DNA from: Bacillota bacterium
Lineage (GTDB): Bacteria > Bacillota_I > Bacilli_A > Acholeplasmatales > Acholeplasmataceae
NCBI GenBank assembly: GCA_018817915.1
Contig: JAHISX010000053.1
Location: 1-64,000 of the forward strand
DNA: 64,000 nucleotides
Direction of reading: 5' to 3'
Within the stretch, counting starts at the first letter, position 1, and the number at the start of each line of letters is the position of its first letter. The position numbers and the translations under genes were made by a program. Positions 1-64,000 of this stretch are shown here, piece after piece. The notes under the pieces are model-generated. The model was not told the DNA's origin and did no database searches. It worked only from the letters and a program-made list of their open reading frames with translations.

Positions 1-209
1 ACTTCTCATCATTCCTTTCATATGACAAGAAACACCTTTATTATATTTTAAAAAGGCTAAAAAAATTTAACCCTTCTATAATCTCTTGATATAGTTACTT
101 TCTTAATTCTATTGAAACAAAATTTACTTTGTCAAATTAAGAAAAATCAATTTGAGTTGCTTTATTCCGACTAGGTTTTATGCTACAATGTAAAGAGGAG
201 ATGATAACA

Positions 210-1589
210 ATGTCTATTGATTTTAAACAAGAAGTATTAAAAAGAAAAGATGATTTGATTGCTGATTTAACAAAACTGATTCAAATCAATTCAGAATTAA
301 CTACATTTGATCCAAATCGTAAGCAAGCACCTTTTGGTCCTGGTCTTAAGGAAGCTTTAGATGCCATGTTAGCAATTGGTGAAAAAGATGGTTTTGAAGT
401 TGTCAATTTAGATGGATATGCAGGTCATATTGAATATGGCAAGCAAAAAGATTTTGTCGGAATAATTGGACATTTGGATGTTGTCCCAGCTGGTAATGAT
501 TGGACTTATGCACCTTATGGAGCAGAAATTCACGATGGTAAAATGTATGGTCGTGGAACTGAAGATGACAAAGGACCAACAATTGCTGCATATTATGCTT
601 TAAAAATATTAAAAGAACTTAATGTACCTCTTTCAAAAAGAGTCAAGCTGATTTTGGGCAATGATGAAGAAACAGCATGGAGAGGAGTTAGACATTATTT
701 TAGTGTTTATCCAGAATCTCCAGTTTCAGGATTTATTCCTGATGCGGATTTTCCTTTAATTTATGCAGAAAAAGGTATTTCAAGAATACATGTTCAAGGT
801 AAAATTGATTCTGATGAATTAGTTTCAGTTGATGGCGGATTTAGAGATAACATGGTTCCTGATTATGCATCAGCTACTTTGAACGCAACTAAGGATTTTT
901 CAAAACTATTTTCTTCATTTTTAAAAAAGAAGCAGTATGAAGGTAGTGTATCTATTGAAAATGAACTTGTTTCAGTGAGAGTTGTTGGGAAGAGTGCACA
1001 TGGTTCAACACCTGAATTCGGCGAAAATGCAATAGATCGTTTATTTGAATTTTTAATCGAACAAAATGTTAAATCACCAGTCGTTAAGCTTGTTGAAAAA
1101 TTCTTAATTCATGATATTCATGGAACGAAACTTGATGTTGCTTATCATGATGAGGAAATGGGCTATTTAACGAATAATTTTGGTGTTATCAAATCAGAAA
1201 AAGGAAATTACACCATTAACTTAAATCTTAGATATCCAAATGGTGTCGATTTTGATCAAGTTGTCGCTAAATTAGGTGAACAATTTTCTGAATTTGGAGC
1301 AACCGTCAAGGTTGATACACATCAAAATTTACTTTATAAAGATCCCAACTCACCACTGGTTAAAACATTGATGGATGTTTATAAGAAGAACACAAATGAT
1401 CCAGATGCAAAACCAATCAATATTGGTGGTGGAACATTCGCACGTGCTATGCCTAATTGTGTTGCTTTTGGACCACATTTCTTAGATAAACCTACATTCA
1501 TCCACCAAAAGAATGAATTCATTGATATTAACGATTTATTATTAGCAACAATCATCTATACAGAAGCACTTTACGAACTAGCAAAATAA
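210..1589 (+). CDS. pepV: Dipeptidase PepV / Sapep-type M20 metallopeptidase
   Basis: M20 motifs [40 protein letters not shown]. The ORF track starts at 180, but AGAGGAG at ~194-200 favours the ATG at 210. Confidence 0.9.
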
Positions 1590-1603
1590 CTTCGGAGGTA
1601 TTC

Positions 1604-2470
1604 ATGAAACCTTATCTTGATTTATGTCGTCATGTCATGGAAAATGGCAATTTTAAAATGGATAGAACAGGAACTGGAACAAAAAGTGTATTTGGATATC
1701 AAATGCGTTTTGATTTGAGTGATGGCTTTCCATTTTTAACGACGAAAAAAGTCCATTTAAAATCAATCATTCATGAGTTGTTATGGTTTATTCAAGGGGA
1801 TACGAATATTAAATATCTTGTTGATCATGATGTTAGAATTTGGAATGATTGGCCATATGCAACATTTAAGACAAGTTCTAGTTTTCATGGTGAAACCATG
1901 GATGATTATGTATATATGATAAAAAATGATGAAGAATTCGCTAAAATACATGGAGATTTAGGTCCAGTTTATGGCGCTCAATGGCGTAATTTTAATGGTG
2001 TTGATCAAATCCAATATATATTAGATGAAATCAAAAACAATCCTGATTCTAGACGAATGATTTTAAGTGCATGGAATCCAGCAGAAATTAAAAATATGGC
2101 TTTACCACCATGTCATACATTGATTCAGTTTTATGTTAGAGACTCTAAATTATCGTTGCAATTATATCAAAGGAGTGCTGATATCTTTTTAGGCGTTCCG
2201 TTTAATATTGCATCTTATGCACTATTACTCATGATGGTTGCTCAAGTTTCGAATCTAAAAGTTGGTGAATTTGTTCATACCTTAGGAGATGCTCACATCT
2301 ATCAAAACCATTTCGATCAAATCAATCTTCAGTTATCTAGAGATGTTAGACAAAGACCAACTATGAAAATCAACCCCAATGTAACTTCATTGTTTGATTT
2401 TAAATTTGAGGATTTTGAATTAGAAAACTATCATCCACATGCTGGAATTAAGGGCAAGGTGGCAGTATGA
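1604..2470 (+). CDS. thyA: Thymidylate synthase
   Basis: [60 protein letters not shown] motifs. The TGA stop overlaps the next ATG. Confidence 0.97.
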
Positions 2471-2937
2471 TCTCAATGATATGGGCAATGGATGAGAATT
2501 GGTTAATAGGCAAAGATAATTTATTACCATGGCACTACCCCACAGATTTAGCTTATTTTAAGAATCATACAAAAAATCAAGCTGTTTTAATGGGTGATAT
2601 GACGTATCAATCACTTAAAACTTATTATGTAACTAAACCATTACCCTTTAAGAAGGTTTATGTTGCTAATATTGAAGATAAAGAATACACAGATGGATAT
2701 CATGTCAAAGATTTATTTGAGTTTCTTAAATCAACAGAAGAAGACATCATGATTATTGGTGGCAAAACGATTTATCAATTGGCATTGCCATATGCAAATA
2801 GACTCTATATTACGTATGTTCTAAAAACTCATGAAGGTAATGTATATTTCCCTAAGTTTGATTTAGCAGATTTCAAATTAATTGATAAAACTATTGAAGA
2901 TGGATTGATTTTTGCCGTCTATGAAAGGAAATCATAA
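2467..2937 (+). CDS. dfrA: Dihydrofolate reductase
   Basis: [29 protein letters not shown]-terminus and [23 protein letters not shown]; coupled to thyA. Confidence 0.93.
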
Positions 2938-3728
2938 TGGTTTCAGCACTATTTCTCATTGTATGGTTATCAAGTACATATTTCCTAACATTATGGGTTG
3001 GTAATTACTATTTAATTCCTGTTTGGCTCATTTTAGCCTATTTTTTAGGTCTTTTAAGTGTTATTTTATTTTTATTTGTCAATTTGCCAATCATGAAATA
3101 TACAAAAGTAACAAACAAGTATAAAGTTTATGCAACAAGAAGTGTTGCAATCTTTATGGACCACTTTGTTATGAGAATAAGACTAACTGTTGAAGGTCTT
3201 GAAAATGTTCCTAAAGATGGTAAATTAACAATCTATGCTAATCACAAGTCATATGCAGATCCTTTCATTCTGATGGAAGTCATCAAATTTCCTATGACCG
3301 TGACACCTAAGATGGCAGTCTATAAAATACCTTTAATTGGGTTATGGCTGAAATATTTAGGCGCATTTCCTATTGATCGATCAAGTGATAGAAACACAGC
3401 AAGAGCGATGGTTGATGCTATCAAGGTTGTTAAAGATGGCATGGGTATGTTGATATTTCCTGAAGGTGGTATCAAAGATCGCAATGCAGAGAAAATGGTT
3501 GCTATGAGAGCTGGAGCTTATCGAGTTGCGATGAAAGCTGGTGCCGATATGCTTCCAATCAGCTTACAAAATACAACCAATATAAAATATAGAGCACCTT
3601 TTAGAAGCACTCATGTTAAGGTTGTTATTCATCCGATCATTCGATATGAAGATGTTAAAAATTTAGCAACAGCTGAAATAGCTGATCGGATATTCCACAT
3701 CATTAATGATCATTTATTCGATGTATAA
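2937..3728 (+). CDS. plsC: 1-acyl-sn-glycerol-3-phosphate acyltransferase
   Basis: NHKSYADPF (NHxxxxD box) and FPEGGIKDR motif; TAATG junction with dfrA. Confidence 0.9.
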   Translation: MVSALFLIVWLSSTYFLTLWVGNYYLIPVWLILAYFLGLLSVILFLFVNLPIMKYTKVTNKYKVYATRSVAIFMDHFVMRIRLTVEGLENVPKDGKLTIYANHKSYADPFILMEVIKFPMTVTPKMAVYKIPLIGLWLKYLGAFPIDRSSDRNTARAMVDAIKVVKDGMGMLIFPEGGIKDRNAEKMVAMRAGAYRVAMKAGADMLPISLQNTTNIKYRAPFRSTHVKVVIHPIIRYEDVKNLATAEIADRIFHIINDHLFDV

Positions 3729-3742
3729 ATTCATAATTAAAC

Positions 3743-3778
3743 AAATGCAAAACATGTTGATATGTTTTGCATTTTCTT
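3743..3778. terminator. Intrinsic terminator after plsC
   Basis: aaatgcaaaacat-gttgat-atgttttgcattt hairpin followed by ttttc. Confidence 0.75.
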
Positions 3779-3936
3779 TCATATAGAATATTTGTTTAGT
3801 TGTTTATTATTCTAAACAATAAAATCAATTTTAGATTTTTTCATGTATAATAGAATAAAATCAAATGAGTTTTACAGCTTAGCCATTCTCCATATCTCTT
3901 CCAAAATCTTAGATTTACTTTGAAAGGACATGAACC

Positions 3937-5229
3937 ATGACACAAAAACTGCAAAAAATCATTAAAAAATTTAGTTTACCCATATTATTTATTGCTGCTT
4001 TTATCTTTGCATTTTCACTGGAGCCTATATCAGATATTCTATCTAAATACAGGCAAATCTTGATGAGTTCATCGGTCTTATTATCTGATTATCTATATAT
4101 AGGTGGTTTATCTGCGACGTTAGTTAACGTTTTGTTGACGACTGGATTAAATCTAATCATTATTAAAGCTTTAAAAGTTAAAATGAATGGTGCTATTTTT
4201 GCTTGCATACTGACAATTGCAGGCTTTGCGTTTTTTGGTAAGAACTTATATAATGCTCTTCCATTACATATTGGTATTTTCCTTTATTGTAAGGTTAGCA
4301 AAACACAATGTAAAGATCATATTTTGGTCTTTTTGCTTTCTTCAGGGATATCCCCTATCACAAGTTTCCTCATATTTGGTGCAGGATTTAAACTAGTTTA
4401 CGGCATTATTTTAGGTGTAGTAGTTGGTATCATTGTTGGCTTCATCTTACCAGCATTTAATACTTTTTCTATGAAGTTTCATCAAGGTTATAATCTTTAT
4501 AATACAGGGTTTTCAATGGGAGTCATTTCAATGATTCTAACAGGTGTATTAGCATCTTTTGGAGTTGAGATTTATAGAAGTTCAGAACTCAATAATAGTT
4601 ATCATTATGAATTATTCTTAACCATAATATTGATTTCTTTATTATTTATTATCTTTGCATTTGTTGAAAATAGAAAGGTTCTTCAAAGGTATCCTTCAAT
4701 TTTTAAATCATCTGGTAGATTATATAGTGATTTTTCAGCAACTTTTGGAAAAGATGTAACATTACTGAACATTGGTTTTATGGGTTTAATCATTTCGTGT
4801 CTTATCTATATTATGGGTATACAGATTAATGGACCTGTCATGGGTGCTGTACTCACAGTAATAGGTTTTTCAGCATTTGGGAAACACCCATTAAATACGA
4901 TACCAGTTATCTTAGGTGCTATTTTAGCAATTGAGCTCACACCTCTTGAATGGACTATTGGATCATCTTTATCTGTCATCTTTGTGACTGGATTAGCACC
5001 AATCGCTGGCCAGTTTGGCATCATAGCTGGCATTATAGCAGGATTCATCCATTTAATGATTACACCACTTGCTTTAGACTTCCAAGGAGGTTTTGATTTA
5101 TATAACAATGGCTTTGCAGCTGGATTTGTTTCAGCTTTGCTTGCTCCTATATATTCAGTCATATTTAAATCAAGAGATGACTATATTAAATGGAATCCAA
5201 TCTTACCACTAAAAGTGGTGGAAAAATAA
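3937..5229 (+). CDS. DUF1576-like polytopic membrane protein with two similar halves
   Basis: Highly hydrophobic. Repeated motifs GFAFFGKNLYNALPLHIG / GFSAFGKHPLNTIPVILG and GYNLYNTGFSMGVIS / GFDLYNNGFAAGFVS. Confidence 0.65.
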   Translation: MTQKLQKIIKKFSLPILFIAAFIFAFSLEPISDILSKYRQILMSSSVLLSDYLYIGGLSATLVNVLLTTGLNLIIIKALKVKMNGAIFACILTIAGFAFFGKNLYNALPLHIGIFLYCKVSKTQCKDHILVFLLSSGISPITSFLIFGAGFKLVYGIILGVVVGIIVGFILPAFNTFSMKFHQGYNLYNTGFSMGVISMILTGVLASFGVEIYRSSELNNSYHYELFLTIILISLLFIIFAFVENRKVLQRYPSIFKSSGRLYSDFSATFGKDVTLLNIGFMGLIISCLIYIMGIQINGPVMGAVLTVIGFSAFGKHPLNTIPVILGAILAIELTPLEWTIGSSLSVIFVTGLAPIAGQFGIIAGIIAGFIHLMITPLALDFQGGFDLYNNGFAAGFVSALLAPIYSVIFKSRDDYIKWNPILPLKVVEK

Positions 5230-5250
5230 AAAAAGGCTAAGCCTTTTTAT
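5228..5250. terminator. Bidirectional terminator between convergent genes
   Basis: aaaaaggc-taa-gccttttt hairpin with flanking A/T runs. Confidence 0.75.
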
Positions 5251-5804
5251 TCTACAATGCGTATTTGCTTATCTATAATTTCGAAATAGATGACATCTGT
5301 ATTATTAACTAAATCAGTAAATGCATATTTTTTTGGATCAATGTAGACTCTAAGTGCTTTAATCACATGAGAATGTGTCACAAGAAGCACTTTTTTATTT
5401 TCGTACGCATCTGCTAATTTAAGTGCTGCGCTAACAACTCTATTAATCAATAATTGATCGTCTTCATATCCATCAAATTTGTAATTTTTTTGTCTGACTA
5501 AAGGCATTGCATCACCTACTGGTAGTTCATCAAGATGAAAGAAGTCGCGCTCAACGAATTGATGTTCAACCCTAATTGGTTGATTATATCTCATTTTTTT
5601 TGAAATAATAAAAGCTGTTTCTAGTGCTCTTGATAATGGAGAAGAAGCAATTAAATCAAATTGAATTTCTTGATTGGTGAATATATTTGCAAGATCTCTT
5701 GACTGTTTTTTCCCTGTTTGGTTTAAAGGTATATTAACCCTACCTTGAACTATTCCTGCAGCATTATAATAAGTTTGTCCGTGTCGAACCATAGCTAATA
5801 TCAT
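5247..5804 (-). CDS. Histidine phosphatase (phosphoglycerate mutase-like) family protein
   Basis: N-terminal MVRHGQTYYNAAGIVQGR, SSPLSRALETA, and VTHSHVIKAL. Confidence 0.88.
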   Translation of the reverse strand: MILAMVRHGQTYYNAAGIVQGRVNIPLNQTGKKQSRDLANIFTNQEIQFDLIASSPLSRALETAFIISKKMRYNQPIRVEHQFVERDFFHLDELPVGDAMPLVRQKNYKFDGYEDDQLLINRVVSAALKLADAYENKKVLLVTHSHVIKALRVYIDPKKYAFTDLVNNTDVIYFEIIDKQIRIVE

Positions 5805-5882
5805 GATATACCTCTTTTCATCTTTCTCATTATAACATAATGAGCATTATTTATGATAAAATATAGGTAAGGAGGCGAGGAT

Positions 5883-7178
5883 ATGCACATCGTAGATTTA
5901 ATCGCCAAAAAGAGAGATGGCAAAGTATTAAGTAAAAATGAAATAGAATTCATTATTAAAGGTTATACTGAGGGTAAAATTCCTGATTATCAAATCAGTG
6001 CTTTATTGATGGCAATTTATTTTCAAAATATGAATGATGAGGAATCAACATATTTAGCATTAGCAATGAGGGATTCTGGTGACTCGATAGATTTATCAGA
6101 AATTACAGGAATTAAAGTAGACAAGCATTCAACAGGCGGAGTTGGTGATAAGGTTACACTTGTTTTAGGACCTTTACTAGCTAGCTTAGGTGTTAAATTC
6201 GCTAAAATGAGCGGTAGAGGACTTGGGCATACTGGTGGAACGATTGATAAATTAGAAAGCATTCCAGGATACAAAGTTGTATTGCCTGTGGAACAGTTTA
6301 TTCAGCAGGTTAAAGATATTGGAATAGCCATTGTTGGGCAAAGTGGTGATGTTTCACCTGCAGATAAGAAATTATATGCACTAAGAGATGTAACAGCAAC
6401 AGTTGATACAATTCCTTTAATCGCATCATCTATTATGTCAAAAAAACTTGCTAGTGGTGCTGATGCCATTGTCTTAGATGTTAAAGTTGGACATGGAGCA
6501 TTCATGAAAACAGAAGAGGAAGCAGTAAAATTAGCTGAACTTATGGTTAGTATTGGTAAATTAGCTGGTAAAAAAATGACTGCAATTTTAACTGGTATGG
6601 ATGAACCTCTTGGACATAAAATAGGGAATGCTCTAGAAGTATATGAAGCGATTGAAACATTAAATGGACAAGGTCCAAGCGATTTAGTTGAGGTCACAAT
6701 TGAAATTGGAGCTCATTTATTATTAGATGCACAAATAGAAACAGATTTCGAAACAGCAAAAGTTAGATTAGAAGAAGCATTGCAAAATGGCACGGCTTAT
6801 GCAAAATTCCTAGAACTTGTTGAAGCTCAAGGTGGAGATACATCCAGTCTAGATAATCCTAGTTTACTGCTATCTAAAAATACAATTCCCGTCCTATCTG
6901 AAAAAGAAGGATTTATCATGGATATAGATGCCATGGATATAGGTAAGGCAGCAATGAGATTAGGAGCAGGAAGAGAAACAAAAGAAGATACAGTTTACTT
7001 AGATGTAGGACTAGACTTACATAAAAAAATAGGATCACATGTCAAAAAAGGCGATGTGATTGCTACATTGTATGTAAGAGATAAGGGTATTGAAGAAGCT
7101 AAGGAATTGATTTTAGATTCAATGACGATTGGAAAAGAAGAAAAGAAAATCGTTTTAATTAAACAAACAATCAAATAA
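5883..7178 (+). CDS. pdp: Pyrimidine-nucleoside phosphorylase
   Basis: VDKHSTGGVGDKVTLVLGPLLASLG, KMSGRGLGHTGGTIDKLESIPG, DVKVGHGAFMK. Confidence 0.95.
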   Translation: MHIVDLIAKKRDGKVLSKNEIEFIIKGYTEGKIPDYQISALLMAIYFQNMNDEESTYLALAMRDSGDSIDLSEITGIKVDKHSTGGVGDKVTLVLGPLLASLGVKFAKMSGRGLGHTGGTIDKLESIPGYKVVLPVEQFIQQVKDIGIAIVGQSGDVSPADKKLYALRDVTATVDTIPLIASSIMSKKLASGADAIVLDVKVGHGAFMKTEEEAVKLAELMVSIGKLAGKKMTAILTGMDEPLGHKIGNALEVYEAIETLNGQGPSDLVEVTIEIGAHLLLDAQIETDFETAKVRLEEALQNGTAYAKFLELVEAQGGDTSSLDNPSLLLSKNTIPVLSEKEGFIMDIDAMDIGKAAMRLGAGRETKEDTVYLDVGLDLHKKIGSHVKKGDVIATLYVRDKGIEEAKELILDSMTIGKEEKKIVLIKQTIK

Positions 7179-7188
7179 TGGTGATTAG

Positions 7189-8307
7189 ATGATTATGCAT
7201 CCGGATTACAATAATTCGATACTCAATGTAACTGCAACTATTCTTAAGCACTACCATGCACCTTCGATTTATGCCAGTATTCCAGAGTTAGAGGCATATT
7301 TAAGATATCAACCAAAGCATGTGATTTTAGTGTTGCTTGATGGCATGGGTATTGATATCATTAATCGATATTTAAACCCAGATGACTTCATTAGAAAACA
7401 TCTTAAAAAAACGATTACTTCGGTTTTTCCACCCACAACAGTTGCTGCAACCAATGCAGTTTTATCTGGGCTACCACCTTATAGTAGTGGTTATTTAGGA
7501 TGGGTTCAGTATTTTAAGAAAGAAAAAACAAATCAAATTGTTTTCTTAAATCAGGATTTTTATGATCCAAATATAAAATTTGATTTTGTTTTTAGAGAAA
7601 GATATTTAAATTATCCAACAATATATGAACAAATAGTAAGAAATAGTCCTAATCAAAAAACATATGAATTATTTCCTAGTTTCAGAGCAAATGGCTTTGA
7701 TAGTTTTTCTCAACAAGCAGATAGAGTTGTTGAGCTTACTAAAAAAGATGAAGAGAATTTCACTTATATCTATTGGACAGAACCTGATTTTACCGAACAT
7801 GATTTTGGTACGGTAGCTGATCAAACAGAGCAAGTATTGAGATTACTAAACGAACAAGTTGAACGACTTTCCCAACAAATCAATCAAGATACACTCTTTA
7901 TAGTCATTGCTGACCATGGATTTGCTGATGTTGTCGGTATAGACTTATTTGATGATCTTGAAATCATGAATATGTTAAGAAGAAAACCTTCTATGGAACC
8001 TAGAGCAACCAATTTTTTTGTTAAACCATTGATGAAAAAAAAGTTCAAAAATATATTTAATAAGAAATATGGGAATGATTTTATCCTCTATAAGAAAGAA
8101 GAACTTTATCAAGCAGGGCTTCTAGGCTTCGGAGTGAAACATCCAATGTTAGAGGATTTCATCGGCGATTATATAGCAATATCGGTGAGTGATAAAATGT
8201 TTAATTTCAAGGAGCACTCTAAATTTCTAGGTCATCATGCTGGATTGACCAAAAAAGAGATGGAAGTACCTCTTGTTATCTTTTATAAAGATAAAGACAA
8301 CTTATAA
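7189..8307 (+). CDS. Alkaline phosphatase superfamily / nucleotide pyrophosphatase-phosphodiesterase-like protein
   Basis: VLLDGMGIDII, SVFPPTTVAATNAVLSGLPP, IADHGFADV metal-site motifs. Confidence 0.8.
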   Translation: MIMHPDYNNSILNVTATILKHYHAPSIYASIPELEAYLRYQPKHVILVLLDGMGIDIINRYLNPDDFIRKHLKKTITSVFPPTTVAATNAVLSGLPPYSSGYLGWVQYFKKEKTNQIVFLNQDFYDPNIKFDFVFRERYLNYPTIYEQIVRNSPNQKTYELFPSFRANGFDSFSQQADRVVELTKKDEENFTYIYWTEPDFTEHDFGTVADQTEQVLRLLNEQVERLSQQINQDTLFIVIADHGFADVVGIDLFDDLEIMNMLRRKPSMEPRATNFFVKPLMKKKFKNIFNKKYGNDFILYKKEELYQAGLLGFGVKHPMLEDFIGDYIAISVSDKMFNFKEHSKFLGHHAGLTKKEMEVPLVIFYKDKDNL

Positions 8308-8323
8308 AGTTGTCTTTTTTTAT
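8289..8323 (+). terminator. Intrinsic terminator
   Basis: aaagacaactt-ata-aagttgtcttttttt. Confidence 0.8.
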
Positions 8324-8324
8324 A

Positions 8325-8356
8325 GAAAAAAGGCTTAGATGAACTAAGCCTTTAGT
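8325..8356 (-). terminator. Intrinsic terminator downstream of the SPFH gene
   Basis: aaaaggcttag-atgaa-ctaagccttt; A-run on + strand gives a U-run on the - transcript. Confidence 0.7.
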
Positions 8357-8358
8357 TA

Positions 8359-9303
8359 TTATTTAGTTACTTTTCCTTCTTTTGCAATTTCTGCTGCCAT
8401 TAAAACTGTTGATGCGATGTCTGTAATATTAGTAGGAACAACAATCTTAGTAGCTTGACCATTAGCAACCAATGCTAATGCTTCTAGTGATTTCAATGTT
8501 AGAACTGCTTGATCTGCTCCAGCATCTTTAATTAATTTAATACCAAGTGCTTCAGCTTCTTTAATCTTAAAGATTGCGGATGCATCACCTTCAGCTTTAA
8601 GAATAGTTTGTTGTTTATAAGCTTCGGCTCTAAGAAGAACTGCTTCAGCTTCACCTTCAGCTTCAAGAATCTTAGAACGTTTGTCACCTTCAGCAATTAG
8701 AATGGTCTGACGCTTTTCACGTTCAGCACGCATTTGTTTTTCCATGGAATCACGGATATCTTTAGGTGGAACGATGTTTTTCACTTCAACACGGTTAACT
8801 TTAATTCCCCATGGGTCAGTTGCTTCATCAAGAATTAATCTCATCTTCGTGTTAATTAAATCTCTAGATGTAAGTGTTTGGTCAAGGTCCAAGTCACCAA
8901 TGATATTACGTAATGTGGTTGCTGAGATGTTTTCAATAGCCATCATTGGATTTTCTGTACCATACGTATATGCTTTAGGATCTGTAATTGCAAAGAATAC
9001 AACCGTATCAATTTGCATTGTAACATTATCTCTTGTAATAACAGGTTGTGGATCGAAATCTTTAACTTGTTCTTTTAATGATACTGTCTTAACCTGGCGG
9101 TCAAGAATTGGCCATAAGAAGTGAAGCCCAACACCCCAAGTTTTGTAATAACCACCTAAACGTTCAACAATAACCTTTTTAGTTTGTGTAACTAATCTCC
9201 AGCTAGATGCGAACACAATCAATAGGATTGCTCCAATGATCAATAAAACGATACCAACTGTAGACATTGCAACTGGTGCAAGTAAATTACTTAAAAAACT
9301 CAT
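8359..9303 (-). CDS. SPFH/Band 7 (stomatin/QmcA-like) membrane protein
   Basis: N-terminal TM then VTQTKKVIVERLGGYYKTWGVGLHFLWPILDR, DNVTMQIDTVVFFAITDP, KQMRAEREKRQTILIAEG. Confidence 0.93.
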   Translation of the reverse strand: MSFLSNLLAPVAMSTVGIVLLIIGAILLIVFASSWRLVTQTKKVIVERLGGYYKTWGVGLHFLWPILDRQVKTVSLKEQVKDFDPQPVITRDNVTMQIDTVVFFAITDPKAYTYGTENPMMAIENISATTLRNIIGDLDLDQTLTSRDLINTKMRLILDEATDPWGIKVNRVEVKNIVPPKDIRDSMEKQMRAEREKRQTILIAEGDKRSKILEAEGEAEAVLLRAEAYKQQTILKAEGDASAIFKIKEAEALGIKLIKDAGADQAVLTLKSLEALALVANGQATKIVVPTNITDIASTVLMAAEIAKEGKVTK

Positions 9304-9321
9304 TTTTCATTCCTCTTTTCT

Positions 9322-9747
9322 TTAATCTATTTTTTCGACAATCAATTTAGCGCCTTCAATATCTAATACACGAACATTATCGCCAACTTCAATGACTTCA
9401 TTTGAAATAGCTGACCATTCTTGATTTCTAACTTTTGCACGACCAATCATATCGATTTCAATTTTTTGGATACATACACCATTCGCACCAATATATAAAT
9501 CAACATTGGTTCTAATTTCATTTGTTTTGAAATACGACATTGCAATAGGTCTAGTTACGGCGAGTAATAATATGGAAACAACTACGAATAAAACGATTTG
9601 GATAATGATATTCACATTAAGAAGTGCCAAGACAAAACTTGGAATTGCAGCCAATGCGAACCATACACTAACCATATTGGCTGTTGCAAATTCAACAAAA
9701 AGTGCAACAATGAAAATGCCTAACCACAACCATAACATCCATTCCAT
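9322..9747 (-). CDS. NfeD family membrane protein
   Basis: TM N-terminus plus C-terminal OB-like GRAKVRNQEWSAISNEVIEVGDNVRVLDIEGAKLIV; paired with SPFH gene. Confidence 0.88.
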   Translation of the reverse strand: MEWMLWLWLGIFIVALFVEFATANMVSVWFALAAIPSFVLALLNVNIIIQIVLFVVVSILLLAVTRPIAMSYFKTNEIRTNVDLYIGANGVCIQKIEIDMIGRAKVRNQEWSAISNEVIEVGDNVRVLDIEGAKLIVEKID

Positions 9748-9748
9748 A

Positions 9749-10132
9749 TTATAATTCCTCCTTCATATCAACAATTAATAGTTGATCTTTACTATTCCAA
9801 TTTGCCTTGTATTTATGCGTTTCAAATTCAAGATTCAAATTGGCAAGTTCACTCATTTCTTCCATGAATGCCTTATTGGTGACACGGCTATAAGATGAGC
9901 GGACGGTGATTCTATATTTCTGATTTTCAGGAATATCGTGACGAATCGCGTCTGTTTTATTGAGTGGTTTCACTACAATAAGTTTTTTCGCTTTATCAAA
10001 TCCAAGCATGACACTATATGCATTCTCAAAATAGACAGTTGCTGGTTTATTTAATGTAATATTTCCAGCAGCTAGTGTAACAATACAGTCTTTTGGTTTT
10101 TCATTAAACCAAGTTATTTCCATTGCAATCAA
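9749..10132 (-). CDS. Conserved hypothetical protein next to NfeD
   Basis: Complete ORF with sensible composition, adjacent to and codirectional with nfeD/SPFH; no family recognised. Confidence 0.6.
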   Translation of the reverse strand: MIAMEITWFNEKPKDCIVTLAAGNITLNKPATVYFENAYSVMLGFDKAKKLIVVKPLNKTDAIRHDIPENQKYRITVRSSYSRVTNKAFMEEMSELANLNLEFETHKYKANWNSKDQLLIVDMKEEL

Positions 10133-10201
10133 CTCCTTACACTATCTATTATACCTCAAATTATTTAGATTGCAATAAAAATTACTTAAAATTATTAAAT
10201 G

Positions 10202-10648
10202 TTATTTATACCACAATTCAATAATCTCAATTCCATAATCTTCTGCATATTCACGTATGATATGTTTTATATCTTCAGTTAAACCTATTTCAGGTGTTAT
10301 ATGGCTTATGATGTAGTTCTTTAGTTCTTTAATAGAATCTAGTGCAGTATATACAAATAATTTTATTTCGACGATTTTATATCTTAAATAGATTGTTTGA
10401 GTGGATTTAGACTCGGTATCTTCGATTTTAAATTGGAGTTTTTGCTCATTAAGTGGTACGACCTGAACAACTCTTTGCACTAAAGGTATATTGAAAAATA
10501 TGGCTGGGCCATAGACGATTTTATAAAAACCACCTAATCTTTCTAATACGTGTGCTTCATTTTCTCGAGCTATTTTGTAATTTAATCCAAATAATAGTAA
10601 TACAAAAAATGTGATGACAACTATAACTATTGTAATTTCTCTTGGCAT
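10202..10648 (-). CDS. Short SPFH/Band 7-like protein (148 aa)
   Basis: TM then ARENEAHVLERLGGFYKIVYGPAIFFNIPLVQRVVQVVPLNEQKLQFK, as in SPFH N-termini; no coiled-coil flotillin region. Confidence 0.7.
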   Translation of the reverse strand: MPREITIVIVVITFFVLLLFGLNYKIARENEAHVLERLGGFYKIVYGPAIFFNIPLVQRVVQVVPLNEQKLQFKIEDTESKSTQTIYLRYKIVEIKLFVYTALDSIKELKNYIISHITPEIGLTEDIKHIIREYAEDYGIEIIELWYK

Positions 10649-10711
10649 GATATACCTCTTTCATAGGAATTATTTGTTGTATATTCTAATCTTTAATGAT
10701 ATGATATAGAT

Positions 10712-10802
10712 GATCACTACGGGGAGCTTAAATGCTGAGAGGACGAAAGTCGACCCGCGAACCTGATCTGGATCATACCAGCGGAGGGATAGTCGACGAA
10801 TC
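10712..10802 (+). ncRNA. TPP riboswitch (THI element)
   Basis: cggggagc...gctgaga...acccgcgaacctgatctggatcataccagcggaggga matches the THI-box core; lies upstream of thiT. Confidence 0.95.
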
Positions 10803-10870
10803 ATTTGTCATTTACTATCAATTTCTTGGTTATCCATAGAAATTTTTTATTTTTCTAAGGAGAAGAAGAG

Positions 10871-11563
10871 ATGAAATTAAAGAAAGAAACGCTTAGAATG
10901 CTCATTGCTGTTAATTTACTAGCGGTAGCAATTGTTTTGGATGTCTTGACCAATGCCATACCAGGTTTAGACTTGAGTATGCCATTTGGTGGTAAGTTTT
11001 TTGGGATTTCAATGTTGCCATTGATTTTAATTGGGTTATTGATAGGATTTAAATATGGTTTGATTTCAACGCTTATTTTTGCAATCTATAATTTTGGAAT
11101 AGACTATATCATTTATCTTGAGACCTTAAGAATTACATTAGAAACATGGACAGGTATATCTTGGACCATTTGGATGATAGGGCTTCTGGTTTTACTAGAC
11201 TATATCATTCCTTTTATGTCATTTGGATTATCAGGATTATTTAAAGATGGTTTAAACAAAAGAAAAACTTTTGTGATTGCTGTCATCTTTGTAAGTATCA
11301 TTAGACTCATATCAAGTACACTCAGTGGTGTCATCTTATGGGGAAGTAGCATCGAATATGCTGCTTCACAAGTCGAATTAGGTAATGAGACAAATAATAT
11401 TGCTACTCAAATATTTTCAGCTGTTGGTGATAACTTGTGGTTATATAGTTTTGGCTATAACTTCATTTATATTTTTACAACAGGAGTAGCAGTCATTATA
11501 ATTGGGATGTTGATTTTCAATCGATTTAAAGTTATTTCTCAAAACTTACTTGAAAGAAATTGA
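10871..11563 (+). CDS. thiT: Energy-coupled thiamine transporter ThiT
   Basis: Small 6-TM S-component; TPP riboswitch leader; IPGLDLSMPFGGKFFGISMLPL. Confidence 0.85.
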   Translation: MKLKKETLRMLIAVNLLAVAIVLDVLTNAIPGLDLSMPFGGKFFGISMLPLILIGLLIGFKYGLISTLIFAIYNFGIDYIIYLETLRITLETWTGISWTIWMIGLLVLLDYIIPFMSFGLSGLFKDGLNKRKTFVIAVIFVSIIRLISSTLSGVILWGSSIEYAASQVELGNETNNIATQIFSAVGDNLWLYSFGYNFIYIFTTGVAVIIIGMLIFNRFKVISQNLLERN

Positions 11564-12123
11564 TCGATGACTTTGATATAGTCAAGTCTTGGTTGAAAAC
11601 CAAAGGGTATGATATATGCTTTTTCTTGAAATGCGGAATAAGGGATGGATTTTCGTCCTTTTTCTTTATCGTATTGGAGATCCCAAAATGAGAAAAGGAC
11701 TTCTGCAGGTAATAAGAAGTATTGATTATATTTCTTAAAATGAACGATTAAGAAGGCGATACCACCTTGTTTATACACATTTCTCAAATGATCAATTTGA
11801 TGTTCATGCACATTCTTTAAAGGCATGGAAGTTGTTGAATTTGTTTCTTTAGCATCAAAGTCAATATACTTGCCATGATAAATGCCATTGAAGTCAGTTG
11901 TAGATGGCGTTTTATAATAAGCTTCTGTGATTTTTGCTTTATTTCTGGCTGGATAGCTGACATTAACCACCTGAATAGGTGTTGGTTTTTTATGAATAAC
12001 AGCAATACCCATATTTAAATAATAGGTATTGGTTGCTTCAATATCTGATTCCAATGTCATACCTAGGTTTGCATAACTTGTTGTTTTGACTTGTGATTTG
12101 CGTTTTATTGGATAATTAATCAT
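11539..12123 (-). CDS. recU: Holliday junction resolvase RecU
   Basis: Nuclease motif GIYHGKYIDFDAKETNS, HQIDHLRNVYKQGGIAFLIVHF; converges with thiT and overlaps it by 25 bp. Confidence 0.9.
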   Translation of the reverse strand: MINYPIKRKSQVKTTSYANLGMTLESDIEATNTYYLNMGIAVIHKKPTPIQVVNVSYPARNKAKITEAYYKTPSTTDFNGIYHGKYIDFDAKETNSTTSMPLKNVHEHQIDHLRNVYKQGGIAFLIVHFKKYNQYFLLPAEVLFSFWDLQYDKEKGRKSIPYSAFQEKAYIIPFGFQPRLDYIKVIDQFLSSKF

Positions 12124-12235
12124 GTCTTATTCACCTATTAACATCATAACATATATATAGAACAAAATCATTGTTATATTATAAAAACATGGTATAATAT
12201 CAATAGTTAAAAACGTTGCTAAAGGAAGTGATAGT

Positions 12236-13909
12236 TTGAGTGAAATTCGTTTTTTTGCTTTGGGCGGATTGGGTGAAAATGGGAAGAATATGTATGTCAT
12301 TGAAGTTGACAAGCAACTATTCATCTTAGATGCAGGTATAAAATACCCTAGTTCAGAGTTATATGGGGTTGATGAAATCATCCCGGATTATAGAATATTG
12401 ATTCGTGCAAAAGACCGCATTCGAGGTATTTTCTTGTCGCATGCTCACGAAGATCATATCAGCGCATTACCTCACATCCTTAGGGACTTAAATGTTCCTG
12501 TTTATGCAACTAATTTTACGATGCAAGTCGTTATGGATATGTTGAAAGATGAAGACTACAATTTAGATGATTTGACATTAAATACGATTTCACAAAATAG
12601 TATCATTAAATTTGGTAACGTACGTGTTACCTTTTTCAGTACAACCCACTCCATCCCTGAATCAGTTGGGATCGCAGTTCATACTCTAGATGGTTCTATT
12701 GTTTATACCAGTGATTTCACGTTCGATCAAAGTGGAGATTTAAAATATCAAACAGATTTTAGAAAGATTAATGAATTAGCAGAGAAAAATGTACTCGCTT
12801 TATTAACTGAATCATTAGGTTCCACTTTAGAGCTTAATGGAGGCGTTAATGATACACTCATGCATAAATTAAACAGCGTGTATACCAATGCAGATGGTAG
12901 AATTATTGTCTCATTATTTTCTTCCGATTTACAAAAAATACAACGTATCGTTGATATTTCTTTAGCTCATCATAAGAGAATTGCAATTATTGGTAGACGT
13001 GCACAACGTATCGTTGATATCGCAATCGAGGATGGATACTTAAAAATTCCTACAGAATCTTTAGTCAATTTAAGATATATCGATGAAAAAAATAAAAATG
13101 ATGACCATGATATTGTTGCTTTAGTTACAGGAAGTAGACATGAACCGTTCTTTATGATTCAAAGAATGTGTAAGAAAACTGATCGTCTAATTCATATTAC
13201 TGAAAAAGATACTGTCATTTTGATGACGCCCCCAGTTCCAGGAACAGAAAAGATGGCAGCAAGAACTTTAGATACTTTATACCGTAGTGATGCACAAGTT
13301 CAAATGATTAATAAGAGATTATTAACATCAGCACACGCAACTGCTGAAGAATTAAAGATGATGATGAATTTACTTAAACCTAAATATATTATTCCAACGA
13401 TTGGTGAATATCGTCATCAATATGGCGTAAAAAAATTAGCTGAATCTATTGGATATCATGCAGAAGATGTCTTTATCTTGGATAATGGTGATGTACTCAC
13501 AATTAAAGATAAAGAAGCTTATGTGTCTAAAAATGACATCAGTGTTGGTGAAATCTTAATTGATGGAACTGCAATTGGTGATGTCAATGACTTTGTGATG
13601 AAGGATAGAGAATTGCTTGCTGAAGATGGCGCTTTATTGATTGTTGCTCACGTTAGTCCAAAGACTAAAACGATTTTGGGAGAAGTTCAGATTGTCACTC
13701 GAGGATTTGTCTATATCCAAGAATCTGGAGAGCTTTTAGAAAAAGTTAAAAATATGTTCTTAGAAGTAAGTAAGAAACATTTAGAAGGCAAATATATCAA
13801 TTGGAATGAATATAAACGTGATGTTAGAAACGAAGTGAACCGGTTTATATATCAAGAAACAAGAAGAAGTCCAATTACAATACCAGTCATTATTTCCACA
13901 GAAGGATAA
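12236..13909 (+). CDS. rnjA: Ribonuclease J
   Basis: GGLGENGKNMYVIE, LSHAHEDHISALPHIL metallo-beta-lactamase motif, TSAHATAEELKMMMNLLKPKYIIP. TTG start after ggaag. Confidence 0.93.
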   Translation: MSEIRFFALGGLGENGKNMYVIEVDKQLFILDAGIKYPSSELYGVDEIIPDYRILIRAKDRIRGIFLSHAHEDHISALPHILRDLNVPVYATNFTMQVVMDMLKDEDYNLDDLTLNTISQNSIIKFGNVRVTFFSTTHSIPESVGIAVHTLDGSIVYTSDFTFDQSGDLKYQTDFRKINELAEKNVLALLTESLGSTLELNGGVNDTLMHKLNSVYTNADGRIIVSLFSSDLQKIQRIVDISLAHHKRIAIIGRRAQRIVDIAIEDGYLKIPTESLVNLRYIDEKNKNDDHDIVALVTGSRHEPFFMIQRMCKKTDRLIHITEKDTVILMTPPVPGTEKMAARTLDTLYRSDAQVQMINKRLLTSAHATAEELKMMMNLLKPKYIIPTIGEYRHQYGVKKLAESIGYHAEDVFILDNGDVLTIKDKEAYVSKNDISVGEILIDGTAIGDVNDFVMKDRELLAEDGALLIVAHVSPKTKTILGEVQIVTRGFVYIQESGELLEKVKNMFLEVSKKHLEGKYINWNEYKRDVRNEVNRFIYQETRRSPITIPVIISTEG

Positions 13910-13911
13910 AA

Positions 13912-13945
13912 ATAAAGCACTCTAAATTAGAGTGCTTTATCTTTT
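13912..13945. terminator. Bidirectional terminator between convergent rnjA and rarA
   Basis: aaagcactct-aaatt-agagtgcttt with flanking T-run. Confidence 0.8.
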
Positions 13946-15169
13946 TTTATGTTTGATTTTATCAATCATTTTTAGCCGATCTGAAAGAGCTTTTTCATAA
14001 CTTGATTCATCTTTAGGATGATAATAGGTTTTATCTTTGATCGCATCTGGTAAATAGGATTGATCATTGACGCTGTCTGGATCATTATGTGGATAATGAT
14101 AAATATCAGGATTCATTTTGATTTTTCGGTTACTTGCATGATCAGGAACAACACCTGTGTCATTTTCTTCATAATCGCGAAGCGCTTGATCAATAGCGAT
14201 GGCTGCAGTATTTGATTTTGGTGAAAGTGCCATATCAATAACAATTGCTGATAAAATGAGATTTGCTTCAGGAAATCCTACTCTTATCGCGCTATCACAA
14301 GCATTTAGCACCTTACCACCCATTAAAGGATTTGCTAATCCAATATCTTCATAAGCGATGACGATGAGTCTTCGAATGATTGATTGAAGGTCACCTAAAG
14401 TGATTAATCTTGCTAGGTAATGGATTGATGCATCAACATCAGACCCTCTAATTGATTTTTGTAGTGCACTTAACAAGTCATAAAAGTGATCTTCGTGATC
14501 GTCTAAATCATGATTGATTTTGCCAGCAATACGATAAATCATTTGGGAAGTCAGTGTATCTCCATCATTTAAAACTAAAGAAGCACTTTCTAATATATTG
14601 AGTGCAGTTCTAACCTCATGATTGGAGTAACGAATGATAGCTGATAAAGCACTTTTTTCAATTTTTAAATCGACATCTAATTCTCTTACGCCATTTAAAA
14701 CTGTTTTTTCTAAAGCTTCATCATCGAGATTCTTTACTTCGTAAAGGTGACATCTTGATCTGATAGCCATATTAATGCTTTGATATGGATTTAATGTAGT
14801 TAATCCGATGATCGTTGCATTACCATTTTCCATAAATGGAAGTAGGTAATCTTGAATATCGGTTTTCATTCGATGTATTTCATCGATGACAATTAAAATG
14901 TCATGATAACTGGTTGTATCAATGATGTCTTTTAATTTAGCTTTACTATCTGTAGAAGCATTGAAAAAGTAAACATCTAAACCGGATTGTGCAGCAAATA
15001 TTTGGGCAATTGTTGTTTTTCCTGTACCAGGAGGACCATAAAGAATGAATGACAAAAGTTTCTTTTTTTCGAGCATTGATACTAAAATACCATCTTTTCC
15101 TACAAGATGGTCTTGCCCATAAACATCTTCAAATTTTTGTGGTCTCATACGATATGCTAAAGGCTTCAT
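13937..15169 (-). CDS. rarA: Replication-associated recombination protein A (RarA/MgsA AAA+ ATPase)
   Basis: LAYRMRPQKFEDVYGQDHLVG, YGPPGTGKTTIAQ, VIDEIHR, RLIVIAYEDIGLANP. Confidence 0.93.
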   Translation of the reverse strand: MKPLAYRMRPQKFEDVYGQDHLVGKDGILVSMLEKKKLLSFILYGPPGTGKTTIAQIFAAQSGLDVYFFNASTDSKAKLKDIIDTTSYHDILIVIDEIHRMKTDIQDYLLPFMENGNATIIGLTTLNPYQSINMAIRSRCHLYEVKNLDDEALEKTVLNGVRELDVDLKIEKSALSAIIRYSNHEVRTALNILESASLVLNDGDTLTSQMIYRIAGKINHDLDDHEDHFYDLLSALQKSIRGSDVDASIHYLARLITLGDLQSIIRRLIVIAYEDIGLANPLMGGKVLNACDSAIRVGFPEANLILSAIVIDMALSPKSNTAAIAIDQALRDYEENDTGVVPDHASNRKIKMNPDIYHYPHNDPDSVNDQSYLPDAIKDKTYYHPKDESSYEKALSDRLKMIDKIKHKKR

Positions 15170-15282
15170 TATCTCACCCGTTTACATTATAGCATACTTG
15201 CTTAAAAGTATAAAATAAGGTAAAATAGTAAGATAATAGATTCGTCTTTTTTTCTAAAGAAAGACACTGATGGAGGAATAAC

Positions 15283-15795
15283 ATGAATTTAAAAGATTTT
15301 ATTGCTGATGTACCTGATTTCCCAATTAAGGGCATTTTATTTAGAGATATCACACCATTGATGCTTAATGGTGAAGCATACAAGTATGCTGCTGATCAAT
15401 TTACGAAGTTTGCTGTTGAAAAAAAGGCAAACGTCATTGTTGGTCCTGAAGCGAGAGGTTTCATTTTTGGTTGTCCTGTAGCTACAAATCTTGGTATCGG
15501 ATTTGCACCTGTTAGAAAACCTGGAAAACTCCCAAGAGAAGCAGTCAGTGTTTCTTATGAACTTGAATATGGAAAAAACGAATTATGTATGCATGCTGAT
15601 GCAGTTAAAAAAGGCGATAGAGTCTTAATTGTTGATGATTTATTAGCAACAGGAGGCACGATACAAGCTGCAATCGATCTAGTTGAAAAATTAGGTGGTG
15701 AAGTTGTTGGTATTGCGTTTTTAATTGAATTATCAGATTTAAATGGTAGAGAAAAACTTGGAGCTTATGATATATTAACTTTAATCACTTATTAA
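15283..15795 (+). CDS. apt: Adenine phosphoribosyltransferase
   Basis: [17 protein letters not shown]-type N-terminus and [17 protein letters not shown] motif. Confidence 0.95.
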
Positions 15796-15807
15796 GGAAG
15801 TGAATCT

Positions 15808-17985
15808 ATGACTGATCCTTTGTTTCAATCACTTGTTGAATCTTTTGATTCATATATAAAAAGAGATTCAGACATTAAGCTTATTGAAAAGGCTTATGTT
15901 TTAGCACGGGATAAGCACGAAGGACAAATGAGAAAGAGTGGAGAGCCTTATATCACTCATCCAATTGCAGTCGCAAAAATTCTTGCAGAACTTAAAGGTG
16001 GTCCAGCAACACTAATCGCTGCACTCTTACATGACACAGTTGAAGATACATCTTTAACTTTAAAAGATGTGGACACAATGTTTGGCTCAGATATTGCTCA
16101 ACTCGTTGATGGTGTAACTAAGATAGGTAAATTATCATTTACCACGCAAGCCAGCCAAGCAGATAATCATCAAAAAATGCTACTTGCCATGGCAAAAGAT
16201 ATTCGTGTTGTTTTAATCAAGATTGCTGACAGATTACACAATGTTAGAACTCTAGATTCTATGGCACCCGAAAAACAATATAAAATTGCAACTGAAACCC
16301 TTGAAATCTATGCGCCACTTGCGCATCGATTAGGGATTTTTAGAATCAAAGCTGAATTAGAGGACCGCTCATTAAGATATACTGATCCACCGATGTATTA
16401 CCGTGTATCTAATATGATACAAGCTAAAAGAACTGAACGTGAAAGTTCAATTGAACATGTGATCGAAAATATTACAGAACTATTTACTATCAGTGAATTA
16501 CATGATTTTGAAATTAAAGGACGCATTAAAAACATTTTTAGTATTTATAAAAAGATGGTTAGAGATAGTCGTGCTTTTGAAGATATCTATGATCTTTTAG
16601 CGGTTAGAATTATTGTGGATCGTATTGAAACGTGTTATCAAGCATTAGGTATCATTCATGCGAACTTTACACCGATTCCTCGTAGATTTAAAGATTATAT
16701 TGCAGTCCCTAAACCTAATATGTATCAATCCTTACATACAACTGTACTCTCTGATGATGGTACACTTTTTGAAGTCCAAATTAGAACTTCTGAAATGGAT
16801 CAAATTGCTGAATATGGGATTGCTGCTCACTGGGCATATAAAGAAAATAAAACGTATTCTAAAGAAAAAGAACAGTTTGAAATTGCTCAAAAATTAAAGT
16901 GGTACGGCGAATTACTGAAGATGAGTGAAGATACAGATGAAACCGATGGTGGTGCTGAAGAATTTGTCGGTACGATTAAAGGTGATATCTTAGATGCCAA
17001 CGTCTATGTTTTTACACCTAAAGGCGAAGTTATTGAGTTACCTAAGGGATCAACACCGATAGACTTTGCTTATCGAATTCATACAGATATCGGTAATAAA
17101 ATGGTCGGTGCTCTTGTCAATAATCGTATCGTAACCTTAGATTATGAACTGAATACAGGCGATATTGTCAGTGTAAAAATCAATAAGAATTCTTATGGGC
17201 CAAGCGAAGATTGGATGAAAATCGCCAAATCTGCGCATGCTAAACATAAGATCAAGAGTTTTTTAAATAAGCAAAATCGAGATCAAATTATCATCATGGG
17301 TAAAGACATGCTTGATCGAGAATTTTCTGCTCAAAAAGTAAGTGAATCGATTGATGATCAATTTGCTAAAAAGCATTTCGAGAGAAACATGGTTTATAAT
17401 GTGCCTGATCTTTATCTAGAAATTGGTAAGGGCATCATTAGTCCTAAGACTGTTGTAAGTAAGTTGCTCGGTCAAGAAGTTGATCGCGACTTGATGTTAC
17501 AACGTCAAATGGAAAAAGCTTCTAAGCAATTGACAACACACAGTGAAACTGGTGTCGTTATTGAAGGCTTATCAAGTCCTCAATTGAAATTAGCGAATTG
17601 CTGTCTTCCAATACCTGGAGATCCAATTATAGGTTATGTCAGTAAACAAAGTGGTATTGTGATACATGCAACATTTTGTCCAAACTGCGGACAATTTGAA
17701 GATAATCGATTGATTGAAGCTTTTTGGTCTAACAAAATCACACGCAAATATCCTACTTGGATTAAGGTTGTTGGTGGAAATAGACCAACCATGCTTGCTG
17801 ATGTTGTGACAGTTATTAATGCTTCTAGTGTTTCAATTGCTGAAGTCAATGCCATGACAACCAATAACATGGAAATGATTATTCGGATCAAAGTTTCAAT
17901 TGATAATGCTACATCACTACAATCATTAATGGTTAATTTAAGAAAAGTAAGTGAATTATATAGTGTGGAAAGAGATTTCAAATGA
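15808..17985 (+). CDS. rel: Bifunctional (p)ppGpp synthetase/hydrolase RelA/SpoT (Rel)
   Basis: HD motif ALLHDTVEDT, synthetase YQSLHTTVLSDDG, TGS and ACT domains. Confidence 0.95.
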   Translation: MTDPLFQSLVESFDSYIKRDSDIKLIEKAYVLARDKHEGQMRKSGEPYITHPIAVAKILAELKGGPATLIAALLHDTVEDTSLTLKDVDTMFGSDIAQLVDGVTKIGKLSFTTQASQADNHQKMLLAMAKDIRVVLIKIADRLHNVRTLDSMAPEKQYKIATETLEIYAPLAHRLGIFRIKAELEDRSLRYTDPPMYYRVSNMIQAKRTERESSIEHVIENITELFTISELHDFEIKGRIKNIFSIYKKMVRDSRAFEDIYDLLAVRIIVDRIETCYQALGIIHANFTPIPRRFKDYIAVPKPNMYQSLHTTVLSDDGTLFEVQIRTSEMDQIAEYGIAAHWAYKENKTYSKEKEQFEIAQKLKWYGELLKMSEDTDETDGGAEEFVGTIKGDILDANVYVFTPKGEVIELPKGSTPIDFAYRIHTDIGNKMVGALVNNRIVTLDYELNTGDIVSVKINKNSYGPSEDWMKIAKSAHAKHKIKSFLNKQNRDQIIIMGKDMLDREFSAQKVSESIDDQFAKKHFERNMVYNVPDLYLEIGKGIISPKTVVSKLLGQEVDRDLMLQRQMEKASKQLTTHSETGVVIEGLSSPQLKLANCCLPIPGDPIIGYVSKQSGIVIHATFCPNCGQFEDNRLIEAFWSNKITRKYPTWIKVVGGNRPTMLADVVTVINASSVSIAEVNAMTTNNMEMIIRIKVSIDNATSLQSLMVNLRKVSELYSVERDFK

Positions 17986-18416
17986 GATGTATTGTCCAAA
18001 GAGTTCTTGAAGCTCAAGTAGAAGTAGAAAATCAGGTAATTGGATCAATTAAAAAAGGATATTTAATCTATGTAGGTATTCATCATGCTGATGATGAAAA
18101 ACTCATTCAAAAAATGGCACAAAAAATCATTGCTCTTCGTATTTTTGAAGATGAAAATGAAAAGATGAATTTGAATTTGAAACAAGTAAGTGGTGAGATT
18201 CTATCAATATCACAATTCACTTTATATGGTGATACCAAAGGGAATAATCGGCCGTCTTTCATAGAAGCTGCTAAACCTGAACAAGCTACAGTTCTATATA
18301 ATAAGTTTAATGAATTATTGGAAACAGATTGTCATGTTGAAAAAGGATTGTTTGGTGCACATATGAAAATCAAATCCATCAACGATGGACCAGTAACAAT
18401 CATCATTGAAATGTAA
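17982..18416 (+). CDS. dtd: D-aminoacyl-tRNA deacylase
   Basis: MRCIVQRVLEAQVEVE, SQFTLYGDTKGNNRPSF, FGAHMKIKSINDGPVTI. Confidence 0.95.
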   Translation: MRCIVQRVLEAQVEVENQVIGSIKKGYLIYVGIHHADDEKLIQKMAQKIIALRIFEDENEKMNLNLKQVSGEILSISQFTLYGDTKGNNRPSFIEAAKPEQATVLYNKFNELLETDCHVEKGLFGAHMKIKSINDGPVTIIIEM

Positions 18417-18454
18417 TTGACAAAAATGCGATTTTAAGATATGATATCTATGTA

Positions 18455-18650
18455 AGTGAATCGTCTGTGATGAAGGAAGAATTCATTGATTTCTATTAGC
18501 GATGGCAGATAGTGAAAGTGCCAAGATATCAAGGATTGTGACACCTTTGGAGACAAGCTATAATGAGGGCTAGAAATGTTCTAGAACTAAGGTGGTACCG
18601 CGTATACAATTACGTCCTTAGATGTTTTAAGGATGTTTTTATTTTTTTGG
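18455..18650 (+). ncRNA. T-box leader (tRNA-sensing) upstream of hisS-aspS operon
   Basis: Antiterminator box aaggtggtaccgcg (~18589-18602), then terminator tccttagatgttttaaggatgtttttatttttt; stem I with gtct/agac and aagg/cctt helices and a gtgaca specifier-loop segment. Confidence 0.93.
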
Positions 18651-18658
18651 AGCGATAG

Positions 18659-19231
18659 ATGAAGAAACCTTATAAAAAAATGCCAGTGATTTATTTTGAT
18701 GATTATTGTTTAAGAACAATCAAAAAATCAGATGCAAATGACATGTTTGAATATGGAAAAGATAAAGAGGTTACACAATTTTTGAATTGGGGACCATTCA
18801 TCCTACCTATAGAAGCAAAAAAGTCAATAACTCGTATATATCTACCTCGTCATAAAGAAGGATTACCCATAGGGTACTCGATCATTGATGTGAAAAAGTC
18901 GAAAATGATAGGAACCATTGATTTTCATAGTAAAATAAAGAATATCAATGGAGTAGAAATTGGATTTGTATTGCATAAGGATTATTGGAATAAAGGTATT
19001 ATGACCAATGCACTTAAACGTATGGTTGATATTGGATTTGATTATTTAGGATATGAAAAGATGACGATGAAGCATTTGAAACAGAACATTGCAAGTCAAA
19101 AAGTGATTGAGAAAATTGGTTTTAAGTTAATTAAAACGAATATCTATATTTTAGAAAAAAGAGATCAAGTGATTAAAGATGAATTGCTCATATATGAGCT
19201 ATTAAGGGAGGATTACCATGGCAATCAATAA
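18659..19231 (+). CDS. GNAT-family N-acetyltransferase (RimJ/RimL type)
   Basis: EIGFVLHKDYWNKGIMTNALKRMVDIGFDYLGYEKM...HLKQNIASQKVIEKIGFKL acetyltransferase pattern. Confidence 0.85.
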   Translation: MKKPYKKMPVIYFDDYCLRTIKKSDANDMFEYGKDKEVTQFLNWGPFILPIEAKKSITRIYLPRHKEGLPIGYSIIDVKKSKMIGTIDFHSKIKNINGVEIGFVLHKDYWNKGIMTNALKRMVDIGFDYLGYEKMTMKHLKQNIASQKVIEKIGFKLIKTNIYILEKRDQVIKDELLIYELLREDYHGNQ

Positions 19232-20486
19232 AGTCAAAGGAACGTATGATGTATTACCAAATGAGTCTTATCTTTGGCAAGCATTAGAAGAAAAAATCAG
19301 AGAAATTTTAGGCTTATATAACTTAAAGGAAATGCGCACTCCAATTATGGAGTATAGCGATGTTTTCCATCGCCATACTGAACTATCAGATATGGTGACT
19401 AAAGAAACATATGACTTTGATGATCGTGGCGATAGAAAACTAACCTTAAGACCTGAAGGAACAGCAGGTATCATTCGAAGTTATGTTGAAAACAAATTAT
19501 ACGCAAGCCAAGAACTGGAAAAGGTTTATTATATAGGACCTAATTTTAGATATGAAAGACCACAAAAAGGAAGATATCGTCAATTCTATCAATTTGGAGT
19601 TGAAGCCATTGGAACAATCGATCCTGCTTTAGATGCTGAGATGATTATTTTAGCCTATGATTTCATTAAGAGATTAGGCCTAAAAGGTGTTAGAGTTCGT
19701 ATCAATAGTTTAGGTGATGAAGCGTCAAGATCAAATTATCAAGAAGCACTTAAAGCATATTTTACACCACATATTGATGAACTTTGTGAAGATTGCAAAG
19801 TGAGATTGACAAAAAATCCTTTGCGTATTCTAGATTGTAAGGTCGATCAGAAAAATGAAGCTATTAAAAATGCTCCAACACCACAAGATTACTTAAATCA
19901 TGAATCAAGAGCATATTTTAAACAAGTTTTAGATCATTTAAATGCAGCGAAAATCAGCTATGAGATCGCACCTAAGCTTGTTAGAGGCCTTGACTATTAT
20001 AGTCATACAGTTTTTGAAATAGAGGCTGATATCGAAGGTTTTGGTGCTCAAAACGTACTTGGTGGTGGTGGCAGATACCAAAACTTAGTATCTGAGCTAG
20101 GTGGACCTGATTTAGGTGGTATTGGTTTTGCATTTGGTATGGAAAGATTACTTTTAGCTCTTGATGCTGAGAATGTTGATTTTGCAAAAGAAAGACCTCT
20201 GGATGCGTTTGTAATTGTCTTTAATGATGATTTAAAAACAGTTGCTACTGAAATCTTATATGAACTTAGAAAAGCAAATCTTGTTGCAGATACAAACTAT
20301 ACACAAAAAGCTTTTAAAGGACAACTCAAACAAGCGCTTCGTTTTGGTGCGAAATATTTAGTCATTTTAGGCGAAGAGGAATATCAAAAAGGTGTCGTAG
20401 CAATTAAAAATACTAAGACAGAAGTACAAGAAGAAGTTTTAATACCTAAAATCAGCAAGTATTTACTAGAAAAATTGGAGAAGTAA
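19218..20486 (+). CDS. hisS: Histidyl-tRNA synthetase
   Basis: KGTYDVLPNESYLWQALE, TLRPEGTAGIIR, LVRGLDYYSHTVFE class II motifs. Confidence 0.97.
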   Translation: MAINKVKGTYDVLPNESYLWQALEEKIREILGLYNLKEMRTPIMEYSDVFHRHTELSDMVTKETYDFDDRGDRKLTLRPEGTAGIIRSYVENKLYASQELEKVYYIGPNFRYERPQKGRYRQFYQFGVEAIGTIDPALDAEMIILAYDFIKRLGLKGVRVRINSLGDEASRSNYQEALKAYFTPHIDELCEDCKVRLTKNPLRILDCKVDQKNEAIKNAPTPQDYLNHESRAYFKQVLDHLNAAKISYEIAPKLVRGLDYYSHTVFEIEADIEGFGAQNVLGGGGRYQNLVSELGGPDLGGIGFAFGMERLLLALDAENVDFAKERPLDAFVIVFNDDLKTVATEILYELRKANLVADTNYTQKAFKGQLKQALRFGAKYLVILGEEEYQKGVVAIKNTKTEVQEEVLIPKISKYLLEKLEK

Positions 20487-20487
20487 T

Positions 20488-22206
20488 ATGAAATATACAC
20501 ATCATAATAATGAATTGAATAGTAGTCATCTCAATCAAAAAGTATATCTTAAAGGTTGGGTTGCTAAAAACAGAAATTTAGGCGGTTTAATGTTCATTGA
20601 CTTAAGAGACCGTTTTGGTATCACACAATTGGTTGTTAAACCAGAGAATCCTTTTTATGAGACAGCTCTAAAAATTAAGAATGAATTTGTTATTGATGCA
20701 AAAGGGATAGTAATACAAAGAGAAAGCATGAATAAACAAATGTCAACTGGAGAAATTGAAGTTGAAGTGACTGAACTTACAATTTTAAGTGCAGCTGAAA
20801 ATCCTCCAATCATTATTGCAAATGACACAGACGCGTTAGAAGATACTAGACTCAAATATAGATATCTTGATTTAAGAAGACCTGTCATGCAAAATTTCAT
20901 GATTAAAAGACATCAAATCACTCAAGCAATTCGTCAAACATTAGTTGACGAAGGCTTTTATGAGTTGGAAACACCAATATTAGGCAAGTCGACACCAGAA
21001 GGGGCAAGAGATTATCTCGTGCCATCTAGATTATATCCTGGTACTTTTTATGCACTTCCACAATCTCCTCAAATTTATAAACAACTTTTCATGGTCGCTG
21101 GATTTGAAAAGTATTTTCAGGTTGCTAGATGCTTTAGAGATGAAGATTTAAGAGCTGATAGACAACCAGAGTTTACTCAAATCGATATTGAAGCATCATT
21201 TGTTGATCAACAAGATGTACAAGAAATCGTTGAAAAAGTCATGGTCAATACCTTTAAAAAAGTACTTAATGTTGAAGTTAAGACACCATTTTTGCAAATG
21301 ACTTATCAAGAAGCTATGGAAAAATATGGAAATGATAAACCTGATATGCGCTATGAATTGCTCATTCAAGATTATTCTAAGTTTTTTCAACCAATAGACA
21401 TTCCATTTTTTAATGAAAAAGACTTTGTTAAGGGATTATTAGTAGAAAACGGTAGTCACTTGACAAGAAAAAACATCGATACTTATACAGATTTGGTCAA
21501 AAAGAATCATGGTGAAGCACTCGCTTATTTGAAGATGACAGATGGTGTGATTTCGGGTAGTATTGTGAAATTTTTGAGTGATGAGCAACAAACTCAACTC
21601 GGACTAAAAAATGGAGATATCTTATTTTTAGTTCCTGGTACGTTTGATCGTGTTGCATCTGCATTAGGTGCACTTAGAATTGCACTAGCAAACGATTTCA
21701 AACTTATTCCTGAAGGTGTTTATAAATTTCTATGGGTTGTTGACTGGCCACTTCTTGAATATAGTGAAGAAGAACAAAGATATTATGCTAAACATCATCC
21801 ATTTACTGCCCCTGTTGATCCTGAAGTGCTTAAAAATAATCCGAAGGATGCAATGGCTAAAGCTTATGATATCGTCTTAAATGGATATGAAATAGGTGGT
21901 GGTTCCATCCGTATTCACAACCAAGAAGTTCAAAAATTAATGTTTGATACACTAGGATTAACAAAAGAAGATGTTGCACATCGCTTTGGTTTCTTTGTTG
22001 ATGCATTAAAATATGGTACACCTCCACATGGTGGCCTAGCTTTAGGGTTAGATCGCGTTGTTATGCTCATGACAAATACATCCAACATTAAAGATGTTGT
22101 TGCATTTCCAAAAACACAAAGTGCAAAAGACATGATGATGCAAGCACCAAGCGATGTGGATCAAATTCAATTGGATGAATTGCAAATTAAGGTGGGCAAA
22201 TCATGA
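20488..22206 (+). CDS. aspS: Aspartyl-tRNA synthetase
   Basis: GWVAKNRNLGGLMFIDLRDRFG, RYLDLRRP, QSPQIYKQLFMVAGFEKYFQVARCFRDEDLRADRQPEFTQ, GLALGLDR. Confidence 0.97.
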   Translation: MKYTHHNNELNSSHLNQKVYLKGWVAKNRNLGGLMFIDLRDRFGITQLVVKPENPFYETALKIKNEFVIDAKGIVIQRESMNKQMSTGEIEVEVTELTILSAAENPPIIIANDTDALEDTRLKYRYLDLRRPVMQNFMIKRHQITQAIRQTLVDEGFYELETPILGKSTPEGARDYLVPSRLYPGTFYALPQSPQIYKQLFMVAGFEKYFQVARCFRDEDLRADRQPEFTQIDIEASFVDQQDVQEIVEKVMVNTFKKVLNVEVKTPFLQMTYQEAMEKYGNDKPDMRYELLIQDYSKFFQPIDIPFFNEKDFVKGLLVENGSHLTRKNIDTYTDLVKKNHGEALAYLKMTDGVISGSIVKFLSDEQQTQLGLKNGDILFLVPGTFDRVASALGALRIALANDFKLIPEGVYKFLWVVDWPLLEYSEEEQRYYAKHHPFTAPVDPEVLKNNPKDAMAKAYDIVLNGYEIGGGSIRIHNQEVQKLMFDTLGLTKEDVAHRFGFFVDALKYGTPPHGGLALGLDRVVMLMTNTSNIKDVVAFPKTQSAKDMMMQAPSDVDQIQLDELQIKVGKS

Positions 22207-22700
22207 AAAGTATAATACTAGCTGGTGGATGTTTTTGGGGTGTTGAAGCTTATTTCAATCAACTTAAAGGCGTTATGGATACATCTGTTGGTTATGTTGA
22301 TGGCAATATAGAAAATCCAACATATGAACAGGTATGTAATGGTCAAGCAAAGCATGCAGAAGCGTGTAAGGTCTTTTATGATGAAAAAGTGATTACTCTA
22401 GAACAAATCTTAGACCAATTCTTTAGAATCATTAACCCTTTTTCAATTAATAAACAAGGTCATGATATAGGCAGACAATACAGAAGCGGAATCTATTTAG
22501 ATGATATGGCTGATGAACCAGCAGTCGCTCAATTTATGAAATCATATTTTAAAAGTGACTTTAATAGAGTTGCAACCCAAATTAAACCTAATCTAGATTA
22601 TGTATTAGCTGAAGCTTATCATCAAGATTATTTAAAGAAAAATCCAGGTGGTTACTGTCATGTAAATTTAGGATTAGCAACCAAGGAGGAAGTTAAATAA
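22203..22700 (+). CDS. msrA: Peptide methionine sulfoxide reductase MsrA
   Basis: [12 protein letters not shown] catalytic motif; [13 protein letters not shown]. Confidence 0.95.
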
Positions 22701-23173
22701 TGCGTAAGGATTATATATCTTGGGATCAATATTTTATGGGTGTTGCAAAATTATCCTCATTAAGAAGTAAAGATCCAAGCACTCAAGTTGGTGCTTGTAT
22801 TATCAACCCTGACAAAAGAATTGTCGGCATTGGGTATAATGGATTACCACAAGGCTGCAGTGATGAAACATTCCCTTGGGCAAATGAAGGGGAATATGTG
22901 GATACAAAGTATCCATATGTAGTCCATGCTGAAGCAAATGCCATTTTAAATGCTACAACTAACTTAAAAGGATCATCAATCTATGTTACACTATTCCCAT
23001 GCAATGAATGTTCCAAACTTATCATTCAAAGTGGAATTAAAGAAATTGTTTATGAATCAAATAAATATCAAGATTCAAAAGAACATCTTGCAGCCATAAA
23101 AATGCTACAAGCAGCAGGAGTCAAGTATCGCCAAATAGAAGTTGGTGAATTACAATATGTTAAAACTACTTAA
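22700..23173 (+). CDS. dCMP deaminase family protein (ComEB-like)
   Basis: [41 protein letters not shown] zinc motifs. Confidence 0.92.
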
Positions 23174-24152
23174 GCAGTATAAAAAATTATTAATCATTCT
23201 CCTATTTCCATATATCTATATGCTTTTTGTCTTGGTTGCACCAACACAATTAGCAGTGATCGCACCTGGTGGACTTTCTCAAGTAAATGAGGCTGTCATT
23301 ATAGATGGTTATGATATGGTTGATAATTTTAATACAATTTATGTTTACTCTTACTCACCGATAACTCCATTTCAATCATGGGTCTTAGCAACTGATAAAA
23401 CAATGGAAATCTATGAGATGACCGAAAGACAAAAAGATTTATCAATGCAAGATGAGTATGCACAAGGTCAGATATCGAAAATGGTATCACTTAAAACATC
23501 TGTTATTCAAGCTTATTTACTTGCTCATGATACGAAACCTGAAGTCACTATAGATTATCATTATGAAGGTTTATATGTGTATTATCGTCCTAGTTATGTA
23601 GAAGGCTTAGAAATTGGTGATCTAATTGTAACGATCAATGGTCACAACTATTCAGACTATGCACATGAAGATTTTGTGATGTTAGCATATGATAGTGAAG
23701 TCGAGTTTACAATCAAACGAGTTAGCGGAGATGAAATAACATATCACAGTGTGACTTATATCTACCAAGAAGAAGATCCATACATGATATTTTATCCAGC
23801 TTATATGATTGATTCTGCAAGCCCTAGTTTTGAATTACCAGGATTAGATACGATTATTGGAGGACCAAGTGGAGGACTTATTCAAACACTTAGTATTTAT
23901 GTAAGTTTAGTAAATATAAACTTGGGAGATTCAAAAATAGCCGGAACTGGAACCATAGAAATGAATGGTGAAGTAGGAAGAATTGGTGGAATTTCGCAAA
24001 AAATGTATACTGCAATCTATAATAATGTGGATATAATGTTTATTCCTGCCTCACATTTATCTGAGATTCCAGATATAGATTACCCCTTTATTGTTAAATC
24101 AGTAACTACTGTAGAAGAGGCGGTGCAATGGCTCAATGAAGAGTTTAACTAA
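23157..24152 (+). CDS. Secreted/membrane-anchored PDZ plus Lon-type serine protease (YlbL-like)
   Basis: N-terminal TM; PDZ-like [23 protein letters not shown] (Ser) and [14 protein letters not shown] (Lys) as in the S16 Ser-Lys dyad. The track start at 23142 is probably too long. Confidence 0.75.
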
Positions 24153-24531
24153 TTCTATTGATAAAGTTTTTCGTTTCTTTAGACGCTTTGCAAATCTAGT
24201 TAAATTAATTGATAAAAAGACAACTGTGAAGTTAGTTGTTAAATCGGTTTTTGGTGCACTCTTATTTTCTATTTTGATTGTACTTTTACCGGCTTTGATT
24301 CTTATCAATATGTTTATATATACTAAACTTACGTTTTTAATATCTATTTTGCTGGTTTTATTGATTATGGGATGGAGTTTTCTCTATTACTATTTCTATT
24401 ATCGGTTATTAAAAATTTATCATCCAACACTTGAAAATATCAATACGAAAATTCCACAATTAACTGAAAGTACAATTGTTGCATTCTTTTTCATGATTTT
24501 GGGTATTGTTGTATTATCAGTTGTATTTTAG
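24136..24531 (+). CDS. Hypothetical membrane protein
   Basis: ORF with 3 or more predicted TM stretches between the protease and lspA genes; codirectional. Confidence 0.55.
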   Translation: MKSLTNSIDKVFRFFRRFANLVKLIDKKTTVKLVVKSVFGALLFSILIVLLPALILINMFIYTKLTFLISILLVLLIMGWSFLYYYFYYRLLKIYHPTLENINTKIPQLTESTIVAFFFMILGIVVLSVVF

Positions 24532-24540
24532 GAGGTTTTT

Positions 24541-25065
24541 ATGTTTATCGGTGCACTTATTATTCTTTTTTCAATATTAATAGATCAGGTTACAAAACAA
24601 TTAGCACAATTTTTTTTAACTAGTTCTGATCGTGTCGTAGTGATTCCAAATTTATTAGAACTAACATATACACAAAATACTGGTGCTTCAGGTGGTATGT
24701 TAGAAGGCCAACATCTACTGTTTATGGTCATTACAGTAATAGCATTAGCTATTTTTGGGTATTTATTTACAGATGTTAACTTTAAAACCAAAAAAGTATA
24801 TAGTATTTCAATCGCTTTATTTATCGGTGGAACATTAGGCAATGCCATTAATCGTGCTTTATTTGGATATGTTATCGATTTTATGCACTTTCCATTTTTG
24901 ACTCCTATTTTAGGGCTATTTGGAATTAGTAATTTTTACAACAATATGGCAGACATGTTTTTAAGTGCTGCAATCGTTTTGTTTGCTATTGATCTATTTA
25001 TCATGGATCCCAAGCGAAAGAAAAAGGAGAAACAAAATGTCATTATCAATCAAGATCAATCATGA
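24541..25065 (+). CDS. lspA: Lipoprotein signal peptidase (signal peptidase II)
   Basis: ILIDQVTKQLAQFF, TQNTGASGGML, GGTLGNAINRALFGYVIDF, FYNNMADMFL; sits directly before rluD. Confidence 0.87.
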   Translation: MFIGALIILFSILIDQVTKQLAQFFLTSSDRVVVIPNLLELTYTQNTGASGGMLEGQHLLFMVITVIALAIFGYLFTDVNFKTKKVYSISIALFIGGTLGNAINRALFGYVIDFMHFPFLTPILGLFGISNFYNNMADMFLSAAIVLFAIDLFIMDPKRKKKEKQNVIINQDQS

Positions 25066-25951
25066 ATCTGTTGGATTGAGGCTCGATCAATTTCTTCAAG
25101 AACATTATTACAAAGAAAAAAGTAGAAGTTATGTCCAACATGCCATTAAAGAAGGGTATGTTTTAGTCAATGGTATTAAGGTTAAGACAGGGCATACATT
25201 AAAATTTGATGATTTAATTGAATTAGAAGCAATAGAAACAAAAAGTTTGGATTTAAAAGCAGTTGATCTTAAGCTAGATGTGATTTATGAAGATGATGAT
25301 TTATTGGTTATTAATAAACCGCAAGGCATGGTTGTTCATCCAGCAGCAAGCTATCATGAACCCACTTTAGTCAATGGTTTACTATTTCAAATTGATGAGT
25401 TGAGTTCGATTAATGGTGTTTCTAGACCAGGTATCGTTCATCGCATAGATAAAGATACATCGGGATTATTGGTTGTAGCAAAAAATGATGTGACACATCA
25501 AGCTTTGAGTCATGATCTTTCTGAACATAAGATTCAAAGAGAATATATTGCCTTAGTTTATGGTAAATTTACCGAAAATGAAGGTACAATTGATGCTCCC
25601 ATCACAAGACATCCTAAAAATAGATTGAAAATGACCGTTGCCAGTGGTGGAAAACCTGCCAAAACTCATTTTAAAGTCATTGATCGCTTTGAGTTATATA
25701 CTTTGCTTACTTGTCAATTAGAAACAGGTAGAACACATCAAATCCGTGTTCATATGGCGTATATCAACCATCCAGTCGTTGGAGATCCTATCTATGGACC
25801 AAAAGAAGTTGTCGGCAAGACAGGACAATTTTTGCATGCTCAAAAAATATCGTTTTTTCATCCGACAAAAAAAGAGCATATGACTTTTACAGCCGATATG
25901 CCCCAAGAATTTAAAAATATAATTCAAAAACTTATGTCAGATTCTGTTTAG
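25037..25951 (+). CDS. rluD: 23S rRNA pseudouridine synthase RluD family
   Basis: S4-like N-terminus, GIVHRIDKDTSGLLVVAKN, TGRTHQIRVHM. ATG at 25037 has an SD (aaaggag). Confidence 0.93.
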   Translation: MSLSIKINHESVGLRLDQFLQEHYYKEKSRSYVQHAIKEGYVLVNGIKVKTGHTLKFDDLIELEAIETKSLDLKAVDLKLDVIYEDDDLLVINKPQGMVVHPAASYHEPTLVNGLLFQIDELSSINGVSRPGIVHRIDKDTSGLLVVAKNDVTHQALSHDLSEHKIQREYIALVYGKFTENEGTIDAPITRHPKNRLKMTVASGGKPAKTHFKVIDRFELYTLLTCQLETGRTHQIRVHMAYINHPVVGDPIYGPKEVVGKTGQFLHAQKISFFHPTKKEHMTFTADMPQEFKNIIQKLMSDSV

Positions 25952-26789
25952 TTACGTTTTTAAAGTTCATTTTAGTTACTAAAGATAATGTTTTTAAACC
26001 TTTAGAGTCATAGATATCTTTAACCATTTCATCAACATCTTTACTGGCACCTTTAAGTAAGGTGGTATCTATCTTCTTACTATACTCATCCATTTTAACT
26101 AAAAATGCATAGCGTGCGATAATTGAAGCAGCAGCAACACTTAAGTGAATTTGCTCAGCTCTGACATGAAAATCAATGTCACGATAAATTAGGGTTTCAT
26201 CTTTAATATAATTAAAGTATAATTGAGGTGTGCAAAATTGGTCAACAATCACTGCGACAGGCGTTTTCAGCTTTGAAGATGTCTTAATGATTGCTTGATT
26301 ATGAAGCAACGCCTTTATTTTATTTAAGTTATAACCTTGTCCAACAAGCTCATTGTATTTTCTTGGTGGAAGAATAAGTAAGGAATGGATCAATTTCTTT
26401 GCAATCTTTGGTGCTATTGCGATAATCGCTTTGTCATTCATGTTCTTAGAATCACGAACATTAAGGCTTTCTAGATAGGCAATATCACTGATGGATGCAT
26501 ATAATGCACAAACAACAATCGGACCAAAGACATCTCCTGTGCCTACTTCATCAGAACCAATCGCTTCATAATCTTCACGATTTAAGTGGTTTTTGATTGA
26601 AACAAGTTCATGAGTAACTTCTTTACCTTGAAGTAAAACCTTACCTGTTTTGTAAGCTAAAATGTCGATACCGTTGTGCTCTGCATGAAAAAGCAAATAG
26701 GGATTTGTATCCTCTACTTGGTGATATTGGTAGACTTTGTTAAGTTTTGTAAGTTCAAGATCATTAACCGAAATGGTGTAGTGTTTCAT
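25932..26789 (-). CDS. rnhC: Ribonuclease HIII
   Basis: AIGSDEVGTGDVFGPIVVCA, AAASIIARYAFL; TBP-like N-domain. Start inferred at MKHYTISV with an SD. Confidence 0.9.
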   Translation of the reverse strand: MKHYTISVNDLELTKLNKVYQYHQVEDTNPYLLFHAEHNGIDILAYKTGKVLLQGKEVTHELVSIKNHLNREDYEAIGSDEVGTGDVFGPIVVCALYASISDIAYLESLNVRDSKNMNDKAIIAIAPKIAKKLIHSLLILPPRKYNELVGQGYNLNKIKALLHNQAIIKTSSKLKTPVAVIVDQFCTPQLYFNYIKDETLIYRDIDFHVRAEQIHLSVAAASIIARYAFLVKMDEYSKKIDTTLLKGASKDVDEMVKDIYDSKGLKTLSLVTKMNFKNVTKQNLT

Positions 26790-26856
26790 TGATATCTCCT
26801 GCTCTTTCATTATTATACCATATTTTTTAAGAAATAGGTGGCTCATGATGCGATTT

Positions 26857-29169
26857 ATGATGAAAGCTTTAGAATTGAATCAAATACTTGAATTGATATC
26901 AAGTTATGCAAAATCGGATACGATTAGAAATGAAATTATCAATTTAGAACCCATGACTGAAGTGCAGTCAATTCGTCATGCACTTGATGAAACCATGGAT
27001 ATGACCACACTCATTATTAGAGCGGGTGTTTTACCATTTCTTGAGGATTATGATATTCATGAACTACTTCGATATGCAAGTTTGGATCGCATTTATTCAA
27101 TTCAAGAATTATTGTATGTTCGACTATTTTTATTAATGGAAAGAGATATAATCAAATATTTTCGTGAACTTGAGCGACTGAAGATTAGTGCAATGTCTTT
27201 ATCTCATTATGTTCAGAATTTGCATACGCATCACAGTTTGCTGGATTATATTCAATCAAAAATAGATGAAGATGGACAAATATTAGATGATGCAACACCT
27301 GTCTTACTCAAGATTAGAAGAGATAAATCTAAATTAGATAAGCAACTTCAAGATAAATTACAAAAATTTCTGACAGATCATAGTACATATCTTAATGAGC
27401 TCGTTATCGTGCAAAGAAATGATCGTTTTTGTATTCCTGTTAAGGATGCTTATAAAAATAAGATCAAAGGTGTAATTCATGATGTTTCATCAAGTAAACA
27501 AACAGTCTATATTGAACCAGAAGCAACCAGACAGATTACAGCTCAAATTGAACAATTAAAAATTGAAGAAGAAAAAGAAATTCAAAAAATTATTGCTTTA
27601 TTAAGCGAAGAAGTTCATAGAGCTCATGAAAGTCTAAAGGATAATTTAGATGTTTTTCTAGGTCTGGACTTCATATCTTCTAAAGCACAATATGCAATCA
27701 AATTAAATGCTAATAAGCCGAGTATCAATGAAACAGGAAGAATTTCCTTAATCAAAGCAAAACATCCATTGCTTGATCAAAGCATCGCTGTTCCTATAAC
27801 ACTAGAATTAAATCAAAACGTTAAAACATTACTGATTACCGGTCCCAATACTGGAGGTAAAACAGTTGCTTTAAAAACTGTAGGTCTACTCACCTTAATG
27901 ACTCAATGTGGATTAATGATCCCGGCAAGTGAAGCTTCTGATATTGCAATCTTCGACCAAGTTTTTGCTGATATTGGTGATGAACAATCGATTTTGCAAT
28001 CCTTATCAACCTTTTCTTCACATTTAAATAAAATCATCTCGATGATTGAAAATGTGAAAGATAATACTTTAATTCTTTTAGACGAGCTCGGCAGTGGAAC
28101 AGATCCTAATGAAGGTGTCTCCTTAGCAATCGCTATTTTAAATGCATTTAAGCCTTATGATCTTAGAATGATGGTAACTACGCATTATTCTGAGCTAAAA
28201 AGTTATGCTTATGAGCAACCCAATATGACAACAGCTAGTGTCGCATTTGATAAGAAGACTTTAAAGCCACTATACTACCTTCAAATGGGAACAACCGGGT
28301 CTTCACATGCCTTTCTTATTGCAAGACGTCTGGGGCTAAAAGAAGAGGTTGTGCAAGACGCAGAAACCATCTATCAAGGCAGACAAACAGATTTAGCCAA
28401 AGTGATGGAAAAGTTGAATGATGAGATGCTTTATATTGAAAAACAAAAAGAAAATCTTGCTGATGAGATCTCAGAAAATAGAAAAGCCAAAACAGAATTT
28501 CAACAATCTAAAGAAAAATTATTAGCTGATCAAGACAAGATGATTGAAAAAGTACGAATTAAAGAAGAAAAGGCTTTAGATGCACTCAAAGATGAAGTGA
28601 GAGAAATCATCATCGAACTTCAAAAGAAAAACGAGGTTTCAAAACCAGAGTTAGCAGCAATCAAATATAAACTCAATCAAAAAGTTGATAATCAAAAACT
28701 AGTTTCATTTGATGATGAACTCGTTGTAGGAGATAGTGTCTTTATTCTTCCTTACCAGCAGTATGGAATAATCAAATCAATCAAAAATGATGATTATAGA
28801 ATTATTTTCGGAAAATTTGATTTAGTCTTTAAATCATATGATTTGAGAAAAGAAATAGAGAAAAAAGAGCCTAAGAAGGCTGAAAAGCACGAAAGAGTCA
28901 ATATTGGATCTACTCCAGAAAAATCAGGAAAATTCGAGTTGGACTTAAGAGGTTACCGTTTTGAAGAAGTCAAAGAAGCCATGGATCAAGCAATTGATTC
29001 AGCTATCTTATCGGGTTTAGAAACCATGCGTATCATTCATGGCTTTGGTAGTGGAGCAGTTAGGAAAGCTGTCTATGACTACATCAAGTCCTCTCCTTAT
29101 ATTAAGACACATCGTTTTGGTGGTGATGGAGAAGGTTTAAACGGTGTAACAATAATTACTCTAAAATAG
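26857..29169 (+). CDS. mutS2: Endonuclease MutS2
   Basis: TGPNTGGKTVALKTVGL, LLDELGSGTDPNEG, C-terminal Smr domain LDLRGYRFEEV...IIHGFGSGAVR. Confidence 0.95.
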   Translation: MMKALELNQILELISSYAKSDTIRNEIINLEPMTEVQSIRHALDETMDMTTLIIRAGVLPFLEDYDIHELLRYASLDRIYSIQELLYVRLFLLMERDIIKYFRELERLKISAMSLSHYVQNLHTHHSLLDYIQSKIDEDGQILDDATPVLLKIRRDKSKLDKQLQDKLQKFLTDHSTYLNELVIVQRNDRFCIPVKDAYKNKIKGVIHDVSSSKQTVYIEPEATRQITAQIEQLKIEEEKEIQKIIALLSEEVHRAHESLKDNLDVFLGLDFISSKAQYAIKLNANKPSINETGRISLIKAKHPLLDQSIAVPITLELNQNVKTLLITGPNTGGKTVALKTVGLLTLMTQCGLMIPASEASDIAIFDQVFADIGDEQSILQSLSTFSSHLNKIISMIENVKDNTLILLDELGSGTDPNEGVSLAIAILNAFKPYDLRMMVTTHYSELKSYAYEQPNMTTASVAFDKKTLKPLYYLQMGTTGSSHAFLIARRLGLKEEVVQDAETIYQGRQTDLAKVMEKLNDEMLYIEKQKENLADEISENRKAKTEFQQSKEKLLADQDKMIEKVRIKEEKALDALKDEVREIIIELQKKNEVSKPELAAIKYKLNQKVDNQKLVSFDDELVVGDSVFILPYQQYGIIKSIKNDDYRIIFGKFDLVFKSYDLRKEIEKKEPKKAEKHERVNIGSTPEKSGKFELDLRGYRFEEVKEAMDQAIDSAILSGLETMRIIHGFGSGAVRKAVYDYIKSSPYIKTHRFGGDGEGLNGVTIITLK

Positions 29170-29244
29170 TGCAAATGGCTTGATAATTTCAAGCATTCAG
29201 CATATAATAAAGTTGATAAATTATAAAGAAATGAGGAAAATTTA

Positions 29245-29553
29245 ATGATTGATTATCAAGGACAACCTTATCAAGACGTCGTCGGGCACCAAGGTTTAGT
29301 CGTCGTACAGTATTTTGCAACTTGGTGTGGACCATGTAAAATGTTAAAACCAGTTTTAGAATCTTTAAGCACTGAAATGGTGGACACAAAGTTTTACCGT
29401 GTAGATATTGACTTATTTAGAAATCAAGCTGTAGAAGCAGGTATTCGCAGTGTTCCAACAGTCGTACTTTACAAAGATGGTGAAGAAGTTGATCGCCAAA
29501 GCGGTTACCAACCAAAAGAAAGAGTCGCTGCTTGGTTTAACCAATTCAAATAA
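29245..29553 (+). CDS. trxA: Thioredoxin
   Basis: VVVQYFATWCGPCKMLKPVLE, RSVPTVVLYKDGE. Confidence 0.95.
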   Translation: MIDYQGQPYQDVVGHQGLVVVQYFATWCGPCKMLKPVLESLSTEMVDTKFYRVDIDLFRNQAVEAGIRSVPTVVLYKDGEEVDRQSGYQPKERVAAWFNQFK

Positions 29554-29615
29554 TTAGAGCACGCAAGTGCTTTTTTTATACCTTAAAATAGTGTATAATT
29601 TGAGGTGGTGATAAG

Positions 29616-30464
29616 ATGGATGGATTTTTTCTAGTTAATAAGCAAAAAGGAATGACATCTCATGATGTTGTTTTTAAGATGAAAAAGAAATTTCATCTTG
29701 ATAAAATTGGCCATACAGGAACTTTAGATCCATTTGCTAGTGGTCTTTTAATTCTTTGTACGGGCAAAGCAACCAAACTAGCTCATTTATTTTCCAATCT
29801 TGATAAAGTTTATGAAGGATCAATTGCTTTTGGGAATCATTATGATACTTATGATACAACTGGTAGTATAGTTGAAACCAAAGATTCAATCATTAATCAA
29901 CCTCAAGTTGAGCAAGCGATGAAAGACATGATTGGTTCGTATGATCAATTACCCCCCATGTATTCAGCAATTAAACAAAATGGTAGAAAGCTATATGAAC
30001 TTGCTCGTCAAGGACTTGATGTGAAGCGTGAAACTCGATTGGTTTCTATCTACGAATTTAAGATGATCAGTTTACTAGAAAACAATACATGCTCATTTTT
30101 AGCTTCTGTATCAAAAGGAACTTATATTAGAAGTGTAGCTGTTGATTTAGCAGAAAAACTTGATACATATGCTGCTCTTGATCAGTTAAAACGTCTTTCA
30201 GTTGGTAAATATTCATTGCAAAATTCGAAAAGTATTGAAGATATTACAAAAGATGATATGATATCTTTAGAACAGTTCTTTAAAGATTTCCCATCTATTA
30301 CATTGAATGATTATTTGATTGGATTGGTAAAAAATGGGGTCTATTTAGATGAAAGACAGGTTATCACTGACCATCCCTTTATTGTATATGATGAAAATCA
30401 TCAAATGATAGCATATTATGAAGTAAAAGCTGAAAATCAATATAAACCAGTTTTAATTTTTTAA
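29616..30464 (+). CDS. truB: tRNA pseudouridine(55) synthase
   Basis: GFFLVNKQKGMTSHDVV, IGHTGTLDPFASGLLILCTGKATKL. Confidence 0.95.
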   Translation: MDGFFLVNKQKGMTSHDVVFKMKKKFHLDKIGHTGTLDPFASGLLILCTGKATKLAHLFSNLDKVYEGSIAFGNHYDTYDTTGSIVETKDSIINQPQVEQAMKDMIGSYDQLPPMYSAIKQNGRKLYELARQGLDVKRETRLVSIYEFKMISLLENNTCSFLASVSKGTYIRSVAVDLAEKLDTYAALDQLKRLSVGKYSLQNSKSIEDITKDDMISLEQFFKDFPSITLNDYLIGLVKNGVYLDERQVITDHPFIVYDENHQMIAYYEVKAENQYKPVLIF

Positions 30465-30473
30465 GGAGATTAC

Positions 30474-31379
30474 ATGAAAATCATTTCTGCAAACTACAAG
30501 TTAATCCAAAATGACGAACCTCTTACATTGACGATGGGCAATTTTGATGGTCTTCATTTAGGACATCAACAATTGATTCAACGTGTAGTTGCCTATACTG
30601 ATACTAAGCATGCAGTTTTGACATTTGATCCACATCCATCATCCATTTTGCGCAAGCAAGCATTCAAAACATTAACTCAAAAAAATGATAAAATAGAACT
30701 TTTTTCTCGATTTGGACTAGATTATGTCTTTATTATTGACTTTAATCTAGAATTTTCTAATTTGACAGTTGAAGAGTTTATTCAATTCTTAAGAAGAATC
30801 AATGTCAAACGATTAGTTATTGGCAGAGATGCAAGATTTGCATATCGTGGTGTAGGAACGATTGCTGATCTAAAGAAGTGGTTTATTGTTGATATTGTTG
30901 AAGATATGCTTTATAACAATACAAGACTATCTACAACATATGTCAAAGATTTTCTTTTAGCAGGTGATCTTGCTTCAGCACGTAAATTGCTTAACAGAGA
31001 TTATCACATCAAAGGCGAAGTTGTTCATGGTAATCATATTGGACATAAACTAGGATTTCCTACAGCCAATATAGACTACGATCATTATTTCTTACCTGAA
31101 AGTGGAGTCTATTATGTTCGTGTTCAATATAAAGGTATATGGTATCATGCCATGGCAAATATTGGGAACAATCCTACTTTGAATTTTAGTTTTGAAAAAC
31201 GCTTAGAAATATACATTCTTGATTTTGACCAAAATATATATGGAAAAACTTTAGAAATTGTTTTCTTTCAACGCTTAAGAAATGTACTTAAATTTAAAGG
31301 AAAAAAAGAACTTATTGAGCAATTAAAGATGGATGAAATTGAAGTAAGAAAATTAACAAATCAAAAAATTATGATATAA
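30474..31379 (+). CDS. ribF: Bifunctional riboflavin kinase/FAD synthetase
   Basis: TMGNFDGLHLGHQQLI, LTFDPHPSSIL, GFPTANIDYD. Confidence 0.95.
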   Translation: MKIISANYKLIQNDEPLTLTMGNFDGLHLGHQQLIQRVVAYTDTKHAVLTFDPHPSSILRKQAFKTLTQKNDKIELFSRFGLDYVFIIDFNLEFSNLTVEEFIQFLRRINVKRLVIGRDARFAYRGVGTIADLKKWFIVDIVEDMLYNNTRLSTTYVKDFLLAGDLASARKLLNRDYHIKGEVVHGNHIGHKLGFPTANIDYDHYFLPESGVYYVRVQYKGIWYHAMANIGNNPTLNFSFEKRLEIYILDFDQNIYGKTLEIVFFQRLRNVLKFKGKKELIEQLKMDEIEVRKLTNQKIMI

Positions 31380-31402
31380 TATCTTTGTGAGGTGGGTATT
31401 TT

Positions 31403-31726
31403 ATGAAATTGATATTAGCTATCGTATCCAATGATGATGCAAACAAAGTTCAAAAAGCATTAGTCCAAGATAGATTCTTTTCAACGCGTCTTGCAACAAC
31501 AGGCGGTTTCTTAAGAGCAGGTAATGTAACATTTCTTATTGGTGTTAACGATGAGAAAGTACCACAAGCACTAGAAATCATCGAAGCACACAGTAAAAAG
31601 AGAACGAAACTCGTTCCAAATACCATTGTTAATGAATTTGGATCATTCTCTGCATTACCAATAGAAGTAGAAGTCGGCGGAGCAACTGTATTTGTTGTTA
31701 ACGTTGACCAATTTGTTAAAATATAG
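31403..31726 (+). CDS. darA: PII-like cyclic-di-AMP receptor (DarA/PstA/YaaQ family)
   Basis: MKLILAIVSNDDANKVQKALVQDRFFSTRLATTGGFLRAGNVTFLIGV matches the YaaQ/DarA consensus. Confidence 0.9.
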   Translation: MKLILAIVSNDDANKVQKALVQDRFFSTRLATTGGFLRAGNVTFLIGVNDEKVPQALEIIEAHSKKRTKLVPNTIVNEFGSFSALPIEVEVGGATVFVVNVDQFVKI

Positions 31727-31821
31727 TTGCATTTTATGAAATAAATGCTACAATATAAAAGGCGGTAACAAGGATAAGGGAAAGCCAACCCTGTCTTTAG
31801 TTATTCGAGAAAGGATACAAC

Positions 31822-32091
31822 ATGGCACTCGATAAGGCAAAAAAGACTGAAATCATTAAAGCTTATGCAATTAAAGAAGGGGACACTGGTTCACCAGAAG
31901 TCCAAATCGCTGTTCTCACACAGGAAATCAACGATTTAAACAACCATCTTCAACAGCATATTCATGATTTTCACTCTCGTCGTGGTCTTTACATGAAGAT
32001 CGGACTAAGACGTCGCTTGTTAAAGTATTTACGTTCAAGAGATGTAAATCGTTATCAAGAATTGATTCAAAAACTTGGATTACGTCGTTAA
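31822..32091 (+). CDS. rpsO: 30S ribosomal protein S15
   Basis: [51 protein letters not shown]. Confidence 0.97.
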
Positions 32092-32239
32092 AAAGATTGC
32101 TGATGCAATCTTTTTTTTTATAGATGAAGCGATTATGCTTCATTCCTATGATTTTACTATCAAAAAAATTAAATTATGGTATAATTAATAAGGTTAAAAA
32201 AATAAGAATAGAAATATAAAATGAAGGAGATTTTATATC

Positions 32240-34372
32240 ATGCAAAAGAAAGTATATGAAACAACACTAGGCGGTAGAGTGCTGCGTGTTGAAACAGGTG
32301 AAATGGCAAAGCAAGCAGCAGGTTCAGCTTTGATTTCATATGGTGACTCTACAGTATTAAGCGTTGTAACAGCTAGAAACGAAGCTTCCACTCAAGATTT
32401 CTTCCCTTTAATGGTAATATATCAGGAAAAGCTTTATGCAGCAGGAAAAATCCCTGGTGGATTTTTAAGAAGAGAAGGTAGACCTTCAGAACATGAAACA
32501 TTAACATCACGTTTAATTGATAGACCTCTACGTCCATTATTTCCAGAAGGATTTAAGAACGAAGTTCAAATCATTAATACAGTTTTATCAAGTGATCCAG
32601 AGTGTACAACTGAAATGGCTGCATTATTGGGTTCATCATTGGTTTTAGGACTATCTAATATTCCATTCAATGGTCCAATTGCTGGTGTTCAGATTGGTAG
32701 AATAAATGGTGAATTTATCATCAATCCAACACCTGATCAATTATTAGAAAGTGATATGGATTTAATTGTTACTGGAACTAAGACAGCAATCAACATGGTT
32801 GAAGCTGGTGCTAAGCAAGTCAATGAAACTGACATGTTAGCAGCAATAATGTTTGGTCATGAAATCATTAAAGAATTGATTACATTCCAAGAAAAAATTC
32901 AAGCAGATTTTGACATAGTCAAGATGGAATTTGATAATTTTGCAGTTGAAGATGCAGTTAGAGACGAAGTTAATGCATATGCAAAAGTTCGTTTAATTGA
33001 AGCTGTATCCATTTTTGACAAACTTGAAAGATATCATGCAATTGATGCAATATCTGAAGAAACAATTAAACATTTCGAAAAAAAATCATTCTTTAGACTT
33101 GTTGATGACGTTAAAGTATTCGATGAAAAAACACAAAAATCCTATCTTGCACAAGTTAAGAAAGTATTAGATGGTATTGTTACTGCTGAAGTTAGAAGAT
33201 TGATTACTCAAGACAAAGTACGCCCTGATGGACGTAAAGTTGATGAAATCAGAGCATTATCATCTCGCGTAGATGTTTTACCAAGAACTCATGGTTCAAG
33301 TTTATTCACAAGAGGTCAAACTCAAGCTTTAGGTGTTGTTACACTTGGTGCTTTAGGTGAAAACCAAATTATTGATGGTCTTGGTCTTGATGATTCAAAG
33401 AGATTTATGTTACATTATAATTTTCCACCATTTAGTGTTGGTGAAACAGGACGTTATGGTTTTGTTGGACGTCGAGAAGTAGGACATGGAGCATTAGGCG
33501 AACGTGCCTTGTTACAAGTTTTACCTAATGAAGAAGAATTCCCTTACACCATTCGTGTTGTATCAGAAATTCTTGAATCTAATGGATCAAGTTCACAAGC
33601 AACAATCTGTGCTGGTACGATGGCATTAATGGCTGCAGGTGTACCAATTAAGGCTCCAGTTGCTGGTATTGCTATGGGTTTAATTATGGAAGGTGAATAT
33701 TACACCATCCTATCTGATATTCAAGGTATGGAAGATCATGAAGGCGATATGGACTTCAAGGTTGCAGGTACTGAAACTGGTATTACAGCTTTACAAATGG
33801 ATATTAAGATTTCTGGTATTACAGAACAAATTTTAAAAGAAGCACTTGAACAAGCACGTTTAAGCAGACTTCACATCTTGAAGCATATGTTAGAAACAAT
33901 TCCAACAGTTGCTCCTGATTTATCTAAATTTGCTCCTAAAGTTAAACTTCTTATGATCAATCCTGACAAGATTAGAGACGTTATTGGTGCTGGTGGTAAG
34001 ATTATCACTAAGATCATTGATGATAATAATGGTGTTAAGATCGATATTAGTCAAGATGGTAAAGTCATTTTGATGCATATGGAAACAAAATGGATTGAAA
34101 GTGCAGCACAAAGAATCATGGACTTAGTTCGTGAAGCTAAAGCTGGTGAAATCTATGAAGGTAAAGTCACACGTATTGAAAAATTTGGTTGTTTTGTTGA
34201 ATTATGGCCAGGTACTGAAGGATTAGTACATATTTCACGTCTTGCTAAAGAACGTGTAGAAAAAGTAGAATCTGTTGTATCAATTGGTGACCAAATTCTT
34301 GTTAAATGTATTGGCATAGATGATAAAGGCCGTGTAGACCTATCTAGAAAAGATGCATTAACCGTTAAATAA
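32240..34372 (+). CDS. pnp: Polyribonucleotide nucleotidyltransferase
   Basis: [36 protein letters not shown]-terminal KH and S1 domains. Confidence 0.97.
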
Positions 34373-34478
34373 GAATTAAATGGAGTTGAAAGACTCCATT
34401 TTTTTATTCTTAAGGTACATATCAGTCATTATGCTATAACAATGGTATAATAAATTATAGATTGAAAGGAGATTTAAT

Positions 34479-35072
34479 ATGAACTTAGAAGTAAGAGTAA
34501 ATCCTATTCGTCAGGTACGTAATGAAAATAAGGTGCCAGGTGTTATGTATGGTAAGTCTTTTGATTCAACATCGATACAAGTTGAAGACAAGGATCTTAA
34601 AGAAGCAATCAAGGCATATGGTAAAAATATGACGTTTAAAGTAAAATTGGAAGGTAAACAACATTATGTGTATATTGAACACGTTGAAACAACAGTTCTT
34701 AGACCACATGATATCATCCATTTTGATTTACGTTGTGTAGAAGCAAAAGAACATGTTTTCGCAATGATTCCTGTTGTTCTTCTCGGTAAAGAAAGTTTTT
34801 ATAAGTCAAAACTTTATCCTCAAGAAGCTATGACAGAAATTCAGGCAGAATATTTACCTGGTCATGGTGTTGCTAAATTTGAAGTTGACGTCTCACATAT
34901 GAAGCTAGGCGATACATTTAAAGTCAAAGATTTAGTTTTAGGAAAAGAAATCAAAGTCTTAGATGACCCAGAACATGCAATCGTTACCATTAGAGAAGTA
35001 CACATTAAAGTAGAAGTTGAAGACGTTGTTGAAGAAGAAGTTGAAGATGTTAAAGAAGAAGTCAAAGAGTAA
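34479..35072 (+). CDS. rplY: 50S ribosomal protein L25 (Ctc/TL5-like)
   Basis: RQVRNENKVPGVMYGKS N-terminus, TL5 domain, acidic C-terminal tail. Confidence 0.85.
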   Translation: MNLEVRVNPIRQVRNENKVPGVMYGKSFDSTSIQVEDKDLKEAIKAYGKNMTFKVKLEGKQHYVYIEHVETTVLRPHDIIHFDLRCVEAKEHVFAMIPVVLLGKESFYKSKLYPQEAMTEIQAEYLPGHGVAKFEVDVSHMKLGDTFKVKDLVLGKEIKVLDDPEHAIVTIREVHIKVEVEDVVEEEVEDVKEEVKE

Positions 35073-35117
35073 ATTCTAACATCTTGTTGAATTAATAACT
35101 TTATGCTATAATGTTTT

Positions 35118-35484
35118 TTGTCAGTGGAAGGTGATCGAGCCTATTTGATAGGTTAGGAAAGTCCATGCTAGCACATTCTGAGATGAATGTAGTGTTTGTG
35201 TCTAAGGAAAAAATAACTTAGGGTACGAGTAATCGTAACGGCGTTCGATGGTCTAAGGGAAACTATGACCTAGACGTAATGTGCCACAGAAACGAGTTGT
35301 TCAGAAATGAACAAATGAAACGCGGTAAACCCCTCAAGCTAGCAACCCAAATTTGGTAGGGGCACGTATAAAGACGAACTCAAGTCGATATATGCTACGA
35401 AGTAGAGATAAATGGTCACACCCTTTAAGGGAACAGAACATGGCTTATGCACATTGACTATTAAGGTCCTTCGGGACCTTTTTA
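35118..35484 (+). ncRNA. rnpB: RNase P RNA
   Basis: ggttaggaaagtccatgctagcac, ggtctaagggaaactatgacc, gtgccacagaaacgag...gaaacgcggtaaaccc; promoter TTGTTG-17-TATAAT upstream and terminator aaggtccttcgggaccttttt at the end. Confidence 0.93.
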
Positions 35485-35497
35485 CTAGGAGAAAATA

Positions 35498-36151
35498 ATG
35501 ATTATAAAAACGAATGGAATAGAACTGTTTTACGAAAAAATTGGAAAGGGTAAACCTTTGATTTTTTTGCATGGAAATGGTGAAGATCATCATACATTTG
35601 ATAGCTTAACAAAGGCATTAAAAGAATACTATACTTGCTATTTAGTGGATAGTAGAAACCATGGGAGTTCATCTCAAAATCAACCGCTTCATTACGAAGA
35701 TATGGCAGATGATATTTACGATTTTATCACGATTCTCGACCTTGAAAACCCAATAGTTTTTGGATTTAGTGATGGAGCTATTACTGCAATGATTTTATCA
35801 ATTAATCATCCCATGCTGCTTCATAAAATGATCTTAGCTGGTGGCAGTCTTGATCCTTATGGAGTGAAGAAATCTTTCTTCAAAATGATGGAAGCTGAAT
35901 ATGAAAAATCGAAGAATCCTTTCATAGAATTGATGCTAAAAGAACCGAGTATTTCATCTACTGATCTGCATCAGATAAAATGTCCAACATTGATATTAGC
36001 TGGTGAAAATGATTTGATTAAGTATTCACATACAAAAAAAATACACCAAGGTATTCTCAATTCAGAAATGATTATTGTTCAAGGACATGATCATGAAAGC
36101 TATATCTTAAATTCAGATTACTTGGCAGAGATTATTATTAAATTTGCATAA
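35498..36151 (+). CDS. Alpha/beta hydrolase
   Basis: IFLHGNGEDHHTF, GFSDGAI nucleophile elbow, CPTLILAGENDLI, GHDHESYI. Confidence 0.85.
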   Translation: MIIKTNGIELFYEKIGKGKPLIFLHGNGEDHHTFDSLTKALKEYYTCYLVDSRNHGSSSQNQPLHYEDMADDIYDFITILDLENPIVFGFSDGAITAMILSINHPMLLHKMILAGGSLDPYGVKKSFFKMMEAEYEKSKNPFIELMLKEPSISSTDLHQIKCPTLILAGENDLIKYSHTKKIHQGILNSEMIIVQGHDHESYILNSDYLAEIIIKFA

Positions 36152-36180
36152 AAAAATCCCATTTGATGGGATTTATTTGT

Positions 36181-37176
36181 TTAAAATAGGCCTAAAGCTC
36201 GAATGATGATAAATACGATATATGAGAAGTAGATTGCTACTAATATCCATCCTTCAAATCTAGAGATTTTTTGGTTTGTTATACAGAAAACTATTGTTAT
36301 TATTGTTATACCCATCAAGATGAAGATATCAAATAAAACATCAGCATTGACTCCAAGAGGAGTAACTAGTCCTGATAAACCAACAATAAGTAAAGTGTTA
36401 AATACATTTGAACCGATGATATTACCCAAAGCAATTTCATTTTCACCCTTCTTAGCAGCAACAACGCTTGTGACTAATTCGGGTAGCGATGTTCCAAGTG
36501 ATACAACACTGAGTCCCACAAGCGTTGTTGCTCTGGTTGCTGTCATGCTAAACACATCAACTAATAATTTAGTAGCGATATATTCAGCACCCGATGTGAC
36601 AAGGAAACCACCTAATGTCACGCCTCCTAAACCTAGGATTAATAAAAATATTGCTTTTTTTGTATCAACAAAGTGAATTTCTTCTTCTAAATTGACTTCC
36701 TGATGACTATGAAACATTAAATACATATAGAATGAAAAAAGTGCTAATAAGATCAGTGCTTCCCACCATACTATTTGTGCATCATTTTGAAAGAAAAATG
36801 CGACAATTCCAAATACAAATGTTAGACCAATCAAGAAGGGAAATTCTTGTTTATTCATCGACTTCTTAACTGCAATTGGCATCATAATTGCACTAAAACC
36901 AAGAATTAGTGTTAGATTTACAATATTTGAACCGATGATATTACCCAATGCTATGTCAGCTGTTGTACCATCAGCATGTGCAGATAATGAAGCTACAAAA
37001 CTCACAGCTAGCTCTGGTAAACTTGTTCCAAATGCGACCAAAGTAAGACCAATAATTAGAGGTGAAATTTTGAATTTCTTTGCAATAGATGCTGATGAAA
37101 CGATGAAATAATCTGCACCTTTGATTAATAGAACGAAACCAAAGAGTGTGATGATGACATTCAATGCAATACCCAT
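36181..37176 (-). CDS. CaCA-family (YrbG-like) Na+/Ca2+ exchanger
   Basis: Two alpha-repeats: GTSLPELAVSF...GNIIGSNIVN and GTSLPELVTSVVAAKKGENEIALGNIIGSNVFN. The true start is likely ATG 37176 (after gagagga); the ORF extension to 37272 lies in the leader. Confidence 0.92.
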   Translation of the reverse strand: MGIALNVIITLFGFVLLIKGADYFIVSSASIAKKFKISPLIIGLTLVAFGTSLPELAVSFVASLSAHADGTTADIALGNIIGSNIVNLTLILGFSAIMMPIAVKKSMNKQEFPFLIGLTFVFGIVAFFFQNDAQIVWWEALILLALFSFYMYLMFHSHQEVNLEEEIHFVDTKKAIFLLILGLGGVTLGGFLVTSGAEYIATKLLVDVFSMTATRATTLVGLSVVSLGTSLPELVTSVVAAKKGENEIALGNIIGSNVFNTLLIVGLSGLVTPLGVNADVLFDIFILMGITIITIVFCITNQKISRFEGWILVAIYFSYIVFIIIRALGLF

Positions 37177-37231
37177 GATGTTGTCAGTCCTCTCAATAAA
37201 ATCTAGAATATATATATTTCTGTTATCATAA

Positions 37232-37262
37232 TAAAAACCATCAAGACACCCATCTTGAAGGT
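37232..37262 (-). terminator. Putative intrinsic terminator inside the antiporter 5' leader
   Basis: Minus-strand RNA CCTTCAAGA-TGGGTG-TCTTGATGG-TTTTTATT. Confidence 0.6.
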
Positions 37263-37348
37263 CTCGTATCAAAGGATTAATGAAACTAAACGCTCAAATG
37301 AGATTTGCGCGATGAATTAAAGATTCAAGTTCACCCTATCATGCATCT

Positions 37349-37377
37349 ATTGTAGCATAATAACTAGAACCATTCAA
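37349..37377 (-). promoter_or_regulatory. Promoter of CaCA antiporter
   Basis: Minus strand TTGAAT-17 bp-TACAAT with TGC extended -10. Confidence 0.7.
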
Positions 37378-37422
37378 GATATAGTTTAAAGAATGCTAAC
37401 TAAATGATAAATGACCATTTCA

Positions 37423-37451
37423 TTGACTTTTGGCTATAAAAATAGTATGAT
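37423..37451 (+). promoter_or_regulatory. Promoter of CorB-like transporter operon
   Basis: TTGACT-17 bp-TATGAT. Confidence 0.7.
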
Positions 37452-37457
37452 GTATGT

Positions 37458-37599
37458 ATCACATGGTGATGGAGGACATAAAAGTAGAGATGGAAGAAAG
37501 CAGTAGTAGGATCGAAGATCCAGAATATCCGAAAAGCAAAGACAACATTAATGATGCTTTTTTTGATGTCTTTTTTTGTTGCAAAAAGGGGGGTAAATC
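37458..37599 (+). ncRNA. Structured 5' leader with terminator-like hairpin upstream of CorB-like genes
   Basis: Nested tatgt[atcacatggtgat]ggaggacata, ggatc-gaa-gatcc hairpin, and aaagaca...tgtcttttttt. Confidence 0.45.
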
Positions 37600-38907
37600 A
37601 TGTTATATTCAATAATTAGCATGCTATTACTCGTCATATTATCAGGCATTTTTGCAGCTGCAGAAATTGCATTAGTCGTTGTTAGTGACAATAAGATTAA
37701 TCAAGATGCAGATAAAGGAAATATTAAAGCAATCAGAATTCAAAAATTTTCAGAGTCACCAAGATCATATATGGCAACCATGCAAATGTTTATTGTTCTA
37801 ATCGCATTAGTCAATGGTGCAATTGCTTTAAACACATTCAGTAATTATTTCAGTCAATGGTTTGATAGTTCCTTAGGTTTTATAGAACCTTTAATAATTG
37901 TGATTACAGCATTAATATTGTTGGTGTTCCATGTGGTTTTTGGACAAATGATACCAAGAAGACTAGCTAATAAATATCCAGAAGCATTGGCATATGGATC
38001 CATAGGTTTCATAACTTTAATGACAAAAATGACTTATCCTGTAGTATGGCTTCTTGAACTAATTTCAAGTCTTATTGGTCGAATTTTTGGCCTGGATCCT
38101 AGTGATAGTGAAAGAAAAATGACAGAAGAAGAAATCAGAACTATTGTTGAAGCTAGTGGTAAAATGGGAAACATCGATGAAGAAGAAAGTGAAATGATTC
38201 AAAATATCTTTGACTTTTCTGATACCATTGTTGAAGAAATCATGACCCATCGAACTGAAATTTCAGCTTTAAATGTACGTTCCACAAAGAGCCAAGTTAT
38301 TAAGCATGTTCAAAACGAACAATTTACGAGATATCCTGTTTATGAAGGCGATATTGATCACATCATTGGAACACTTCATGTCAAGGATTTACTCAAATAT
38401 ATTGATAATGTTGAAGAGAAATTCTCAATTAGAAGTTTAATTAGACCCCCTTATTTTATTCCAGATTCGAAAAGAACTAGTGAGCTTTTCAAAGAAATGC
38501 AAAGCACAAAAAATCATATTGCAGTCGTCTTAGATGAATATGGTGGAACTGCTGGTATTGTAACAATTGAAGATTTACTAGAAGAAATTGTTGGAAATAT
38601 TTTTGATGAGTATGATGAAGTAGATGATGAAATTGTTCAAATTGAACAAGGCATATATGAAATCGATGGATTATGTAATATTAATGATGTTGAAGATAGC
38701 ATTGAAGCAGGATTACCAATTGATGATTATGATACTTTAGGTGGATTCATTTTAGGACAACTAGGTCGTTTTCCTAATGAAGATGAAGCTGTTGTTATTG
38801 AGTATCATGGTTATAAATATGAAGTGCTTGAAACAGAGGATAAAATTATCTCTAGAGTTCGAGTAACCAAATTAGAAGAGCAAGATGATTCTTCATTAGA
38901 TGAGTAG
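37600..38907 (+). CDS. CNNM/CorB-type (hemolysin C family) transporter with CBS domains
   Basis: DUF21 TM region, EEEIRTIVEASGKMGNIDEEESEMIQNIFDFSDTIVEEIMTHRTEI, IAVVLDEYGGTAGIVTIEDLLEEIVGNIFDEYD. Confidence 0.9.
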   Translation: MLYSIISMLLLVILSGIFAAAEIALVVVSDNKINQDADKGNIKAIRIQKFSESPRSYMATMQMFIVLIALVNGAIALNTFSNYFSQWFDSSLGFIEPLIIVITALILLVFHVVFGQMIPRRLANKYPEALAYGSIGFITLMTKMTYPVVWLLELISSLIGRIFGLDPSDSERKMTEEEIRTIVEASGKMGNIDEEESEMIQNIFDFSDTIVEEIMTHRTEISALNVRSTKSQVIKHVQNEQFTRYPVYEGDIDHIIGTLHVKDLLKYIDNVEEKFSIRSLIRPPYFIPDSKRTSELFKEMQSTKNHIAVVLDEYGGTAGIVTIEDLLEEIVGNIFDEYDEVDDEIVQIEQGIYEIDGLCNINDVEDSIEAGLPIDDYDTLGGFILGQLGRFPNEDEAVVIEYHGYKYEVLETEDKIISRVRVTKLEEQDDSSLDE

Positions 38908-38918
38908 GTTTACTGAAT

Positions 38919-40175
38919 ATGGAAAGTAATGATTTTATAACGATAGGTGTTTTAATATTTCTGATTCTATTATCGGCATTTTTCTCATCTGCAGAAATCG
39001 CTTTTTCGTCTTTGAATCAGATAAAACTTAAACATTATATCCAAAACGGTAATAAGAGAGCACAACAAACCCTTAAATTGTCTGAAAAATTCGAAAAAGT
39101 TTTAACGACTATTTTGATTGGAAATAATATCGTTAATATTTTATCAGCATCCATAGCGACTGTATTCTTCTTTAAATTTTGGCCCAATTACTATGTTACA
39201 ATTTCAACTGCTGTTATGACAACTTTGGTTTTAGTTTTTGGAGAAATAACTCCCAAAAGTTTAGCGAAGAAAATACCAGAAAAATATGCACTTGCAATTA
39301 CACCAGTGTTACGTGTATTTATTTGGGTTTTGACGCCTCTCAACTGGTTATTTGGTCTATGGCAAAAATTGATGAATAGAATGTTCAAATTCGAAAATGA
39401 AGCAGCAATTACAGAAGAAGAATTATTGACCTATGTTTCTGAAGTTCAGCATGAAGGTGGCATTAACGAAAACGAAGGCGAACTTATTCGTAGTGTTATT
39501 GATTTCGATGACTTGAAAGTTGAAGAAATACTTACACCTAGAGTACACGTGATTGGGGTATCACTTGAAGAAGAAGTTAAGAAAATTGTTCACACATTTA
39601 AGCATACTGGTTACTCTAGACTTCCAGTGTATGACGGGAATATTGATCATATTGTTGGAGTAATTAATCATAAGGATTTTTATAATCTTGTAGTTTTAGA
39701 AAAACAACCACTTGATTCGATTATTAAGCCACCTGTGTATGTTACTGAATATATGAAAGTATCACATTTACTTGAATTATTAAGAGCAAACAAATCACAT
39801 ATGGCTATTGTTAAAGATGAATTTGGTGGAACATTAGGTGTCGTTTCAATGGAAGATATTCTTGAAGAACTTGTTGGTGATATTTGGGATGAGCATGATG
39901 AAATCATTGAACAAATTGTAGAAATTGATGATCAAACATATAGAGTTAAAGGTAATGCAGATCTTGAAGATTTATTTGATTTACTAAAAATAAGTGAGGA
40001 TCTTGATTTTGCAACTGTCAACGGTTGGGTACTTGATGAATTGGGTAGAATAGCAACTGTTGGTGATGAATTTACTTATCAGAACTTAAAAGTTACAGTC
40101 ACTGCAGCCGATACTAAAAAAGTATTAGAAGTATTGATAGAAGTTATCTCTGATGATATCATTGAAGATTTTTAA
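38919..40175 (+). CDS. CNNM/CorB-type transporter with CBS domains (second paralogue)
   Basis: LLSAFFSSAEIAFSSLN, VEEILTPRVHVIGV, MAIVKDEFGGTLGVVSMEDILEELVGDIWDEHDE. Confidence 0.9.
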   Translation: MESNDFITIGVLIFLILLSAFFSSAEIAFSSLNQIKLKHYIQNGNKRAQQTLKLSEKFEKVLTTILIGNNIVNILSASIATVFFFKFWPNYYVTISTAVMTTLVLVFGEITPKSLAKKIPEKYALAITPVLRVFIWVLTPLNWLFGLWQKLMNRMFKFENEAAITEEELLTYVSEVQHEGGINENEGELIRSVIDFDDLKVEEILTPRVHVIGVSLEEEVKKIVHTFKHTGYSRLPVYDGNIDHIVGVINHKDFYNLVVLEKQPLDSIIKPPVYVTEYMKVSHLLELLRANKSHMAIVKDEFGGTLGVVSMEDILEELVGDIWDEHDEIIEQIVEIDDQTYRVKGNADLEDLFDLLKISEDLDFATVNGWVLDELGRIATVGDEFTYQNLKVTVTAADTKKVLEVLIEVISDDIIEDF

Positions 40176-40198
40176 GAGCCTTTAGGCTCTTTTTTTTG
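40172..40198 (+). terminator. Intrinsic terminator
   Basis: aagagccttt-aggctctttttttt. Confidence 0.8.
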
Positions 40199-40336
40199 GA
40201 AAGAAATCATTTCGATCTTTTTACATAAAAACGTTTTCGGTGATTACTTAAGGATAAATCGAAATATTCGTGCATTAAATGCTTTAAAAACACGTGTAAA
40301 AATGATACAATGATTAAGCGGAAGGATATAAGTGAT

Positions 40337-42160
40337 ATGAACAAAACAACTTTGAATGAAAGACAAAAAAATATCAGAAATTTTTCGATCATTGCACACA
40401 TTGATCATGGTAAATCTACCCTAGCTGATCGCTTGTTGCAAAAGACGAATACTGTCAGTGATCGTGAAATGAAAGAACAACTTCTCGACTCAATGGATTT
40501 AGAACGTGAACGTGGGATTACTATCAAATTAAATGCAGTAGAAATGGTCTATGAAGCCAAAAATGGTCAATCATACATCATGCATTTAATCGATACTCCA
40601 GGTCATGTTGATTTCACCTATGAAGTTTCGAGATCACTAGCTGCTTGCGAAGGCGCAATTTTAGTCGTAGACGCTGCTCAGGGTATCGAAGCACAAACAT
40701 TAGCAAATGTTTATTTAGCAATAGATAATAATTTAGAGATTATTCCAGTCATTAATAAAATAGATTTACCTAGTGCAGAACCAGAAAAAGTAATTAAAGA
40801 AATTGAAGATGTCATCGGGATTCCTGCACAACATGCAATTTTAGCATCAGCAAAAGAAGGTTTAGGTATTGATGAGATATTAGAAAGAATAGTTACAGAT
40901 ATTCCAGCACCTACTGGAGATGCAAATGAACCACTTCAGGCACTCGTTTTCGACTCAGTTTTTGACATGTATAAAGGTGTTATTCCTTATGTACGCGTTG
41001 TTAATGGAACGATTAAAAAAGGTGATTTGATAGAATTTATGGCTTCAAAAGCTAAATACGAAGTTATTGAAGTTGGTGTTCATACGCCTAAAGTTGTGAA
41101 ACGTGATATATTGGGACCAGGAGATGTTGGGTATTTAACTGCATCAATTCGTGATATTAACACGGTTGGTGTTGGTGATACTGTTACTTATGCGCATAGA
41201 CATACATCACATGCATTACCAGGTTATAGAAAAATGAATTCAGTTGTCTTTTGTGGGCTATACCCAATTGATACTGAACAGTTTAATGATTTAAAAGATG
41301 CTTTGGATAAACTCAAATTAAATGATGCATCCTTAGTTTATGAACCTGAAACTTCTCAAGCATTAGGATTTGGATTTAGAACTGGATTCTTAGGCTTACT
41401 GCATATGGAAATTGTTCAAGAAAGAATTCATAGAGAATTTAATATTGAACTGATAGCAACCGCTCCATCCGTACTTTACCATGTACATTTAACTGATGGC
41501 ACAATGATACCAATAGATAATCCGTCAAGACTTCCAGATCCTCAACGGATTGATTATATCGAAGAACCATATGTTAAAGCATCCATCATGACACCCAAAG
41601 AATATGTCGGTGCAATCATGGATATTTCACAGAAAAAAAGAGGCATATTCGGAGATTTAAAATATGTGGATGCCAATCGTGTTCATATAACCTATGACTT
41701 ACCTTTATCGGAAATTGTTTATGACTTTTTTGATAAACTTAAATCTTCAACGAAGGGTTATGCATCATTTGATTATGAAATGTCAGGATATAAACAATCA
41801 AAACTCCAAAAAATGGATATTCTACTCAATGGTGAAATTGTAGATGCACTATCACTAATTGTTCATCGTGATTTTGCATACTATAGAGGAAAAGCAATTT
41901 GTGAAAAAATGGTTCAATTAATACCAAGGCAAATGTTTGAAATTCCTGTTCAAGCTTCTCTTGGTAATAAAGTTATTGCTAGAACAACCATAAAAGCAAT
42001 GCGTAAAGATGTCCTTGCAAAATGTTATGGTGGGGATATAAGTAGAAAGAAAAAACTACTTTCCAAACAAAAAGAAGGAAAGAAAAAGATGAAATCAATT
42101 GGTCGTGTTGATATTCCTCAAGAAGCATTTATGGCAATTTTATCCAACAGTGATGAGTAA
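40337..42160 (+). CDS. lepA: Elongation factor 4 (LepA)
   Basis: [70 protein letters not shown]. Confidence 0.96.
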
Positions 42161-42227
42161 ATTCTCATCACTTTTCTTTATTATGTAAACCAAATAAGGT
42201 ATAATAGAAATAAGGGAAGTGATTTGT

Positions 42228-43319
42228 TTGAAGGGACTTTATATCCATATTCCATTTTGCGAATATATTTGTCATTATTGTGATTTTGTTAAAAGCATTC
42301 CTAAAAACAAGGAAACAGTTGATCAATACCTAGAAGCTCTAGTTCAAGAAATTAGAACCTATCAAGATCACTTTGATTCTATTGAAACCATTTATATTGG
42401 TGGGGGAACACCAAGTATGCTTACCTTGGATCAATTAACTTATCTTTTTGAGTCTATTAAGGTAATCAAACCTAAAGAATATACGATTGAAGTCAATCCC
42501 GAAAGTTATACAGAAGAAAAGGGATTGCTATTTAAAAAATATGGAATCAATCGTATCAGTCTTGGCGTACAAACATTCAATCAGAAACTTCTAAAATATC
42601 TCAACAGAAAGCATAAAAATCAACAAGTTTTTGAGATCATCAGTCATTTGAAAACAATTGGTATACCTCAAATAAGTCTAGATTTGATTTATGCGATACC
42701 AGGGCAAACAATTGAAGATCTATATTTTGACTTAGATCAAGTACAAAAGCTAGATATTACACATGTTTCATGCTATTCATTGATATTAGAAGAAAAAACA
42801 TATTTTTATTACAAATATTTAAAAGGACAGTTTGAACAAATGGATGAAGATACAGAAGCTCAAATGTATGAAATTGTCATGGATGAGCTTGTTCGACAAG
42901 GCTTTGAGCATTATGAGATATCTAATTTTGCTAAGCAAAAGAACTACTCATATCACAATTTAATCTATTGGACACTAGGTACATATATTGGTGTAGGTTT
43001 AGGTGCACATGGTTTTGTTGATGGTAAAAGAACGTATAATCATCGGTCTATGCCTAAATATTTGGAAGATCCACAAAAAGAGTCAACATATCAAAATACA
43101 GAAACACTACTTCAAGATGAACTCATCTTTGGATTACGTAAACTATCGGGTGTATCACTTTCACAAATTAAAGATAAATATCAAATCGATATTTTTAAAA
43201 CGTATCCTCAACTCTATGAAAAGATAGATCTTGGATTAATTAAAATTGAAAATGATCATTTAATATTGACACGAAAGGGACTCTTTTTAGGTAATCAAGT
43301 CTTCATGGTGTTCATATGA
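42228..43319 (+). CDS. hemW: Radical SAM protein HemW (coproporphyrinogen III oxidase-like)
   Basis: LYIHIPFCEYICHYCDF, IGGGTPSML, RISLGVQTFNQKLLKYLNRKH. Likely TTG start. Confidence 0.9.
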   Translation: MKGLYIHIPFCEYICHYCDFVKSIPKNKETVDQYLEALVQEIRTYQDHFDSIETIYIGGGTPSMLTLDQLTYLFESIKVIKPKEYTIEVNPESYTEEKGLLFKKYGINRISLGVQTFNQKLLKYLNRKHKNQQVFEIISHLKTIGIPQISLDLIYAIPGQTIEDLYFDLDQVQKLDITHVSCYSLILEEKTYFYYKYLKGQFEQMDEDTEAQMYEIVMDELVRQGFEHYEISNFAKQKNYSYHNLIYWTLGTYIGVGLGAHGFVDGKRTYNHRSMPKYLEDPQKESTYQNTETLLQDELIFGLRKLSGVSLSQIKDKYQIDIFKTYPQLYEKIDLGLIKIENDHLILTRKGLFLGNQVFMVFI

Positions 43320-44212
43320 AATATCTAGTAAAAGATTTTGAATATTATTTAAAAAATGAGAAAGGCTCAAGTAAAAATACCATTGATTCTTATTTGATAG
43401 ACTTAAAACAATATGTTTTATTCTTAGAAACTTATCATCAGATAAGCAAACCTAAAAATATCGAAAAGAAACATATCGAAGGCTTTTTAAAGAGTACAAG
43501 AAGAAAAGTGTCTTCAAAAAGTTTAGCAAGAAAACTCACAACCATCAAATCATTTCATCATTTTTTAATGATTGAAAAAGAAGTTGATGAAGATGTTGCT
43601 AAAGGTTTCTCAGCGCCAAAAATTGAAAAAACTTTACCACAAGTACTTTCTGTTGATGAAGTTGTATCCATATTAGAACAAGTTGATAAAACTAAACCAT
43701 TAGGATTAAGAAACATGGCATTACTTGAATTAATCTACGGATCTGGACTTAGAGTTAGTGAATTATTAGATATTCAAATGGAAGATATCCACTTGAATCA
43801 AGGTTATGTTATTGTTAAAGGCAAAGGAAATAAAGAACGTATGGTTCCAATATCTGACATGTCAACAATAGCTTTGAGAAATTATATTGTTAAATCAAGA
43901 GAAACAATTATTAAGGATCAAAGAACGAATTTTCTTTTTGTTAATCAAGATGGTAACAGGCTTTCTAGACAAGGATTCTTTAAAATACTTAAGAAATTAG
44001 CATATGATGCTAAAGTTACAACGGAATGTTCTCCACACACATTAAGGCATTCATTTGCTACACATCTTTTAGAAAATGGTATGGACTTAAGAACATTACA
44101 ATCTTTATTGGGCCATGAAGATATATCGACAACCCAAATTTATACACACATAAGTCAAAAAAGAATTAAAGAAATATATAGAAACGCGCATCCACGCGCG
44201 AAGGAGGAATAA
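43316..44212 (+). CDS. Tyrosine recombinase (XerC/XerD type)
   Basis: [59 protein letters not shown] (R-H-R-H-Y). Confidence 0.93.
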
Positions 44213-44214
44213 TT

Positions 44215-45396
44215 ATGTATCAACGTATCTTTCTAATTGTATTAGACAGCTTAGGTATTGGAGAAGCTCCTGATGCAAACGACTATCATGATTTAGGTTC
44301 AAATACCATTGGGCACATTGCAGAAAGTATGGATTTGAAAATACCTACACTCCAAGCTATGGGGTATGGTAATATAGCACATATTAAAAATGTTCCATCT
44401 GTTGAAAATCCAAGAGCATTTTATACAAAGATGCAAGAAGCATCTTTAGGTAAAGACACAATGACAGGTCACTGGGAAATGATGGGTTTATTTACGACAA
44501 CTCCATTTCAAACTTTCACTGAAACTGGATTTCCTAAAGAACTATTAGATGAACTAGAAAAAAGAACTGGTCATAAAATTGTTGGAAATATTTCAGCATC
44601 TGGTACTGAAATCATCAAAGATTTAGGTGAACATCACATGAAAACAGGAGATTTAATTGTTTATACATCTGCTGATTCAGTGCTTCAAATCGCAATGCAT
44701 GAAGACATCATACCTATTGAAGAACAATATAAGATTTGTGAAATTGCGCGCGAACTCATGATGAAACCTGAGTGGAAAGTTGGTAGAGTTATTGCTCGTC
44801 CATTCAAAGGAACGAATAAGAATAATTTTGTGAGAACTTCAAATAGACATGATTATGCACTTAAACCTTTTGAAAAAACTACACTCAACTATTTAACTGA
44901 AGCAGGTTTTGATGTTATCGCTTTAGGCAAAATCAATGACATATTTGATGGTTATGGTATTAGTGAACATAGTAAAACAAAGTCTAACGATGATGGTATG
45001 AAACAAATTATTGAATTGGCTAAGAAAGATTTCACTGGTCTTTGTTTCCTTAATCTCGTTGATTTTGATGCTCTTTATGGCCATAGAAGAGATCCAATTG
45101 GATATGGTAAGGCAATAGAAGCTTTTGATAAACAACTACCTGATTTACTCAAAGAATTAACAGAAGATGATTTGCTTTTATTAACTGCAGATCATGGAAA
45201 TGATCCAACTTATTCAGGAACAGATCATACTAGAGAATATGTACCTTTACTTATTTATTCAAAGAAATTTCTTCAAGGTACTCAATTACCTTTATTAAAA
45301 ACATTTGCTGATGTTGGATATTCAATCAACGATAATTTTAAAACTATTAAACCAAATCATGGTAGTTCATTCTTAAAGTACCTAGTTAAAAAATAG
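44215..45396 (+). CDS. deoB: Phosphopentomutase
   Basis: [56 protein letters not shown]. Confidence 0.95.
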
Positions 45397-45398
45397 AA

Positions 45399-45425
45399 AA
45401 AAGACCACAAATTGTGGTCTTTATT
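45399..45425. terminator. Bidirectional terminator
   Basis: aaagaccacaa-att-gtggtcttt. Confidence 0.75.
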
Positions 45426-46562
45426 TTATATAACTGAATCAATACCTTCCTTAAATCTTGCGATTACCCTTGGTATATCAGTTTCTAGAAATTCATTACC
45501 AAGCGATATTCTAACAGTACCTTTAATATATTCATCAGGAACCTTAATAGCTTTTATAACATGTGATGGTTCAATTGAGTCTGAGTTACAAGCACTACCA
45601 GTTGAAACAAAAATATCGTTTTGATCCAACCAATATGTAAGCTGTGTTCCTATGATGTCTCTAAAAGAATAGTTTAAATTTCCGGGTAATCGTCTTCCGC
45701 CTAATTCAGGGCCATTCAAAACACAATCGAAATCCATAATCATTCTTTGATGTAATCTTGAAGATAAATAGCTTAATTTTTCATAATAGGATTGTTGGTT
45801 GCTAATCGCAATTTCAGCAGCTTTTGCCATACCTACAATACCTGTGATGTTCTCAGTGCCTGATCGATGATTTTGTTCCTGCGATCCACCATGAATCAAA
45901 GGCTCAATGCTTATACCTTTTTTAACATATAAACATCCTATACCTTTTGGGCCATAAAATTTATGAGCTGATAGTGTGAGCATTGAAATATCATAAAGTG
46001 ATAAATCAATCGCTATTTGACCGAATGCTTGAACAGCATCAACATGTAGTGCGACACTATGATTTTTACAAATTTCTGATATTGCTTTTATATCTTGTAT
46101 TGTCCCAATTTCGTTATTTGCCCAGATGATAGAGACTAACAGAGTGTTTTCATTGATTGAGTTTTCCAATTTTTTAAGACTAATAAACCCTTTTTTATCA
46201 ACTGGGATATAGTGAATCTTATATCCTTTTTTTTCTAAGAATTGACATGTGTGAAGTGTTGCATGATGTTCAATTTGACTAATAATGATTTCTTTTTTTT
46301 CAGGATATGCATCTGCATAACCTCGAATTGCCCAGTTGGTTGCTTCAGTACCACCAGAAGTAAAATAGATTTCTTCTTGTAATACATTTAAACAATTTGC
46401 AACTGTCTTTCTAGACTCATTAATCGTTTTTTTGTTGGTAATACCTAATTGATGCATTGAAGATGGATTGCCATATCTGATACTAAAGAATGGTAACATG
46501 GCTTGAAGTACTTCATCATTGACAGGAGTTGTTGCTGCATAATCTAAATAAATACCTTTCAT
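45426..46562 (-). CDS. Cysteine desulfurase (NifS/IscS-like)
   Basis: GIYLDYAATTPVNDEVL, TSGGTEATNWAIRG, HVDAVQAFGQ, LSAHKFYGPKGIGCLYV, STGSACNS. Confidence 0.93.
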   Translation of the reverse strand: MKGIYLDYAATTPVNDEVLQAMLPFFSIRYGNPSSMHQLGITNKKTINESRKTVANCLNVLQEEIYFTSGGTEATNWAIRGYADAYPEKKEIIISQIEHHATLHTCQFLEKKGYKIHYIPVDKKGFISLKKLENSINENTLLVSIIWANNEIGTIQDIKAISEICKNHSVALHVDAVQAFGQIAIDLSLYDISMLTLSAHKFYGPKGIGCLYVKKGISIEPLIHGGSQEQNHRSGTENITGIVGMAKAAEIAISNQQSYYEKLSYLSSRLHQRMIMDFDCVLNGPELGGRRLPGNLNYSFRDIIGTQLTYWLDQNDIFVSTGSACNSDSIEPSHVIKAIKVPDEYIKGTVRISLGNEFLETDIPRVIARFKEGIDSVI

Positions 46563-46858
46563 TTTTTCACCTCGATTGATAGGAAACATGTTTCTATGTC
46601 AGGGATATCTATGAAGTCAAGTTTTTGTTCATAATGAGCAAGTGAGAAATCAGTAATAGGTAAAGTTGGAAATAGAGCAAGAAATTCATCAGCAAGTTTT
46701 TGAGAAGCATATGATTGATGAATGACACAAGGCTCAGGATCACTGAATAATTCAATTGATTTTAGAGTGACTGCTTTTTCTTTTATAGGTAGTGCAATAG
46801 GTTTACCCTTAAACAAAACTCTGTTCTTTGAGTTTTTAATTGTAATTTGATATTTCAT
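46559..46858 (-). CDS. Small hypothetical protein translationally coupled to cysteine desulfurase
   Basis: 99 aa ORF whose end overlaps the MKGIYLDYA start; SD-like context. Confidence 0.55.
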   Translation of the reverse strand: MKYQITIKNSKNRVLFKGKPIALPIKEKAVTLKSIELFSDPEPCVIHQSYASQKLADEFLALFPTLPITDFSLAHYEQKLDFIDIPDIETCFLSIEVKK

Positions 46859-46867
46859 TTTGACACC

Positions 46868-48025
46868 TCAATTCACGAATATAACAAAGAAGACATAATA
46901 GATAAAAATAGCTAGAAAGACAAGTGCACTAAATAACTTGATTAAATTTAAGCGCTCTCTCATGAATGCAGCAATTGATGTTATAGATTGAGTCTTAATT
47001 GCAATAAAAGCAATGATAATTAATGGAAGAACAAAAATAAAATTATAAAGTAATAGAAGTAGAACACCACTTCTAGTATGACTTGAGTCATGAATCAATG
47101 TTAAAATAGCTGTTAAATATGCTTGTCCTGTACATAAAAATTCTGTAAATGATATAAGGATACCAATGGTGAAAGTGATTAAATATAGACTTATGCGACC
47201 TTCATCCATTCTTTTTGTAAATGCTGATATAAGACGTTTATTAAACTTTTGGATACCTTTTGGAAGCTGGTTTTTTACTTTATCATATCGCTTATTAGAA
47301 GTAATGATAAAGTCATACATATTTAGTAAAAACAGAAATAACGCAATACTTGTAATAATCCAAGGAACTGCCTGAATGATGAACGAAGCAGAATTGAACT
47401 GTCCTAAAAATTGATATAAAAAGGTACCAAATAAAAAATAACTAATAAAGATTGCTGAGATAAAAGTAAGACTTACACCCAATAGAATCCTTTTATTTTT
47501 AGTAAAACGAAGTAGTGAAATGAATAATAAAAGCATTGCTATAGCACAAGGATTAATACCATCAACAAGTCCTAATAGTATGTATGAGATGAGTGAAAAT
47601 TCATTAATTGTTGATGACTGAAGTGGCAATAGAGATTGCGTATCCATGACTATCTGTATCTCGTTATTTTGAACACCTTCTCTAATGGCAGTGCGTCCAG
47701 CAAAATAAGTTGATCCGACAAATAGAACGGGAATTTGATCATCAGTCATTAAAAAGTCATATGTGTACTGATAATCACTAAGAAGTCCTGGATTATTAAC
47801 ATCATCTTCTAAATAATAAATTAAGATTAAATAACCTTCATCTTGAAGTGTTTGAATTGAACCATCACTTTCTAAACCTTGACAATCGGTGCACCAATGA
47901 GAAGCAAAGTAGACAGCATCGTATGTAATATCATCTGCCCCAAAGGTACTAAAATTACTTGATGACAGAGTGATGATAACAAATATAATCATTGTAGAAA
48001 ATATGAATTTAATAAGCTGTTTCAT
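46868..48025 (-). CDS. Secreted thioredoxin/glutaredoxin-like domain fused to CcdA/DsbD-like membrane domain
   Basis: Signal peptide, FASHWCTDCQG CxxC motif, then DGINPCAIAMLLLFISLL and FTEFLCTGQAYL membrane cysteines. Confidence 0.7.
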   Translation of the reverse strand: MKQLIKFIFSTMIIFVIITLSSSNFSTFGADDITYDAVYFASHWCTDCQGLESDGSIQTLQDEGYLILIYYLEDDVNNPGLLSDYQYTYDFLMTDDQIPVLFVGSTYFAGRTAIREGVQNNEIQIVMDTQSLLPLQSSTINEFSLISYILLGLVDGINPCAIAMLLLFISLLRFTKNKRILLGVSLTFISAIFISYFLFGTFLYQFLGQFNSASFIIQAVPWIITSIALFLFLLNMYDFIITSNKRYDKVKNQLPKGIQKFNKRLISAFTKRMDEGRISLYLITFTIGILISFTEFLCTGQAYLTAILTLIHDSSHTRSGVLLLLLYNFIFVLPLIIIAFIAIKTQSITSIAAFMRERLNLIKLFSALVFLAIFIYYVFFVIFVN

Positions 48026-48075
48026 GTTTGTCCTCCTGTAATCTAGTAGGTCATATTGTTGGATCTTATTGAGTT

Positions 48076-48756
48076 CTACAAGCTAATATGATTTTCAATT
48101 CTTGATTTCAAATAGATTAAACCAATTGTCATAAGAATGATTACTGGCATTAAAAGACCCAAATTAAAGATGAGTAATCCTGTAAAACCATTAGAGTAAG
48201 TTGATGGATCCAAAAATGGATATATATAAGATGCACCTTGAAAATCAGTAAGAACTGAAGACAATAAATTTCCAAATAATGGGTGAATCCATGTGTAGAC
48301 AGAAACCAAAAAAATGAGGGGATGAAGTAGTCCAATCCAGAAGTCCTTGAGACTGAAAATATGGTTTAAAATAATGAAGTAAAATGATATGTAAAATAGT
48401 GGTGTGATCGTATGTAAAAGGTGCTGCATAAAGTTTATATTTGATAGATATGAAGCAAGGAAAAGGTGAAAAACAAAACCAGTAATTGTAATATCAATTA
48501 ACCCAATTAACGCGAGTACTTTAAACCAATGTTTATCACCTTTTTTTAATAGGAAAAGTGACATAACAATGAATACAAGTAAATTGCTTTGAGTTGTGAA
48601 ATAGAGTGAAGTAACAATAAGTCGATCAAAAGGTGATTCATAAACTAGAACTCTCCCTATTAAAAAACCAACACCAAGAGCAGTAACTAAAAAAACAAAA
48701 ATTGAAAAAGAAGTAACAAAGTTTTTATTGTGACGTAGCTTTGAAATAATCTCCAT
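48076..48756 (-). CDS. Pr6Pr family (AIG1/FAR-17a-like) membrane protein
   Basis: 6-TM, YFTTQSNLLVFIVMSLFLL, HTITPLFYISFYFI, SYIYPFLDPSTYSNGF. Confidence 0.7.
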   Translation of the reverse strand: MEIISKLRHNKNFVTSFSIFVFLVTALGVGFLIGRVLVYESPFDRLIVTSLYFTTQSNLLVFIVMSLFLLKKGDKHWFKVLALIGLIDITITGFVFHLFLASYLSNINFMQHLLHTITPLFYISFYFIILNHIFSLKDFWIGLLHPLIFLVSVYTWIHPLFGNLLSSVLTDFQGASYIYPFLDPSTYSNGFTGLLIFNLGLLMPVIILMTIGLIYLKSRIENHISL

Positions 48757-48771
48757 GACTACTCCTTCTAA

Positions 48772-49755
48772 TTAATTTTCAAAAAATGAAACAATATCCT
48801 GATGTGTATCAAGAGCATTGATTGCAATGAGTAATTTTATACGTGCTTTTTGACTACTTAAATTTTCAGCAAAAATAACACCTAAGCGTTTCAAGTGATG
48901 ACCGCCACCATTATATCCGTACGTATCGAGTACGCGTCCCATTGGACAACGAGAAGTTAAAACAACAGGTATACCTTTTTCAATAGCTAAGATAATGCCA
49001 TCAAGCATTTGAGGAGGAACATTGCCTCTTCCTAAAGCCTCAATAACAATTCCGTCAATACCACTTTGAATAAGTAAGTTTAGTATGAGTGAACTTGAGC
49101 CTGAATAGGCTTTGACGATTTCAACCGTTTTTGTAAGTGATTGTGGTTTAACGAAATCTTGTCTATGATGAGCATCATGATAGTAAAGTACGTTCTCTTC
49201 ATCAACAATACCAATTGGACCGAACTCCATTGATTTAAAAGTATCTAGTGCCAATGTATGTGTTTTTGTGACTTCAGAAGCTGCATTGATTTCATCATTC
49301 ATTACAAGGAGTACACCTTTTTTAATGGATTCAGGTGACGCTGCAACACGAATTGAAGAAACAAGGTTGGATAATCCATCATATCCAAGCTCTGAAAATG
49401 AACGCATAGAACCAGTAAAAACTACTGGTTTTTTCGTTTCTAAATATAAATCTAAGAAGTAAGCAGACTCTTCAATAGTGTCAGTGCCATGAGTAATAAC
49501 GACACCATCAATGTTAGAATCCATAAGATAAGAATCAGTTAGTTGAGCCAATATGAACATATCCTTAGGAGTTACTGAAGGAGATGGCTTCAAAGAAAAC
49601 TGATGAGATCTTAGTTCTATACCCTTTAATTCTGATGAGATGTTACTAAGTAATTCCTTTTGATTGTCTGTAATGTCAGCCTTACTCGATGAGTCAAGTT
49701 TTTGCATTGATATTGTACCACCAGTAAAAATGACTAAAATTGTTTTTTCTCGCAT
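48772..49755 (-). CDS. L-asparaginase (type I-like)
   Basis: VIFTGGTISMQ, VITHGTDTIEESAYFLDL, VVFTGSMR. Confidence 0.92.
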   Translation of the reverse strand: MREKTILVIFTGGTISMQKLDSSSKADITDNQKELLSNISSELKGIELRSHQFSLKPSPSVTPKDMFILAQLTDSYLMDSNIDGVVITHGTDTIEESAYFLDLYLETKKPVVFTGSMRSFSELGYDGLSNLVSSIRVAASPESIKKGVLLVMNDEINAASEVTKTHTLALDTFKSMEFGPIGIVDEENVLYYHDAHHRQDFVKPQSLTKTVEIVKAYSGSSSLILNLLIQSGIDGIVIEALGRGNVPPQMLDGIILAIEKGIPVVLTSRCPMGRVLDTYGYNGGGHHLKRLGVIFAENLSSQKARIKLLIAINALDTHQDIVSFFEN

Positions 49756-50100
49756 ATTATCACCATATATATTGTATCATATTTGCGTTTTTTTGACATA
49801 TGAGAAATATAAGTTAGTATTTGTCAATTTTCGATAGTTCACAGACCATAAGGTACGTAGAAGCCGAAGTTCGACGATAACCACACAATCAACATACCCA
49901 CACCAAACCCATTGACCGCACAGTAAGCTTATTATTATATGGTTAACATAATATATATTATAGGTACAAATACGAAATAGAAAAGAAGCTGTCAAACGAT
50001 TTAATGACCTTTGTGAATTGTGTATTACCATATTTGGTTGCAGATTTCATAACTTCTACCCTTATTAAATAAGGTAATATATCTTAAATGCGTATGATAA

Positions 50101-50424
50101 TTAATATGGAGAGTACATTTTCAGCGTGTGAACTATCAAAAGCTGTATAATTGTATGTCCTGTGCTTTCAGACGTTGAGAATGTGTATTTTGATGAATTT
50201 GAGGGTTTGCACATTTTAATGTGGTTGAGCTTGGTTTCTTCTTCTTTTAATGTATATATAGGTGTCTTATTTTTTTGAACTTTTTTTTCAATTAAGTTTG
50301 AGCGCGTGATCTCAGAGGTTGAATCACACTTAATAACAACTTAGTCAATCTGGATTGATCTATTGATTTTTACTAATCTTAATATTTCTTCCTCGTCATA
50401 AATTTTTAGAAAATTATTTTGTTA
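50101..50424 (-). pseudogene. Possible decayed coding remnant
   Basis: Minus-strand frame NNFLKIYDEEEILRLVKINRSIQID*VVIKCDSTSEITRSNLIEKKVQKNKTPIYTLKEEETKLNHIKMCKPSNSSKYTFS with an in-frame stop and no start; no family recognised. Confidence 0.3.
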
Positions 50425-50919
50425 TACTTTTCAACTCATTTCATTATATGTTGCAATGGTGTTTTCCAAGTATCAAATGTGGGCAATGACAATTGAATTT
50501 GAAAATATCTTAAAAACTCTCGAAGGAGTATTTTATCACATTTTGACTTTCGATTCTTCTCACCTCATTAATATTTTTAAATAAACGAATTTGAATATGT
50601 TACGCTATCTCAGTTTTACATTGTCTTGATTTTTTATAATTACATGTGTTTCTCCTTCTTTTCTTTGAACGTGTATTTAATTGTCTTTCATTACATAAAG
50701 TCTATTCATATGAACTTTTTAATTTTTATTTTCAATTTAACCATTTCATGAAATCTTACCAAAATTAATCGAGTATCTCTTTTAAATAGAAATATTAAAA
50801 TTAATTTAAAAATAGGGAAAAGTTTATAAATACTAAACTTACGAATTATACTATATTTTTTCTTATGGCTTTTTATGTATGAACAAAACGATATACATAT
50901 GTACAAAAAAAATGTGAAT

Positions 50920-51711
50920 CTATTTGATCCACAATTCTATGAGTTCTATGATTTCTTTTGATTTCTCGAATATTGCAACATGCCCACAATCTTCTAACAA
51001 TACCAGTTGACTGTTCTGAATCTCTTGATGAATGAGTTCAGAAAACTTAGGTGGTTTTAAGATATCATCCATACCGCATATAATGAGCGTATGTGCAACA
51101 ATTCCTTTTAAATGATTCGTCATATTGACATCATCATTAAATGTCTTATACAGTGTGATTTGACCCTCTAAATAACTGGGATCAACATGACGTGTTGCTT
51201 GTGCTCTCTTTTCTAGAAAGTCCATATTTTCTTTCATGAACGTTGGTCCATAAATACTTTTCGCCATTCCCCAAAAGAATGCATATCCATCACGTGCTTC
51301 ACACAACTCAATCCAATGATTAATCTCTTTAACCATCTGCTCATCAGTTTCGCTGACTGAATCGATAATGACAAGAGACTTCACATATTCAGGATAACTG
51401 AAAGCTAATTTCATAGCAACTTCACCACCATAACTTGTCCCTACAAAATGAGCTTTTGTAATCTTTAATTCATTGAGAATCATGATGGTTTCTTCTGCAT
51501 GTTCTAAGAACGTATAAGGGCCTTTTGGTTTATCCGATTTTAGCTGTCCTTTGAAGTCATGCAAGATGATTCTATACCCTTGATCTATAAAGGGTTTCAT
51601 GATGCTATACCAGCTGTTTGTTGATGCCATAACCCCATTTAAGAAGACGATGACTTCTCCATTTGGATCACCTAAATCTTCAACAAATAAATTCATATTT
51701 TTTATTTTCAT
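50920..51711 (-). CDS. Alpha/beta hydrolase (paralogue 1)
   Basis: FLNGVMASTNSW, GTSYGGEVAMKLAF elbow, LIICGMDDILK, DCGHVAIFEK. Confidence 0.88.
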   Translation of the reverse strand: MKIKNMNLFVEDLGDPNGEVIVFLNGVMASTNSWYSIMKPFIDQGYRIILHDFKGQLKSDKPKGPYTFLEHAEETIMILNELKITKAHFVGTSYGGEVAMKLAFSYPEYVKSLVIIDSVSETDEQMVKEINHWIELCEARDGYAFFWGMAKSIYGPTFMKENMDFLEKRAQATRHVDPSYLEGQITLYKTFNDDVNMTNHLKGIVAHTLIICGMDDILKPPKFSELIHQEIQNSQLVLLEDCGHVAIFEKSKEIIELIELWIK

Positions 51712-51726
51712 AAGTTATACTCCTTA

Positions 51727-51748
51727 TCAAAAAAGGGCTGAGCCCTTT
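51727..51748 (-). terminator. Putative terminator/attenuator between hydrolase genes
   Basis: aaagggc-tga-gcccttt; minus transcript continues in U-run. Confidence 0.65.
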
Positions 51749-52634
51749 AATGATTTATAAAATTGAGTATGTCTTTTGTGAGCTGGTCAGGTACATCGAC
51801 CAAAGGAGAGTGCCCACAATTTTCATAAACAATTAATGTAGATATTTTTTCTAATGCTTTCACATTTTCTTTAACCATGTATTCAGGAACAACGATATCT
51901 TTTGTTCCCCATGTATGAAGAACAGGACATTTAATCTTATTGATATTTTGAGTACCTGCATTGTAGAAGTTGTGGATGTCTGACATGTTTAGGTTTGCAA
52001 GAGCCCAGTCAGCATCGATTAAATTCTTTTGCTTCAAAGATTCTTCAACCCATAAAGTATTATCTTCAACACTAGGTTTACCAACCGTATAGATTGTCAC
52101 ATCGAAGATGTAACTCATGATCGCGAAATTGTGATTCTTTTGTGCTTCTAAAAGTGGAACAACTTGAATCTTATCTTTACCGAGTTCATCTGCTGATTCA
52201 TAAGCTTGTCCTACGAGTGGTTGACCAAGTTCATTCTTCTTAAAGACTGGATAACCTCTATGTGTTGTTGAGTTAATTAGAACAAGCTTTAAAACATCTT
52301 TAGGATGGTTTGCTGCAAGTTCTAATGCAACACCTCCACCCAGTGACCAACCCACAACAAAAGCTTCTTGAATGTTTAATGCTTCCATGAATAAATGCAC
52401 ATCATTAGCAAGTTCTGCTAAACTACTAATTCTACGAAAATAACTTGAATCCCCATAACCTCTTAAATCAGGGGCAATGACTCTAACGTCTTTTGGTAGT
52501 CTAGAAAGCAAAGGTGTAAAGTGTAGTGAAGATGAAAAGTTACCATGTATTAGAACAATTGTTTTTTGTCCTTCACCTTGATCAACATAAGAAATAACTT
52601 CACCATTCTTGAGTGTGATTTTCTTCTTTTCCAT
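51747..52634 (-). CDS. Alpha/beta hydrolase with PhaZ-like GWSxGG lipase box
   Basis: VLIHGNFSSSLHFTPLLSRLP, DLRGYGDSSYFRRISSLAELANDV, VVGWSLGGGVALELAANHP, NCGHSPLVDVP. Resembles Bacillus intracellular scl-PHA depolymerases. Start taken at MEKKK. Confidence 0.8.
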   Translation of the reverse strand: MEKKKITLKNGEVISYVDQGEGQKTIVLIHGNFSSSLHFTPLLSRLPKDVRVIAPDLRGYGDSSYFRRISSLAELANDVHLFMEALNIQEAFVVGWSLGGGVALELAANHPKDVLKLVLINSTTHRGYPVFKKNELGQPLVGQAYESADELGKDKIQVVPLLEAQKNHNFAIMSYIFDVTIYTVGKPSVEDNTLWVEESLKQKNLIDADWALANLNMSDIHNFYNAGTQNINKIKCPVLHTWGTKDIVVPEYMVKENVKALEKISTLIVYENCGHSPLVDVPDQLTKDILNFINH

Positions 52635-52646
52635 AATCAATTCCTC

Positions 52647-53468
52647 CTATATATTATATTCAGTCTCTAAGGTATTAATGAATCCTAAAACCAGAGAAAC
52701 AAAGATTAATGGTTTTTCATACATAGATGCATGTCCTACACCAGGTAGGATAACAAGTTCAGAATTTTTAATTTGCTTATGAAGTTCTCTTTGATTTGCA
52801 ATTGGAGTCAAGTAATCTTCATCTGCAGCAACAATTAATGTTGGAGCTATGATCTTAACTAAGTCTTTTCTGACATCATAGGATTCAGCACTATTTGTCA
52901 ATCTTTCCATTGCATCTAAAAAGACAGGATTAGAAAATATTGGAAGGAGAAAAGCTTCACGCTTTTTCATCCATTCTAGTTTTGATTCATAATAGCTAGG
53001 AGAATAGATGACTGGAATGGTTGCTTTATAATATGTAGATCCATCTCTTGTTCTTCCAATGGCATTCCATTGATGACCAATTTCTGCTAACCAAGGTGAT
53101 GTATAAGGTGTTGTGTTGAATAAGACCAAACGATCAATCATATAAGGAAATTTAATTGCAAACATTGTAGCAACTTCACCACCATAAGAAATACCTACGA
53201 CATTGACTTTATGGATACCGATCTCTTTTAAGAGTGCTTCAATGATGTCGACTTGAATGTCTTGAGTATATGCACTGTTTTCTAATTTATCACTTTGACC
53301 TTGATCGATGAAATCTAGACGTATGAATTGATTTTGAGCTGTAAAGGATTTGACAAAAGGTTCCCAGCTCTTTGTTGACATCATGATGCCATTAAGGATG
53401 AGGATTGGTTTCCCTTCACCTTGCACATCATAAAATATTTTTCTACCTTTAAAATTAAGAGTCGACAT
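52647..53468 (-). CDS. Alpha/beta hydrolase (paralogue 3)
   Basis: ILNGIMMSTKSW, GISYGGEVATMF, VAADEDYLTP, GVGHASMYEKP. Confidence 0.88.
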   Translation of the reverse strand: MSTLNFKGRKIFYDVQGEGKPILILNGIMMSTKSWEPFVKSFTAQNQFIRLDFIDQGQSDKLENSAYTQDIQVDIIEALLKEIGIHKVNVVGISYGGEVATMFAIKFPYMIDRLVLFNTTPYTSPWLAEIGHQWNAIGRTRDGSTYYKATIPVIYSPSYYESKLEWMKKREAFLLPIFSNPVFLDAMERLTNSAESYDVRKDLVKIIAPTLIVAADEDYLTPIANQRELHKQIKNSELVILPGVGHASMYEKPLIFVSLVLGFINTLETEYNI

Positions 53469-53469
53469 G

Positions 53470-54780
53470 TTAAGCTCCTATATATCCAAGAGCTACAGCT
53501 TCAGCTCTTAATGAGTCTCTAAACATTGGATGAGCAATACTAATTAAAAGTTCTACACGTTCCCTGACAGTTGTTCCTCTTAAAGAGACACATCCATATT
53601 CAGTAACAACGTAATCAACATCAGATCTAGATAATGTAACTGCTGCACCTGGTTTTAAGAAAGGAACAATTTTAGAGATTTCTTCTCTTTCACCAGTTTC
53701 AGGATTTTTAACCATTGCAGTTGAATAAAGTGTAATGAAACTCTTTCCACCTTTAGAATTTTGAGCACCAACTGCTGTATCAACTTGACCACCTGTTCCA
53801 GAAAATTGTTTGTATCCGATAGACTCAGATGCACATTGTCCAGTTAGATCAACTTCGATGGTTGTATTAATGGAAACTTGATTGTCATTTAAACCGATGA
53901 TGTGCGGGTCATTAACATAGTTACCATTTAAGATTTGAACACTTGGATTGTTATCGATGAAATCATAAAGTTCTTGAGTACCTAAAGCGAAACAACAAAT
54001 GTGTTTACCTTTATGAATTGTTTTCTTCTTACCATTAGCAGCACCTGATTTGATTAAGTGCATGAATCCTGTTGTTAGCATTTCTGTATGTATGCCTAAA
54101 TCTTTCTTATGCAAAAGTTGCTGTGCAACAGCATTGGGTATACCGCCAATACCTAATTGAATGGTTGAACCATCTTCAATGCGATCTGCGATATAACTAC
54201 CAATCTTGATATCTTTTTCATTTGGAATCGCATCAGGAAGTGTAGGTGCTGGATAATCAGCCTCAATTAAATAATCTATATCATTTAAGTGAACTTCTAG
54301 GTCACCGAATGTTCTTGGAAAATTTGGATTAACTTCTAAAATAACAGTATCTGCTAAAGTAATTGCCTCTTTCTCATAAACATTGGATAAAGATAAAGAA
54401 ACATATCCATGTTGATCTGGCATTGAAGCGATACCTACAAATATATTTGGTCTTGCATGCTCAAAACGCTTACGACCAGCCAGATGTAAGTGATTAGGAA
54501 TAAAACTAATATTACCGTTTTCTGATGCCTTTCTTAATGAAGGTCCAAAAAACCAACTGTCAACTGAAAATGATGATTTATAAATCGGATTGATAAAAAA
54601 CTCAGCATTTTCAAATGGTAAACAATTTGTAACACGCACATTTTTAACTGCATCTGCACGTAAATGTAATTCTTTTAAGAATAGTCTAGGTTCTGCTCCA
54701 GCCATACCGATGACGATGATATCATCACTCTTTACAAGGTTAATCGCTTCGCCAACTGTTATTGTTTTAGGTGTTTTCAT
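53470..54780 (-). CDS. Acetyl-CoA hydrolase/CoA-transferase (4-hydroxybutyrate/butyryl-CoA transferase type)
   Basis: LQLGIGGIPNAVAQQL, ESIGYKQFSGTGGQVDTAVGAQNSKGGKSFITL, EYGCVSLRGTTVRERVE. Start at MKTPKT. Confidence 0.88.
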   Translation of the reverse strand: MKTPKTITVGEAINLVKSDDIIVIGMAGAEPRLFLKELHLRADAVKNVRVTNCLPFENAEFFINPIYKSSFSVDSWFFGPSLRKASENGNISFIPNHLHLAGRKRFEHARPNIFVGIASMPDQHGYVSLSLSNVYEKEAITLADTVILEVNPNFPRTFGDLEVHLNDIDYLIEADYPAPTLPDAIPNEKDIKIGSYIADRIEDGSTIQLGIGGIPNAVAQQLLHKKDLGIHTEMLTTGFMHLIKSGAANGKKKTIHKGKHICCFALGTQELYDFIDNNPSVQILNGNYVNDPHIIGLNDNQVSINTTIEVDLTGQCASESIGYKQFSGTGGQVDTAVGAQNSKGGKSFITLYSTAMVKNPETGEREEISKIVPFLKPGAAVTLSRSDVDYVVTEYGCVSLRGTTVRERVELLISIAHPMFRDSLRAEAVALGYIGA

Positions 54781-54810
54781 AGTATTCTTCTTTCTGTTTG
54801 AGTTATATCT

Positions 54811-54847
54811 TGACTTAAGGGGAGCATTGAAATACTCCCCTAGCGTC
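54811..54847 (-). promoter_or_regulatory. Stable intercistronic stem-loop between SBP gene and CoA-transferase
   Basis: tgac-tta-aggggag...ctcccct-agc-gtca; no U-tract downstream on the - transcript. Confidence 0.5.
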
Positions 54848-54896
54848 AAAATAAATGTTAATAAGTATTCAGTTTAATTATAACTTAAATAATAGA

Positions 54897-56243
54897 TTAT
54901 TTAGCTCTTACTGTTTCAATACCTTCAAGACCAATTAATTTCTTGAATGAAATAGTTGGAGTATAAAGTAATTGATTAACAGCTAACATAGATAAACCAG
55001 TTCTATTACCATTTGACCAATCAATCGTACCACTCATAGGAAGTGCGACTGGAGTAGCTTCAGCAGCAGCAATAAATGATTCCCAAGTTACTGTGTCAAG
55101 ATCAACTCTATCAAGTAATGTTACGAAAGTTGTAGCAGCAATATAACCAGCGATTGCATATGCATTGCCCCATAATGATTTAGCAGTAGTATCGCCATCA
55201 ACACGGTCAGATGAATTCATATCATGAACAAAAGTATCCCAATATTCAGCAGTGAATCCAGCAAGATAAGCAAAATCAAGTGTCCAACCAGCTAATGTAC
55301 CATCTCCACCGATTTGTTCAGCAGTTGGTGCAGCACCAGTAGCATCAGAAATGTCAACCCATGCATTTGCATATACTTGGAATGGAAGTGGAGTTTGAGC
55401 ATCTAACATAGCAGGAGTGAATACTGAAGCACCATTAACATAACTTGATAATACAGGAACTGTACTTTCAGCTATTCTTAATGCAGTAGCCATAGCTGTA
55501 GCAGGAGCTTGGTTAGAAGATAGTAAGAATACTTCTGGTTCTAATGCTAAAGCAACAGATGCAACAGCACTAGCTGTAGCAGCACTAAATGGTAGGTAAG
55601 TAACTCTAGCAGCAATACCTGCAGAAGCAACTTCATCAGTGATACCTAATTTAATAGATTGTCCAGCATCATCATCAGAATATAATACGACGATATTATC
55701 AGTATCAGCAAGTTTAGCATCACTGTCAACACCGAATATACTTTCATGAAGAGCTCTAGCAACCATCATTCTACCTTCAGTACGGTAAATAGGTTGAACA
55801 GAAAGGATGTTGTTACCAACTTGGTTTTCATAGAATAATGAGTTAACACCAGTAACACCATAAACCATTGGAACACCTGATTCTAGTAGGTAATCCATTG
55901 TTGAGTTCACTGTGTTAGTTCCAAAATGTCCTACAAGTGCAAATACATTGTCTTCTTCAACTAATTTCTTAGTGTAAGCTAAACCTTGTGCACCATCAAA
56001 ACCATCATCATAATGTTTAAATACGATGTCTCTACCTTCATGAGTTGCATTGTATTCATCGAATACAACTTGCATTGCAAGATTGAAAGGTACGCCAACA
56101 CCAGCAAATAAACCAGAAGTTGCAGCTGTATTACCGATGATAATTTCTGTATCAGTAATACCAGGAGTTCCTGCTTCAGTTTGACAAGCCATCAAACCAA
56201 ATCCAGCAACTAATAAGATTAAAAGCAAATAAATCTTTTTCAT
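54897..56243 (-). CDS. Branched-chain amino-acid-type ABC transporter substrate-binding lipoprotein (LivK/Peripla_BP_6)
   Basis: Lipobox GFGLMAC, GTPGITDTEIIIGNTAATSGLFAGVGVPF, type I periplasmic-binding fold pattern. Confidence 0.9.
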   Translation of the reverse strand: MKKIYLLLILLVAGFGLMACQTEAGTPGITDTEIIIGNTAATSGLFAGVGVPFNLAMQVVFDEYNATHEGRDIVFKHYDDGFDGAQGLAYTKKLVEEDNVFALVGHFGTNTVNSTMDYLLESGVPMVYGVTGVNSLFYENQVGNNILSVQPIYRTEGRMMVARALHESIFGVDSDAKLADTDNIVVLYSDDDAGQSIKLGITDEVASAGIAARVTYLPFSAATASAVASVALALEPEVFLLSSNQAPATAMATALRIAESTVPVLSSYVNGASVFTPAMLDAQTPLPFQVYANAWVDISDATGAAPTAEQIGGDGTLAGWTLDFAYLAGFTAEYWDTFVHDMNSSDRVDGDTTAKSLWGNAYAIAGYIAATTFVTLLDRVDLDTVTWESFIAAAEATPVALPMSGTIDWSNGNRTGLSMLAVNQLLYTPTISFKKLIGLEGIETVRAK

Positions 56244-56298
56244 TTTTTTCTCCTTTTATTTTTTGTGCTATAGCACTATTGTTACATTCTTTTATTTC

Positions 56299-57063
56299 TT
56301 ACTCGGCAACACCGAGATAAGCACTGATTAAATCTTTGTCATTGAGAAGATCTTTGGCTTTTCCTTCAATCTTGATCTTTCCAATTTCTAATACATAAGC
56401 GTAATCTGCAATCTTTAATGTTTGTCTAGCATTTTGTTCAACAATAAGGATTGTTCTACCATCATCTTTGATCTTTTTAATGATGTTGAAAATGTCGCGA
56501 ATAATTAAAGGTGCAAGTCCTAATGAAGGTTCATCGAGTAATAATAATTCAGGAGCCCCCATGAGTGCTCTACCAATAGCAAGCATTTGTTGTTCTCCAC
56601 CAGAAAGTGTTGATGCTTGCTGTTTTCTTCTTTCTAATAAGATTGGGAAATAACCATACACTTCAGCCAATAATCCTTTTATGCGTGCTTTACGTGATAT
56701 TTTAACCCCTTTTTCATCAACAACTGCTTTGATAGAGTATGCACCAACGAGTAAGTTTTCTTCAACAGTTAATCCAGTTAAGATCATACGACCTTCAGGG
56801 GATTGCATGATACCCTTTTGAACTATTTTATAAGCATGTTGATTTTGAATTTCTTCGCCATTATAAATAATTTTTCCATCTTTAACTTTTGTAAATCCTG
56901 AAACGGAACGTATTGTTGAAGTTTTACCAGCACCATTCGCACCCAGAATTGCTACGATCGTGCCTTTTTCTACTTTCATATTGATACCTTTGACTGCTTT
57001 AACAATGTTGTAATCAATTTCTAAATCTTGAATCTCTAATATGTAATTACTCATCGTCATCAT
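56299..57063 (-). CDS. livF: Liv-type ABC transporter ATP-binding protein LivF
   Basis: GANGAGKTSTIRSVSG, LSGGEQQMLAIGRALM, LLLDEPSLGLAPLI. Confidence 0.93.
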   Translation of the reverse strand: MMTMSNYILEIQDLEIDYNIVKAVKGINMKVEKGTIVAILGANGAGKTSTIRSVSGFTKVKDGKIIYNGEEIQNQHAYKIVQKGIMQSPEGRMILTGLTVEENLLVGAYSIKAVVDEKGVKISRKARIKGLLAEVYGYFPILLERRKQQASTLSGGEQQMLAIGRALMGAPELLLLDEPSLGLAPLIIRDIFNIIKKIKDDGRTILIVEQNARQTLKIADYAYVLEIGKIKIEGKAKDLLNDKDLISAYLGVAE

Positions 57064-58624
57064 CTCCTAGGTAAGCTTTACGCACTTCAGGGTTTGATTG
57101 AATTTCTTTTGGTGTACCCAAACCAATCATTTTACCAAATGAAATTGCACAAATTCGATCACATATTGACATAACAAGGCCCATATCATGTTCAACTAAG
57201 AAGATTGTAATATCAAATTCTTTGTTCACTTTCTTAATTACATTTGCTAAATCACGTGTTTCAGCATCATTCAAACCAGCAGCTGGTTCATCTAGAATAA
57301 TTAATGAAGGGTCAGTCATTAATGTTCGCGCTAACTCGATTTTCTTAAGGACACCATAAGGTAGTCCATATGGAGATCTAAATGCATATTCTTCAATACC
57401 TAAGTTTTGAAGAATATGATAGCCCTTCGTTCGAATCACTTTGTCTTCTCTTAATAACTTTCTTGTGTGTGCCATGTGATCTAGAAAAGAAGTAATCAGT
57501 AATGAATGTGCAGCGACCATTAAATTATCAAGTACAGTTAATTCCCAGATAAGTTCAACATTTTGGAAACTTCTTGCAATACCTTCTTTAATCATATCGT
57601 GTGTCTTATAATCATCTAGATCAACGACATGATTTTCCTTGTTTCTTAAAATCATATTACCTGATGTTGCTTTATAAAACTGAGTGATACAGTTGAATAC
57701 TGTTGTTTTACCAGCGCCATTAGGACCGATGAGTCCAAAGATTTCACCCTTATGAACATCAAATGATAAATCATTGATTGCTTTAATACCACCAAAATAC
57801 ATTTTAAGATGATTTACAGCCAAATGAACGTGATCATCTTCAATCATTCTCATCACGGTCTCAATTTTGTTTACATGATTTTCTAATTTGTCAAGTCTTT
57901 TTTCTGAAACTGTTTTACCTGCTGACTGAGCACTTTGTAAAGCGATTAAATCGGGTTTATAACGATCTAATAATTGGTGATCTTCTTGATGACGCTTTTT
58001 ATTATATTTGATAATAAGCTGCGTTAATTTTTTATTCTCATTTTCCATTTTAGCAATCTTAGATGCGTTGTTCTTTAAAAATACTTTAACGTTGTTTTGA
58101 AGTTTAGTACCCTTCAATTCCATTTTCGAATATTGTTCTTTTTTTCTTTCATCTAAAATATCAACTTGATCTTTGATTTGAATAAATGTAGTATTATCAA
58201 TTTTGTTATGAGGATACTTGTTTTCGATGAGTTGAATATATTCTTTTTTCTTTTCTGCTTGTTCTTGATCCCACTTTATCAGTAAAGATTCAACCTGAGC
58301 TAACTCAGTTTTTCTTAATTCAGTTGTTTTGAATTTTCTTCTTGACCAATACGTTTTTTGATCAAATTTACGAATCAACTTATCGCGTTTTATATCTGAC
58401 TTAGTTAGACCATCAAGATGTTTTTTCAAAGGTGTTAAGTCTTCTATATAATATGCTTCAATTAATTTTGTTTCATTTTGTATAAAATCGTCATATTTTT
58501 TTTCATATTCAAATGCTAAACCTTTTAGATAATTGATTTTCAAAATCAATCTTCTATGTTTGCTAACATTTAAATTGTTTACATATCTTTCTAAAAACGT
58601 GCCTGGTTTATTTTTCAGTCCCAT
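57047..58624 (-). CDS. livG: Liv-type ABC transporter ATP-binding protein LivG with long charged N-terminal extension
   Basis: C-terminal GLIGPNGAGKTTVFNCITQFY, LIILDEPAAGLNDAE; N-terminal ~270 aa Lys/Glu-rich helix-like region precedes the ABC domain. Confidence 0.9.
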   Translation of the reverse strand: MGLKNKPGTFLERYVNNLNVSKHRRLILKINYLKGLAFEYEKKYDDFIQNETKLIEAYYIEDLTPLKKHLDGLTKSDIKRDKLIRKFDQKTYWSRRKFKTTELRKTELAQVESLLIKWDQEQAEKKKEYIQLIENKYPHNKIDNTTFIQIKDQVDILDERKKEQYSKMELKGTKLQNNVKVFLKNNASKIAKMENENKKLTQLIIKYNKKRHQEDHQLLDRYKPDLIALQSAQSAGKTVSEKRLDKLENHVNKIETVMRMIEDDHVHLAVNHLKMYFGGIKAINDLSFDVHKGEIFGLIGPNGAGKTTVFNCITQFYKATSGNMILRNKENHVVDLDDYKTHDMIKEGIARSFQNVELIWELTVLDNLMVAAHSLLITSFLDHMAHTRKLLREDKVIRTKGYHILQNLGIEEYAFRSPYGLPYGVLKKIELARTLMTDPSLIILDEPAAGLNDAETRDLANVIKKVNKEFDITIFLVEHDMGLVMSICDRICAISFGKMIGLGTPKEIQSNPEVRKAYLGDDDDE

Positions 58625-59645
58625 AAACTCTCTCCTTTACAATCAATCCTATTTTCTTAAAGAGTTTTTTTAAGTCACCAAATAATTGAATGAGTCCACC
58701 AGGGTAGAACATGACGACGATAATAATTAATAATCCATTAATAATAATTGAATAGCTACCTAGATTAAGTGGTTGTAGTACTGCTAGATTTAAACCAAAG
58801 ATCACAAATGTTCCAAGTAAAATACCCCAGATTGATTTTGTACCTCCAATAACTACGGCAGCAAGTATATTTAATGCAAATGTTAACCCAACAGATGTAA
58901 TATCAGAGTTTCTAACAAACATTAAGCTTAAAATCCCAGCTAATGTTCCAAAAATGCCTGATATTGTAAATGCGAATAAACGATATTTAATTAAGCTGAT
59001 GCCCATAGTTTGTGCTGCTGTTTCACTATTTTTCATAGATAATAGTGCACGACCTGTAGGAGAGTTAATTAAATTATAAACAACACTCATACCCAGTACC
59101 ACAAAGAATGCTATAAAGAACAGAGTTGAGTTTGCTTCAAATTGAACACCAAAGAATTCAAGTGGTCTTCTTACAGCACCAGAAAGGAAACCTCCACTGG
59201 TACCTGATGCATATTCGGGAATATTTTTAATGATTTCAACGACTATTTGTGATAGTCCCATGGTTACGATTGCTAAATACATACCCGCAATACGTAAGGA
59301 CACAAAGCCAAATAGTAGTGAGACTGCAATGGCAACAAGTACTGCACCTATAATTGAAATGGTCAGTGGCATGGTCATGTATCTGTATAAATAGTGAAGT
59401 GTAAATGCTCCAATACCAACAAATGCACCAGTGCCTAAAGATGCAAGTCCACCATAACCAAGCAGTAATGCAAATCCTAGACCAGCAAGATAGAAATATG
59501 ATGTTGTTACGATTGCTCCAAATAAATCAGGTGGAATCACACCAGATAAAAATCTTAAAATAATGAGTATTAATCCTAAAGCAAGAAATCCGAATTTTGG
59601 ATTCTTTAAGAAGGGCTTAAATTTTTCTCGATAAAATCTTCTCAT
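58608..59645 (-). CDS. livM: Liv-type ABC transporter permease LivM
   Basis: FALLLGYGGLASLGTGAFVGIGAFTLHYL, LRIAGMYLAIVTMGLSQI, MNILAAVVIGGTKSIWGILLGTF. Confidence 0.92.
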   Translation of the reverse strand: MRRFYREKFKPFLKNPKFGFLALGLILIILRFLSGVIPPDLFGAIVTTSYFYLAGLGFALLLGYGGLASLGTGAFVGIGAFTLHYLYRYMTMPLTISIIGAVLVAIAVSLLFGFVSLRIAGMYLAIVTMGLSQIVVEIIKNIPEYASGTSGGFLSGAVRRPLEFFGVQFEANSTLFFIAFFVVLGMSVVYNLINSPTGRALLSMKNSETAAQTMGISLIKYRLFAFTISGIFGTLAGILSLMFVRNSDITSVGLTFALNILAAVVIGGTKSIWGILLGTFVIFGLNLAVLQPLNLGSYSIIINGLLIIIVVMFYPGGLIQLFGDLKKLFKKIGLIVKERVYGTEK

Positions 59646-59649
59646 AGAA

Positions 59650-60591
59650 TCATACCTTCTTAATCACTTTCTTGCCAAATAATCCCACAGGTTTAATTAA
59701 AACAGCAATCATAATTGATAAATACAATATTGTATTGCTCCATTGTGCGAGATCGAAATTGACCAGGATTTTAGGGAATAATGATTGACCAGTTGTTAGA
59801 ATAAATGCTCCAGCTAAAGGCCCATAAAAAGTTGAGAAGCCACCTAAGATTGATGCATAAAATGCATTAACCTGCATATCAATCATTGAAGTTGATGCTA
59901 AGGATCCTATCGCAGCTGTATATGTGATTGCAGATAATGCACCAAGTGCACCTGCAATTGCCCAACTTAATGCATTGACAAAGTCAGTATTAATACCCAT
60001 GAGTCCAGCTACACGTTCATTTGATGCAACAGAACGTACACCTAAACCCCATTTTGTATATTTTAGTAAGATGAAAATAGATGTAATGATGACGCCTGAG
60101 AATAATAGGGTAATCAAATTGTGAATTGGTAAGATGATACCAAAGACTCTGATCGTTTCTTTTGAAAATGGGAAACTCACTCTCGTAATTGCTGATCCAA
60201 AAATAATTGGAATTAAACCTGTTATTACAATAACAAGACCCATTGTAATAATCTGTTTAGTTGCTACATTTGTGTATTTAGCATTCTTAAATATGACGAC
60301 CTGGATCAGAAACCCAGCTATGAATGAAACCGTAATACCAACAAGCATCGGTATAATAAGTTGTGAAGCTGAATTGATGACAACACTCGGTGTACCAAGT
60401 AAGTCATTGACACCTTGTTTGTCTATAAAATAACTTGTAGCGTATGCACCAAGAATGCCTAATGAACCTTGAGCAAAGTTTGTTGTCGAGCTTGTTTTAA
60501 ATATTAAGACGATACCAAATGTAGCGAGCGACAAGAAACTAAATGCAATCAATGAATTCATAATGACGCTTAATATATCTGCAAGTAACAT
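59650..60591 (-). CDS. livH: Liv-type ABC transporter permease LivH
   Basis: TTNFAQGSLGILGAYATSYF, RSVASNERVAGLMGINTD, FYASILGGFSTFYGPLAGAF. Confidence 0.92.
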   Translation of the reverse strand: MLLADILSVIMNSLIAFSFLSLATFGIVLIFKTSSTTNFAQGSLGILGAYATSYFIDKQGVNDLLGTPSVVINSASQLIIPMLVGITVSFIAGFLIQVVIFKNAKYTNVATKQIITMGLVIVITGLIPIIFGSAITRVSFPFSKETIRVFGIILPIHNLITLLFSGVIITSIFILLKYTKWGLGVRSVASNERVAGLMGINTDFVNALSWAIAGALGALSAITYTAAIGSLASTSMIDMQVNAFYASILGGFSTFYGPLAGAFILTTGQSLFPKILVNFDLAQWSNTILYLSIMIAVLIKPVGLFGKKVIKKV

Positions 60592-60643
60592 AATTTACCT
60601 CTCATTCTTAAATAAATTTCATTCATTAAATAAAGACTGATAA

Positions 60644-61669
60644 CTAGCCCCATTTAATAATGTTTGCTGCCCAGACATAACCTATACCCGCAGCTAACAT
60701 ACAAACTACTGAACCATCTTTAACTTGTCCTGTTTCCAAAGCAAGATGTAATGATAGTATTTGGTCAATTTGACCAATGTGACCATAGTCTTCAAGATAA
60801 ATTGTTTGTGAAGGTGTTAATCCCAATTCTTGAACCATTGAATCATGACCTGAACGTTTGATATGTAAGATATCTAAAAATGTAATATCAGATCTTTTTA
60901 AACCAGACTTCCTTAAAGATTCATCAATACACATAAACCAATTGGGCATTGAGACTTCATTTAATCTGTTTTTCATTTTTACTGGATCAAGTAATCTTAA
61001 AGATTTCTTAGCTTCATCAACGTTTCCTGCTGTAATCGGATTACAAATACCTCCAATTTGTACACCAGCTGTTCTTGATAAAGAACCATCTGCAATGATA
61101 TGTGAACCCAATAAAAGATTTTTATGATAATTTTTCTTTAAGATAATGGCTCCACCACCAGCACCAAGATTAAACATCATAGACATGTCTTTATCTTCAT
61201 AGTCGACAAAATCACCATTTCTATAACCACCAACAACCATGATGACATTGATTTCATCATCTGCAACTAACATGTCTTTTGCCATTTTCATAGCAGAAAC
61301 AGTTGTGCAACAACGATTTTGAACATCAATACCCCAAGCATTGGTTGCTCCAATACGGTCTTGAATGTATAAAGCAGATGTCGTTAAAGGATATTCTTTC
61401 CATTCTTCAGTGATACTTAAGATGACATTGATATCAAGTGGATCGATACCAGTATTCTTTAAAGCATCAAGTGCAGCTAATGCACCCATTTCTTGTGTAC
61501 CATCTGAAATATTGTGAGAAGGTATCGTTTTTTCTCTGATTCCTAATTTATCAATAACTGCTTGTTCACTCCATACACCTTTAGTTGCTTTGCTTATTTC
61601 TCTTGCTGTCATTTTATCTTTTGGTAAATATATGCCGGTTCCTACAATCCCTACTTGTATCTTTTCCAT
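60644..61669 (-). CDS. KASIII (FabH)-like thiolase-fold protein
   Basis: GIVGTGIYLPKDKMTAREI, WGIDVQNRCCTTVSAMKMA (Cys), ILHIKRSG (His), EDYGHIGQIDQILSLHLAL where FabH has YGNTSA. Confidence 0.82.
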   Translation of the reverse strand: MEKIQVGIVGTGIYLPKDKMTAREISKATKGVWSEQAVIDKLGIREKTIPSHNISDGTQEMGALAALDALKNTGIDPLDINVILSITEEWKEYPLTTSALYIQDRIGATNAWGIDVQNRCCTTVSAMKMAKDMLVADDEINVIMVVGGYRNGDFVDYEDKDMSMMFNLGAGGGAIILKKNYHKNLLLGSHIIADGSLSRTAGVQIGGICNPITAGNVDEAKKSLRLLDPVKMKNRLNEVSMPNWFMCIDESLRKSGLKRSDITFLDILHIKRSGHDSMVQELGLTPSQTIYLEDYGHIGQIDQILSLHLALETGQVKDGSVVCMLAAGIGYVWAANIIKWG

Positions 61670-61694
61670 AGGATACCTTCTTTCTTATTGTTTT

Positions 61695-62417
61695 TTATAA
61701 GCGCATGCCACCATTAGCATTAATTGTTTGACCAGTAATATAAGATGCATCATCAGATGCTAAGAATAGTGCAACACTTGCAATTTCTTCAGGTTGACCT
61801 AAACGTTTTAACATCGTTAATTTTGCAAATTCATCTAATAACTCTTGAGGAATAGTCTTTAAGATGTCTGTCATGATATAACCAGGAGCAATTGCGTTGA
61901 CGCGCACGTTTGCACCTTTTCTTGCGAATTCTTTAGCCCATGTCATTGTTAAACCAATAACGCCAGCTTTAGTAGCAGCATAGTTTGCCTGACCAATATT
62001 TCCAAAGACACCAACGACTGAAGAAATATTGATAATTGATCCATAACCGTTAACTTCCATTAATGGTCCAAATAGACGTGTCATATTAAAAACGCCTTTT
62101 AAATTGACATTGATTACTGCATCCCACTGTTCATCTGTCATTTTTCTTGTCATTGAATCTTTTGTGATTCCTGCATTATTAACTAAAATATCAACTTTTC
62201 CGTATTTAGCAATAACAGCGTCATAAAATGCTTGAACACCTGCAACATCAGTCACATTTAAGTTATATCCAAAAACATTTTTTTCTGTATAGGTTAATTC
62301 ACCCATATCAGCAGCAATTACAGTTGCACCTTCTTTTGCGAATGCTACAGCCATAGCTTGTCCTAATCCTTTTGCACCGCCTGTAACGACTGCAACTTTA
62401 TGATCTAATTTTCCCAT
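61695..62417 (-). CDS. SDR: 3-oxoacyl-ACP/acetoacetyl-CoA reductase (FabG/PhaB-like)
   Basis: VAVVTGGAKGLGQAMAVAFAKEGA, INISSVVGVFGNIGQANYAATKAGVIGLT, YITGQTINANGGM. Confidence 0.92.
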   Translation of the reverse strand: MGKLDHKVAVVTGGAKGLGQAMAVAFAKEGATVIAADMGELTYTEKNVFGYNLNVTDVAGVQAFYDAVIAKYGKVDILVNNAGITKDSMTRKMTDEQWDAVINVNLKGVFNMTRLFGPLMEVNGYGSIINISSVVGVFGNIGQANYAATKAGVIGLTMTWAKEFARKGANVRVNAIAPGYIMTDILKTIPQELLDEFAKLTMLKRLGQPEEIASVALFLASDDASYITGQTINANGGMRL

Positions 62418-62433
62418 GTTTATCTCCTTATTT

Positions 62434-63642
62434 TTATAATTTTTTCAAAATAACAGCAGTACCCATACCGCCACCAATACAAAGACTAGCTAGTCCATAA
62501 GTAACTGAAGGTTGTTTTAACATTTCGTGAAGTAATGTAACAATGATTCTATTACCACTAGCTCCAACTGGATGGCCTAATGCAATTGCACCACCATTTA
62601 AGTTCGTTTTTGATAGAATGTCTTCTTTTGTAACTTGATGTTCTTCAACTAATTCTTTAATCACGCCAAGAGATTGAGCAGCAAATGCTTCATTGAGTTC
62701 AAAAAGATCAATTTCTGCTAATTTAAGATTTGCATGTTTTAATGCTTGTCTAATTGCTGGTGTAGGTCCTAAACCCATAACGGAAGGATCAACAGCACCT
62801 TGACCAATGCCAACAACTTCAGCAAGTGGCTTTAAATTAAATTTCTTGACAGCATCTTCACTAGCAAGGATAACGAAGCTTGCTCCATCGTTAATACCTG
62901 AAGAAGATCCTGCAGTTACTGAACCATCTTTTTTAAATGCAGGTCTAAGTTGAGATAGTTTTTCTAGTGAAGTATTTCTATTGATATATTCATCTTGATC
63001 GAAGATGATGTCACCTTTACGATTTTTAATAACAACTGGAACAATTTCATCCTTAAATTTACCAGCATCTTGAGCCTTCATTGCTTTAACTTGTGATTCC
63101 CATGCAAAGGCATCTTGTTCTTCACGTGTTAAATGATACTTTTCAACAATGTTTTCAGCTGTGACACCCATATGATAGCCTTCAAAGGCATCAGTTAATG
63201 CATCATAGAGCATATGATCTCTCATTGGTTGCTCACCCATCTTAATACCACTACGTACTTGTGAAGTCACAAGATAGGGTGTTCCACTCATTGATTCAGC
63301 TCCACCAGCTACAACTAATTGATGTAAACCCAAAGCAATGTTAGAATAACCATTCATCACAGTTTTCATTCCACTACCACATACCATATTGACGCCATAC
63401 GCAGGGACTGTGTTAGGTACACCGGCATGAATAGAAATTTGGCGAGCTAGTCCTTGCTTAAGACCAGCGGGTAAAATGTTTCCTACAAGTACTTCATCAA
63501 TTTGTGCCTTATCAATTTGTGTTTCATCAAGTAATGTTTTCAAAACCTGTGAACCGAATTCTGCTGGATGAAGAGGAGCAAGTGATCCCATGAAAGATCC
63601 AATCGGACTTCTTTTTGCACCAACGATAAAAACTTTTTTCAT
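62434..63642 (-). CDS. Acetyl-CoA C-acetyltransferase (thiolase)
   Basis: NMVCGSGMKTVMNGY, NEAFAAQSLGV, NLNGGAIALGHPVGASGNRI, LCIGGGMGTAVIL. Confidence 0.95.
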   Translation of the reverse strand: MKKVFIVGAKRSPIGSFMGSLAPLHPAEFGSQVLKTLLDETQIDKAQIDEVLVGNILPAGLKQGLARQISIHAGVPNTVPAYGVNMVCGSGMKTVMNGYSNIALGLHQLVVAGGAESMSGTPYLVTSQVRSGIKMGEQPMRDHMLYDALTDAFEGYHMGVTAENIVEKYHLTREEQDAFAWESQVKAMKAQDAGKFKDEIVPVVIKNRKGDIIFDQDEYINRNTSLEKLSQLRPAFKKDGSVTAGSSSGINDGASFVILASEDAVKKFNLKPLAEVVGIGQGAVDPSVMGLGPTPAIRQALKHANLKLAEIDLFELNEAFAAQSLGVIKELVEEHQVTKEDILSKTNLNGGAIALGHPVGASGNRIIVTLLHEMLKQPSVTYGLASLCIGGGMGTAVILKKL

Positions 63643-63659
63643 TTAATTTCTCCTTTGCG

Positions 63660-63673
63660 TAAAAGCGCTTTCA
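63660..63673 (-). promoter_or_regulatory. cre-like operator (CcpA-type)
   Basis: Minus strand TGAAAGCGCTTTTA; 13/14 match to TGWAARCGYTWNCW and nearly palindromic; ~17 nt upstream of thiolase ATG. Confidence 0.6.
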
Positions 63674-63792
63674 GTATTTTTTAAAAAAGTTAGCATAAAT
63701 AATAAAAAACTATCACAATGGCTTTATTGCTATTATGTTTCAAAATGTAAGCGATTTATAATAACTTGAACAATTATTCATAGTACGATTTC

Positions 63793-63821
63793 ATATTATC
63801 ACATGCTCATTATTTTGTCAA
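63793..63821 (-). promoter_or_regulatory. Strong sigma-A-type promoter of thiolase-Liv operon
   Basis: Minus strand TTGACA-17 bp-TAATAT (consensus -35). Confidence 0.75.
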
Positions 63822-63857
63822 TCAATTTAAATCATTATATATAGAATTAAATAAAGA

Positions 63858-63884
63858 AGAAAAAATAACGAATAAACGTTACTT
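63858..63884 (-). terminator. Intrinsic terminator after the upstream etfA-like gene
   Basis: Minus-strand RNA TAACG-TTTATT-CGTTA followed by TTTTT. Confidence 0.65.
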
Positions 63885-63900
63885 TTTCTCCATCCATCAT

Positions 63901-64000
63901 TTATTCATAATGCTTCATTGCTAGAATTTCTTCCTTTAGTAAAGGCAATACAAGTTTTGCATCTGCAACGATAGAAACATCAGCAATATCAAAAATTAAA
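63901..64000 (-). CDS. etfA: Electron transfer flavoprotein alpha subunit, C-terminus (truncated by window edge)
   Basis: Reads ...LIFDIADVSIVADAKLVLPLLKEEILAMKHYE*, resembling the EtfA C-terminus (IFxVADYGIVGDLxxVVPxLxEE). Confidence 0.65.
   Translation of the reverse strand, partial: LIFDIADVSIVADAKLVLPLLKEEILAMKHYE

Follow-up and report, generated by a model that had tools for sequence, protein, structure and literature searches.

Genes and leaders at the locus

The window, i.e. the whole stretch of 64,000 nucleotides that was analysed, carries two adjacent CNNM genes on its forward strand. CNNM1 (37600-38907), a CorB/MpfA-like gene with CNNM, CBS and CorC_HlyC domains, is followed after 11 nt by a second CNNM gene, CNNM2 (38919-40175), and the two probably share an operon. 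Both were recognised as such in a preliminary description of this DNA, in agreement with their matches to PF01595 (E 3e-40 and 2e-52). The Glu in the pi-helix of CorB has been described as invariant and Mg2+-binding (PMC8242095). Here CNNM1 reads FGQMIPRR, with Gln in place of Glu111 of the MtCorB pi-helix; together with its closest orthologues it follows FG[QRH].IP[RK]R, i.e. Gln, Arg or His at the CorB Glu. CNNM2 retains FGEITPK, and other genera that bear the upstream ORF described below keep FGELVPK. In the clade of the window CNNM1 itself may not be a transporter; it may be a non-transporting, possibly regulatory or heteromeric partner, or it may work differently.

The genes are preceded by a sigma-70-type promoter, TTGACT-17 nt-TATGAT (37423-37451, forward strand), as had been proposed, and the transcript is expected to start near 37458. 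A TTGAC box was present at the equivalent place in all 27 aligned leaders. On the other side of the promoter region lies a divergent CaCA exchanger gene (PF01699) with its own leader, which is unrelated to that of the CNNM genes.

The CaCA leader (37160-37340, reverse strand) was also seen at loci L002, L005-L007, L009-L014, L016 and L025. In most relatives it is conserved with the pattern GAAGGGGAGTAGTT...CGTCAGTACGG...CCGGTTAATTTCAAG...GTAACGAGACCTTCAAGAC-loop-GTCTTGATGGTTTTTATT and, on visual inspection, looks similar to yybP-ykoY. In the window this leader is degenerate except for its terminator. CaCA leaders did not match Rfam at the gathering score, the best weak match being SSRC10 in L005 (14.7 bits, E 1.8). 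At L115, L121, L124 and L127 a ACTACTCCCTTC/ACTACTCCCCTTC block is carried by the strand opposite to that of the CNNM leader; it resembles the CaCA leader and faces away from CNNM1 in other genera. Elsewhere in the window Rfam identified a class B RNase P RNA (35123-35452) and a TPP riboswitch (10710-10806).

A small ORF in the CNNM leader

The preliminary description treated the CNNM leader as structured RNA and did not include a coding sequence. This account has to be revised. A conserved upstream ORF (uORF) for a predicted peptide of 41 aa, MEESSSRIEDPEYPKSKDNINDAFFDVFFCCKKGGKSCYIQ, runs on the forward strand from an ATG at 37490 to a TAA at 37613-37615 and spans both downstream hairpins. 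The peptide begins with MEESSSRIEDPEYP and later contains AFFDVFFC. It matches no family in Pfam or NCBIfam, and no earlier description of the uORF or of the leader was found in the open-access literature. As judged from the alignments, the uORF explains most of the sequence conservation of the leader.

A GGAGG Shine-Dalgarno sequence is located at 37471-37475 (forward strand), 14 nt before the ATG. This spacing is unusually long; it is about 12-14 nt in several genera and is conserved. Directly 5' of the Shine-Dalgarno sequence is an inverted repeat, ATCAC-ATG-GTGAT (37457-37470, forward strand). Of the nested helices which had been proposed, this one exists in the window but is kept in only part of the genus. 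At the other end, the CNNM1 start (37600) is situated inside the uORF, in the -1 frame relative to it, and a Shine-Dalgarno-like GGGGGG for CNNM1 (37588-37593, forward strand) lies within the uORF. An alternative start, ATGGAGGAC at 37469, is in frame in the window; it is not a conserved start, since L013 and L010 have a stop that closes this frame and since it is out of frame in L020. A programmed -1 frameshift at T TTT TTT that would yield a uORF-CNNM fusion was discarded as well: in the window and in L002, both read by hand, a stop in the -1 frame precedes the ATG of CNNM1.

Conservation within the order

A nucleotide search of relatives retrieved the leader from the whole genus plus part of the family. 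According to the named records the genus groups the window with Peloplasma aerotolerans and uncultured Acholeplasmataceae. The consensus of the 27 aligned leaders is MExxSxR[IV][ED]DPxYP...FFGVFFC or a close variant, with [ED]DP at residues 9-11 throughout the genus. None of the 24 gapless rows has a stop within the uORF frame, whereas stops interrupt the other two frames in 9 and 24 of them. With the uORF profile 36 of 160 genomes in the order were detected at E<1e-7, and all 36 matches are located before CNNM1. Genus coverage was complete (20/20 genomes). The uORF stop is usually a few bases from the CNNM1 start, as ATGA, as TGATG or with the stop one to a few codons inside, and the frame relation is -1 in 25 of the 27 aligned leaders. 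Overlap or adjacency of stop and start, the geometry of translational coupling, was found in nearly all species.

For genera lacking a profile match, the DNA before the CNNM1 orthologue was fetched and read directly. Most other genera of the family have diverged uORFs; carriers include Acholeplasma laidlawii, A. equifetale and the phytoplasmas. Eight Acholeplasma-like genomes encode M[DE]D...GQR or GHR peptides, mostly MED[ST]SSGQRT..., which end in or near the CNNM start; that of A. laidlawii is MEDSSSGQRTTLSDDPHEGVTF, terminating in TAATG. Phytoplasma uORFs start with M[DE]xSDS..., e.g. MDDSDS.... Further diverged starts are MDESSNGQR..., MEDGSSCSSR..., MED[IF]PSYR... and MEESNRLIEDP.... The versions in phytoplasmas, f5 g24 and g6 consist of just a short acidic start without [ED]DP. 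Samples of CNNM genes in family f3 and in f5 g21 had no such uORF.

Across carriers the uORF is 20 to 44 aa long, and all of them share only the first few residues. An M[DE][DE] start was found in 19 of 24 representative uORFs as compared to 4 of 189 background small ORFs preceded by a Shine-Dalgarno sequence; as the 24 representatives are related, no probability is attached to these numbers. The acidic residues 2 and 3 are at least as conserved as an Arg which follows early in the peptide. The N-terminal start is kept across genera without the hairpins, and the conserved part has the character of a translated ORF. The C-terminus shifts its reading frame between genera (L012, L077, L112, L127); the RNA letters stay.

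Peptide and RNA constraints

In codons 2-14 of the 24 gapless rows the third position varies at 0.25 versus 0.13 for the first two, as in coding DNA. In codons 23-30 it is the least variable position (0.03 versus 0.05-0.07), unlike coding DNA. Because of this contrast the N-terminal part appears to be held as peptide and the FFGVFFC part as nucleic acid. The dN/dS ratio of the uORF is only about 0.4-0.5 because the peptide is short and its middle is free.

Codon 7 of the window uORF is the rare arginine codon AGG (37508-37510, forward strand). In the ten window genes that served as the base for codon usage, AGG accounts for 2% and CGG for 1% of Arg codons. AGG occupies this position in all 24 aligned rows, and L075 has CGG. 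The Acholeplasma group, g14, f5 g24, f5 g25, g3 and a phytoplasma, all without the GGATC hairpin, have AGG at the equivalent Arg as well; within the hairpin AGG could reflect base pairing. An early Arg, mostly AGG, is present in most genera, after a shared start of the type M-[DE]-[DE]-S.... In E. coli early NGG codons are reported to cause peptidyl-tRNA drop-off (PMC12204400). The common denominator of acidic residues 2-3 and an early AGG is a start that would be difficult to translate.

The hairpin GGATC-GAA-GATCC (37509-37521, forward strand) lies inside codons 7-11 (R-I-E-D-P). It takes the form GGATC-GAM-GATCC across rows. In a gapless alignment of 30 rows its 5 pairs are intact in 99.3% of cells, mostly without variation. 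This hairpin and a second one, aaagaca...tgtcttttttt, had been noticed previously, and both are real features of the leader. The second corresponds to an intrinsic-terminator-like element (37538-37577, forward strand) with arms AAAGACAAC (37538-37546) and GATGTCTTT (37565-37573) and a U7 tract (37571-37577); an earlier U7 is at 37558-37564. The element spans codons 17-29 of the uORF, its hairpin and U7 tract sitting in the GVFFC codons. The region between the two hairpins is free to vary.

Comparison of relatives supports the terminator-like element. The FFGVFFC-coding part is GCTTTTTTTGGTGTCTTTTTTTGTT, a U7-tract element, and the U7 tract is invariant in 30 rows. The upstream arm, mostly AAAGA[CU]A.., is able to pair with G[AG]UGUCUUU. 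In all 30 sequences the pairing of this variable arm to the fixed one is better than the average for shuffled versions of the variable arm (mean z -1.6, rows related), which is suggestive of an RNA element. The outer stem has no two-sided covariation within the 30 rows. In the window the stems are A-U-rich and weak (-7.1 kcal/mol), and a terminator scan of the window did not call the U7 hairpin. Stronger support than the shuffled arms comes from divergent species in which a hairpin before a U tract is kept with other letters or in another reading frame, i.e. L074 (GACGGCGC/GCGUCGUU-UUUU), L077-L079 (AAAGAUAAC/GUUGUCUUU), L127 (GACA.../UGUC-U7) and L028 (GGCAU/AUGUC-U7). From these comparisons it appears that the terminator-like hairpin is maintained at the level of RNA, also in species with a different reading frame. 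An inner terminator hairpin (columns 58-70) was 73% paired with weak two-sided changes and is not claimed.

At L012 (genome G015) the first T run is one T shorter and the FFGVFFC part is frame-shifted; the uORF stop is still beside the CNNM start. This points to a constraint at the level of RNA rather than of peptide in L012.

The leader as a whole did not fold clearly better than shuffled sequences (-26.3 versus -22.1 +/- 3.3 kcal/mol; z -1.27; 22 of 200 shuffles were equally good), and the notion of a structured leader in its entirety was abandoned. RNAalifold on 30 homologues predicted no larger conserved fold, only the small 5-pair GGATC hairpin, without covariation. The CNNM leader of the window matched no Rfam family at the gathering score, and a lax E-value gave only implausible sub-threshold matches. 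Covariance models of the M-box (RF00380) and of yybP-ykoY (RF00080) found no match in it, as the preliminary description had anticipated. The M-box was also absent from 20 genomes of the genus in a search that detected the controls.

Acidic-start uORFs outside the order

Beyond the order, the 80 best CNNM loci in a collection of bacterial and archaeal genomes were inspected. Some Erysipelotrichaceae and other Firmicutes have acidic-start small ORFs, preceded by a Shine-Dalgarno sequence, in front of CNNM, e.g. MTEDSEGCDR..., MSDEGSGERR..., MNDDPGDADR..., MEDDPGEAGASR..., MDDNPGESGASS..., MDDVPPDLR... and MDDSPGG.... In five cases the early Arg codon is CGA. At L192, L212 and L225 a hairpin plus T run was seen by eye between the uORF start and CNNM. 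These examples were chosen by eye out of a larger set; they should be taken as leads and do not amount to a survey. Many CNNM loci of Bacillus and Clostridia had no such uORF. A class-wide profile search beyond the order gave weak matches only, and no inspected locus was before CNNM.

A DNA search for M[DE][DE]xPG[DE]xG, blind to CNNM, was carried out in 98 genomes of the class of L225, another class of Firmicutes. Three genomes matched. All three matches are positioned before CNNM, the third being new, and each has a hairpin and a T7 run (by eye) just upstream of CNNM. The pattern M..PG.x.G had no match in 392 genomes of the phylum of the window; this version therefore does not occur in the nearer relatives.

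A candidate leader-peptide attenuator

The conservation described above makes control of a cation transporter at the level of the leader well supported. To this extent the earlier suggestion of RNA-level ion control stands; a free-standing, riboswitch-like structure does not. We lean towards the view that the leader works as an attenuator of the leader-peptide type, combined with translational coupling, and that Mg2+ acts as the signal via ribosome stability. The uORF would act in cis. A ribosome would begin the 41-codon uORF close behind RNA polymerase. Acidic residues 2-3, the early rare AGG arginine codon and then [ED]DP would render early elongation fragile. With ample Mg2+, stable ribosomes would pass this start, cover the arms of the terminator and finish at the CNNM1 start; transcription would continue and CNNM1 and CNNM2, predicted to serve Mg2+ efflux, would be made. 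At low Mg2+, destabilised ribosomes would halt or be lost around codons 2-11. The terminator, which occupies codons 17-29, would then form and cause actual termination, and/or coupling to CNNM1 would fail, and the exporter operon would be off. The distances are compatible with this: when codon 11 occupies the P site, the ribosome would extend to about nt 47 of the uORF, and the first terminator arm begins at nt 49, just beyond the predicted reach. In genera without the terminator, the overlap of stop and start alone would yield the same sign. That MpfA, a CNNM-family protein, drives Mg2+ export in Gram-positives (PMC6711546) implies that CNNM expression should rise with Mg2+.

A leader of the same construction could report amino-acid or polyamine status or general translation capacity instead of Mg2+, which we consider unlikely, if worth keeping in mind. 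The early Arg, found in all 24 rows and in most genera, mostly as AGG, and as CGA in the five outside cases, speaks for such a signal. In S. aureus the leader rbfL uses rare Arg codons to sense arginine (PMC13009471), and PaeA of Salmonella, a CNNM-domain protein, exports polyamines (PMC12421838). Sensing of arginine, serine or general translation would also fit the AGG codon and the Ser-rich start. However, a single Arg codon is little for an amino-acid attenuator, and the conserved acidic residues 2-3 are left unexplained. Even less probable is a uORF that senses nothing and constitutively loads ribosomes for CNNM1 by coupling or reinitiation. It would agree with the stops and starts that overlap or adjoin in nearly all species, and leader genes may raise downstream translation by reinitiation (PMC4833913); but it needs neither a particular peptide start nor AGG nor a conserved U7/terminator element. 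That the product is a microprotein which partners the CNNM transporter in trans is suggested by its conservation over a family, always beside CNNM1. Its variable length, the restriction of common residues to the first few and a C-terminal frame that changes while the RNA letters do not make this quite improbable. A metal-binding riboswitch with an incidental ORF would account for the small hairpin, invariant in the genus, and for the terminator-like hairpin, but it hardly deserves credence given no Rfam match, five predicted pairs devoid of covariation and a peptide start that is retained where the hairpins are gone.

The candidate sensor is specified to the codon, i.e. E2, E3, AGG7, [ED]DP and the U7 element. 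Carriers span the culturable A. laidlawii and the uncultured phytoplasmas, and the candidate is testable in the laboratory. The regulation of Mg2+ export genes in Firmicutes and Mollicutes is little known. Tentatively, and with less confidence than for the window, one may envisage that Mg2+-sensing leader peptides of CNNM/MpfA-type exporters form a class in Firmicutes. In it an acidic, often Pro-containing start and an early rare Arg codon would gauge ribosome stability. Completion of the uORF would allow RNA polymerase to pass a terminator inside the ORF and/or the exporter to be translated. Such a class would extend from phytoplasmas and Acholeplasma to Erysipelotrichaceae and other Firmicutes, whether it arose or persisted there, and its members would share little but the destabilising start.

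Comparison with known systems

Attenuation of pyrBI uses a terminator inside a leader ORF, which is prevented by a ribosome closely behind RNA polymerase; UTP is sensed through polymerase pausing. The window leader similarly has a terminator-like element within a putatively translated leader and differs by its acidic-start peptide. In Acholeplasma a comparative scan produced a candidate uORF element, uORFC-13-1 (PMC8632094); it sits before aroF, not CNNM. CruR is a copper-responsive uORF (DUF2946) that heads a transport operon (PMC9426467). Its CXXC and RAPP motifs are absent from the window peptide, and CruR acts with Rho.

In enterobacteria the small ORF YoaL overlaps the upstream region of yoaE (mgpA), a CorC-domain gene linked to high-Mg2+ stress; removal of the YoaL start lowers MgpA translation, and a function under high Mg2+ has been suspected (PMC12421838). 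By description, both leaders have a small ORF heading a CorC-domain gene. The downstream family there is TerC-CBS-CorC, and the lineage is a different one.

The likeness noted between the window uORF and the leader peptides of Mg2+ transport genes in Salmonella and E. coli is the acidic start. In mgtQ of Salmonella the acidic Asp2 and Glu5 impair translation of the uORF and control the downstream mgtB (PMC8092293). There, unlike here, the ribosome-binding site is unmasked through alternative stems and an importer follows. The short mgtL leader, upstream of mgtA, acts by intrinsic ribosome destabilisation and has an acidic EPDP start (E2, D4) just after Met (PMC11282234). Acidic and proline residues likewise stand in the first codons of the uORFs described here, as M[DE][DE] in 19 of 24 and as [ED]DP at residues 9-11 in the genus. 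MgtA, however, is an importer that is switched on at low Mg2+ through Rho, whereas our leader precedes an exporter-type gene, contains a terminator-like element inside the uORF, has overlapping stop and start and would be expected to have the opposite sign. Finishing the uORF would license expression, the mirror image of mgtL. If so, ribosome destabilisation would control efflux of Mg2+ in addition to its uptake, and would do so in a lineage distant from the enterobacteria.
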